NCBI GenBank assembly: GCA_024401455.1
Contig: JAKSLA010000028.1
Span: forward strand, 1-38,329
DNA: 38,329 nt
From: Paludibacteraceae bacterium
GTDB taxonomy: Bacteria > Bacteroidota > Bacteroidia > Bacteroidales > Paludibacteraceae
Reading direction: 5' to 3'
Position numbers and translations under genes: made by a program. Under the pieces are notes generated by a model, which was not told the DNA's origin, did not search any database, and saw only the letters and a list, made by a program, of their open reading frames with translations. Positions 1 to 38,329 of this stretch are shown piece by piece (position 1 is the stretch's first letter; each line of letters begins with the position of its first letter).

Positions 1-1427
1 CATTGACCGAAGCAGGAACTTACGAGGCACACTTGTTGACCGAGGCCGGTTGCGATAGTTTGGTAACGTTGAAATTGACCGTTTTGGAAAAGAAGGAGAC
101 CACTTTGGAAGAGACAATCTGCAAGGGTGAAAATTTCACTTTCGGTGGCAAATTGTTGACCGAGGAAGGCACTTACGAAGATCATCTTTTGAGCCAATCA
201 GGTTGCGACAGTTTAGTGACGCTTAAACTTACCGTTTTGGAGAAGGTGGAGACTGAAATAGAAGAATCCATCTGCGAAGGCGAAAGTTACACTTTCAATG
301 GCAAGACATTGACAGACACAGGCATTTACGAAGAGTTGCTAACCTCTACTGTCGGTTGCGACAGTTTGGTGAAACTAAAACTGACGGTTTTGAGAAAATC
401 GCATGTGACAATATCGGATACGATTAAATTGTCAAGAATCTATAAAAAGAATGGATTCGACATCGACAATGCACAAATAGGAGAAAACATATTTGAGAAG
501 ACATGGCACAACCATTGGGGATGCGATAGTATCGTCACGCTGAATCTATACGTAGAATCAAGAGCATTCGACACCACCTACATATCCATCTGTGAAGGCG
601 AAGAACTGACTTGGAGAGGAATCGATTGCAGCAGTGCAGGAAAATACGAGACAACCACAACAACAGCAGACTCGGAGATGGATTCTCTACATGTCCTCAT
701 TGTCAACCACTACCCTAAATTGGAGTTGGACGAGCGTTATGAAATGAAAGTTTGTTATGGAACCACGACCGAATTCTCAGAGATTTGTTCGGACGACTAC
801 ACATTCCAATGGACACCATCCGACAATTTGTCGAGTACATCGGTTTGCAATCCAAAGATTCAAGCGAAAGTTGATTCTATCCAATATAAAGTATATGTAT
901 CAAACGAACGATGCAGAGACAGTTTCTTGGTTGATGTCTATGCAAGCGAAGGACCAAGCATCCAAGAGACCAACTACGATGTGCAAAACGACGAATATAC
1001 GGTAGTAGCCATCGGAGGAGAACCAGAATACACCTATTCATGGGAGGATGGTCCATGGCAAACAACGGCAGAGTATCAGAAGAAGTACACACCAAAACCG
1101 ACTTTAGTTCGCGTAAGGGATTCTCACGGATGTGAAGCAAAATCGTATGCAGCCATCTATTTACCAATTATTCCAGCAGAATACATGTCACCTAATGGAG
1201 ATGGCATTCGTGACACATGGGAGATTAAAAATCTGACTTACTATTCAACATACACCGTGAAGATTTACGATCGATACGGAAAGTTATTGATAAAATATGT
1301 CAATGAATATCCTGGATGGGACGGCATTTATATGGGAGTTCGAATGCCAAGTACGGATTATTGGTACACAATTAGCGTTGATGAGATAGACAAGGAATAT
1401 GTTGGGCACTTTACGCTTCTTCGATAA
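1..1427 (+). CDS. T9SS type B surface protein with 51-residue repeats, 3' part only
   Basis: This is the C-terminal 475 or so codons of a larger cell-surface protein; the open frame runs off the left edge, so the true start lies outside the window. It begins inside a tandem repeat of 51 residues (nt 114-266 and 267-419, with a partial copy before and a diverged 55-residue copy after). Each unit has an ICxGE motif and ends in GCDSLVxLxLTV, a pattern common in Bacteroidota adhesin-like proteins. After a less repetitive region the last ~85 residues contain YMSPNGDGIRDTW, a YDRYGK strand and GWDGIY. That is the gliding-motility-associated C-terminal (CHU_C, TIGR04131-like) domain, which routes proteins through T9SS as the type B signal. 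Export and surface attachment follow from the family; the ligand is unknown. The stop codon lies one nucleotide before a GC-rich repeat element. Confidence 0.88.
   Translation, partial: LTEAGTYEAHLLTEAGCDSLVTLKLTVLEKKETTLEETICKGENFTFGGKLLTEEGTYEDHLLSQSGCDSLVTLKLTVLEKVETEIEESICEGESYTFNGKTLTDTGIYEELLTSTVGCDSLVKLKLTVLRKSHVTISDTIKLSRIYKKNGFDIDNAQIGENIFEKTWHNHWGCDSIVTLNLYVESRAFDTTYISICEGEELTWRGIDCSSAGKYETTTTTADSEMDSLHVLIVNHYPKLELDERYEMKVCYGTTTEFSEICSDDYTFQWTPSDNLSSTSVCNPKIQAKVDSIQYKVYVSNERCRDSFLVDVYASEGPSIQETNYDVQNDEYTVVAIGGEPEYTYSWEDGPWQTTAEYQKKYTPKPTLVRVRDSHGCEAKSYAAIYLPIIPAEYMSPNGDGIRDTWEIKNLTYYSTYTVKIYDRYGKLLIKYVNEYPGWDGIYMGVRMPSTDYWYTISVDEIDKEYVGHFTLLR
114..419 (+). repeat. Two in-frame 153-bp coding repeats
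   Basis: Nt 114-266 and 267-419 encode consecutive 51-residue units of the surface protein. A partial unit precedes them (nt 3-113) and a diverged 165-nt unit follows (nt 420-584). Stretches such as the codons for GCDSLV are nearly identical in DNA between units, which is consistent with expansion by recombination. Confidence 0.8.
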
Positions 1428-1428
1428 C

Positions 1429-1717
1429 CCGTAGGGGCGGCGCCTTGTGCCCGCCCTGGTGAAATTCCCGCCCCACGGTGGGAAGGGCAACCACAAGGGA
1501 TTGCCCCAACATCGCCTGACGATTTGCGGGTGTTTCATTAAATGTAATGTCCGTGAAAACAACGATTTATTGGTGTAACGTCGGTGATGTTGTCCGTGAA
1601 AACAACGGTTTGGCGATGTATTCACCAGGGACGGGCACAAGGCACCGCAAAAATGGGCGGGGATTTCACCGGGAGTGCGAAATTCACCAGGGCGGGCACA
1701 AGGCGCCGCCCCTACGG
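1429..1717. repeat. GC-rich intergenic element with 35-bp terminal inverted repeats
   Basis: The whole gap between two convergent genes is one repeat element. Nt 1429-1463 and nt 1683-1717 are perfect inverted copies over 35 bp, with core GGGCGGGCACAAGGC in the right arm. Inside are a further imperfect direct copy of the right arm (about 1621-1648) and two copies of a 17-bp word TGTCCGTGAAAACAACG at 1548-1564 and 1591-1607. The arms end 1 nt from the stop codon on the left and 2 nt from the stop codon on the right. The element could fold into a long stem and act as a transcription barrier. No transposase gene is present, so a MITE-like or REP-like nature is only inferred. Confidence 0.8.
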
Positions 1718-1719
1718 CA

Positions 1720-4362
1720 TTAAACATTACGTTTCTTTTTGGTTTCCAACCATTCTTCCAATTTTTCGATGCTGATACCTTCGCTTTCGAAGGCACGCAC
1801 CAATGTAACGGCTCGTCGCTGTTCGGGATTCAGACCTCGAAGGGTTGGATCGTCCGTTATACCCAAGAAGAAGAGAATGTCGGGCGTGTCAATAGCATAA
1901 CAAGCGGCGAGATGGTCCACCGAACCAATTTCAGAAGGCGTTCTCAATTCGCCAGAGAGATCGTAGAGCCACTTCTCCGAAAAAATGGAATGCCATGCCG
2001 TGGTATGCCTGAGCGTCTCCTCGGTGCGCGTCTTCTTCGCCTTCTCCACATAACTATATTTACCCTCCAACGAGCGTTGAAACATATAGGAACTTTGGCG
2101 TTCAATCCGAGCAGAGAGCAATTTGAAAAACGCCGCCGAGGCCGTCTTGGTGATGTGAGTGAAAAACGCATCAAAACCGGATATTTCACAATCCTCTATC
2201 TGCTGGTCGCCATTATCATACTGGCGTAAACTCTTAGGATTCAAAGACAAGCGTAGCGCTTCTTGCGATCTGGGAGAGCGATTCACTTGGTTGATTTTCA
2301 AGCCAAAAGAAACACCTATAGCCGAAAGAAATTGATAGAACGCCTCTCGCTTTTCCGGCAAGAAACCCTCTTTCACCAAACGGGCATCTAAAAATGCTGC
2401 CGTAGCATCGAAAGCTAAAAAATCCTTTAATGGCTTCAACTCCACATAGATTTCGGATGGCTGGCGAAAAACCGAAACGCCATCAGCCCCAACCGAAGGG
2501 ATAAAAGGGACTTCAGCAAACAATCCTAAAAATCGCTCCAGTCGGCTATCCTTAAAGCGGAACGATTGATAAACATCCACAAAAAGATTCATATCACGGG
2601 AGATGGTTGCCCAATCAGATACAGAAACCGTATGCGACCGATAGCGAGGCAACACAACACACTCAACCTCCGACAGCAAATCAGGCTTTGATACACCCAA
2701 CAGAGAGAAGAATCGACGACTCGCAGCATCTTCCATCAACTCCGGATGTACTTCGGCAAACGAATGGACTCCCCCATCGGGAAAGAAAACCAACGGTTTG
2801 CCCGATTCATCGAAGGCAGGCAAAAATTGACCGTCGGCACAATAGATCAACATCTGCCGGCGCGCCTTCTCCAAACTCCACTCCGTAGGGTGAGAGGCGA
2901 AATAGCCGTACAACTGTTTCAGCCACTCCACGCTTTGCGATTGGAGGAAGGGCGTGTTTATATCGTCTATCAAAGTATCTGCCGTGACGTGTAGGGATAA
3001 CAGCCGATGTTCGGAAAGATAGGCGAATAGGCGTGCCGAATCCTTCGTCAAAGACAAAAAAGACCAATCCATCCCGTCTTGGCCTATTTGCGGCAAGAGC
3101 GAGAGAGAAGCGGCCTTGTCAAGCAAATCCATCAACGACCTGTCCTCACAATAGCGCGTATGGCGGGCATCAACATACCCTCGACAAGAGCGGAAGATGG
3201 CGTCGGAAGACAATTTATCCACAAAACGGTCGTAGAAGAGAGAAAAGAGCGAGATAGGTTCCCTACCCGACTTGGTTTTCTTGAAAAAACGACTATGGTC
3301 TATCGGTATGACAGTAAACAGATTATCGTTTAATATGGGTTCGCCCGAACACGTTTTCATGGAGGTCAATAAGGAGAGAGCATCCGTAGCCAAAAGGGCC
3401 AATTGCTCCATCATTTGAAGATTCCATGCCTCGCCTCGCTTGATTCCTTCACGGCTGTCCGTCAGCAAGAATGGAGCATGAATCAAAAAATTCAAATCCG
3501 TGCGCTCCTTGGTCGGAAAATAGCAATAAGCCACTTCATCGGTTGCTGGCTCAACAGCCAAGGCGCCCTCCTTCTGCGCCGAGAAGGCTACCACGCCGTC
3601 CAACCGTTCTTTACTGGAAGAAGAGAAGTCGCGTGAAAAAAAATGGTAATACGCAACATTCCTATCCGCATTCATCGCCTGTATTTCTTCCACAAAAGAG
3701 TATTCGGCCGTGGACGAGAACGTCGATTGGATTCGGCGCTCATAACTGCCCGCCTCACCGTCTGCCACTTCCCAATCAACACGAAGGAGCGACCTTAGAA
3801 AAAGCAACGGATGGTTCAAATGTTTCAACTTATCCAAAACTTCCGGGTATGCCTTTGACGGCTCACGAAAAGGAATGACAAAAAGGGTTTCTCCCTTCCT
3901 ACGCAACAACGGGAAGGGTTCGTCCTTTTCTGGAACGATGTAGTTGACTATCTTAAAACAAAAGGAATCATCCTCAATATGAGGGAGATCCGTATATTGG
4001 AAGACGGACTTGAAGCCGACACCGAATTTTCCGATGGCGTTGGTTCCCGTCTTCGAACTCGCCCCTATCGAAGTGATGGCGTTGAGATGGCCAATAGGGG
4101 CGCCATGTTCCTCTTCGTCGGCATCTGTTATCGTAAATGGTACAATCCCATTATGGATATAGCATAACTTATCCGGATAAAGCAGAATACGGACAGAGGT
4201 AGCCCCTGCATCGTCCGAATTTTGTAGCAATTCAAAAAGGAAATGGGCTTGGTCGGAATATTTATCGACCACCATTTTCCACACGCCAACGGTAGCAGGG
4301 TCATTCAACTGCGTGAACAACCGTGCCCTCTTATCATGCAACTTTTTGAAAAGGTCTGCCAT
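1720..4362 (-). CDS. Sacsin/HSP90-like (GHKL) ATPase domain protein
   Basis: This 880-residue cytoplasmic protein starts with a GHKL-type ATPase fold like that of sacsin and HSP90. The N-box is FELLQNSDDAGA (residues 43-54, with E44, N48 and D51), followed by an IGASSK segment (99-104) and the glycine-rich lid GKFGVGFKSVF (111-121). The remaining ~700 residues show no domain I recognise. There is no signal peptide or membrane segment. Relatives with this N-terminus are often much longer, and this one stops 2 nt from the GC-rich repeat element, so loss of a C-terminal portion is possible, though its end (acidic/basic helix, then KKKRNV) looks natural. Standalone bacterial sacsin-like ATPases have no firm function; a chaperone or phage-defence role would be conjecture. 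It follows the LOG gene by 88 nt on the same strand. Confidence 0.75.
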   Translation of the reverse strand: MADLFKKLHDKRARLFTQLNDPATVGVWKMVVDKYSDQAHFLFELLQNSDDAGATSVRILLYPDKLCYIHNGIVPFTITDADEEEHGAPIGHLNAITSIGASSKTGTNAIGKFGVGFKSVFQYTDLPHIEDDSFCFKIVNYIVPEKDEPFPLLRRKGETLFVIPFREPSKAYPEVLDKLKHLNHPLLFLRSLLRVDWEVADGEAGSYERRIQSTFSSTAEYSFVEEIQAMNADRNVAYYHFFSRDFSSSSKERLDGVVAFSAQKEGALAVEPATDEVAYCYFPTKERTDLNFLIHAPFLLTDSREGIKRGEAWNLQMMEQLALLATDALSLLTSMKTCSGEPILNDNLFTVIPIDHSRFFKKTKSGREPISLFSLFYDRFVDKLSSDAIFRSCRGYVDARHTRYCEDRSLMDLLDKAASLSLLPQIGQDGMDWSFLSLTKDSARLFAYLSEHRLLSLHVTADTLIDDINTPFLQSQSVEWLKQLYGYFASHPTEWSLEKARRQMLIYCADGQFLPAFDESGKPLVFFPDGGVHSFAEVHPELMEDAASRRFFSLLGVSKPDLLSEVECVVLPRYRSHTVSVSDWATISRDMNLFVDVYQSFRFKDSRLERFLGLFAEVPFIPSVGADGVSVFRQPSEIYVELKPLKDFLAFDATAAFLDARLVKEGFLPEKREAFYQFLSAIGVSFGLKINQVNRSPRSQEALRLSLNPKSLRQYDNGDQQIEDCEISGFDAFFTHITKTASAAFFKLLSARIERQSSYMFQRSLEGKYSYVEKAKKTRTEETLRHTTAWHSIFSEKWLYDLSGELRTPSEIGSVDHLAACYAIDTPDILFFLGITDDPTLRGLNPEQRRAVTLVRAFESEGISIEKLEEWLETKKKRNV

Positions 4363-4450
4363 TGCTTTCCGTTCCTATTTAGAGATTTTACAACCCCACG
4401 ATTTTAGAAGTTGTTTAAATTATACGAAAGATTTCTAATCATATAAGAGA

Positions 4451-5026
4451 CTATAAAGCCGCTTTGCTCAACGCCTCATCACGCGACCATTCGGCTGCCT
4501 TGCGAATAGCAGGAATAACCTCGGCTGCCGAAGAGACGACGGTCACCAGTTCCAAGTGTTCTCGGCGCATAAATTGCTCATCCACTGCTTTTTCAAGCAT
4601 TGCCAACATAGGGCCATAATAGTTGTCCACGTTCAAGATCACAATGGGTTTCAGGAACAAGCCCAACTGCTTCCAAGTGATGACTTCCAGCAACTCCTCA
4701 AACGTACCGATGCCACCTGGCATTGCAATGGCTGCATCTGCATCTTTCACCATGCGCTGCTTGCGCTCGTGCATCGTATTGACCACCACAGTCTCAACCT
4801 TGGGGTTGTCCCAGCCTTGATCCACCATAAACTGAGGGATGATGCCCGTAATGGAACCGCCAAAATCAAGCATGGCTTGAGCCAATTCGCCCATCAAACC
4901 AACACTGCCTCCCCCATAATTGCAGGCGACCTTCTCTTCCGACAAGATTCTGCCCAACTCATAGGCCTCACGCTTATAAGACGCTGAAACCTTTGTACTT
5001 GACGCACAATATACACTAACCCTCAT
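4451..5026 (-). CDS. LOG family nucleotide phosphoribohydrolase (TIGR00730)
   Basis: This 191-residue Rossmann-fold protein belongs to the LOG / lysine-decarboxylase-like family, whose members release a base from nucleoside 5'-monophosphates (cytokinin activation in plants; purine nucleotide turnover is likely in bacteria). The family signature PGGIGTFEE is at residues 103-111, with upstream YGGG (37-40) and HERK (86-89) contributing to nucleotide binding and catalysis. Length is typical. The start codon lies 26 nt downstream of a TAnnTTTG-type -7 box read on the minus strand. It may be cotranscribed with the downstream ATPase gene, 88 nt away, but nothing links their functions. The physiological substrate cannot be read from sequence. 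Confidence 0.92.
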   Translation of the reverse strand: MRVSVYCASSTKVSASYKREAYELGRILSEEKVACNYGGGSVGLMGELAQAMLDFGGSITGIIPQFMVDQGWDNPKVETVVVNTMHERKQRMVKDADAAIAMPGGIGTFEELLEVITWKQLGLFLKPIVILNVDNYYGPMLAMLEKAVDEQFMRREHLELVTVVSSAAEVIPAIRKAAEWSRDEALSKAAL

Positions 5027-5051
5027 TTTCTCATTCTATTAGTCGTTCCTA

Positions 5052-5059
5052 CAAAAATA
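5052..5059 (-). promoter_or_regulatory. -7 promoter box for the LOG gene
   Basis: The minus strand reads TATTTTTG, matching the Bacteroidota -7 consensus TAnnTTTG, 25 nt upstream of the LOG start codon. I do not see a clear TTG at the -33 position. Confidence 0.5.
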
Positions 5060-5129
5060 AGATTTTTCAATCAAAAAGAAAAAGGAACTTCCTCGCTTAC
5101 ACTCAGAAATTCCTTCATCGGTACGGGCA

Positions 5130-5213
5130 CCCCTTGTGGGTGCCCCCTTTCCCCTTGTGGGTGCCCTTTTTCCCCTTGTGGGTGCCCTCTTTCCCCTTGT
5201 GGGTGCCCTCTTT
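5130..5213. repeat. Four tandem copies of a 21-bp palindromic repeat
   Basis: Copies lie at 5130-5150, 5151-5171, 5172-5192 and 5193-5213, all exactly 21 bp and differing only in the pyrimidine-rich end. The core CCCCTTGTGGGTGCCC together with neighbouring bases forms an inverted repeat (GGGCACC...GGGTGCCC) around CTTGT. The array ends 8 nt downstream of the waaA stop codon. Its CACAAGGG/GGGCAC vocabulary resembles the other GC-rich clusters at 1429-1717 and 11419-11515. Confidence 0.92.
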
Positions 5214-5221
5214 ATTTGATC

Positions 5222-6460
5222 TTATGCCTTGGGGCCGAAAAGAGCCGCAAGAACTGCGTCGGACGCACCACAATTGTCTGCCACAAACTGGCGAGCCTCG
5301 GCAGCCGCTCTATTAAACGAATCCGAGTCAGTGTCCAACAAATCATTCACCACTTTGGCAAATTCCGCACCGTCCTGGATTGGGAAGGCGCCGCCAACTT
5401 TCACCATCTCAACAGCCTCTCTAAACTTTTGGTAATTAGGTCCGAAGATGACAGGCATACCATAAACGGCCGCCTCCAGAATATTGTGGATGCCGACGCC
5501 AAAGCCACCACCCACATAAGCCACTTCACCATAACGATAGATGGAAGAGAGAAGACCGAAGCAGTCGATAATCAAACAGTCAGCCTTAGCCGCCTCCTCA
5601 GGCGTTGTCTTAGAATAGCGCACATAAGGGCGATTCAACTTAGAGATGATATCTTCAAGGTGCGACTCATGAATCTCATGAGGGGCGATGATCAACTTCA
5701 TATCAGGGTGTTCGTTGAAATAAGGGAGCATAAAGGCCTCATCCTTAGGCCAAGAACTACCTGCGACCAACACACGCTTTCCCCCTTTGAACGCCTCAAC
5801 AATCGGCAACTCCTTGGATGCTTTGGCAATCGCCAAAACACGGTCGAAACGCGTGTCGCCCACGATTGAAACATTCTTTATGCCAATAGAAGCCAAAAGA
5901 TCTTGAGAATTCTTGTCCTGTACGAAAAGATGTTTGAAGTTGAACAAGAAGTTACGGTACCAACCACCATACGATTTGAAGAACACCTGTTCCTTACGGA
6001 AAATGGCCGATACAATGTAGGTCGGTACATTGTTCTTCTTCAACTCAGACAAATAATTTCCCCAAAACTCATACTTGATGAAAATGGCAATCGAAGGATT
6101 GACCATGCGGACAAATCGTTTGGCATTCCAAGAGGTATCCATCGGCAGGTAGCAGATAATCTCTGCGCCGTCGTAATTCTTACGAACCTCATAACCAGAA
6201 GGAGAGAAAAACGTAAGAAGAATCTTATATTCAGGATGTTCACGCTTTATGGCTTCGATTATCGGACGCCCCTGCTCAAACTCGCCCAACGAAGAGACGT
6301 GCATCCAAATGAACTTGTCATTATACACAATGCGCGAAGCGATAAAGGAAAAAACATCCTTACGCCCTTGGATAAACTTCTTCGCCTTGTCATTAAAGAA
6401 CGAAGCGATGTAAACCAACGCATAATAGAGCAAAATGCCAAGATTGTATATCAACTTCAT
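5222..6460 (-). CDS. waaA: 3-deoxy-D-manno-octulosonic acid (Kdo) transferase
   Basis: WaaA (KdtA) transfers Kdo from CMP-Kdo to lipid A precursor at the inner face of the cytoplasmic membrane, the first core step of LPS synthesis. The protein has an N-terminal hydrophobic anchor (LGILLYYALVYIASFF) and then the family hallmark WMHVSSLGEFEQGRP with the proposed catalytic Glu. KYEFWGNY, VAGSSWPKDE and the C-terminal GGGFGVGIHNILEAAVYG match the GT-B donor-binding half. I chose the ATG at 6460 (412 residues) because the frame upstream to 6505 encodes polar residues not typical of the family. It lies 68 nt after gltX but is separated from it by a strong intrinsic terminator, so it probably has its own promoter. 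Confidence 0.95.
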   Translation of the reverse strand: MKLIYNLGILLYYALVYIASFFNDKAKKFIQGRKDVFSFIASRIVYNDKFIWMHVSSLGEFEQGRPIIEAIKREHPEYKILLTFFSPSGYEVRKNYDGAEIICYLPMDTSWNAKRFVRMVNPSIAIFIKYEFWGNYLSELKKNNVPTYIVSAIFRKEQVFFKSYGGWYRNFLFNFKHLFVQDKNSQDLLASIGIKNVSIVGDTRFDRVLAIAKASKELPIVEAFKGGKRVLVAGSSWPKDEAFMLPYFNEHPDMKLIIAPHEIHESHLEDIISKLNRPYVRYSKTTPEEAAKADCLIIDCFGLLSSIYRYGEVAYVGGGFGVGIHNILEAAVYGMPVIFGPNYQKFREAVEMVKVGGAFPIQDGAEFAKVVNDLLDTDSDSFNRAAAEARQFVADNCGASDAVLAALFGPKA

Positions 6461-6484
6461 GATGTTAGATGTCAATATCTTATC

Positions 6485-6521
6485 AAAAAAGCGGCGACAA
6501 CTCAACCACTGAGTCGTCGCC
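6485..6521 (-). terminator. Intrinsic terminator of gltX
   Basis: On the minus strand GGCGAC and ACTCA pair with TGAGT and GTCGCC around a 5-nt loop, with one internal mismatch (6493-6521). A run of six T (6485-6490) follows two nucleotides later. It lies between gltX and waaA and should uncouple them. Confidence 0.85.
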
Positions 6522-6528
6522 CTCTATA

Positions 6529-8049
6529 TTATTTCAACACTTCCAATGCAGCAGAAAGACGTCTTAACGTCTCTTCCTTGCCGATGATATTCAAAATATC
6601 AAATATTTGTGGACCACGCGCTGCTCCCACAATCGTAATACGGAAAGCATTCATAACGTCACCCAATTTATACTCTTTCGAAGCCACCCAGTCAAGAACA
6701 GTCTTCTCATTCTCCAAAACAGCCGAATAGTCTTGGAGACTCTCCAGAACTGCATAAAGTTCCTTCATCTGAGCCGGACTATACTCTTTCCAACGCTTCT
6801 TCAACGACTTCTCATCGTATTCTGTTGGTGCCTCGAAGAGGTAGTTGGTTTCATACCAAAGATCCTTTACGAAATGAACGCGGTCGCGAACCAAAGAGAC
6901 CATATATTTGATCGTCTCCATATCACGCTTGAATCCCTTAGCCTCAACAATTGGAGCAAACAAAGCTGCAATCTCATCGTCAGACTTCATGGCCAAGTAT
7001 TGCTTGTTGAACCACTTACCCTTCTCATAATCGAAACGGGCGCCTGCCTTGCTACAACGCTCCAACGAGAAGAGGTCAATCAACTCTTGCATTGTAAACA
7101 CCTCCTTCTCAACACCTGGGTTCCAACCCAACAACGCCAAGAAGTTGACAACAGCCTCAGGGAAATAACCCGACTCTCTGTATCCGCTGGAGATATCGCC
7201 AGTCTTAGGATCAGTCCATTGCAATGGGAATACAGGGAAACCAAGACGGTCACCGTCACGCTTGCTCAACTTTCCGTTGCCCTCCGGTTTCAACAAGAGA
7301 GGCAAGTGTGCGAAAGAAGGCATCGTATCTGCCCAACCGAAATAACGGTAGAGCAAAACGTGAAGCGGAGCAGAAGGCAACCACTCCTCACCACGGATAA
7401 CGTGCGTAATCTCCATCAAGTGGTCATCAACGATGTTTGCCAAGTGATAAGTAGGCAACTCGTCAGCAGCCTTATACAACACCTTGTCGTCCAAGACATT
7501 TGAATTGATGACAACCTTACCACGGATAAGGTCATTCACCTCGATATCTTCATTGGGTTCCACCTTGATACGAACCACATATTTTTCTCCGTTGGCAATA
7601 CGTTGCTCCACCTCTTCCTTTGAAAGGGTCAAAGAGTTCACGCCACTCATACGCGTGTGGGCATCGTATTGGAAATTAGGGATTGAGTTTCTCTTAGCCT
7701 CCAACTCTTCTGGCGTATCAAAAGCCATATAGGCATAGCCCGCATCCAAGAGTTGCTTAACGTATTTCTTATAGATATCACGACGCTCGCTCTGACGATA
7801 TGGCGCATGGTCTCCACCGATACCTACACCTTCATCAAAAGAGATGCCCAACCACTTGAACGACTCAATGATATACTCCTCCGCACCTGGCACAAATCGT
7901 TGTGAATCGGTATCCTCGATACGCAACAAAAGGTCACCGCCATGCTTTTTAGCGAACAAATAATTGAACAAGGCTGTTCTCACACCGCCAATATGAAGAG
8001 CTCCCGTAGGACTTGGGGCAAAACGCACCCTCACTTTTCTCTCTGCCAT
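6529..8049 (-). CDS. gltX: Glutamyl-tRNA synthetase
   Basis: GltX charges tRNA-Glu with glutamate using ATP in the cytoplasm. The class I signatures are intact: the HIGH-type motif [11 protein letters not shown] at residues 12-22 and the KMSKS-type motif KLSKR at 260-264. The length of 506 residues is normal, and the C-terminal anticodon-binding region is present. The ATG at 8049 gives the canonical short N-terminus before the first beta strand ([11 protein letters not shown]). The message appears to start about 140 nt upstream, so it carries a long leader that contains the structured element at 8092-8180. Whether that element controls the gene is unknown. No frameshift or missing motif was seen. 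Confidence 0.97.
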
Positions 8050-8091
8050 AAATTATATTCTATAAGAATTTCTATTGTTATCTATACTTAA

Positions 8092-8180
8092 GCGGGAACT
8101 TAAATATTCCCCAGTTTTCTAATTTCACATTAAGGGATTCATTGAAAATCTTTGCACAATTTTGAAAGAAGCCCTTTAAA
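8092..8180 (-). other. Structured leader element, copy A (gltX)
   Basis: Read on the minus strand this segment matches the one at 17911-17990 in sequence and in fold. An outer stem joins a 5' GGGCTT to a 3' AAGTTCCC, a short TTG/CAA hairpin lies on the 5' side, and AATCCC pairs with GGGGAAT around an A/T-rich loop. It lies directly after the likely start site of the gltX message, inside the 5' untranslated region. It may be an RNA regulatory motif or a small palindromic dispersed repeat. Confidence 0.55.
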
Positions 8181-8192
8181 ATATCCGAGCGG

Positions 8193-8200
8193 CAAAGTTA
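8193..8200 (-). promoter_or_regulatory. -7 promoter box for gltX
   Basis: The minus strand reads TAACTTTG, a match to TAnnTTTG. It predicts a transcript start near 8186, giving a leader of roughly 135 nt before the gltX ATG. The -33 element is not obvious. Confidence 0.5.
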
Positions 8201-8241
8201 ATACAAATATCACAAACTACTGATAAGTTTAGATATGATAT

Positions 8242-8261
8242 GTAACAAGATTTCTTGTTAC
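8242..8261. other. Perfect 8-bp hairpin downstream of the T9SS gene
   Basis: GTAACAAG and CTTGTTAC pair around ATTT. It lies 46 nt downstream of the stop codon of the minus-strand T9SS gene. No T-tract follows on either strand, so its role as a terminator is uncertain. Confidence 0.4.
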
Positions 8262-8306
8262 TCTGCCCTACTTCCAGAGCCGTATCGTTCAGTAAAACTT
8301 GCCTTC

Positions 8307-9686
8307 TTATTTCTCCCTCAACAAATTAACCGCACCTTTCTTCGTATAGGAGACGCCATCCACGCCTTTGGCTTCAATGACATAGAAATAGACGCCAATA
8401 GAAGCAGCGCTACCATAAACAGTACCGTCCCACCCCTCGGAGATATCTTCCGAATCATAAACCTTCGTTCCCCATTGGTCGTAAACGCGACAACGATAGG
8501 AGCCGATAGAACGGTAGGCCACCTTAAACTCGTCATTGATACCGTCACCATTGGGTGAGAAAGCATTAGGCACATACAAGGCCGACTCTGCGACACGGAA
8601 GCACGCATACGAAGAACTTTTGCACCTGTGCAATGTATCACTCGCCGTGACAGTTAATTTCACGCAATGCAAGCCTGGATCGACAAATCGATACGCATAA
8701 ATCGTAGAGTCATATTGACGACGGGATCCGCTGAAATCCTCCTCGATGAGATTCTCGCCACTGATGAACTCCCAGACATACCCCGTAGGAGAAACCGATG
8801 GTGTCGCATAACACATCAAATCAATCGTAATAGGAGAAGACGACTTGAACAAAGAAGTATCAGATACCGCCTGAGCAAAATCCGTATTGAACGGAAGAAC
8901 TACACGTTCCGCCTCATCCGTTTTCCAACTTTCAAAGTTCGCATCCGCCTCATTTTCAAACTTCGGATCCACTTTCACCATCGCCAATGCCCTTGGCGCA
9001 GTTGACTCATAGACTTCCGTCTTAACAGAAGGTACGTTCAACCCCAATGCCTGAGACAAATCGTCATGGATGGTAATTGGCGTATTCAAAACGGGTTTAG
9101 GAATAAACAATGCCGTATCTGCATCCGATTTCTCCGAGAACTCCGTCGTGTCCGGCTTGAAATCGGAAGACAAGACGAAATCATCATAACTATAAGAGAT
9201 GTGTCGAATCACAGGACGACGCACACCCAACGAATTGATATAATACATTGAAGGAGAAATCCTTATGCAAAGTTCCTCGCAAGATGAGACCGACTCGTCA
9301 ATTTTCACCTCGCTAATCGGCCGATAACGTGCCACCCAGACATAACTACGGCAACGCTCGCCCGACGAACATGTGGAATCTCCATATTCCACATAATAAC
9401 CTGTATCCATGTTGACACGTTGGAGAATGGTTGACGTGGAATCCACCGTATATTCAACCGGCCTCATTGCCACAGCAGAATCAGGCGTGTCCGTGAATGT
9501 GTACCACACACAACCCGTCGAATCAATCTTATCAGAAGTAAATTTAATGGTGATTGTGGACTGCGTCAAAATAACATTGCTTCTGGAGTCCATCAAGACA
9601 GCCGTTCCCGAATTAACCTCAAAGCCCTCTGCATAGGCATTCAACACAGCCAAAATCGACAATACCGTAATAATATAATGCTTCAT
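8307..9686 (-). CDS. Secreted PKD-like protein with T9SS type B sorting domain
   Basis: This 459-residue exported protein has an N-terminal signal peptide (about residues 1-19, hydrophobic core IITVLSILAVLNAYA). A PKD-like segment near residues 285-360 is suggested by GYVWEF and YRFVDPGLHCVKLTVTASD. The C-terminal CHU_C domain covers about residues 370-459: YVPNAFSPNGDGINDEF (SPNGDG at 377-382), RVYDQWG and GWDGTVYG. By family knowledge this domain is the T9SS type B signal, so the protein should cross the outer membrane and be displayed or released. The middle shows no domain I recognise. It differs from the protein at the left edge in lacking the 51-residue repeats. It stands alone: gltX, next on the same strand, has its own promoter. 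Its role is unknown. Confidence 0.88.
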   Translation of the reverse strand: MKHYIITVLSILAVLNAYAEGFEVNSGTAVLMDSRSNVILTQSTITIKFTSDKIDSTGCVWYTFTDTPDSAVAMRPVEYTVDSTSTILQRVNMDTGYYVEYGDSTCSSGERCRSYVWVARYRPISEVKIDESVSSCEELCIRISPSMYYINSLGVRRPVIRHISYSYDDFVLSSDFKPDTTEFSEKSDADTALFIPKPVLNTPITIHDDLSQALGLNVPSVKTEVYESTAPRALAMVKVDPKFENEADANFESWKTDEAERVVLPFNTDFAQAVSDTSLFKSSSPITIDLMCYATPSVSPTGYVWEFISGENLIEEDFSGSRRQYDSTIYAYRFVDPGLHCVKLTVTASDTLHRCKSSSYACFRVAESALYVPNAFSPNGDGINDEFKVAYRSIGSYRCRVYDQWGTKVYDSEDISEGWDGTVYGSAASIGVYFYVIEAKGVDGVSYTKKGAVNLLREK

Positions 9687-9827
9687 CTATTTTTTCTATA
9701 TTTCAGCCCCCCGACACAAGAGAAACTCGCCAAAGTCCCTTTCCGCCCGGGCGCACTAATCCACATAACATTTTCAACTTGCAATATTACAAAAACATTT
9801 CCATACCATACGGCTGATTGACGAATA

Positions 9828-9860
9828 TATTTCAATTCAACCATAAAATTTATATCTTTG
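9828..9860 (+). promoter_or_regulatory. Promoter of the peptide transporter gene
   Basis: TTG at 9828-9830, a 22-nt spacer and TATCTTTG at 9853-9860 fit the Bacteroidota -33/-7 pattern. Transcription should start near 9867, about 20 nt before the ATG. Confidence 0.65.
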
Positions 9861-9887
9861 CCCTAACATTTAAAAACGAGAAACATC

Positions 9888-11417
9888 ATGGCAAACAGAC
9901 ACCCTAAAGGGTTATACTTGCTCTTCGTTACCGAAATGTGGGAACGATTCAGCTACTACGGCATGAGAGCCATCTTTGCGCTCTACCTTGTCAAAGCACT
10001 ACTAATGGACAAGGACCTTGCCTCCAACATCTACGGAAGTTACACCGGCTTCGTTTACCTCACCCCTTTGTTGGGTGGATACATTGCCGACCGATACATA
10101 GGCAACCGGAAATCCATCATCTGCGGAGGTATGATGATGGCCTTGGGGCAATTCCTGCTATTCCTCAGTGCCTGGTTCTATACGGACATCCCCCTTTCCA
10201 AACCATTGCTGTTGGCCGGTCTGACGATGCTCACCATCGGAAACGGTTTTTTCAAGCCCAACATCTCTACTATGGTGGGACAACTCTACAAGCCGGAGGA
10301 TGAACGAATAGATTCGGCCTACACCATCTTTTACATGGGTATCAACGTCGGTGCCTTCTTCTCTCCGCTCGTCTGCGGCGCATTGGGCGACACCGGCCAT
10401 CCGGAGGATTTCAAATGGGGATTCCTTGCCGCCTGCATAGGCATGATCATCGGCACCATCATCTTCCAAACATTACAAAACAAATACCTGGTCTCTCCCG
10501 ATGGCAAATCTATCGGAGTAAAGCCTAACAGACAACGCGAGCAAATGGAGACGACAGAGAAGGAAGGGAACGGCTGGGGAAGGCTTTGTCTGCTCGGCAT
10601 TGGAGAGGTGATTCTGCTCCTCCTTTTCCGCTATATGGGCGCCGATTGGATTGGTGCGGGAATTTTCAGTTGCTGCATTACCGTGCCAGCCTTCATCATT
10701 ACAGACCAGACCTTGACAAAGGCCGAACGCAAACACATTTGGGTCATCTACATCATCGCCTTTTTCGTCATCTTCTTCTGGGCTGCTTTCGAGCAGGCAG
10801 GCGCTTCGCTTACATTTTTCGCTGAGGAGCAAACTGACAGAAACATATTGGGTCGGGAGATGCCAGCCAGTTACTTCCAAATATTCAACGCCATCTTCAT
10901 CGTCATCTTGGCCCCTATCTTTTCGACGATATGGCCTTGGTTCAAGAAGCGGAACATGGAGCCTTCGTCACCTACCAAGCAAGCCATCGGCCTTCTCTTG
11001 TTGGCAATCGGCTACCTTATCATTGCCGTTGGGGTGAAAGGAGTTGAACCGGGCATCAAAGTCAGTATGTTCTGGCTAATCAGCCTCTACTTTGTCCATA
11101 CACTTGGTGAACTGTGCCTCTCTCCTATCGGATTATCGATGGTCAACAAACTCTCTCCGGCTCGCTTCGCTTCGTTGCTCATGGGTGTCTGGTTCTTATC
11201 CACATCGACCGCCAACAAATTCGCAGGAATATTAAGTACACTTTACCCTCAGTTTGACGAACAGGGTGCGTTGATTCAAGCAAAATCAATCCTTGGGTTT
11301 GAGATTACCAACCTCAACGAATTCTTTATGGTATTCGTCATCTCAGCGGGCATCTCCTCCATTTTACTCTTTGCGATAACGAAACAACTGCAAAAAATGA
11401 TGAATGCCGAGGATTGA
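9888..11417 (+). CDS. Proton-dependent oligopeptide (POT/PTR) transporter
   Basis: This 509-residue major-facilitator protein imports di- and tripeptides with protons across the inner membrane. The family signature is at the N-terminus: the ExxER-type motif TEMWERFSYYGMRA in helix 1, then GGYIADRYIGNRKSI after helix 2 and GNGFFKPNISTMVGQLY in helix 4. About 12 to 14 hydrophobic helices are visible, the usual number for POT transporters. The ATG is preceded by a good promoter 27 nt upstream. It stands alone, followed by a GC-rich repeat cluster and then a convergent small gene. DtpT/DtpA-like is the best subfamily guess; the exact peptide range cannot be told. Confidence 0.95.
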   Translation: MANRHPKGLYLLFVTEMWERFSYYGMRAIFALYLVKALLMDKDLASNIYGSYTGFVYLTPLLGGYIADRYIGNRKSIICGGMMMALGQFLLFLSAWFYTDIPLSKPLLLAGLTMLTIGNGFFKPNISTMVGQLYKPEDERIDSAYTIFYMGINVGAFFSPLVCGALGDTGHPEDFKWGFLAACIGMIIGTIIFQTLQNKYLVSPDGKSIGVKPNRQREQMETTEKEGNGWGRLCLLGIGEVILLLLFRYMGADWIGAGIFSCCITVPAFIITDQTLTKAERKHIWVIYIIAFFVIFFWAAFEQAGASLTFFAEEQTDRNILGREMPASYFQIFNAIFIVILAPIFSTIWPWFKKRNMEPSSPTKQAIGLLLLAIGYLIIAVGVKGVEPGIKVSMFWLISLYFVHTLGELCLSPIGLSMVNKLSPARFASLLMGVWFLSTSTANKFAGILSTLYPQFDEQGALIQAKSILGFEITNLNEFFMVFVISAGISSILLFAITKQLQKMMNAED

Positions 11418-11418
11418 T

Positions 11419-11515
11419 CCGTCACAAGGCACCCGTCCTTGCGACAACAAGGCTCTCACAAGGGAGCAACAAGGGCGGGCACAAGGCACCACAAGGGCGG
11501 GCACAAGGCACAGCC
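11419..11515. repeat. GC-rich intergenic repeat cluster with a 22-bp tandem duplication
   Basis: The gap after the transporter holds repeated CACAAGG words. A 22-bp unit is duplicated at 11469-11490 and 11491-11512, differing only in the last base, with core GGGCGGGCACAAGGC. The same core forms the arms of the element at 1429-1717. No gene is seen in it. Confidence 0.85.
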
Positions 11516-11521
11516 CATACA

Positions 11522-11809
11522 TCATTGTATGGAAAGGTGAACAAGGTTGTTTTCCAAAACAATAAAAATAGTTGAGACCAAGCAAACGATTCCAAACACA
11601 AGCAAGATTACGCCCCCCAGCAATCGCTTAACCACGCCGCAGTTTCCCATCTTCACCAAAGAGTACACTATTTCAACCGCAAGATAGACAATCAGATATA
11701 TCCAAAGCGAAACAAAAACAAACTCGTCACATTTTGTTATAAATCCGATTAGTATGATTAACGCTGCTATTAGCAATTCGCGAATCATCCCCTTTCCTAT
11801 TTCCTTCAT
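11522..11809 (-). CDS. Small hypothetical membrane protein
   Basis: I do not recognise this protein. From the ATG at 11809 it has 95 residues. Three hydrophobic stretches are visible: LLIAALIILIGFI, FVFVSLWIYLIVYLAVEIVYSLV, and LLGGVILLVFGIVCLVSTIFIVL. This suggests a three-helix inner-membrane protein with short loops and a short C-terminal tail. The frame extends upstream to 11839, and a further ATG exists at 11788; neither can be favoured by an RBS. It converges on the peptide transporter, with the repeat cluster between them, and sits about 140 nt downstream of the glyS terminator on the same strand. Its reality rests only on the coherent hydrophobic pattern. Confidence 0.55.
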   Translation of the reverse strand: MKEIGKGMIRELLIAALIILIGFITKCDEFVFVSLWIYLIVYLAVEIVYSLVKMGNCGVVKRLLGGVILLVFGIVCLVSTIFIVLENNLVHLSIQ

Positions 11810-11859
11810 ATTTTCCAAACTAATACTTATTCGGACCAAAATTAAAGAAATATAGGGAC

Positions 11860-11891
11860 AAAAAAAAGGAACCCGACCTAAGCCGAGTTCC
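11860..11891 (-). terminator. Intrinsic terminator of glyS
   Basis: On the minus strand GGAACTCG pairs with CGGGTTCC (one G-T wobble) around an 8-nt loop, and eight T residues follow (11860-11867). It lies 60 nt downstream of the glyS stop codon. Confidence 0.85.
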
Positions 11892-11950
11892 CATTCATTT
11901 CGTATAGTCTAAATTTAAGGATAAAGCATCCTAAAAATTCCCTATATAAC

Positions 11951-13498
11951 TTACGCCATCAACTTCTTGTAGAGATTGCTCATATTGACAGCATCACCAA
12001 TAATCTTGTGAAGGTCTGCCACCTTTACACGCTCTTGCTGCATTGTATCGCGGAAACGAAGCGTTACGGTATTGTCCTCCAATGTTTGGTGATCAACCGT
12101 CACACAGAAAGGAGTACCGATGGCATCTTGACGACGATAACGCTTTCCGATCGTATCCTTCTCCTCATAAATGCACTTGTAGTCGAACTTCAACTCATTC
12201 ATGATTTCGTTAGCCTTCTCAGGAAGGCCATCCTTCTTCAACAAAGGAAGGATAGCACACTTAACAGGAGCCAAAGGAGCAGGCAAGTTCAAAACGACAC
12301 GCTTGTCGCCGCCCTCCAATTGCTCTTCCTTGTAGGCACCAGCCATAACAGAAAGGAACATACGGTCAACACCGATGGAAGTCTCGATAACATAAGGAAT
12401 GTATGACTTGTTCTCTTCAGGATCGAAGTATTCCAACTTCTTGCCAGAGAATTGTCCGTGACGAGACAAGTCCCAATTCGTACGAGAGTGGATACCCTCT
12501 ACCTCCTTGAATCCGAATGGCATACGGAACTCGATATCCGTTGCAGCGTTAGCATAGTGAGCCAACTTATCGTGGTCGTGGTAACGATACATATCGTCAC
12601 CCATACCCAAAGACTTGTGCCACTTCAAGCGGAACTCCTTCCAGTGCTTGAACCACTCCATCTCAGTTCCAGGCTTGCAGAAGAATTGCATCTCCATCTG
12701 CTCAAACTCACGCATACGGAAGATGAACTGACGAGCAACGATCTCGTTACGGAAAGCCTTACCAATTTGAGCGATACCGAAAGGAATCTTCATACGACCC
12801 GTCTTTTGTACGTTCAAGAAGTTGGTGAAGATACCTTGGCAAGTCTCAGGACGAAGATAGATGTTCATTGCATTGTCTGCCGTCGCACCGATTTCCGTCT
12901 TAAACATCAAGTTGAATTGCTTAACATCAGTCCAGTTCTTAGTACCGCTGATAGGGCAAACGATCTCCTCATCAAGGATGATTTGCTTCAACTCGTCCAA
13001 GTTATTATCGTTCAAAGCCTTTGCGAAACGCTCGTGGAGAGCATCACGCTTAGCAGCGTTCTCCAACACGCGAGGGTTGGTTGTCTTGAACTTCTCTTCG
13101 TCGAAAGCGTCGCCAAACTTCTTGGCAGCCTTCTCACACTCCTTAGCAATCTTATCGTCGTATTTAGCGATTTGGTCCTCGATCAAAACGTCTGCACGGT
13201 AACGCTTCTTGGAATCACGGTTGTCAATCAATGGGTCATTGAAAGCGTCAACGTGACCGGAAGCCTTCCAAGTAGTTGGATCCATAAAGATGGCAGCATC
13301 GATACCGACGATGTTTTGGTGCAACAAAGTCATTGCGTCCCACCAGTATTTCTTTATGTTATTCTTCAACTCAACGCCATTTTGTCCGTAATCGTAAACG
13401 GCGCCCAAACCTCCGTAAATCTCACTTGATGGGAATACGAAACCATACTCCTTACAGTGGGAAACCAATTGTTTAAAAACTTCTTCTTGTGAAGCCAT
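11951..13498 (-). CDS. glyS: Glycine--tRNA ligase, single-chain class II type
   Basis: This enzyme charges tRNA-Gly. It is the homodimeric eukaryote/archaea-like form (about 515 residues), not the two-subunit bacterial GlyQ/GlyS type. The N-terminus has GFVFPSSEIYGGLGAVYDYG. Motif 2 is seen as GKAFRNEIVARQFIFRMREFEQMEMQFF and motif 3 as PYVIETSIGVDRMFL. The C-terminal anticodon-binding domain starts at about LAPVKCAILPLLKKDG. Length and motifs are complete. Upstream on the minus strand is a TAAATTTG -7 box about 47 nt before the ATG, and a strong terminator follows, so it is probably transcribed alone. Confidence 0.96.
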   Translation of the reverse strand: MASQEEVFKQLVSHCKEYGFVFPSSEIYGGLGAVYDYGQNGVELKNNIKKYWWDAMTLLHQNIVGIDAAIFMDPTTWKASGHVDAFNDPLIDNRDSKKRYRADVLIEDQIAKYDDKIAKECEKAAKKFGDAFDEEKFKTTNPRVLENAAKRDALHERFAKALNDNNLDELKQIILDEEIVCPISGTKNWTDVKQFNLMFKTEIGATADNAMNIYLRPETCQGIFTNFLNVQKTGRMKIPFGIAQIGKAFRNEIVARQFIFRMREFEQMEMQFFCKPGTEMEWFKHWKEFRLKWHKSLGMGDDMYRYHDHDKLAHYANAATDIEFRMPFGFKEVEGIHSRTNWDLSRHGQFSGKKLEYFDPEENKSYIPYVIETSIGVDRMFLSVMAGAYKEEQLEGGDKRVVLNLPAPLAPVKCAILPLLKKDGLPEKANEIMNELKFDYKCIYEEKDTIGKRYRRQDAIGTPFCVTVDHQTLEDNTVTLRFRDTMQQERVKVADLHKIIGDAVNMSNLYKKLMA

Positions 13499-13544
13499 AG
13501 TTTTCTTATTAATTTATTTTATTGAAATTCGATTTTATTGATTG

Positions 13545-13552
13545 CAAATTTA
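13545..13552 (-). promoter_or_regulatory. -7 promoter box for glyS
   Basis: The minus strand reads TAAATTTG, matching TAnnTTTG, which predicts a start near 13538 and a leader of about 40 nt. No clear -33 TTG was found. Confidence 0.5.
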
Positions 13553-13817
13553 GTCATTTTCATAGAGAATTACATTCTCATTGTTAGTTTTTTAACAAAA
13601 TAGAAGAAAAAAGGCACTTTTCCTCTTTTTTACTGACGCGAATTGTTTTCAAAGCCCAAGGATTGCTCCGCCGCAATGTTTGTGTATTGATTCTTATAGG
13701 CTTATAACTCTGCCGAGAGACCACCTTTTCCTCGATCCGTTACCATTGGCTTGAAACAATTACGAGATGAATCATCAAGAAATTGGAGAACAATGCGCAA
13801 ACTCGCCAAAACAAATG
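13553..13817. other. Intergenic stretch without a recognisable gene
   Basis: This gap between the divergent glyS and barrel-protein promoters is A/T-rich up to about 13640 and of mixed composition after that. Short open frames near 13751 lack coding character. I see no RNA gene, repeat or strong hairpin in it. Confidence 0.4.
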
Positions 13818-13825
13818 TATCTTTG
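13818..13825 (+). promoter_or_regulatory. -7 promoter box for the first barrel gene
   Basis: TATCTTTG matches TAnnTTTG and lies 28 nt before the ATG at 13854. It supports that start over the longer frame beginning at 13767, which would begin upstream of the message. Confidence 0.55.
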
Positions 13826-13853
13826 CAAGAAATTAATGACACAGAAAAATTCA

Positions 13854-14531
13854 ATGAAGAAAATATTAGCGATTTCTACTACAATGTTGTGCATAGCCAC
13901 CAATGTCCTTGCCCAAAATCCAGGGGAAGACAATGGGCTCGGCATGAAAATACACTTTGGTTCGTTGAACATGAGCGGAGATGTCAAAAACATAAAAGGC
14001 GGTCCCAAGGGATTGACAGAAAAGGCGGAAATCAACTGCTTTGAAGTCGGCGTAGAGTTCTCCAACCGATGGTATGTATGGCACAACGAAAAAGTCGGCA
14101 TCGCTGTTGAAGCCCACTGGGCAGACTTCTCTTTGGCCAAGGGCGACTTCATCTCCAAGACAAACATGGCGACAAGGGATGGAAAGACGAAACACGTTTC
14201 CAAGGGATCTCTCCTTGAATTGAGTTATTTAGGTGTCAGCCCCATGTTTACCTACTATTTAGGGAAAAACAGAGCCATAGACGGCTACTACGTCTTAACC
14301 CCTTATAGTGCGCTCACTTTTTATCAAGGGGATATGGATGGCGAATACTTCTCCCTCCTCACATTGAACCATAAATTAGGGGCTGCCTATCGTTGGAAAA
14401 CCCTTCAAACCGGTTTGGAATACGCACTGTGCAACACCCAATTAGAGAACAACATCGACAACGACAAGGCAACCTACATCGACAACACCTACATCGGCTG
14501 CTTCAGAGTCTTCTTCGGATTTAAATTCTAA
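13854..14531 (+). CDS. Outer-membrane beta-barrel family protein, paralog 1
   Basis: This 225-residue exported protein has a signal peptide (KKILAISTTMLCIATNVLA) with likely cleavage before QNPGEDNG. The mature part shows alternating aromatic/hydrophobic strands and a C-terminal phenylalanine (VFFGFKF), features of small Bacteroidota outer-membrane barrels such as the PorT/OmpW-like groups. Shared blocks with the next gene include the QNPGEDNG N-terminus, NRWYVWHNxKxGxAVxAxW, a GxxPMxTYYLG-like strand and the FFGFKF end. The two are therefore tandem paralogs. I chose the ATG at 13854 because the signal peptide begins there and the promoter box lies at 13818. The function is unknown: no enzyme motif is visible. 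Confidence 0.8.
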   Translation: MKKILAISTTMLCIATNVLAQNPGEDNGLGMKIHFGSLNMSGDVKNIKGGPKGLTEKAEINCFEVGVEFSNRWYVWHNEKVGIAVEAHWADFSLAKGDFISKTNMATRDGKTKHVSKGSLLELSYLGVSPMFTYYLGKNRAIDGYYVLTPYSALTFYQGDMDGEYFSLLTLNHKLGAAYRWKTLQTGLEYALCNTQLENNIDNDKATYIDNTYIGCFRVFFGFKF

Positions 14532-14659
14532 AGATGGTCATATCTGAAAATCGCCGCACATGCCACTTCGTTCTATGTACGGGGTAGAGAGGTAGCGTCT
14601 ATCTTCCTGATGTTTAAAATAGTTCATTGAATTATAACTACATTTAAACAAAAACAACT

Positions 14660-14667
14660 TATATTTG
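14660..14667 (+). promoter_or_regulatory. -7 promoter box for the second barrel gene
   Basis: TATATTTG matches TAnnTTTG and lies 27 nt before the ATG at 14695, mirroring the arrangement in front of paralog 1. Separate promoters suggest that the two genes can be expressed independently. Confidence 0.55.
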
Positions 14668-14694
14668 CAAAAACTTTTATTAAACATCAAAAAT

Positions 14695-15366
14695 ATGAAA
14701 AAGGTATTTTTTGCCATCGCTACATTGTTGAGCATGGCGTTGGGAGCATCAGCTCAAAATCCAGGTGAGGACAACGGTTTCGGCTTGAAATTACAAGTCG
14801 GTATTCCAGGAAACAACTACGGTTGTCCTGAAAACCACTCCGAAACTGGTTACTCTCTTAAACATGAGTACAGCGGTGCAATGTTTGGATTAGGATTGGA
14901 AAATCGCTGGTATGTATGGCATAACGACAAGATGGGAGTTGCCGTTCACGCTCGTTGGATGGATATATTACTGGGCGGTGGCGAAGTAACAACAAAAACA
15001 TCTATAATCGGCAAAAAAGTTTCTTCTGAAACTGTTGACGTCATGAACGTCGAACTGGGTCTGCTTGGTGTCGGTCCAATGTACACATTCTATTTTGGTC
15101 ATGATATGGCTGTAGATGGTTATTACAACATTGTTCCAACTTATATGCTTGCCGTCTATGAAGCCGAAAAAGACGATGACGACGACGTCTTCATGGGAGG
15201 TTTCGGTTTCACACACAATATCGGTGCTGCTTTCCGTTGGAAATTCCTCCAAGCCGGACTTGAATACAAATTGGGAGAAATCGAATTAGAAGACTACGAC
15301 GACAACGTAGAAAACTACGATTCTAAAGCAAACGGACTTAAGGTATTCTTCGGATTTAAGTTCTAA
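14695..15366 (+). CDS. Outer-membrane beta-barrel family protein, paralog 2
   Basis: This 223-residue protein has a signal peptide (KKVFFAIATLLSMALGASA) cleaved before QNPGEDNG, exactly the mature N-terminus of the preceding gene. NRWYVWHNDKMGVAVHARW, GLLGVGPMYTFYFGHDMAVDGYY and GAAFRWKFLQAGLEY match paralog 1 block by block, and the protein ends in GLKVFFGFKF. An acidic loop (EKDDDDDVF) and a second acidic stretch (EDYDDNVENYD) distinguish this copy; they could bind divalent cations at the surface, but that is inference. A strong terminator lies 20 nt after the stop codon. Outer-membrane location is inferred from signal peptide, strand pattern and terminal aromatic residue. Confidence 0.82.
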   Translation: MKKVFFAIATLLSMALGASAQNPGEDNGFGLKLQVGIPGNNYGCPENHSETGYSLKHEYSGAMFGLGLENRWYVWHNDKMGVAVHARWMDILLGGGEVTTKTSIIGKKVSSETVDVMNVELGLLGVGPMYTFYFGHDMAVDGYYNIVPTYMLAVYEAEKDDDDDVFMGGFGFTHNIGAAFRWKFLQAGLEYKLGEIELEDYDDNVENYDSKANGLKVFFGFKF

Positions 15367-15386
15367 TCATCCATACGGATAAAAAG

Positions 15387-15414
15387 AAAGAGGAGTGAAC
15401 GCTCCTCTTTTTTT
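15387..15414 (+). terminator. Terminator of the second barrel gene
   Basis: AAAGAGGAG pairs with CTCCTCTTT around a 6-nt loop, and the T run continues to 15414. Because an A run precedes the stem it may also work on the opposite strand. Confidence 0.85.
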
Positions 15415-15427
15415 GTGGAATAAATAA

Positions 15428-15448
15428 GGGGCACCATCAAGATGCCCC
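15428..15448 (-). terminator. Hairpin downstream of the esterase gene
   Basis: GGGGCA pairs with TGCCCC around a 9-nt loop. On the minus strand it is followed by a T-rich tract, TTATTTATT. It lies 26 nt after the esterase stop codon and could terminate that gene. Confidence 0.5.
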
Positions 15449-15474
15449 TCTCTATCTAATCTAATGCGTACCCA

Positions 15475-16962
15475 TCAATTATTCTTGGAAACCACCACCT
15501 TGACAACCTTATTGGTTTGCAAGTTCTTCAATAAATAAATGCCTCGGTCCAAGTTAATGTCGCCGTCAACGACGATGCAGTTTTTCAGACGAGCACCTAA
15601 AATATCATACACGGCATACTCTCCATTAGAAATCATCGAGTTAGATTCGACAGAAGCGACGCCTGTCGTGTTGGCTGGGGCAAACCTTAGATAGTCAATA
15701 TCCACCCAGTCGCCCGTAATGGCCAACTTCAAGACATGTTCTCCCTCCGTCAACGTGCCGACAGACTCGGTCACCGTTGTATAGGTGGACCAATCACCCG
15801 TGTTCGGAACCGCCACTTCGCCAGTAATGGGTTCATCATCAATATACAATTGGAAAGAGGAGGCGTCTGCTCCCGAAGCCACATAAGCAGACATTTCATA
15901 CAAGCCACCCTTCTCCACCTTGACCGTGTACTTCAGCCACTCGCCTTTCTGGGTGTAACCGATGGCCGTATTGCTCATATCAACGCCCTCTTTACGGTCG
16001 CCGCCATTACGGTTGTCCCTGTCCATATCGTGATAAGCCTTTCCTTCTCCTCCGAAATCGAACTCTTCGGCTTCAATCTTTCCCGGCAAAACGGCAGGAG
16101 TGCCGTTGAATGGCGTCTGTGGAACATCTGGGATAGTAGCACATTTCGTTGAATAACGGCTCACAAATCGCCAAATTTCTCGGGAGGAGTGCATACAAGC
16201 CTCATCATTCGAATGCCAGTGTCCTTTGTTCGGAAGGGAATTCAAGACCACATCGGCGCCACAGTCTCCTCCGCTGTAAGTGGTTCGCGTGGCACAATTA
16301 TTGATTTTAGAGGTCTCCTTTGTCTGGCAGTTATTATGCTTCTGCCAAGCATCGATTACGGAGGTTACCCCATTATAGTTGACCACATCGTCCGATGTTC
16401 CATGCGTATGCATAAGCGGGAGAGGACGGATACTGGGATTTGGCGTTGTGCTTCCGAACAGATAACCCGACACCGGAGCAAAGGCTGCGAAATAATCGGA
16501 AATATTGTTCATGGCATGGTACGTCATCATTCCTCCCATCGAAAAGCCGCTCAGATAAACCCTCGTTTCGTCAATCTGATACTCCTCACTGACTTTCTTG
16601 ATGACATTGACCAAATATTTCAAGTCGGAAGAGCCCGAGATATCCCAAGAATTATTGTTTCCTTGGGGATAGGCCACGACAAAGTTGGCCGTGTCTGCCA
16701 CCAACTCCCATTGAGCATGTTCCTTTTGATAATTCACATCTTGGCCACGTCCATGCATTGAGATAAGCAAGGGGCGGTTCGCCTGAATGTTATTAGGCGC
16801 ATAGACATAAACTCGCCTGTTATCTACATAATAATTCGTTCCGCCTGTCGCTCCCTTGACATTTGCGGCCGAGGCAAAAGAGGTTCCTAAAAAAAGACAG
16901 GAAAGCAAAGATAGGACTTTGCCGTGCTCCAGAAAGTGATTTCCGAGTTTTAAGTGTTTCAT
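15475..16962 (-). CDS. Secreted CE1-like esterase with CBM6 and T9SS type A signal
   Basis: This is a modular 495-residue exported protein. Residues 1-33 are a signal peptide. Residues ~42-270 are an alpha/beta-hydrolase of the LpqC / feruloyl esterase / PHB depolymerase type: oxyanion HGRGQ at 70-74, nucleophile elbow GFSMGG with S141, acid region HGTSDD (D191/D192), and GHWH with H248 as likely base. Residues ~294-428 form a carbohydrate-binding module family 6-like domain (KIEAEEFDFGG to GDWVDIDYLRF). Residues ~440-495 are the T9SS type A sorting region (YDILGARL, GIYLLK). It probably de-esterifies plant or host polysaccharide outside the cell. The ATG at 16962 was chosen because the signal peptide follows; the frame extends to 17037 without signal character. 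Confidence 0.9.
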   Translation of the reverse strand: MKHLKLGNHFLEHGKVLSLLSCLFLGTSFASAANVKGATGGTNYYVDNRRVYVYAPNNIQANRPLLISMHGRGQDVNYQKEHAQWELVADTANFVVAYPQGNNNSWDISGSSDLKYLVNVIKKVSEEYQIDETRVYLSGFSMGGMMTYHAMNNISDYFAAFAPVSGYLFGSTTPNPSIRPLPLMHTHGTSDDVVNYNGVTSVIDAWQKHNNCQTKETSKINNCATRTTYSGGDCGADVVLNSLPNKGHWHSNDEACMHSSREIWRFVSRYSTKCATIPDVPQTPFNGTPAVLPGKIEAEEFDFGGEGKAYHDMDRDNRNGGDRKEGVDMSNTAIGYTQKGEWLKYTVKVEKGGLYEMSAYVASGADASSFQLYIDDEPITGEVAVPNTGDWSTYTTVTESVGTLTEGEHVLKLAITGDWVDIDYLRFAPANTTGVASVESNSMISNGEYAVYDILGARLKNCIVVDGDINLDRGIYLLKNLQTNKVVKVVVSKNN

Positions 16963-16990
16963 GATATTTGTTTTGAGTTTTGGTTGTATG

Positions 16991-16998
16991 CAAAAATA
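16991..16998 (-). promoter_or_regulatory. -7 promoter box for the esterase gene
   Basis: The minus strand reads TATTTTTG, a match to TAnnTTTG, 28 nt before the ATG at 16962. This supports the chosen start, since the longer frame would begin upstream of the message. Confidence 0.55.
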
Positions 16999-17111
16999 GG
17001 TACGAAAACGCCTTTCTCTTCTGCTTTTTTGTGTCATTTAATAAGAATAATAGTTCAAAACGAGCAATCGGCAGGAAGAATTTTACCATTGTCGCCAATT
17101 AAGACGCAATA

Positions 17112-17144
17112 AAAAAACGGCCACCATACGGACAGCCGTTTTTT
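17112..17144. terminator. Bidirectional terminator-like hairpin
   Basis: AAAAAACGGC (17112-17121) and GCCGTTTTTT (17135-17144) form a perfect 10-bp stem with a 13-nt loop, with T-runs on both strands. It lies 109 nt downstream of the minus-strand WG-repeat gene, which it probably terminates. Confidence 0.8.
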
Positions 17145-17253
17145 AGAGCCAAGTAGCCTTTCTATAAAATTTGTAGTTGTGCAAAGAAAGGCATTTTGTC
17201 CCCAACGAAGGGGTTATTTATGTTACAATTGATGGCGAAAAATGTAAACATCG

Positions 17254-17895
17254 CTATTTTTCCGACTTGATATTCACTATTTTACCCTTATCGGAGAGAT
17301 AAAATCCTTCCGTAGCCGAAACATAGACAATGCGGTTCATAGCCACCGACCAAAGCATCGTGTAGGCAATAGGCTTCACCTCCTTACCGTTCTTATCAAT
17401 CACTCCCCATAAACTTTCCGATGGTGCCGCCTTTGCATTGTCTGTCGCCTCTGAAGATTTAGGGCACTCCTCACAAGGTTTTGCCTGAGACGGTAACCCT
17501 ACCAGCGCATACTTCCCCACGAAACGCTCTGCTACCGAAAAACGAAGAGGCACGACCAAACGCCCTTTCTTATCAACAAAACCGACTTTGCCCTCTTTCT
17601 CCACACGCATTCGGCCTTCCGTCAGATTATCGAGACGGTCGCCCAACATATAGACAGAATAGAGTTCCTCGCCATTTGCATCCACCCAAAAGCAGGAATC
17701 TGAAGTGGCAGACTGCAACATCACAAGGTCCTTGATTTTCGGACAAGAAGAGATATACTTACCTGCCGGGATTACCGTTCGGCCGCTCATATCGGCATAA
17801 GCACACATCTCTCCCTTCCCCACTCTATGCAAACCTTTCGCATTGCACGAGAGTACAGAAAGAGCAAAGAGTACGACTAACTGAATTAATTTCAT
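17254..17895 (-). CDS. Exported WG-repeat-like protein
   Basis: This 213-residue protein has an N-terminal signal sequence (KLIQLVVLFALSVLSCNAKG); a cysteine at residue 17 could be a lipobox residue, but the -1 residue is Ser, so lipoprotein status is uncertain. Two segments resemble WG (KWG) repeats: GKVGFVDKKGRLVVPLRF, and LWGVIDKNGKEVKP near the C-terminus. WG repeats form beta-rich domains in many Bacteroidota exported proteins, mostly of unknown role. A cysteine-containing insert (PCEECPKS) lies between them. The gene appears to stand alone, with the structured element at 17911-17990 in its leader and a terminator-like hairpin downstream. No enzymatic motif is seen. Confidence 0.7.
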   Translation of the reverse strand: MKLIQLVVLFALSVLSCNAKGLHRVGKGEMCAYADMSGRTVIPAGKYISSCPKIKDLVMLQSATSDSCFWVDANGEELYSVYMLGDRLDNLTEGRMRVEKEGKVGFVDKKGRLVVPLRFSVAERFVGKYALVGLPSQAKPCEECPKSSEATDNAKAAPSESLWGVIDKNGKEVKPIAYTMLWSVAMNRIVYVSATEGFYLSDKGKIVNIKSEK

Positions 17896-17910
17896 CTACC
17901 TATAGATTTT

Positions 17911-17990
17911 AGGGGACTTATAAAAATTCCCCAATTTTACATTTGGGGGATTCCTTGAACTTTTGCAAAGCAATTTTTAGAAGTCCCGTA
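17911..17990 (-). other. Structured leader element, copy B (WG-repeat gene)
   Basis: On the minus strand an outer stem joins GGGACTT to AAGTCCC. Inside are a TTGC/GCAA mini-hairpin and a hairpin in which TCCCCCAA pairs with TTGGGGA around an A/T-rich loop. It starts 15 nt before the WG-repeat ATG. Copy A precedes gltX. Beyond it, up to 18126, I see only A/T-rich sequence without genes. Confidence 0.55.
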
Positions 17991-18126
17991 TATAAAAACA
18001 CTGATTATAATCTAAAAGTACAAATAATAAGAATAATAAGCAACACTTATCCAGATAACGAAAAAGACAAATGCTTTTTATAGTGTACCAAAGAAGGGAG
18101 AAACTTTAAATTCAAGTCAACACGAC

Positions 18127-18156
18127 AAAAAAAAGAGGACGATTAATCATCCTCTT
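18127..18156 (-). terminator. Terminator overlapping the end of hslR
   Basis: On the minus strand AAGAGGA pairs with TCCTCTT and eight T residues follow (18127-18134). The hairpin loop contains the hslR stop codon, so the last codons and the terminator share bases. Confidence 0.8.
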
Positions 18157-18598
18157 CATCACTATCGCTATCGTCTGAAAAATCGAAATCGAAATCAAAG
18201 TCCCCATCCGATGCATAACTTGGCACCACATAGGCATCCAAATCACGACGCTCTTTCTTCGTCGGACGACCAGTACCACGATCTCGCCTACCCGAACTGG
18301 AGAAGCGAGACAACTCCAACATTTCAAGTTGATCAGGCGGGGTGACATTCTCCATAAAGTCAGGCACTAACTTCGCGCCCATCCTATTCTCCGACAAGGC
18401 CAAAACCTTGAAGGAATAGACAACCGGAGGACGTTTTATCTGCACCACATCGCCCACCTTCACCGTACGCGAAGGCTTGACGTTGGTGCCTTGCATCATC
18501 ACCCTGCCTTTTTTACAAGCATCAGCAGCAATACTACGCGTTTTGAACAAACGCACAGCCCACATCCACTTGTCAATTCTAACCTCACTACCAGCCAT
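18143..18598 (-). CDS. hslR: S4-domain RNA-binding protein, Hsp15-like
   Basis: This 151-residue protein begins with an S4 RNA-binding domain: IDKWMWAVRLFKTRSIAADACKKGRVMMQG, followed by VKPSRTVKVGDVVQIK. This is the Hsp15/HslR architecture, which in Escherichia coli binds free 50S subunits carrying nascent chains. The C-terminal tail is unusual: basic (GRRDRGTGRPTKKERRD), then strongly acidic with repeated DF dipeptides and a run of D/E/S. I chose the ATG at 18598 (MAGSEVRIDKW) over the upstream ATG at 18607 because the S4 fold begins right after it. It is the last gene of the rplY-pth-hslR operon, 25 nt after pth, and ends inside a terminator. Confidence 0.88.
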   Translation of the reverse strand: MAGSEVRIDKWMWAVRLFKTRSIAADACKKGRVMMQGTNVKPSRTVKVGDVVQIKRPPVVYSFKVLALSENRMGAKLVPDFMENVTPPDQLEMLELSRFSSSGRRDRGTGRPTKKERRDLDAYVVPSYASDGDFDFDFDFSDDSDSDEEDD

Positions 18599-18623
18599 AA
18601 TTATCAAGCAAAGCCGACATACG

Positions 18624-19187
18624 TCATTTATTATTAAACTGATTCATTGTAACTTGAATACCGGAAAGGCAGAAACTTTTCACCATTTCGCCAGCAAGTT
18701 CCAACCGAGCGGGAAGCGTCTGATTCTCTTCGGCCGTAAACTCGCCCAACACGAAATCAATTTGCTGCCCACGTTGGAAATTGTTGCCCAACCCGAAACG
18801 CAAGCGAGGATATTTATCCGTTCCAATCAACTGCTGGATATTCTTCAAACCATTGTGGCCCGCATCGCTACCGCTACCCTTCATACGAAGCGTTCCAAAA
18901 GGGAGCGCCAAATCGTCCACCACGACAAGAAGATGATCAACATCGATACCCTCTTTCTGCATCCAATAACGGACGGCATTTCCACTTAAGTTCATGAATG
19001 TATTCGGTTTCAGGAATATAACCGTCTGATTTTTAAGTCGGAATTCACAAACCGCACCGTATCGTTCCTCCTTAAAAACAAGATTGGACGCCTTAGCAAA
19101 GGCGTCCAATACCCTGAATCCGATATTGTGTCGGGTATTCTCGTATTCCGAGCCAATATTACCCAAACCAACTACCAGATATTTCAT
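18624..19187 (-). CDS. pth: Peptidyl-tRNA hydrolase
   Basis: Pth cleaves peptidyl-tRNAs that drop off the ribosome, recycling tRNA. The 187-residue sequence has the typical start [23 protein letters not shown], including the tRNA-contacting Asn and the catalytic His of the TRHN segment. [10 protein letters not shown] and [13 protein letters not shown] carry further active-site residues, and the G-rich [13 protein letters not shown] block is complete. The length is normal. It lies 11 nt downstream of rplY on the same strand and 25 nt upstream of hslR. All three act on ribosomes or nascent peptidyl-tRNA, so the operon is functionally coherent. Confidence 0.96.
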
Positions 19188-19198
19188 TCAGTACTGAA

Positions 19199-19759
19199 TT
19201 AGTTGTTATTCTTAGAACCTCTTGTAGCCTTAACAGATGCAACCACGTTGATTGGGTTGTTAAGGATAGTCAAGTTCTCGAAAGACAACGCACCGATTTG
19301 GATAGTCTTACCGATACCCAACTTCTCAACGTTAACAGTCAACTTCTCAGGTACGTTTGAGTAAAGACCCTTAACGCGAATCTTACGCATGTCTTGGCTC
19401 AACTTACCACCCAACTTAACACCTTCTGCCAAACCTTCAAGCTTAACAGGAACCTCGATAACGATTGGCTTCTCAGCAAATACCTCCAAGAAATCAACGT
19501 GAAGGATCTTGTCTGTTACAGGGTGGAATTGGATCTCCTTCAAGATTGCATTAACGCACTTGCCATCAATAGTCAAAGAAACCAAGTAGATATCAGGAGT
19601 GTAGATCAACTTTCTGATGTCACCAGTAGTAACTTGGAAATTAACATTCTCGCTTCCTCCGTAAAGTACGCAAGGGATGTTGTCGCTGTTTCTAACTGCC
19701 TTTGTAGCCTTCTTTCCAAGACCTTCTCTCTTTGTTCCTTTTAATTCAAATGTCTTCAT
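19199..19759 (-). CDS. rplY: 50S ribosomal protein L25 (CTC form)
   Basis: This 186-residue protein is the long, CTC-type L25: an N-terminal 5S rRNA-binding L25 domain (MKTFELKGTKREGLGKKATK, then IPCVLYGG and FHPVTDKILHVDFLEV) and a C-terminal beta domain (KPIVIEVPVKLEGLAEGVKLGG, LTVNVEKLGIGKTIQIGALSF). It ends in KATRGSKNNN. It is the first gene of the rplY-pth-hslR operon. The message probably starts near 19834 from the promoter at 19841-19874, giving a leader of about 75 nt with a small GC-rich inverted repeat. Autoregulation by that leader is possible but not shown. Confidence 0.95.
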   Translation of the reverse strand: MKTFELKGTKREGLGKKATKAVRNSDNIPCVLYGGSENVNFQVTTGDIRKLIYTPDIYLVSLTIDGKCVNAILKEIQFHPVTDKILHVDFLEVFAEKPIVIEVPVKLEGLAEGVKLGGKLSQDMRKIRVKGLYSNVPEKLTVNVEKLGIGKTIQIGALSFENLTILNNPINVVASVKATRGSKNNN

Positions 19760-19840
19760 TTTAATTTGTGTTACTCAAAATTAAGTTATTCGTAATGGCT
19801 TAATTTCCCATCACACTTCCGCATCGTGCGAAAAGCGGTG

Positions 19841-19874
19841 CAAAATTAATACTTTTTCTTTAATCCACAGCAAA
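19841..19874 (-). promoter_or_regulatory. Promoter of the rplY-pth-hslR operon
   Basis: On the minus strand TTTG (19871-19874), a 22-nt spacer and TAATTTTG (19841-19848) match the Bacteroidota -33/-7 consensus. Transcription should start near 19834. Confidence 0.65.
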
Positions 19875-20213
19875 AAAGGAGGCTTTTTTCCTTTCAAAAA
19901 AGCAGATAAGATTTCACTGTGGTTGTTCATGAACTTGGACATTTATCGGATCGCTATATATATGTGTCCGAGGTGACTTTTCACGATCCACAAATCCTTT
20001 TCTCATTTTCCAGCCACATTCGACATTCAGAAGCCTTGTCTACGTCACCCAAGGCACCTTAAGACGACCTTTTAATAGAGGAAACCAATGTAATTCCATA
20101 CAAACAAGACAAGACTTCAAAAACAAGGTCATTTTTTTGCATTCGTACACATCAATATATCAAACGAATAAAAAATAATCAGAAAAAATCTTGAAAATTT
20201 CTTTCCAAAACGC
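19875..20213. other. Intergenic stretch without a recognisable gene
   Basis: These ~340 nt lie between the rplY promoter and the tRNA-His promoter. There is no convincing open frame. Features are limited to short inverted words (GGACAT and ATGTGTCC near 19948-19978) and an A/T-rich tract just upstream of the tRNA promoter, which may act as an UP-type element. Confidence 0.4.
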
Positions 20214-20244
20214 TTGCACAATCCGAAAATGCGTGATACCTTTG
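20214..20244 (+). promoter_or_regulatory. Promoter of tRNA-His
   Basis: TTG at 20214-20216, a 20-nt spacer and TACCTTTG at 20237-20244 give a near-ideal Bacteroidota promoter, preceded by A-rich sequence. The start is predicted near 20251, about 14 nt before the tRNA. Confidence 0.75.
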
Positions 20245-20264
20245 CAACGCAAAAGAAAAAAAAT

Positions 20265-20339
20265 GGTGAGGATAGCTCAGTTGGTTAGAGCGTCGGATTG
20301 TGGTCCCGAAGGTCGTGGGTTCGAAACCCATTCTTCACC
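20265..20339 (+). tRNA. tRNA-His (anticodon GTG)
   Basis: A full cloverleaf can be drawn: acceptor GTGAGGA with TCTTCAC (one G-T wobble), D-stem GCTC/GAGC, anticodon loop TTGTGGT with anticodon GTG, T-stem GTGGG/CCCAT with loop TTCGAAA. The extra G at 20265 (position -1) opposite discriminator C73 (20339) is the hallmark of histidine tRNA. The full 3' CCA is not encoded. The base of the anticodon stem next to the loop (31-39) is an A-C mismatch rather than the usual A-U pair. A promoter lies just upstream and a terminator just downstream, so it is a single-gene unit. Confidence 0.95.
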
Positions 20340-20347
20340 CATCTTTT

Positions 20348-20378
20348 AAGCCTTTCGGATTTCCGAAAGGCTTTTTTT
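20348..20378 (+). terminator. Terminator of tRNA-His
   Basis: AAGCCTTTCGG and CCGAAAGGCTT form a perfect 11-bp stem around ATTT, continuing into a T run. It lies 9 nt after the tRNA end. Confidence 0.92.
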
Positions 20379-20407
20379 ATTTCAGCAGACAAACAAACAT
20401 TATCGGC

Positions 20408-21091
20408 ATGTGGAACATCTTTAAATTCAACCAAGAGACAAGCAACGAGTTGGCGAACATCAAAAAGTATTTGATTGCTTCGATGAATGGCGTCGTTTCG
20501 GAGAACATGAAGCATTTGGGCTACAAACTCAACTACGGCGTATCCCTGCTGCGAATCAAAGAACTCGCATCGCGATTCAAGCCTTCCGACAACTTAGCAG
20601 ACTGTCTTTGGAAATCCGACTGCCGTGAGATGATGATTATGGCGACGCTGCTCCACCCCGAAGAAACATTTGACGAGAAAAAAGCATTGAAATGGAGTTC
20701 CTACTGCACCAACATGGAACTGGCCGAACAATTTTCAAGGAACCTCGTTGCTAAAAAGGCCTACGCTTCTTCCGTCGCCTGCAAACTACTGAACAGCAGC
20801 CACGAAACAATGGAGAGAGCACTCGCCTACCTATTAGCGGCCACAGCCGACAAGGAGAACGCCATAAACAAGGACGATTTCGACTTCATCTTCCAACAGG
20901 CAGAGAAAGACATTTATAGTCCAAACGCGAACTTATATGCCTCCGTGGCCCGCTTTCTCAAACAAGCAAGCACCAAAGACCTTGCAAAAACCAACCAGTT
21001 TCTCGAAAATTTAGACACGGAGAAAGGTCCAGGCTGCGCTTGGGTCCGCGAAGAGGTTCGCACCTATATAGAATACGCGCCTACAAAATAA
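20408..21091 (+). CDS. DNA alkylation repair family protein (AlkD-like)
   Basis: This 227-residue, mostly helical protein resembles the Bacteroides group annotated as DNA alkylation repair enzymes (PF08713-like HEAT-repeat fold). Recognisable blocks are ASMNGVVSENMKHLGYKLNYGVSL, LADCLWKSDCREMMIMATLL and LAEQFSRNLVAKKAYASSVACKLL. AlkD-type enzymes excise N3/N7-alkylated purines, but the key Trp/Asp residues of AlkD cannot be placed with confidence here, so activity is not certain. I chose the ATG at 20408, because the frame further upstream runs through the tRNA and its terminator. It lies 30 nt after that terminator with no clear promoter of its own. Confidence 0.72.
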   Translation: MWNIFKFNQETSNELANIKKYLIASMNGVVSENMKHLGYKLNYGVSLLRIKELASRFKPSDNLADCLWKSDCREMMIMATLLHPEETFDEKKALKWSSYCTNMELAEQFSRNLVAKKAYASSVACKLLNSSHETMERALAYLLAATADKENAINKDDFDFIFQQAEKDIYSPNANLYASVARFLKQASTKDLAKTNQFLENLDTEKGPGCAWVREEVRTYIEYAPTK

Positions 21092-21153
21092 TTGCAGGCG
21101 CATACCAAATCCTTCATTCATTTAGGAGTTCGAGAATTTAGGAAAGGCTTTCC

Positions 21154-21687
21154 TTATTCATTCTCCGCCTCTTTGTATTTAGCGGAAAGCACTGCCAAGA
21201 ACTGGCTTATCTGCTTCACAGCCGCCTGCGTATCCTCGGTAATCTCTTTTTTCTGAAGTCGCAACATCAAAATGCCATAGAGTGCATCCAAAGACAACTC
21301 CACATCGTCCACCTCCGCTCCGGCTCCTAATTTTTTACGGAAATCCACCAAAAAAGGAAGCGTCTTAAAGAACAAGGCATTGTACTGTATCTCCTTCGGC
21401 TCCTGCAGCAACTCAAGATGAAGGCTATTGGCATCCGAAACAATATTCTTTACAATTTGAAGATGCCCCTTCTCCTCTATCTTTTCGACGTGCATCATCT
21501 CAATTAAGTTTTCATACCACTCCTTCATTTCAGTTTTCACCGATTCTGGCTGGTCAAACTTGTCTATCAATGCAGTCTTTACGACAGCAATGTCCAAACG
21601 GCAAGCACGAAGGATATCCTCCAACTGCCACATATACAAAATATACTCCGAGATATTCTCGGACCTCTTCTGTTTTGCTATTAACAT
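21154..21687 (-). CDS. DUF4924 family protein
   Basis: This 177-residue cytoplasmic, largely helical protein belongs to DUF4924, a family restricted to Bacteroidota. The N-terminus LIAKQKRSENISEYILYMWQLEDILRACRLD is characteristic. No catalytic motif is visible and the function is unknown. The start is settled by the promoter: a -33/-7 pair at 21706-21736 predicts transcription from about 21699, downstream of the longer frame's first ATG at 21708, so the ATG at 21687 is the likely start with a short leader. It converges with the alkylation-repair gene, the two stop codons being about 60 nt apart. Confidence 0.85.
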   Translation of the reverse strand: MLIAKQKRSENISEYILYMWQLEDILRACRLDIAVVKTALIDKFDQPESVKTEMKEWYENLIEMMHVEKIEEKGHLQIVKNIVSDANSLHLELLQEPKEIQYNALFFKTLPFLVDFRKKLGAGAEVDDVELSLDALYGILMLRLQKKEITEDTQAAVKQISQFLAVLSAKYKEAENE

Positions 21688-21705
21688 ACGCCCTCTATTT
21701 TCAGA

Positions 21706-21736
21706 CAAAATTAGGACTTTTTCATCGTTTTCGCAA
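21706..21736 (-). promoter_or_regulatory. Promoter of the DUF4924 gene
   Basis: On the minus strand TTG (21734-21736), a 20-nt spacer and TAATTTTG (21706-21713) fit the Bacteroidota consensus exactly. Confidence 0.7.
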
Positions 21737-22173
21737 CACGAAAATTTTCAGCGGAGAAACATGAAGATGTAAAAAAACAGCCTTTTCATCGCAAAAAACG
21801 GCCTTTCAAGCCCCAACTACTACCATTCTCCTCATTTGATATACAAAAAAGCACATTTGATATATATAATTTCCACACGCAGACGAATACACTACATTTG
21901 CAATGTAATTTTTTGACTTTAGCACACATTAATCATTTAAAAAACCTTGCCAACCATTCGGGAGGCCGAGGTCGAACATTGAAACGAATCATATAAAATC
22001 CTTGTAAGTGCGGCAGAAATGCCGCACTCTTAATTCAAGGTGATTGTTTACATTAATTTCAGAACCATAACAAGATTCGTACATGAGTAATGCCACAAGT
22101 CATAATCAAGTGAAAATTAGTGCACTTAAGTCTAATTAACACAAGGTGCACCAAAGCACTGCTAACTTTTTTT
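21737..22173. other. Long intergenic region with hairpins; candidate small RNA
   Basis: No protein gene is seen here. A -7 box TACATTTG lies at 21893-21900 inside a perfect dyad TACATT-TGC-AATGTA (21893-21907). Downstream are a small TCGG/CCGA hairpin near 21958-21969 and a strong 9-bp stem with a GAAA tetraloop at 22007-22028, flanked by CCTTG (22000-22004) and CAAGG (22036-22040). Together they outline a possible structured transcript of about 130 nt. From about 22080 onward lies the upstream region of the kinase operon, with two GTGCAC words at 22120-22125 and 22146-22151. Confidence 0.4.
22007..22028. other. 9-bp hairpin with GAAA tetraloop
   Basis: AGTGCGGCA and TGCCGCACT pair perfectly around GAAA, a GNRA-type tetraloop. 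It is followed by TCTTAATT, not a clean T-run, so it may be a weak terminator or part of a structured RNA. Confidence 0.6.
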
Positions 22174-22181
22174 TATTTTTG
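22174..22181 (+). promoter_or_regulatory. -7 promoter box of the kinase-regulator operon
   Basis: TATTTTTG matches TAnnTTTG and predicts a start near 22188. The first in-frame ATG at 22193 would then have almost no leader; ATGs at 22202 and 22205 allow a short one. The second GTGCAC word (22146-22151) overlaps the expected -33 position. Confidence 0.45.
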
Positions 22182-22192
22182 CGGAGTTTATT

Positions 22193-23254
22193 ATGATAAT
22201 CATGATGGAACGCAAAAGCAAAAATCCGTTATACAATTTTTTAATGAACCCGAAATTCGGGAAATGGCGTCGGTTTGCTTTTGTGATTTTAATGCTTCTT
22301 ATTTCTTTGAGGGAGGTGATCTTTTCCTTTCAATCAGGATTGGCAGAACTCAAAGGAGGCTCCCTACTACTCATCACCATCTATTTTCTCATCAATCTAT
22401 ATCCGGCCCAACTGATTTTGGGTTCGAGGCTCACAAATTGTTTGCACGAAAAGAGATATCTTCATTTCGTTATCAGTTCCTCTGCAATCATCGTCAGCAC
22501 AATCATCGTCAAGATAGCCATAGAATACTTTTTGCAAATCAAGTTCAACCTGCACACAAGCCTTGAAAACGGCATCACCCTTTACACACTATGGGATTGG
22601 ACAAATAAATTTGCGACAACACTGACTTGCATATATGGCGTCTCCTCTATTTTCCTCTTGAAAAATTGGATCAAGGAGAAGAAGAAAATACAAAAAGTAG
22701 AAACCGAACAATTGATGTCGGAATTGGAGTCGCTAAAAGAGCAAGTCGATTCCTCACTCCTACTTGACACCCTAAAAGGCACGAGTGAAATGGCCACCAC
22801 CGACCCGGAAATGGCCAGCCAAAGAATACGGCTTTTAAGCGCAGTGCTACGCTACGAACTCTACGACTGCAAACGCGACAAAGTGTTTCTCTCGTCAGAA
22901 ATCTCATTCATCAACAATGTACTAAAACTTTGGACCTACCAACTGCCCCACCTCAAATATACGGTCAGCACAGAAGGAAATGTACAAGGTCTATTGATTC
23001 CACCGCTATTGATTATCTCGCTGATTCAAATCATATTACGGAAATTTGACACAAACGACAAAAGCGAGCACTGCATTGACATCTGCATTTCATGCAACGG
23101 AAGAGAGGTTTGCTTCGTATGCAAACACAAACAACTTAAGGAGAGGGTCATGCCGACCATTGACATACTTCGCCGTTTAAGAATACTCTTCGGAGACAAA
23201 TGGCAGATCAACTGTGATTTGACCCAAACCGAATTTAAATTCGAAAGGATATGA
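22193..23254 (+). CDS. LytS-like histidine kinase homolog lacking all catalytic motifs
   Basis: This 353-residue membrane protein has the same plan as the kinase encoded next to it: four hydrophobic segments (about residues 27-46, 57-80, 90-112, 138-157), a coiled linker and a His_kinase/HATPase-like C-terminal half. The half aligns, but the catalytic residues are gone. The H-box QINPHFLFNTI of the neighbour is QVDSSLLLDTL here, with Ser188 in place of the phospho-acceptor His. The N-box FVEN is LIQI, with Ile280 for Asn. The GGIGIAN loop is replaced by VMPTIDI. It is therefore probably a pseudokinase, and since the frame is intact it looks maintained. It overlaps the next gene by 4 nt (ATGA), implying coupled translation and perhaps a heteromer. 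Starts at 22193, 22202 or 22205 are all possible. Confidence 0.82.
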   Translation: MIIMMERKSKNPLYNFLMNPKFGKWRRFAFVILMLLISLREVIFSFQSGLAELKGGSLLLITIYFLINLYPAQLILGSRLTNCLHEKRYLHFVISSSAIIVSTIIVKIAIEYFLQIKFNLHTSLENGITLYTLWDWTNKFATTLTCIYGVSSIFLLKNWIKEKKKIQKVETEQLMSELESLKEQVDSSLLLDTLKGTSEMATTDPEMASQRIRLLSAVLRYELYDCKRDKVFLSSEISFINNVLKLWTYQLPHLKYTVSTEGNVQGLLIPPLLIISLIQIILRKFDTNDKSEHCIDICISCNGREVCFVCKHKQLKERVMPTIDILRRLRILFGDKWQINCDLTQTEFKFERI

Positions 23255-24300
23255 CACGCAAGGAAATCCTATACATCCTAACAATAGACCCTAAATGGAG
23301 TATTCTGAGGCATTTAGTGCTCCAGATGCTGATTCTCCTAATCACATCCGTCGTTTTTCTCGACAGGGCCAACAATACGTTCTGCTTTGACCAAAACTTC
23401 ATCAAGGGCTGGACTTGCTACTTCCTTTCCATCAACTTTGCCATTTACACCAATATTTACATATTGACCCCAAAATACATGATGACAGGACGGCTATCAC
23501 GCCACATCAGCATAACCTTCGTCATTTCAACCATATTGGCACTGATCATCAACGGCTCGCACTTCTATTTTTGTCCGCCCCAAGGCCTCTCAAAAGGTGC
23601 AATGGTGGCTTTCTTCATCATGTTGATGCTATCGTCCTACATCATCTATGCCATGATGGTGACCTGCACCTCCTCCTTTCTCCTACTGCAAGTTTGGATT
23701 AGGAACAAGAAACGGCAAGAAGAATTGGAAATCAACACGTTGAACGCAAAACTAAAAATTCTGAGGAACCAAATAAATCCACATTTCTTGTTCAACACCA
23801 TCAACAACGCCAACATGATGTTGAAGAAAGACCAGAATTCGGCTTCATTCATTTTAGATAAATTGAGAGACCTTTTAGGCTATCAATTAAGCAACGCCAC
23901 CAAAAATCTGGTGCTACTGAACGACGAAATAAAACTACTTGACGACTATCTACATTTAGAGAAAATCAGGAGGGACAACTTCTCCTATGAAATAAATACT
24001 GAAGGAAATACTGGAAATGTATTGCTTCCTCCCCTTTTATTCATTATATTTGTTGAAAATGCAGTGAAGTACAACCCAAACGACGGGTCAAAAATCATTG
24101 TATCCTTTAAAAGAGATGAAGAGGGGTTGCTTTTCCTATGTCAAAACACCAAAAGCGAACATTACGAAAAGTCGGATGTTGGCGGTATCGGCATAGCAAA
24201 TGTCAAAAAGCGATTGGAACTTTTGTTCCCTACGTCCCACTCGTTGGAAGTTGAGGACGGAGAAAGTATGTTTACAGTAAAACTTAGTATAAAAGTCTAA
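23251..24300 (+). CDS. LytS/YehU-type sensor histidine kinase
   Basis: This 349-residue kinase has four N-terminal transmembrane helices (about residues 18-36, 54-74, 84-103, 117-150) with no extracytoplasmic domain. After them comes a His_kinase domain: INPHFLFNTINN with phospho-acceptor H178, the N-box FVENAVKYNPN with N270, and the G-box GGIGIANVKKRLELLF at 311-326. All needed motifs are present. Its partner is the LytTR regulator that starts on the last base of its stop codon (TAATG). With so little sequence outside the membrane it may sense a membrane or intramembrane signal. In Bacteroidota such pairs often regulate surface or stress genes, but the regulon here is unknown. It was probably duplicated to give the degenerate upstream gene, since the two share architecture and alignable blocks. 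Confidence 0.93.
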   Translation: MTRKEILYILTIDPKWSILRHLVLQMLILLITSVVFLDRANNTFCFDQNFIKGWTCYFLSINFAIYTNIYILTPKYMMTGRLSRHISITFVISTILALIINGSHFYFCPPQGLSKGAMVAFFIMLMLSSYIIYAMMVTCTSSFLLLQVWIRNKKRQEELEINTLNAKLKILRNQINPHFLFNTINNANMMLKKDQNSASFILDKLRDLLGYQLSNATKNLVLLNDEIKLLDDYLHLEKIRRDNFSYEINTEGNTGNVLLPPLLFIIFVENAVKYNPNDGSKIIVSFKRDEEGLLFLCQNTKSEHYEKSDVGGIGIANVKKRLELLFPTSHSLEVEDGESMFTVKLSIKV

Positions 24301-25019
24301 TGAAATGTATTATTATTGACGACGAGCCTCTTGCAAGAGAGGCGGTAGAATCCTTAATAAAGGACCATTCTACACGATCTGAGATTGTCGGCAAATTCAA
24401 CAATGCAGAGGCTGCTGCTGCTTTTATGGCAAGCAACACGGTCGATTTAGCGTTCCTTGACATTCAGATGCCAGGCATCACGGGCATCGAATTTGCGAAA
24501 CAAATTCCACGTTCTACTATGGTCATATTCACTACGGCATACTCTGAATATGCATTGGACAGTTACGAAGTGGATGCCATCGACTATCTGACGAAGCCAA
24601 TAGACGAGGAACGATTTAAAAAGGCAATACAAAAAGCGGAATCCTATTACGACCTCCTCTCTAAGAAGGAAGAGACGGAAAGCAAATTGGAAGTAAACAA
24701 ACAAGAGTATTTCTTGGTAAAATCAGACCGTAAATTCTTTAGGGTGAAGTTTGACGACGTCCTTTTCGTAGAAGGTTTGAAAGATTATGTCATCATTCAT
24801 TTGGAATCGCAAAAGGTCATTACTCGTATGAGCATGAAGGGAGTGGTTGACATCCTACCTCCATCCAAGTTTATGAGAGTAAACAAATCATACATCGTAA
24901 ACACGGACCAAATAGAGTCATTCGACAACAATGACATCTACATCAAATCGGATGTGATTCCTATCGGAAACATGTACAGAGATGACTTCATGAACAATTA
25001 CGTGGCGAAGTTCCAATAA
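24300..25019 (+). CDS. LytTR-family response regulator
   Basis: This 239-residue regulator has a receiver domain with acidic pocket DD (residues 7-8), phospho-acceptor D54 in AFLDIQMPG, T79 and K99 (TKP). A linker follows from about 112 to 134. The LytTR DNA-binding domain starts near residue 137 (YFLVKSDRKFFRVKFDDVLFVEGLKDYV) and includes SMKGVVDILPPSKFMRVNKSYIVN. LytTR proteins bind direct repeats upstream of target genes. Start and stop overlap the kinase (TAATG), so the three genes form one tightly coupled operon. A strong hairpin lies 24 nt after the stop codon. Autoregulation at the operon's upstream region is possible but unproven. Confidence 0.95.
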   Translation: MKCIIIDDEPLAREAVESLIKDHSTRSEIVGKFNNAEAAAAFMASNTVDLAFLDIQMPGITGIEFAKQIPRSTMVIFTTAYSEYALDSYEVDAIDYLTKPIDEERFKKAIQKAESYYDLLSKKEETESKLEVNKQEYFLVKSDRKFFRVKFDDVLFVEGLKDYVIIHLESQKVITRMSMKGVVDILPPSKFMRVNKSYIVNTDQIESFDNNDIYIKSDVIPIGNMYRDDFMNNYVAKFQ

Positions 25020-25034
25020 CGAATCCACGGAGTC

Positions 25035-25083
25035 AAAAAAAAGAGCGGTATAGCATTGAGTCCTACTCAATATTATACCGCTC
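25035..25083. terminator. Shared terminator of the regulator operon and prfA
   Basis: GAGCGGTATA (25043-25052) pairs with TATACCGCTC (25074-25083), and inside it ATTGAG pairs with CTCAAT. Eight A residues at 25035-25042 give a strong T-run on the minus strand, so it terminates prfA best; the plus strand has a weaker CCTATTTT tail. Confidence 0.88.
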
Positions 25084-25120
25084 CTATTTTATTTGCGTTT
25101 TACTTTCTTATACAGACGGA

Positions 25121-26206
25121 TTACAATTCGCTCTCCTTCAATCGCTCCGCATTTTCTGCGATAATCAACTTATCTATAATTTCTTGGATATCACCACCCA
25201 CTATCGCTTGCAAGTTATAAAGCGTCAAGTTGATACGGTGATCGGTCACACGTCCTTGAGGATAGTTATACGTACGAATCTTAGCCGAACGGTCTCCCGT
25301 CGAAACCATCGTCTTTCTCTTTGACGCGATATTATCCAAATATTTTTGGTACTCCATGTTATAGATACGCGTACGCAACTCGATCATGGCTTTTGCCTTG
25401 TTCTTCAATTGTGACTTCTCATCCTGACATTGGACCGTGATACCCGTAGGAATATGGACCAAACGAATGGCCGAATAGGTTGTATTGACCGACTGACCAC
25501 CATGACCAGAAGCACAGAAGATATCCGTACGAATATCCGACTCCTTCAACTCTATGTCAAACTCATCCGCCTCGGGAAGTACCGCCACAGTTGCAGCAGA
25601 AGTATGTACGCGCCCCTGCGTTTCAGTTGCAGGCACACGCTGAACACGATGGACGCCCGACTCATACTTCAATGTTCCATAGACGTTCTCACCCGAAACC
25701 GTGAAGATTATCTCCTTATAACCGCCGGAAGTACCCTCGTTGAAACTTGTCACCTCAATGCGCCATCCCTTCGACTCACAATATTTAGAATACATACGGA
25801 ACAAGTCGCCTGCGAAGATGGCAGCCTCGTCACCACCCGTTCCGCCACGGATTTCCATGATGGCATTCTTTCCATCCTCCGGATCGGCAGGGATGAGCAA
25901 CAATTTGATTTCCTCCTCCTTTTCTGGAATTTGAGGTTCCAACTCATCCAATTCCATCTTTGCCATTTCCCTCATTTCAGGGTCGGACTCCGTTTCTAAA
26001 ATCTCTTTCGCCTCTGCAATATGACCAAGCATCATCACATATTCCTGACGCGCCTTCATGATTTGTTCCAAATCGCTATACTCTTTGTTCAATTTAACAA
26101 AGCGCTTCATGTCAGCAATGACAGCGGGGTCTGTTATAAGCGTGGAGATTTCTTTGAACTTGTTCTCCAATCCATCCAATTTAGCCAACAAAGATGTTTC
26201 CGACAT
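25121..26206 (-). CDS. prfA: Peptide chain release factor 1
   Basis: RF1 recognises UAA and UAG stop codons and triggers peptide release. The 361-residue protein has the GGQ motif at residues 236-238 ([11 protein letters not shown]) and the tripeptide anticodon PAT at 192-194 ([14 protein letters not shown]), which marks RF1 rather than RF2. The length is normal and no programmed frameshift is expected. The ATG at 26206 gives the usual helical N-terminus. It is the second gene after purM, 61 nt away; that gap contains two adjacent hairpins that may reduce readthrough. Confidence 0.97.
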
Positions 26207-26219
26207 ACTCCGATTGTTT

Positions 26220-26255
26220 CCTATTTGTAAATAGGGGTTGCCTCAACAGCAACCC
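26220..26255 (-). other. Two adjacent hairpins between purM and prfA
   Basis: On the minus strand GGGTTGC pairs with GCAACCC (26235-26255), and immediately after it CCTATTT pairs with AAATAGG (26220-26235). They share a base and fill most of the 61-nt gap. Neither has a T-run, so a processing site or partial terminator is more likely than a full terminator. Confidence 0.5.
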
Positions 26256-26267
26256 ATGTCTAATTTA

Positions 26268-27434
26268 TTAATACTTAAATGTTCCGAATTCACTTTCGAT
26301 AACGAGTTCCTTCTTATCAGAAGCCTCAATATGACCAATGATTTGAGCATCAATGCCAAACTCCTTGGAAATCTTGATAACCTCCTCAGCATGTTCAGGC
26401 GACAAGTAAATCTCCATACGGTGACCCATATTGAAGACCTTGTACATCTCTTGCCAATCGGTACCCGACTGCTCTTTGATTGTCTTGAACAATGGCGGAA
26501 CAGGGAACATATTGTTCTTCACTACCTTCACATTGTCCACAAAATGAAGCACCTTTGTTTGTGCGCCACCCGAGCAGTGAACCATACCATGAATTTGAGG
26601 GCGAAGTTTATCCAAAATCTTCTTGATGACGGGAGCATACGTTCTTGTTGGAGAAAGCACCATCTTACCAGCATTGAGCGGACAATCAGCCACCGCATCC
26701 GTCAACTTCAAACCACCCGAATAGGTCAAGTCAGAAGGAACGGCCGCATCAAAACTCTCTGGATATTTTTCAGCCAAATACTTAGAGAAAACATCGTGGC
26801 GGGCTGAAGTCAAACCATTGCTTCCCATACCTCCGTTATACTCCTTCTCATAAGTGGCTTGACCATAAGAAGCAAGACCGACAATCACGTCACCTGGACG
26901 GATGTTGGCGTTGTCCACCACATCCGAACGCTTCATACGGCAAGTCACCGTACTATCAACGATGATGGTGCGAACCAAATCGCCCACGTCAGCAGTTTCT
27001 CCACCTGTGGCATAGACACCTACGCCCATCGCGCGCAACTCGGCAAGCAATTCGTCCGTTCCGTTGATGATGGCTGAGATGACCTCTCCTGGCACCAAAA
27101 GTTTATTACGACCGATGGTTGATGAGACAAGGATATTATCCGTTGCGCCTACACACAAAAGGTCGTCGATATTCATGATAAGAGCATCCTGCGCAATTCC
27201 TTTCCAAACAGAAAGGTCGCCCGTCTCTTTCCAATAAATATAAGCAAGAGATGATTTTGTACCCGCACCGTCAGCGTGCATGATGTTACAATATTCAGAA
27301 TCACCGCCCAAAATATCAGGGATAATCTTACAAAAAGCCTTAGGGAAAATTCCCTTATCAATGTTCTTTATCGCATTGTGAACATCTTCCTTGCTTGCAG
27401 AGACGCCACGCAAATTGTACCTTTGATCGCTCAT
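26268..27434 (-). CDS. purM: Phosphoribosylformylglycinamidine cyclo-ligase (AIR synthetase)
   Basis: PurM closes the imidazole ring of AIR in purine synthesis using ATP. From the ATG at 27434 the protein has 388 residues, in the long form seen in Bacteroidales. Recognisable segments are HADGAGTKSSLAYIY (substrate/metal loop), NIDDLLCVGA, GELLA-like LLAELRAMGVGVYATGGETADVGD and RPGDVIVGLASYGQATYEKEYNGGMGSNGLTSARHD. The C-terminal half has VHCSGGAQTKVL, a variant of the usual HITGGG segment. I chose 27434 because MSDQRYNLRGVSASKEDVH is the common N-terminus and a -7 box predicts a start near 27499. It leads an operon with prfA. Confidence 0.93.
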   Translation of the reverse strand: MSDQRYNLRGVSASKEDVHNAIKNIDKGIFPKAFCKIIPDILGGDSEYCNIMHADGAGTKSSLAYIYWKETGDLSVWKGIAQDALIMNIDDLLCVGATDNILVSSTIGRNKLLVPGEVISAIINGTDELLAELRAMGVGVYATGGETADVGDLVRTIIVDSTVTCRMKRSDVVDNANIRPGDVIVGLASYGQATYEKEYNGGMGSNGLTSARHDVFSKYLAEKYPESFDAAVPSDLTYSGGLKLTDAVADCPLNAGKMVLSPTRTYAPVIKKILDKLRPQIHGMVHCSGGAQTKVLHFVDNVKVVKNNMFPVPPLFKTIKEQSGTDWQEMYKVFNMGHRMEIYLSPEHAEEVIKISKEFGIDAQIIGHIEASDKKELVIESEFGTFKY

Positions 27435-27505
27435 ATCTAACTTACTGTTTTGTTCAGAATTAAGTAGTTCTCCCATTCAAGAATGAATCAGACCGAACTT
27501 ATTTG

Positions 27506-27537
27506 CAAAATTAATGTAAAAAAAACGCAATGACAAA
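27506..27537 (-). promoter_or_regulatory. Promoter of purM-prfA
   Basis: On the minus strand TTTG (27534-27537), a 20-nt spacer and TAATTTTG (27506-27513) match the Bacteroidota consensus at every key position. The predicted start is near 27499. Confidence 0.78.
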
Positions 27538-27628
27538 TTTTAAGGGAGCGACATTTCTTGATAAGTTCTCAACATAAGGGAAAAAATGAGTAACTTTACG
27601 CACAGAAAAAAAATCAAAGAGTAAACAT

Positions 27629-28114
27629 ATGACAGATATAAAAAGAATTATCAATCCATGGGTCGGCTCAGAAGGTTACAACTGCTTCGGATGTTCACCC
27701 GACAACCCATTCGGTCTTCACCTCTGCCTTTACGAAGATGGCGACGACATTATGACTAAATGGAAACCTTCCAACATGTATTCAGGCTGGGTCCGCACCT
27801 TGCACGGCGGTATCCAAGCTTTGCTATTGGACGAAGTTTGCGGTTGGGTATGCACCAGAAAAGTGCAGTTGGCTGGAGTAACTTCAAAATTGGAGATTCA
27901 ATACAAACACCCGATTTCGACAAGCGAGCCCGAATTGACCATCAGAGGACACATTCGCGAGCGAAAAAGAAACATCATCTTCATCGAAGCCACCATCACC
28001 GACTCAACCGGTAAAATTTGTACGACTGCGAGCAGTACATTTTTTGCCTTCTCCAAAGAAAAATCTGAAAAGGAGATGAACTTCATGCCTTGCAAGGTAG
28101 AGGGAGAAGAATAG
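27629..28114 (+). CDS. PaaI-like hotdog-fold thioesterase
   Basis: This 161-residue cytoplasmic protein has the hotdog fold of the PaaI/4HBT thioesterases, which hydrolyse acyl-CoA thioesters. The signature HGGIQALLLDE lies at residues 59-69, with the HGG turn and the acidic residue on the central helix (D68/E69). An N-terminal NCFGCSPDNPFGL segment (18-30) with two cysteines is typical of one Bacteroidota subgroup. The acyl-CoA substrate cannot be deduced. It is divergent from purM and convergent with the nucleoside hydrolase gene. No promoter with full consensus was found; TAACTTTA at 27591-27598 is a partial match. Confidence 0.88.
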   Translation: MTDIKRIINPWVGSEGYNCFGCSPDNPFGLHLCLYEDGDDIMTKWKPSNMYSGWVRTLHGGIQALLLDEVCGWVCTRKVQLAGVTSKLEIQYKHPISTSEPELTIRGHIRERKRNIIFIEATITDSTGKICTTASSTFFAFSKEKSEKEMNFMPCKVEGEE

Positions 28115-28133
28115 CATCTCCCCATCAATGACA

Positions 28134-28167
28134 AAAGGCCGTTTTCACTCATGCGAAAACGGCCTTT
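28134..28167. terminator. Bidirectional terminator between convergent genes
   Basis: AAAGGCCGTTTTC and GAAAACGGCCTTT form a perfect 13-bp stem around an 8-nt loop. It lies 19 nt after the thioesterase stop and 20 nt after the nucleoside hydrolase stop, so it can serve both. Confidence 0.88.
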
Positions 28168-28187
28168 CTATTTTGAAGGAATCCTAT

Positions 28188-29258
28188 TTATAGCGTTGCA
28201 AATGTACGAATCATCTCAAACACATCGGCATTCTTCTCCATTGGCACATAAAAGACTTTCGTCTTACCATCGGACACCTCCTTAAAAGAGGTCTTACCCG
28301 TCTCATCCACACTAATCTTTCCTGCATTAGTGACGATGAACAAATCATCACCCATAACAGCATGAACAACAGGGAACAAATCCCACAAATATTGGCCCAC
28401 ATCACCCTTTGCCCATTCATCATAGTTCTTGTAGGCAAGAGAGATTGGATGGTAAGGATCATAACTATAATCCTTGATTACCTCGTCGTGAACAGATGGG
28501 AAACAAAGCGCAGCCTCAAGAGGAAAGACATACATCTCCGTAGGCCACTCCTCTATCACCTTCTTGGCTAAAGGCACATCACCTGCTATGTTATACTCCG
28601 CATCCAAAAGGTTGGGAGAATAACGTTGCTTCACCTTCGAGAAACAACAACCCATCAACTCCAAACTTTTCACCTTCTTTTGGATGAGTTCCTTACCTGA
28701 CAGTGGAGAATATTCATCAGCACCCGACTCCAAAAGCCTTCCCAAATTGGTGAACATTCCTACTACAACGATCTTCACCGATTTATCATTGGCTTCGCTC
28801 AAAAGTTTTCGGTACAATTTCCAACTAGGCAAACGATCGGAAATGGCGATTCCTGTCATAGGCAACAAAGGCGTCTTATCCTCGCGAACACTATCAATCA
28901 AATGGCAATAAGGGATTATTTCAAAGAAATTCTCTTCTCCCTCCATCACACCCAACGGAACGCTGTCTGCCTTGTAGTAATGCAGAATGGCATCTGTCAA
29001 CTTTTGAGCTTGCCCAGATTTGCGACTTTGCATAACGCCCAACAATTTGCACTTTCCCTGATTCTGGTAATGGAAAGCCGCCTGCAAAGCAAAAAGGTCA
29101 TCCGTTGAATTACCCGTATCTGTATCAATAATTAGATTGACTGGGGCTGAATCATTCATACATTGTTTGTCATCCTTCCTTTGTTGAGAGCAAGATAAGA
29201 ATGAAAACGTAGCAGCCATGGTCAAGAGAGCCACCGTTTGTTTTATATAATATCTCAT
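28188..29258 (-). CDS. Nucleoside hydrolase-like lipoprotein
   Basis: This 356-residue protein carries an N-terminal lipoprotein signal (hydrophobic stretch, then FLSC with C23 as likely lipidated residue), so it should be in the periplasm or on the outer membrane. The mature part resembles inosine/uridine-preferring nucleoside hydrolases, which split ribonucleosides into ribose and base at a calcium site. The Asp cluster at residues 45-54 reads DTDTGNSTDD, a longer form than the classical DTDPGxDD and lacking one Asp seen in the related DTDMGNDxDD form. KIVVVGMFTNLGRLL (the fMTNLA-type block) is present. The substrate is uncertain, and the variant metal site leaves activity open. It lies alone between thioesterase and oadB, each separated by a terminator. 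Confidence 0.8.
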   Translation of the reverse strand: MRYYIKQTVALLTMAATFSFLSCSQQRKDDKQCMNDSAPVNLIIDTDTGNSTDDLFALQAAFHYQNQGKCKLLGVMQSRKSGQAQKLTDAILHYYKADSVPLGVMEGEENFFEIIPYCHLIDSVREDKTPLLPMTGIAISDRLPSWKLYRKLLSEANDKSVKIVVVGMFTNLGRLLESGADEYSPLSGKELIQKKVKSLELMGCCFSKVKQRYSPNLLDAEYNIAGDVPLAKKVIEEWPTEMYVFPLEAALCFPSVHDEVIKDYSYDPYHPISLAYKNYDEWAKGDVGQYLWDLFPVVHAVMGDDLFIVTNAGKISVDETGKTSFKEVSDGKTKVFYVPMEKNADVFEMIRTFATL

Positions 29259-29292
29259 AATTTTAAAATGTAATTACTATTCAGATTATCCA

Positions 29293-29327
29293 TAAAAACA
29301 GAGAAAGGACCACCCAAGCAGCCCTTT
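29293..29327 (-). terminator. Terminator of the oad operon
   Basis: On the minus strand GAAAGG pairs with CCTTTC around a 13-nt loop, with a T-rich tail at 29293-29300. It lies 24 nt after the oadB stop codon. Confidence 0.65.
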
Positions 29328-29351
29328 CCCCATTTATTAAGTTCTTGACAA

Positions 29352-30635
29352 TTATCCTAAGAACGAAATCAAGATACCAGCAGCAACGGCTGAGCCGATA
29401 ACACCTGCCACGTTAGAAGACATACAGTAGTTCAAAACGTGGTTTCTTGAATCGTACTTCAAAGCGATGTCGTTAGCAACACGAGAAGCCATAGGAACGG
29501 CACTCAAACCTGTTGCACCAACAAGCGGATTGATCTTCTTCTTTGAGAAGATATTCATAATCTTCACCAACAAGATGCCACCGAAGATAGAGAAACCGAA
29601 CGCACAGAAACCACCAGCAACGATACCGATAGTATTCCAGTTCAAGAAGGCATCCACTGTCATGGTAGCACCTACAGACAAGCCCAAGAAGATGGTAGCG
29701 GCATTCATGATACCATTGGAAGCGGCATTGAACAAACGGGAAGTATTGTTACCTACCTCCTTGATCAAGTTACCGAACATCAACATACCAACCAATGAAA
29801 CTGCATCTGGAACGATGATGGCAACGATAGTTGTTACAGCGATAGGGAAAACGATTTTCAACACACGCATGTTCTTGAACTCTTGCTTTGAAGGGAACAA
29901 CTTATCTTGCTCCTTCATGTTGATCTTCAATTCCTTCTCTGAACAAGTCAATCTAACAACCAAAGGCACGATAACTGGCACCAAAGCCATATATGAGTAC
30001 GCTGCAATAGCGATAGGGCCCAACATATGAGGAGCCAACTTCAAGGTTGTAAAGATAGCGGTAGGACCATCAGCACCACCGATGATGGCAAGTGATCCAG
30101 CCTCTTGCATGGTGAAGAATTGGCTTGCAACCAACAACACAGCAAAGATACCGAATTGAGCACCTGCACCGAAGATAGCCAACTTCAAGTTACGCAACAT
30201 CGGACCGAAGTCTGTCAACGCACCTACACCCATGAAGATGATTGGCGGAAGAAGACCCGACTTGATCAATGCATAGTAGATGTAGTTCATGATACCCAAA
30301 TCATGGGCAATCTGAGGAAGTCCCACCTCATATATGTTATAAGGGACACCTGCGGCATTGCTCCAGATAGAACCATCGGCCAATGTAATCGCATTGTGGT
30401 ATGTAACACCATCTATCACTCTATCTACAGCAGCGTAAACACCCATTCCACCACCAGGGAAATTGGCAATCAAGACACCGAAGGCAATCGGAATCAACAA
30501 CAATGGCTCGTACTCCTTCTTGATACCCAAATATAGCAAGAAAAAGCCAAGGGCAACCATTATAAGATACGACGGATTAGCGACCAAATCACCAATCGCC
30601 GTCATACCATAGATTTTATCTAATATTTCTCCCAT
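29352..30635 (-). CDS. oadB: Sodium-translocating decarboxylase, beta subunit
   Basis: OadB is the integral membrane subunit that decarboxylates carboxybiotin and exports sodium ions. The 427-residue sequence has about nine to eleven hydrophobic helices. Conserved segments include GADFGPM-like GVGALTDFGPMLRNLK, the GGADGPTAIFTT loop containing the catalytic Asp region, and the C-terminal NHVLNYCMSSNVAGVIGSAVAAG. The length is typical for the family. It is the last gene of oadG-oadA-oadB, 8 nt after oadA. The same family serves oxaloacetate, methylmalonyl-CoA and glutaconyl-CoA decarboxylases; the alpha subunit here points to oxaloacetate. Confidence 0.94.
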   Translation of the reverse strand: MGEILDKIYGMTAIGDLVANPSYLIMVALGFFLLYLGIKKEYEPLLLIPIAFGVLIANFPGGGMGVYAAVDRVIDGVTYHNAITLADGSIWSNAAGVPYNIYEVGLPQIAHDLGIMNYIYYALIKSGLLPPIIFMGVGALTDFGPMLRNLKLAIFGAGAQFGIFAVLLVASQFFTMQEAGSLAIIGGADGPTAIFTTLKLAPHMLGPIAIAAYSYMALVPVIVPLVVRLTCSEKELKINMKEQDKLFPSKQEFKNMRVLKIVFPIAVTTIVAIIVPDAVSLVGMLMFGNLIKEVGNNTSRLFNAASNGIMNAATIFLGLSVGATMTVDAFLNWNTIGIVAGGFCAFGFSIFGGILLVKIMNIFSKKKINPLVGATGLSAVPMASRVANDIALKYDSRNHVLNYCMSSNVAGVIGSAVAAGILISFLG

Positions 30636-30643
30636 GTTTTTTC

Positions 30644-32482
30644 TTATTTAATTTTCATCAATACATCATCCTCTGCTACAGAAGAACCGCTTGTCAAGCA
30701 GATTTGTGTAACAACACCGTCACATTCAGCAGCGATAGCGTTGAAAGTCTTCATTGCCTCCACATAGCAGACTACTTGACCCTTCTTAACTGTATCACCG
30801 ACCTTTACTGCCACGTCGCCAGAGTTCTTTACCAAGTAGAACTTACCTTCCAATGGAGAAGTCAAGTCATTACCCTCGCCTGGAGCAGCAGCCGATGCAG
30901 CCGCAGTAGAAGCAGCAGGAGCAGAACCATCATTAGCGCCAATAGTAACATTGTACTTAACGCCATTGACATCGACAGTTACTGTTTGAGGCAAACTTGC
31001 ACCTCCACCATTGCCTGATGCCTTCTTTGCCTTACGCTCCTCAAGGTCAGCCAAGAAGTCTGCCTTAGCCTTACCTGACTTGTAGGCACGATATTGTTGT
31101 GGGTGCATAGCCAACTCAAACAACTCTTCGTCGTCTTGACCCATGTCCCAACCTTCTTTCTTCATCTCCTCACGGAAGGTATCCAATGCGTCTGGATAGT
31201 TGCTTTGAGGATCCTCTGTGTGGAATTCACGACCTTGCTCTTTTGCTCTGTCAACCAATTCCTTTGCCAAAGGACCAGGCAAGTTACCTGACTTGCCAAG
31301 CATCATGTCCCAAATATCGTCAGCAATCATAGACCAACGCTCCTTGCCCTTCTCCATTTGCATAACGTTCATCAACGCCATGTTCTTTACATATTGAGAA
31401 AATGGAGTCACCAAGCAAGGATAACCCATCATAGGCCATACGTACTTCACCTCGTCGAACAACTTGATCAACAACTCGTCTTGGCTCATCTTAGGCTTGC
31501 CGTTCTTCTCCTTCCACTTGTTGATAGACTCAAGGTTTGTCTCCAAGTCTGTCATCAAAGAACCCATCATACCGCCAGGAAGACCTGGACCGATCAACAA
31601 TGAGTTCATCTGACGGTTACGCGCAGGAATATAGTATCCCAAGAAATCGTCCATCATCTCCTGAACCAAAGTACGAACCTCCATATAGGCTGTCATGTTG
31701 ATCTCTTTTACCTTGAAGCCAGCGTCCTTCAACATCTCTTGAACAGCGATGACATCTGCGTGGCCAGTACCCCAAGAAAGAGGCTCCATACCTACATCGA
31801 CATAGTCGCAACCAGCCTTACAAACCTCAAGGATTGAAGCCATGTTGAAACCAGGACCTGCGTGGCTGTGGTATTGAATGGTGATATCCTTAATCTCCTT
31901 GATTTTGCGAGTCAACTCGCCCAAGAATACAGGACGACCGATGCCAGCCATATCCTTCAAACAGATCTCATCACAACCTGCCTCGATGAACTTCTTCGCC
32001 AACTCCACATAGTACTCTACCGTGTGGATTGGAGAACTTGTGACACAAAGGGAAGCTTGGGCGATCATGCCTGCTGCCTTAGAATATTTGATAGAAGGGA
32101 TTACATTTCGAGGATCGTTCAAGCCACAGAAGATACGAGTAATATCTGTACCTTGTGCTTTTTTCACCTTATAGAAAAGCTTGCGGACATCAGCAGGGAC
32201 TGGGCTCATACGGAGACCATTCAAAGCACGGTCCAACATGTGTGTTTGGATGCCTGCCTCGTGGAAAGGCTTTGTCCATTGACGAACTGCCTTGTTTGGA
32301 TTTTCACCGAACAAAAGATTCACTTGCTCGAATCCTCCACCATTTGTCTCTACACGATCGAAGCATCCCATCTTAATGATTGCAGGAGCTACTTTTACTA
32401 ATTGGTCAACGCGTGGCACATACTTACCAGCCGCTTGCCACATATCTCTGAATACGAGACTGAATTTTACTTCTTTAGCCAT
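30644..32482 (-). CDS. oadA: Oxaloacetate decarboxylase alpha subunit (biotin-carrying)
   Basis: This 612-residue subunit has an N-terminal carboxyltransferase TIM barrel, a connecting region and a C-terminal biotinyl domain. In the barrel are the metal-binding FRD (FRDMWQAAGKYVPRVDQ), the lysine in CLKDMAGIGRP and the HxH of QYHSHAG. The biotinyl lysine is K578 in EAMKTFN, 34 residues before the C-terminus; the residue after Lys is Thr rather than Met, as in many Bacteroidota homologs. Pro/Ala-rich linker (SAPAASTAAASAAAPG) precedes it. The enzyme moves CO2 from oxaloacetate to biotin for the OadB sodium pump. I used the ATG at 32482 (MAKEVKFSLVFRD). Annotation as pyruvate carboxylase subunit B is possible, but linkage to oadB and oadG favours the pump. 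Confidence 0.93.
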   Translation of the reverse strand: MAKEVKFSLVFRDMWQAAGKYVPRVDQLVKVAPAIIKMGCFDRVETNGGGFEQVNLLFGENPNKAVRQWTKPFHEAGIQTHMLDRALNGLRMSPVPADVRKLFYKVKKAQGTDITRIFCGLNDPRNVIPSIKYSKAAGMIAQASLCVTSSPIHTVEYYVELAKKFIEAGCDEICLKDMAGIGRPVFLGELTRKIKEIKDITIQYHSHAGPGFNMASILEVCKAGCDYVDVGMEPLSWGTGHADVIAVQEMLKDAGFKVKEINMTAYMEVRTLVQEMMDDFLGYYIPARNRQMNSLLIGPGLPGGMMGSLMTDLETNLESINKWKEKNGKPKMSQDELLIKLFDEVKYVWPMMGYPCLVTPFSQYVKNMALMNVMQMEKGKERWSMIADDIWDMMLGKSGNLPGPLAKELVDRAKEQGREFHTEDPQSNYPDALDTFREEMKKEGWDMGQDDEELFELAMHPQQYRAYKSGKAKADFLADLEERKAKKASGNGGGASLPQTVTVDVNGVKYNVTIGANDGSAPAASTAAASAAAPGEGNDLTSPLEGKFYLVKNSGDVAVKVGDTVKKGQVVCYVEAMKTFNAIAAECDGVVTQICLTSGSSVAEDDVLMKIK

Positions 32483-32501
32483 TTGTGCTTTCAATTATTT
32501 T

Positions 32502-32774
32502 TTATATTCTTTCTATTTTTTCTGCTTTTGACTTTCCTGCCGTCAACTTATTGATGGCAAGATTAATGGCCATAGCCACATTAGGATCCACAGCAGCCGT
32601 AGGTTGCGCTGCTTGGGCGCTTGGTTTCGCCTCTTCTTCAGGCATATACTTGTTGATGAATGACACCAACAGATTTCCAAGGAAAATAATAAGCAGCAAA
32701 ACGGCAAACACCGTTGCGATACCTACTCCCATCAATGTAAGGGATTCCCAAAAGTTATCTACATTAAAGCTCAT
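32502..32774 (-). CDS. oadG: Oxaloacetate decarboxylase gamma subunit
   Basis: This 90-residue protein has the OadG plan: a short N-terminus, one transmembrane helix (GVGIATVFAVLLLIIFLGNLLVSFI, residues ~16-40), a Pro/Ala-rich linker with PEEE and a short cytoplasmic tail. OadG assembles the alpha and beta subunits. It is the first gene of the operon, 19 nt before oadA. A -7 box at 32814-32821 on the minus strand predicts a start about 33 nt upstream of the ATG. Confidence 0.9.
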   Translation of the reverse strand: MSFNVDNFWESLTLMGVGIATVFAVLLLIIFLGNLLVSFINKYMPEEEAKPSAQAAQPTAAVDPNVAMAINLAINKLTAGKSKAEKIERI

Positions 32775-32813
32775 AATTTTATAATAAAATACACTTTTAC
32801 GTTATACACCTTT

Positions 32814-32821
32814 CAAAATTA
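32814..32821 (-). promoter_or_regulatory. -7 promoter box of the oad operon
   Basis: The minus strand reads TAATTTTG, matching TAnnTTTG. No good -33 TTG at the right distance. Confidence 0.5.
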
Positions 32822-33094
32822 ATAAAAAAAATTGAGTAAGAAAGAAGATACACTCTTTTTATGATACATTATAGTAAGTTATCTTCCAACAATAGACATT
32901 TATTTTTCAAATTAACACATTCTAACGGAAAAATGTTTCGATTTGTAACACAAAACAGAATATTCATTCATATATACATTTTCATTTTTCCGTCTCCATA
33001 GTCTCGACTTCATCGACTTCGCCTCCTACCCTTTTCCCCCTTTGGAAAGCCAATCATTATTAACTTTCCAAAGGGGAAGAGAGTATATGATCTA
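32822..33094. other. A/T-rich intergenic region with a 13-bp inverted repeat
   Basis: This gap between oadG and the WYL gene is mostly A/T-rich and has no gene I can support. At 33037-33049 and 33064-33076 CCCCTTTGGAAAG and CTTTCCAAAGGGG form a perfect inverted repeat with a 14-nt spacer, 18 nt downstream of the WYL stop codon. It lacks a T-run on either strand. Confidence 0.5.
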
Positions 33095-33991
33095 CTATTT
33101 TTCGTAAGCCTTAAGCATATTTCTGGCATTTTCCGCCATTTTTTCTCGCAACTTAATAGGCTCCAGCACTTCGATTTCAGGTCCGTACTTCATCAAGGCC
33201 TGCTCAAATTCAATATCGACATTCATATCATACTCAAAAATCGAATAGTCATCGTGCTTTTCCTCTTGCTGCGACGAATGCAACGGCAAGGTCCTTATAT
33301 AGTTGCTCTGTTGGCTACTGACTTTTATCTTTATATGCTCTATCGGGTCGTTCTCGTGCATAAAGATACCAAATGAATTTTTGAAGTAATCGCCCGCACA
33401 AAAACTGGACGGCAATTTAAAGGTTTCTTCCGTCACCTCCACATGATGCATACGGTCAAGAGCGTATGTCTTAATCTTCGATGTGCTATCAAGCGCCACC
33501 AAATACCAGCGTTGCCTATCGATCTTCAAGGCATAGGGCGACAATTTCACGTCAAAAGCCTCAGAATCAGCAAACTTCTTGTAGGAAACAAGCAGATTAC
33601 GATTCTCCTTCATCGCTTCTATCAACAACTTCAAATATTTCGCACCAGAAGGGATGTTTTCAAGCAAAACTCGGTCCTTCAACTGCTTTCCTTCATGCAA
33701 CAACTCATTGAGGGCAAACGAGTTGAGCATCCATTCCACCACCTCATTCTCCATTTCTCCCTCATTGGAAATATAGTATTCATTGGTAACTCTATCGCAC
33801 AATATATCGATTCCCATATTGAGTAATATATTGTTTCGATGACGATGAAATGTTCTGACAGCCATTTCCTCGTGTATATCATTACCGGCCCAATCCCTAT
33901 ACTTTTTTTGAATATCCTTCAACGAGATTTTCCCTGCGGCCTTTATCGTCGTTATCAACCAAATATGTTTGCTTCCTATCGTTGTTGCCAT
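33095..33991 (-). CDS. WYL-domain transcriptional regulator
   Basis: This 298-residue protein has a helix-turn-helix-like N-terminus (residues ~8-75, with AVRTFHRHRNNILLNMGIDI resembling DeoR-type winged helices) and a WYL domain from about residue 125. The name motif lies in RQRWYLVALD (RWYL at 161-164), and KTYALDRMHHVEVTEETF is the following conserved block. A WCX-like C-terminal extension follows (IKIKVSSQQSNYIRTLP to IEVLEPIKLREKM). WYL proteins sense nucleic acid or nucleotide ligands and often regulate defence or DNA-damage genes, but none lies beside it here; the nearest candidate is the methylase fragment 4 kb away. It stands alone, upstream of nothing obvious on its strand. Confidence 0.88.
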   Translation of the reverse strand: MATTIGSKHIWLITTIKAAGKISLKDIQKKYRDWAGNDIHEEMAVRTFHRHRNNILLNMGIDILCDRVTNEYYISNEGEMENEVVEWMLNSFALNELLHEGKQLKDRVLLENIPSGAKYLKLLIEAMKENRNLLVSYKKFADSEAFDVKLSPYALKIDRQRWYLVALDSTSKIKTYALDRMHHVEVTEETFKLPSSFCAGDYFKNSFGIFMHENDPIEHIKIKVSSQQSNYIRTLPLHSSQQEEKHDDYSIFEYDMNVDIEFEQALMKYGPEIEVLEPIKLREKMAENARNMLKAYEK

Positions 33992-34106
33992 ACCTGCTAT
34001 ATTTTTTTGAGAAACAACTCTTTTCTTATCACAACTGAAATTTCAGCAAAAAAACATGGGGCGTTTCAAAAGCCATTGCGTGCCTCCACCCTTCTGCATT
34101 ATCCTC

Positions 34107-34134
34107 AAAAAAAAGAGAAGGCACAGCGGCCTTC
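34107..34134 (-). terminator. Intrinsic terminator of map
   Basis: On the minus strand GAAGGC pairs with GCCTTC around a 6-nt loop, followed by TC and eight T residues (34107-34114). It lies 25 nt downstream of the map stop codon. Confidence 0.85.
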
Positions 34135-34159
34135 CCTATTCCTTCATTTCGATGAATCA

Positions 34160-35014
34160 TCAATAAGTCAAAATCTCCAACCCATTCTCCGTCATCAAGA
34201 ACGTGTGTTCCCATTGTGCGGATGGAAGTCCATCACAAGTCGTCACCGTCCATCCGTCAACACGGCTGAATCGAACGTCTTTCTTGCCCATATTGATCAT
34301 CGGCTCAATAGTGAAGACCATACCTGGCACCAAAAGCATACCCGTTCCCTTCTTACCGAAGTGCTCCACTTGAGGTTCCTCATGGAACGCCAAGCCCACA
34401 CCGTGACCACACAAGTCTCTAACCACCGAATAACCATTCTTCTTGGCGTGCGTTTCTACTGCGTAGCCTATATCACCTACAAAACCATAAGGTTTGGCAG
34501 CCTCCATACCGATTTTCAAACACTCCATAGTAACATCGACCAAACGCTGTTTTTCTGGAGAAACCTCGCCAATACAGAACATACGGGAAGCGTCCGAATA
34601 GTAGCCGTCCAAAATAGTCGAAACATCTACATTGACAATGTCACCCTCTTTCAAGAAAACCTTAGGACTTGGTATTCCGTGGCAAACCACCTCATTGATA
34701 GAGACACAAACGCTCTTAGGGAAGCCTTCGTAATTGAGCGGAGCAGGAATTGCTCCGTGAGCCACAGTGTAATCGTGTACCAAGCGATCAATCTGCTCGG
34801 TCGTCATACCCGGTTTAATCTCTTGCGTCAACATATCAAGAACACCCGTATTTACGACACCACTACGTTTGATTCCCTCAATCTGCTCTGGTGTCTTAAT
34901 CAACTTACGGCTTGGCACAATATAGCCTCGGCTCTCGTAAGCCATCATTTTTTTCTCAAATTCCGTTGGCTCTACATCCTTGCGGACATACCATTTTCTT
35001 ACTCCTTTTCCCAT
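34160..35014 (-). CDS. map: Type I methionine aminopeptidase
   Basis: This enzyme removes the initiator methionine from new proteins. The 284-residue protein has a ~45-residue N-terminal extension (GKGVRKWYVRKDVEPTEFEKKM) before the catalytic pita-bread fold. Metal ligands are visible: Asp in VNVDVSTILDGYYSDASR (the paired Asp residues), His in GHGVGLAFHEEP, Glu in FTIEPMI and Glu in AQWEHT. The substrate-site sequence CVSINEVVCHGIP is intact. The extended form is common in Bacteroidota. A -7 box at 35077-35084 and a terminator after the gene suggest a single-gene transcript, although the FAD-enzyme gene lies 153 nt upstream on the same strand. Confidence 0.95.
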   Translation of the reverse strand: MGKGVRKWYVRKDVEPTEFEKKMMAYESRGYIVPSRKLIKTPEQIEGIKRSGVVNTGVLDMLTQEIKPGMTTEQIDRLVHDYTVAHGAIPAPLNYEGFPKSVCVSINEVVCHGIPSPKVFLKEGDIVNVDVSTILDGYYSDASRMFCIGEVSPEKQRLVDVTMECLKIGMEAAKPYGFVGDIGYAVETHAKKNGYSVVRDLCGHGVGLAFHEEPQVEHFGKKGTGMLLVPGMVFTIEPMINMGKKDVRFSRVDGWTVTTCDGLPSAQWEHTFLMTENGLEILTY

Positions 35015-35076
35015 ATTCTATTATTGTTTTCTCAAAGGATCTTCTTCTAAATTTATCTTGTTTCCAAATTGTCCCA

Positions 35077-35084
35077 CAAAATTA
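35077..35084 (-). promoter_or_regulatory. -7 promoter box of map
   Basis: The minus strand reads TAATTTTG, matching TAnnTTTG, about 63 nt before the ATG. Confidence 0.5.
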
Positions 35085-35167
35085 ATCTATTTTTCAAAAA
35101 ATTGCATCCGAGATGGACAATTCTTAGTCAATCCTCATCTATAATTGACTTCCTATGCACCGTTGGA

Positions 35168-36691
35168 CTACACAACAAACTTACCATTCACACGTTTGGA
35201 GACCATCCACGCCACATCACGAGCCGATTTCAAGGCGATTGGCAAACCACCGCCTGCTTCCAACCAATGTCCTGCCAAATAGACGTTATCCACCCCCTTC
35301 ACCCGATTGGTGATAGGCAAGCGGTGCAAGACGTTGTTCTGTGGCGTCCACCCTTGCGAACTGCCCCAATAGTTGCGCGTATATCGATAATATGTGGCCG
35401 GTGTAGTCAGATCACACATTTCAATATGAGAGACGAAATCGTCGCCCAAACGCTTTGCCAACAAAGCAATCACCTTATCGGCGAAGAGATGCTTCTGACG
35501 TTTATACTCTTCGTAATCGTTTTTCCTCAATTCCATCCAATATTGACCTTCGCGGGTTTGGAAATCTACAGCCAGAAGCGACTTGCCCTTCGGTGCCATC
35601 ATCGGGTCGTAACAATAGTTTTGAACTTCCAAGCGTTCATATTCCGTACCGTCTGGAGAGGAAAGTTTCTCCCCTATGTCATACCTCACGAAATGAGGCA
35701 TAGCGCTCATATCAAGATCGACACCGATATATAATATGCAGAAAGAATAAAAGACCTGCTCCTTCTTCAATTTCTTCAAAGCCATCTGTTTGCTGGAGAG
35801 ATAGTTGCCACCCAAAGCGTGGAACATTGTCCAATGCCAATCGGCTGCTGAAATCACATAATCGCACGCTTCACGCTCCCCGTTCTTCAAAAGCAACGAC
35901 TGTGCTTTCCCATCTTTAACTTCTATGCTTTCCACCGAGGTGTTCAAACGCAGTTTTCCTCCCTTCGCCAAATAAGACTCCACCAATTTCTGGGCAAACG
36001 GCAACGAGCCTCCCATCGGATAACCAGCCACGCCTTCGTTGGCATAACTCTGCACAAAAAGAAGAATTTGCATACGCATCTCCTTTTCATACAACAACGT
36101 GATGGCCTTCTTCAAAAAAGGATTCTTAAAGCGCTCTGCAAAATCATAATTGGAAGAACCGCTCCAACGACGCATAAAAAAGAGCATCGGTGTAAGGCTT
36201 GCCAAACGCATCTTGTGCCACAACGACTTCCACCACGGTTCGTCATAAAAAACAGGGGGCAAACGGTCCAGATACTTACCCACAAAGCGGACTTCATTCA
36301 TCCACAAACGTATAACCGACTCATCTTCAGGTGAAATATCAAGAAGATACTGTTCAAACTTATCAATGTCATTATAAAAATGGAAAACCGTGTTTCCATG
36401 CCTATCCGCCAATCCGGGCACATCAAATTGGACCCGTTCCTCATGATATATGAACTTAATGGCATCCAAATCAATAATCTCCCGCCAAAACGTATTGAAG
36501 GAAATTCCCTGGCCACTACCAAGCAACCAATGCATGCAACCATTGATGAGGTATCCGTCACGACGCCAACCTGCACACAAGCCTCCCGCCACCGCATGCT
36601 GTTCAAAAATCTCTGTCTGAATGCCGTTCTTCTGCAAATAGATGCCAGCGGCCAATCCTGCCACTCCTCCGCCTATGATGTTCACCTTCAT
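35168..36691 (-). CDS. Phytoene-desaturase-like FAD-dependent oxidoreductase
   Basis: From the ATG at 36691 this 507-residue protein opens with a Rossmann FAD-binding fingerprint, KVNIIGGGVAGLAAGIYLQKNG, and ends with the family's C-terminal FAD motif NVYLAGHWLEAGGGLPIALKSARDVA. Between them the sequence resembles phytoene desaturases, carotenoid isomerases and related amine-oxidase-fold enzymes. The substrate is unknown: no carotenoid genes lie nearby, so a role in carotenoid synthesis is not supported here. It starts 23 nt after the mltG stop codon, so the two are probably cotranscribed. The upstream codon at 36697 is TTG and was not used. No frameshift or missing motif was noticed. Confidence 0.85.
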   Translation of the reverse strand: MKVNIIGGGVAGLAAGIYLQKNGIQTEIFEQHAVAGGLCAGWRRDGYLINGCMHWLLGSGQGISFNTFWREIIDLDAIKFIYHEERVQFDVPGLADRHGNTVFHFYNDIDKFEQYLLDISPEDESVIRLWMNEVRFVGKYLDRLPPVFYDEPWWKSLWHKMRLASLTPMLFFMRRWSGSSNYDFAERFKNPFLKKAITLLYEKEMRMQILLFVQSYANEGVAGYPMGGSLPFAQKLVESYLAKGGKLRLNTSVESIEVKDGKAQSLLLKNGEREACDYVISAADWHWTMFHALGGNYLSSKQMALKKLKKEQVFYSFCILYIGVDLDMSAMPHFVRYDIGEKLSSPDGTEYERLEVQNYCYDPMMAPKGKSLLAVDFQTREGQYWMELRKNDYEEYKRQKHLFADKVIALLAKRLGDDFVSHIEMCDLTTPATYYRYTRNYWGSSQGWTPQNNVLHRLPITNRVKGVDNVYLAGHWLEAGGGLPIALKSARDVAWMVSKRVNGKFVV

Positions 36692-36714
36692 AATCAACCT
36701 TGTCGCTCTATCTA

Positions 36715-37773
36715 TTAGTAAATTCCACGTTCATCAAGAGACTTGCGATATTTCGAAGCATTGTCCAAATGATCTTTATACGAAACGGCAAAGTCATGGT
36801 AACCCGAGCGGTCGGGCTTTGCGCACATGAAAATATAGTCGTGGTTGACATAATTGAGCACGGCATCGATGCCCTCCATAGAAGCGACGCGAATCGGTCC
36901 AGGAGGCAACCCTTCATTTTGATAAGTGTTATAGGGAGAATCGACTGTTAGGTGTCCCGAAAGCAGACGCCTCAAGGCGAAATTGCCCAAGGCGAATTTC
37001 ACCGTCGGATCGGCCTGCAACCTCATACCTCGACGAAGACGATTCAAATATAAGCCCGCCACCATAGGACGCTCATCCGCCTTGTTGGTCTCCTCCTCTA
37101 CGATAGAGGCAAGCGTGCTCACCTCCAACTGACTTATCCCTACATCATTCAATTTTCTCATTCGCTCCTCCGACCAAAACTTGTCATACTCCTTTTTCAT
37201 ACGACGCAAAAGATCTGTCGGCGACAAATTCCAATACACCTCATACGAATTAGGCAGAAAGAGAGCCACCGCCGTCTCGGGCAAAACGCCAAACTCATTC
37301 AATGCGACAGGGTCGTTCAACACGTCCAACAAATCAGACTCGCTCATCATCAACTGTTCTGAAAGGCGCTTGGCCAACTGCTGTTTAGTGCGAATATTAT
37401 TGAAAGAGATGGACAAAGGTGTCTGACGATTGTTGATCAAGCGATGCACCAACAAATAATTGCTCATGCCATCCTCCAACTTGTATCGTCCGGAACGGAT
37501 GGATTCAGGATAACCATTGTTACGCGCTGTACGAATGAATGAATTGATGTCTTTCACAGCCCCCGTCTCTTTGAGATGCTTCACCACATCGTCAAACGAA
37601 TCATTCTCATAGACCAACAAATATTTAGCCTTGCCATTCACGACTATATTCGGACTCAACATCGTCTTATAATAGATGAAGCCTACTATAGCCCCTATCG
37701 CGACCAAGACCCCAATTGAAATCCATATAACTTTTTTTAGCGGGAAACGCCCCGTTCCTTTCTTTTTTCCCAT
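36715..37773 (-). CDS. mltG: Endolytic peptidoglycan transglycosylase MltG
   Basis: MltG (YceG) cuts nascent glycan strands in the periplasm and limits their length. From the ATG at 37773 the protein has 352 residues: a basic cytoplasmic start (GKKKGTGRFPLKK), one transmembrane helix (VIWISIGVLVAIGAIVGFIYY) and a LysM-like segment, then the catalytic domain. Signature blocks are TLASIVEEETNKADERP with the catalytic Glu, LQADPTVKF, and SPYNTYQNEGLPPGPI. An alternative TTG start at 37827 would add 18 residues before the basic segment and is less likely. A -7 box at 37848-37855 predicts a start 68 nt upstream of the ATG. It probably forms an operon with the FAD enzyme. Confidence 0.95.
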   Translation of the reverse strand: MGKKKGTGRFPLKKVIWISIGVLVAIGAIVGFIYYKTMLSPNIVVNGKAKYLLVYENDSFDDVVKHLKETGAVKDINSFIRTARNNGYPESIRSGRYKLEDGMSNYLLVHRLINNRQTPLSISFNNIRTKQQLAKRLSEQLMMSESDLLDVLNDPVALNEFGVLPETAVALFLPNSYEVYWNLSPTDLLRRMKKEYDKFWSEERMRKLNDVGISQLEVSTLASIVEEETNKADERPMVAGLYLNRLRRGMRLQADPTVKFALGNFALRRLLSGHLTVDSPYNTYQNEGLPPGPIRVASMEGIDAVLNYVNHDYIFMCAKPDRSGYHDFAVSYKDHLDNASKYRKSLDERGIY

Positions 37774-37847
37774 TATCTTCTTTTTGAAAAAGGCAAAAAC
37801 TCCGTTATTCAATTTTGTCAACGACAAATTCGGATTCTATTTAAATT

Positions 37848-37855
37848 CAAATGTA
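37848..37855 (-). promoter_or_regulatory. -7 promoter box of mltG
   Basis: The minus strand reads TACATTTG, matching TAnnTTTG. The -33 element is not clear. Confidence 0.5.
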
Positions 37856-37951
37856 GTCATTTTTTTCTGATAAACACGAAAAACAATTTTTTTTAGCAAG
37901 ACGAGCACCAACGAACGCCTATCTCCATGCCTATTTTCGCATCGGAACAAA

Positions 37952-38254
37952 CTATTGTAATGATTTTAACGAGGTGGCGCAAGATGGCTCCAGCACGTTG
38001 CCCTTCTTATAGCCATATCGGCAAGCCAATCGGTACATGTAGTTGCAGATTTCGTCGGGCGTATAATACTCGTCGAGTATGCCCCTGTCCGTCGTGTCTT
38101 TGCTTCCACCTTTGCCAGAATAGGACCTTAGCAACTCCTTCTCTTTTTCCGAAAACTCATATCCGGTTCCTAAATTTGGGAGCAATGCTTCTATCTTCTT
38201 TTTCAGTTCGGCATCGCCCAAGCCGTCATTTTTTTTATTTTCTTTCTTGGTCAT
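37952..38254 (-). pseudogene. N-terminal fragment of a large N6-DNA methylase-like gene
   Basis: This 100-codon open frame resembles the first part of large N6-adenine methylase (often methylase-helicase) proteins found on Bacteroidota mobile elements. Present are LLRSYSGKGG (41-50), RGILDEYYTPDEICNYMY (57-74) and the start of methylase motif I, VLEPSCAT (87-94). In such proteins motif I normally continues with a glycine (SCxTG) and hundreds more residues. Here the similarity ends exactly after SCAT, and SLKSLQ and a stop follow. None of the three forward frames past the break resembles the family, so a deletion or junction is more likely than a simple frameshift. The start region has a good ATG. 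The similarity is from memory of the family. No catalytic NPPY motif is present, so it should be inactive. Confidence 0.65.
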
Positions 38255-38329
38255 AATTTCCGCTTCCTTTTTTTTTTCTAAGTTTTTCTTCTTAAATTGC
38301 CTCCATATCTCCTACCACCCGCTTTTTTT

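Follow-up and report, generated by a model that had tools for sequence, protein, structure and literature searches.

A degenerate and an intact LytS-type histidine kinase encoded as a conserved gene pair in Bacteroidales: a putative obligate heterodimer

In this work, we describe a three-gene operon from a Paludibacteraceae bacterium, located in a 38,329-nt stretch of contig JAKSLA010000028.1 that was analysed as a whole (the window), which encodes a degenerate LytS-like protein (A), an intact LytS-type kinase (B) and a LytTR response regulator. Our results indicate that these genes probably constitute a three-part signalling system, in which the sensor kinase would be an obligate heterodimer of A and B that contains a single complete active site. 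The sequence comparisons show how the losses are distributed, together with selection, co-occurrence and fusions; they support a physical A-B heterodimer well, but the heterodimer, the shared active site, its action in trans and the direction of signalling are inferred from them. As a rule, histidine kinases form symmetric homodimers, in which it has to be established for each kinase separately which residues of either half act on which His. The A-B family may thus be regarded as a natural experiment, in which residues are divided between chains and the composition of a site becomes readable from sequence; the pair also equips each kinase with two membrane sensors, and thus with a simple means of integrating two inputs. 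Furthermore, it illustrates that some of the proteins recognised by a histidine-kinase profile are conserved and yet incapable of kinase activity.

The three genes and their relatives in Bacteroidales

The genes and the positions referred to below are the following (window coordinates, strand, feature):

22193..23254, +, A, pseudokinase ORF of 353 aa with intact frame; four predicted N-terminal helices, a degenerate DHp and a CA-like domain devoid of ATP-site motifs
22754..22756, +, codon 188 of A, Ser in place of the phospho-acceptor His, aligned to His178 of B
22850..22864, +, A residues R220-Y224 (R-Y-E-L-Y), DHp helix-2 patch, retained by A and largely missing from B
23030..23032, +, codon 280 of A, Ile in place of the N-box Asn; Gln279-Ile280 aligned to Glu-Asn of B
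23251..24300, +, B, LytS-type kinase ORF of 349 aa with intact frame; motifs NPHFLFN, FVENAVKY and GGIGIAN
23782..23784, +, codon of His178 of B, phospho-acceptor position
23878..23892, +, B residues 210-214 (G-Y-Q-L-S), helix-2 patch position; R-Y-Q-L-Y in solitary relatives
24181..24201, +, G-box of B (GGIGIAN)
24300..25019, +, response regulator with LytTR DNA-binding domain, 239 aa with intact frame; acidic pocket, Asp, Thr and Lys present

A sequence-only reading of this DNA had described a dead LytS-like protein of 353 aa followed by a live LytS kinase and its LytTR regulator, and the reading frames, gene overlaps, Pfam matches and alignment agree with this description. The A and B genes overlap by 4 nt (ATGA, with the start of B inside the stop of A), and B overlaps the regulator gene by 1 nt. 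By profile, A belongs to the family His_kinase (PF06580), the sole Pfam family over cut-off for this protein (35.2 bits against a cut-off of 25.2; E 1.5e-8); B also matches PF06580 over cut-off (E 5e-21), and the regulator matches Response_reg and LytTR. A and B align over 215 residues with 26% identity (E 4e-22). The His, the N-box Glu-Asn and the G-box Gly-x-Gly that mark a PF06580 kinase are all present in B and lacking in A, from which the G-box segment is absent altogether in the alignment to B. The predicted model of A matches the fold of the GanS kinase domain and displays the four N-terminal helices, with moderate confidence (mean pLDDT 67.2 for A and 64.6 for B, both from 5-row alignments).

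The same three genes, in the same order and with the same losses in A, were found in all 4 genomes available for the genus, in which the phospho-acceptor position of A is occupied by S, E, Q and E; this recurrence goes beyond chance or a trait of one strain. A wider search identified 51 A-B pairs within the order Bacteroidales, A being first in all of them; pairs were present in 8 families of the order sample, and among 393 genomes of the order A lay upstream of 16 of the 17 high-scoring B loci. Over the 51 pairs, A retains neither the His (0/51), nor Glu-Asn (0/51, with Gln-Asn in 3), nor both G-box glycines (0/51). In B, the His is present in 51/51, Glu-Asn in 50/51 and both glycines in 47/51, the misses (L225, L229, L233 and L234) corresponding to truncated or broken frames or to genes cut by a contig end.

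A LytTR regulator is encoded directly downstream in 45 of the 51 pairs; three of the six others are cut by contig ends, one has its regulator 733 bp away, and two show none in 1.4 and 5.0 kb. These 45 regulators display the Asp pocket of a receiver, with D, D, D in 44 (one gap) and K in all 45. An outer-membrane protein was also considered as a constant fourth part and rejected: a CarboxypepD_reg protein of about 785 aa is encoded just upstream in 18/51 pairs, some of the others having too little upstream sequence to tell, and the four genus genomes show only remote matches to it (23-25% identity).

No A-type protein lacking an adjacent live kinase was found in the loci read, which were the best loci of each search; the later searches used a B profile, which is blind to a lone A, and a strongly diverged one could be missed. 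Within this scope, the expectation that A does not occur apart from a live kinase was borne out. In viral contigs, 8 loci with remote kinases were identified; all kinases read there carry the His, and no A-B-type pair was seen.

Regarding selection, dN/dS was usable only for the genus pair G001-G002 (dS 0.88 for A), other comparisons being saturated, and it yielded an omega of 0.075 for A and 0.069 for B. Likelihood ratios against omega 1 for A ranged from 199 to 287 in the six comparisons within the genus (dS saturated in five), and 12 columns are invariant among 18 A sequences. A could be viewed as a functionless, decaying duplicate kept by linkage, given that its ATPase-like domain varies and is missing from L206 and from the fusions described below, and that the L089 copy of A terminates early, its profile match containing stop codons; the low omega, these likelihood ratios, the invariant columns and the spread over several families make such a reading highly improbable. 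Decay confined to this strain is ruled out by the genus-wide losses, the omega and the absence of the His from every A. Accordingly, the earlier suppositions that the His, N-box and G-box losses extend beyond the strain and that the dN/dS of A across species departs from 1 were both confirmed, the latter by the one usable comparison.

Reciprocal losses in A and B, and natural fusions

The trees of A and B match: distances in the two proteins correlate (Mantel r 0.84, 45 pairs, 0 of 9999 permutations), and 22 of 42 splits are shared, versus 0.17 by shuffling. When the motif columns are left out, the branch that sets A apart has its support reduced to 76, and B_L085 is placed among the solitary kinases.

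A patch in DHp helix 2, R-x-x-L-Y, is carried by the eight solitary relatives of the clade, all of which have its Arg and its Tyr (8/8 each). The Tyr is present in 51/51 A proteins and in 1/50 B proteins (one gap), and the Arg in 49/51 and 22/50, respectively; the patch positions of B are occupied by very different residues (N, K, S, E and others). When the 76 columns invariant in the eight solitary relatives were compared over 49 A and 47 B rows, 22 were found kept in B and lost in A, and three, namely R220, L223 and Y224, kept in A and lost in B. These reciprocal losses suggest that, in all likelihood, A and B function only in combination with each other. It should be considered that A and B each derive from one or few ancestors, so the loss of the Tyr may represent one old event followed by drift, and not 50 independent ones. 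Outside the pairs, 87 solitary kinases were assessed (92 minus the fusions L015 and L148 and the paired L057, L059 and L138, counted as paired with a dead neighbour that scored under the cut-off); the His is present in 87, the Tyr in 79 and the Arg in 78. Helix 2 of GanS reads LRYNLG, with the patch Arg and Leu present and Gly in place of the Tyr, which together with the 8/87 solitary kinases without it indicates that the Tyr is no absolute requirement across the wider family.

These data bear on the role of A. It might be an accessory modulator, sensor or brake, acting on a B homodimer or in a part-time heterodimer, with B complete alone. This would be in line with the existence beside the pairs of a lone kinase of the same clade (L097, in a genome with three pairs), with the Arg retained by a portion of the B proteins, and with RocA of Streptococcus pyogenes, presented in the available part of its description as an accessory protein of CovS (PMC7028121). 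Nevertheless, B lacks the Tyr in 49/50 and the Arg in 28/50 cases, the solitary relatives of the clade keep both and most other solitary kinases keep the Tyr, and such losses would be unexpected were B still constrained to function as an ordinary homodimer; we therefore consider this explanation unlikely. Heterodimerisation of A with the live kinase had been anticipated by the sequence-only reading and is strengthened by the reciprocal losses, the fusions and the matching trees; its suggestion of a brake found no particular support, since A keeps a conserved patch that B has mostly lost, which points to a working half of the enzyme.

Natural fusions were found in four genomes, as the proteins L045, L230, L227 and L148 (three family codes), in which an A part without the CA domain is joined to a B-type kinase. 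Tested with models built from the pairs, the first parts of three fusions fit the A model best (148-154 bits versus 76-90 for the B and solitary models); that of L148 reached 52 bits versus 29-30, a weak score still above the alternatives. These first parts end after helix 2, and the second parts fit the B model best. The B parts lack both Arg and Tyr in 4/4 fusions, and the A parts keep the Arg in four and the Tyr in three. Pfam recognised a second His_kinase stretch in two of the four, L148 and L227 showing only the kinase stretch. The separate A of L206 (250 aa) ends after helix 2 as well. Another candidate fusion, L209 (702 aa), was discarded, as its frame crosses an ambiguous base at the junction, where its close relative L234 has a normal A end.

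A further alternative is that A and B do pair without sharing a site, the change in helix 2 of B being a remodelling of its surface for binding A and the patch of A serving in folding or regulator binding. The wide variation at the B positions, also explained by loss of constraint, and the missing Tyr of GanS would fit this scenario; on the other hand, helix counting in the moderately confident A model places the patch at about the height of the His site (the turn near 204 is some 16 residues away from Ser188 and from R220 alike), and we regard it as rather unlikely.

Under the proposed obligate heterodimer, an ancient single duplication would have been followed by retention in each copy of only what one site needs; the solitary relatives, with both residue sets in one chain, would form homodimers with two complete sites. 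B would provide the phospho-acceptor His and the ATP-binding domain, whereas A would contribute a membrane sensor of its own, one half of the four-helix dimerisation bundle and the R220/L223/Y224 patch. As the residues kept are helix 2 of A and the His and ATPase domain of B, the patch may act in trans on the His of B, in autophosphorylation, regulator docking or positioning of the ATPase domain. B would presumably phosphorylate its own His, and the LytTR regulator would then be phosphorylated and act at target promoters, a direct repeat with a 21-bp period before the operon being a candidate regulator site.

Upstream region of the operon

Four features precede the A gene in the window:

21833..21864, +, direct repeat CATTTGATATA with a 21-bp period, in 4/4 genus genomes
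21893..21900, +, promoter-like TACATTTG, 38-39 bp after the start of the second repeat, in 4/4 genus genomes
21905..22030, +, conserved, hairpin-containing stretch (hairpin at about 22007-22028), putative short RNA or leader
22174..22181, +, promoter-like TATTTTTG, beginning 18-19 nt upstream of the A start codon (ATG), in 4/4 genus genomes

The CATTTGATATA repeat, whose first copy has two changes in two of the four genus genomes, has one exact match in the 3.27-Mb assembly, and its geometry presumably resembles that of LytTR sites. TACATTTG is promoter-like by what we take to be the Bacteroidota consensus, TAnnTTTG. A role of the repeat as a general operator was rejected: among the 48 pair loci with enough sequence, a 21-bp-period repeat was found upstream in 6, 4 of which belong to the genus, and the family as a whole therefore does not share this upstream feature. 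The combination of candidate RNA, repeat and hairpin was found at the locus in the four genus genomes only, and no Rfam family scored above its gathering score in 21600-22300 (isrF, 13.1 bits versus 40, E 0.23).

Taken together, we tentatively propose a natural family of split histidine kinases, with complementary losses, an asymmetric site possibly formed in trans only in the heterodimer, and occasional fusion into one chain, which in this genus may control a small RNA adjoining its own operon.

Comparison with known systems

The nearest solved PF06580 structure is the GanS kinase domain (6swk/6swj), which differs from the pair in that a single chain carries the H, N and G motifs as well as LRYNLG in helix 2. 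As partially described, DivL of Caulobacter and RetS of Pseudomonas are, like A, regulators of other kinases with a histidine-kinase fold, RetS forming a heterodimer with GacS. To our knowledge, DivL and RetS-GacS belong to different histidine-kinase families and are not encoded as a pair together with a LytTR regulator.

No description of the Bacteroidales A-B family was found in the literature searched (open-licence PMC papers). The earlier statement that no described family of this arrangement was known has to be qualified, as the Fas system of Streptococcus pyogenes is a published three-part analogue, albeit from another family and with the tasks divided differently. We take the Fas kinases to be of the AgrC/ComD type.

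According to the available part of its description, FasB/FasC/FasA(-FasX) is a three-part system encoded, like ours, by one operon with two genes for sensor-kinase-like membrane proteins and one for a ComE-like regulator, the locus including a separately transcribed small RNA gene (PMC12675982). In two-hybrid assays FasB and FasC interact with each other and none with itself, and the authors propose that one partner is a pseudokinase with a dispensable ATPase domain (PMC12675982, in part). The differences are several: these kinases belong to another family with six predicted TM helices, the required His lies on the partner that can do without its ATPase domain, whereas A has neither and B has both, and reciprocal loss and fusions do not figure in what is accessible of that description (PMC12675982). 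As the dead partner A carries no His, the A-B system is not classed with the Fas type.

RocA, a histidine-kinase homologue called a pseudokinase, interacts with the live kinase CovS, and a form without the CA domain complements when overexpressed (PMC7028121, in part). Unlike A, RocA keeps its DHp His, which is not needed, and it is presented there as an accessory protein of CovR/S, not as a member of a fixed gene pair with reciprocal loss (PMC7028121). In Corynebacterium glutamicum, the paralogous kinases ChrS and HrrS heterodimerise and a dead copy helps the other to signal; the ChrS pseudokinase is a laboratory-evolved frameshift, unlike the natural A family, and the truncated ChrS itself gave no two-hybrid interaction in the portion of the study available (PMC9491836). 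By analogy, the A-B pair may work like FasB/FasC or RocA/CovS, yet it appears to constitute a separate family.

The three-gene operon and its upstream region

The sequence-only reading described a dead LytS-like membrane protein (here A), a live LytS-like kinase (B) and a LytTR regulator encoded by overlapping genes, and this observation was borne out in those details that could be tested. The operon and the element preceding it are as follows:

21833-22030: direct repeat of 21-bp period, promoter-like TACATTTG and conserved hairpin stretch, before the operon in 4/4 genus genomes
22193-25019, forward strand: three-gene operon A-B-regulator, all open reading frames intact

A has 353 aa and B, a LytS-type kinase, 349 aa; successive genes overlap by 4 nt (A/B) and 1 nt (B/regulator), and the third encodes a response regulator with a LytTR domain (Pfam). 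Aligned over 215 residues, the A and B proteins of the window share 26% identity (E 4e-22), which marks them as homologues; A carries Ser188 at the place of the phospho-acceptor His and Ile280 at that of the N-box Asn, and lacks the G-box, all three features being present in B. The genes are found in identical order in all four genomes examined from the genus, with A dead in each of them and 64-87% identical. In the sole genus pair with unsaturated dS, the whole-gene omega values were A 0.075, B 0.069 and regulator 0.039, and the separate parts of A gave 0.060 (membrane part), 0.030 (DHp domain) and 0.137 (ATPase-like part).

The same upstream element precedes A in the other three genus genomes (L041, L042 and L043). 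In all four, the direct repeat lies 38-39 bp before TACNTTTG, which is followed on its 3' side by the conserved hairpin stretch; among these four sequences, 4 of the 13 predicted pairs are changed on both sides with pairing kept, and 3 are broken, each in one sequence. An exact match to the repeat pair occurs once in the assembly searched, and the 21-bp period fits known LytTR sites. Judging from four sequences only, the repeat region may serve as a site of autoregulation, or else encode a leader or a small RNA, and we regard the upstream region as a candidate LytTR-controlled short RNA or leader.

Distribution and probable joint descent of the pairs

A single-sequence search of the family gave matches in 106 of 300 genomes; of the loci beyond the genus, the 26 best-scoring (L015-L040) all carry the His, among them the fusion L015/L045. 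A search of 170 genomes from the family of the window yielded, at E 1e-72 or better, nothing beyond the four genus members and a single fusion. Paludibacteraceae belongs to the order Bacteroidales, in which a profile of the four genus A proteins matched 225 of 393 genomes, and 14 new pairs were recognized among 20 of the best places examined with their flanks. Using a profile of 18 live partners on the same 393 genomes, we obtained 17 kinase loci of at least 370 bits (10 genomes, 8 families), the rest scoring 285 bits or less; a dead A gene lies directly upstream in 16 of these 17, the exception being L097. Among the 30 best loci of a class survey (395 genomes), pairs were confined to members of Bacteroidales, and the three best loci outside the order (L102-L104) were lone kinases of the same type. 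Two positive families were sampled further (118 and 121 genomes; 41 stretches examined), and because these later samples were picked for being positive, frequencies are to be read from the 393-genome survey with the live-partner profile. In total, 51 A-B pairs were examined, including two near-duplicates of others. One pair (L079:4852-6968) has no regulator in the 5 kb downstream, and a second, complete system (L080) is found in the same genome; in another (L089:5978-6955), A ends early and the profile match crosses stop codons.

A ~785-aa CarboxypepD_reg outer-membrane-type protein is encoded directly upstream in 18/51 pairs and in the fusions L045 and L227; this is not so in the window's genus. 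Six of these proteins are 46-63% identical among themselves:

L080:2520-4862, CarboxypepD_reg protein
L081:7513-9879, CarboxypepD_reg protein
L082:2403-4757, CarboxypepD_reg protein
L084:5734-8091, CarboxypepD_reg protein
L088:7158-9518, CarboxypepD_reg protein
L045:1470-3830, CarboxypepD_reg protein

This neighbour is a possible signal source or target of the A-B systems. Two pairs have a DUF6268 protein there instead (L086:6736-7647 and L089:6988-7890; E about 1e-107).

In a 61-sequence tree, the A proteins fall on one side of a branch (100/97), as do the B proteins (99/95); a further branch (92/86, not starred) unites the two groups to the exclusion of the lone kinases L097 and L102-L104. 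A 122-sequence tree with 88 motif columns removed gave the same picture with weaker support (76 for A), with B requiring one extra change, as the B of one pair (L085:4644-6829) groups with lone kinases; this placement possibly reflects independent pairing, partner exchange or a long-branch effect. Distances among A and among B proteins were correlated in 45 pairs (Mantel r 0.84, 0/9999 permutations) and after thinning to 27 pairs (r 0.73, 0/9999), and 22 of 42 splits were common to both trees, versus 0.17 by shuffling. Given these trees and the matching distances and splits, one duplication followed by joint descent is the simplest reading, also in genomes with two or three pairs.

Reciprocal residue loss, fusions and trimmed forms

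The His column holds H in 0/51 A and 51/51 B proteins. In DHp helix 2, Arg and Tyr are both kept by all eight solitary kinases from the same clade (8/8 each) and by nearly all A proteins (Arg 49/51, Tyr 51/51), compared with Arg in 22/50 and Tyr in 1/50 B proteins (one further row being a gap); by recount, Tyr is retained in 79/87 solitary kinases of the inspected loci. A column-wise test of the whole alignment (kept, 90% or more; lost, under 50%) agreed with this. The eight solitary kinases are invariant at 76 columns. B retains and A has lost 22 of these, including an R-R-x-x-F segment and the residues of the H-, N- and G-boxes; both proteins retain 3; and a further 3 are retained in A and lost in B, namely R220, L223 and Y224, on one face of one helix.

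In four fusion proteins, a B-type kinase is preceded in the same chain by a membrane part and degenerate DHp, both of A type and lacking the ATPase domain:

L045, 566 aa, window's family
L230, 581 aa, second family
L227:189-1916, second family (that of L230), kinase part broken by a stop codon, fragmented assembly
L148, 581 aa, third family

The stop codon of L227 could be either real decay or an assembly error. The first parts fit the A model best (154, 150 and 148 bits versus 76-90 for the B and solitary-kinase models; 52 versus 29-30 in L148) and end at its positions 222-231, directly past helix 2, and the second parts of all four fit the B model best among the three. In the Pfam results, L045 and L230 each have a second His_kinase stretch, which does not appear for L227 and L148. 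The A parts keep Arg in 4/4 and Tyr in 3/4, and both are lost in the B parts of all four. Additionally, the A of L206 is a separate protein of 250 aa, stopping just past helix 2. Together, the fusions and this short A suggest that the required parts of A are the membrane domain and the DHp, and that A and B are in contact.

Proposed mechanism and comparison with known systems

A symmetric histidine-kinase homodimer has two equal active sites. Were A and B always to pair, one complete site would suffice. The set retained is the His and ATPase of B plus the helix-2 patch of A; from this set we infer a trans arrangement, in which the patch would serve the site of the partner chain. In the predicted model of A, R220 is level with position 188, counted from the helix turn. 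However, Gly occupies the position of this Tyr in GanS, a LytS-type kinase of solved structure, which counts against the generality of such an arrangement.

The system nearest in logic to A-B-regulator is FasB/FasC/FasA (PMC12675982), and RocA-CovS (PMC7028121) and ChrS-HrrS (PMC9491836) are examples of a dead or dispensable histidine kinase partner. The A-B family appears to differ from these systems in belonging to another protein family, in placing all catalysis on one partner (B), in the complementary loss of residues, and in its fixed gene pair.
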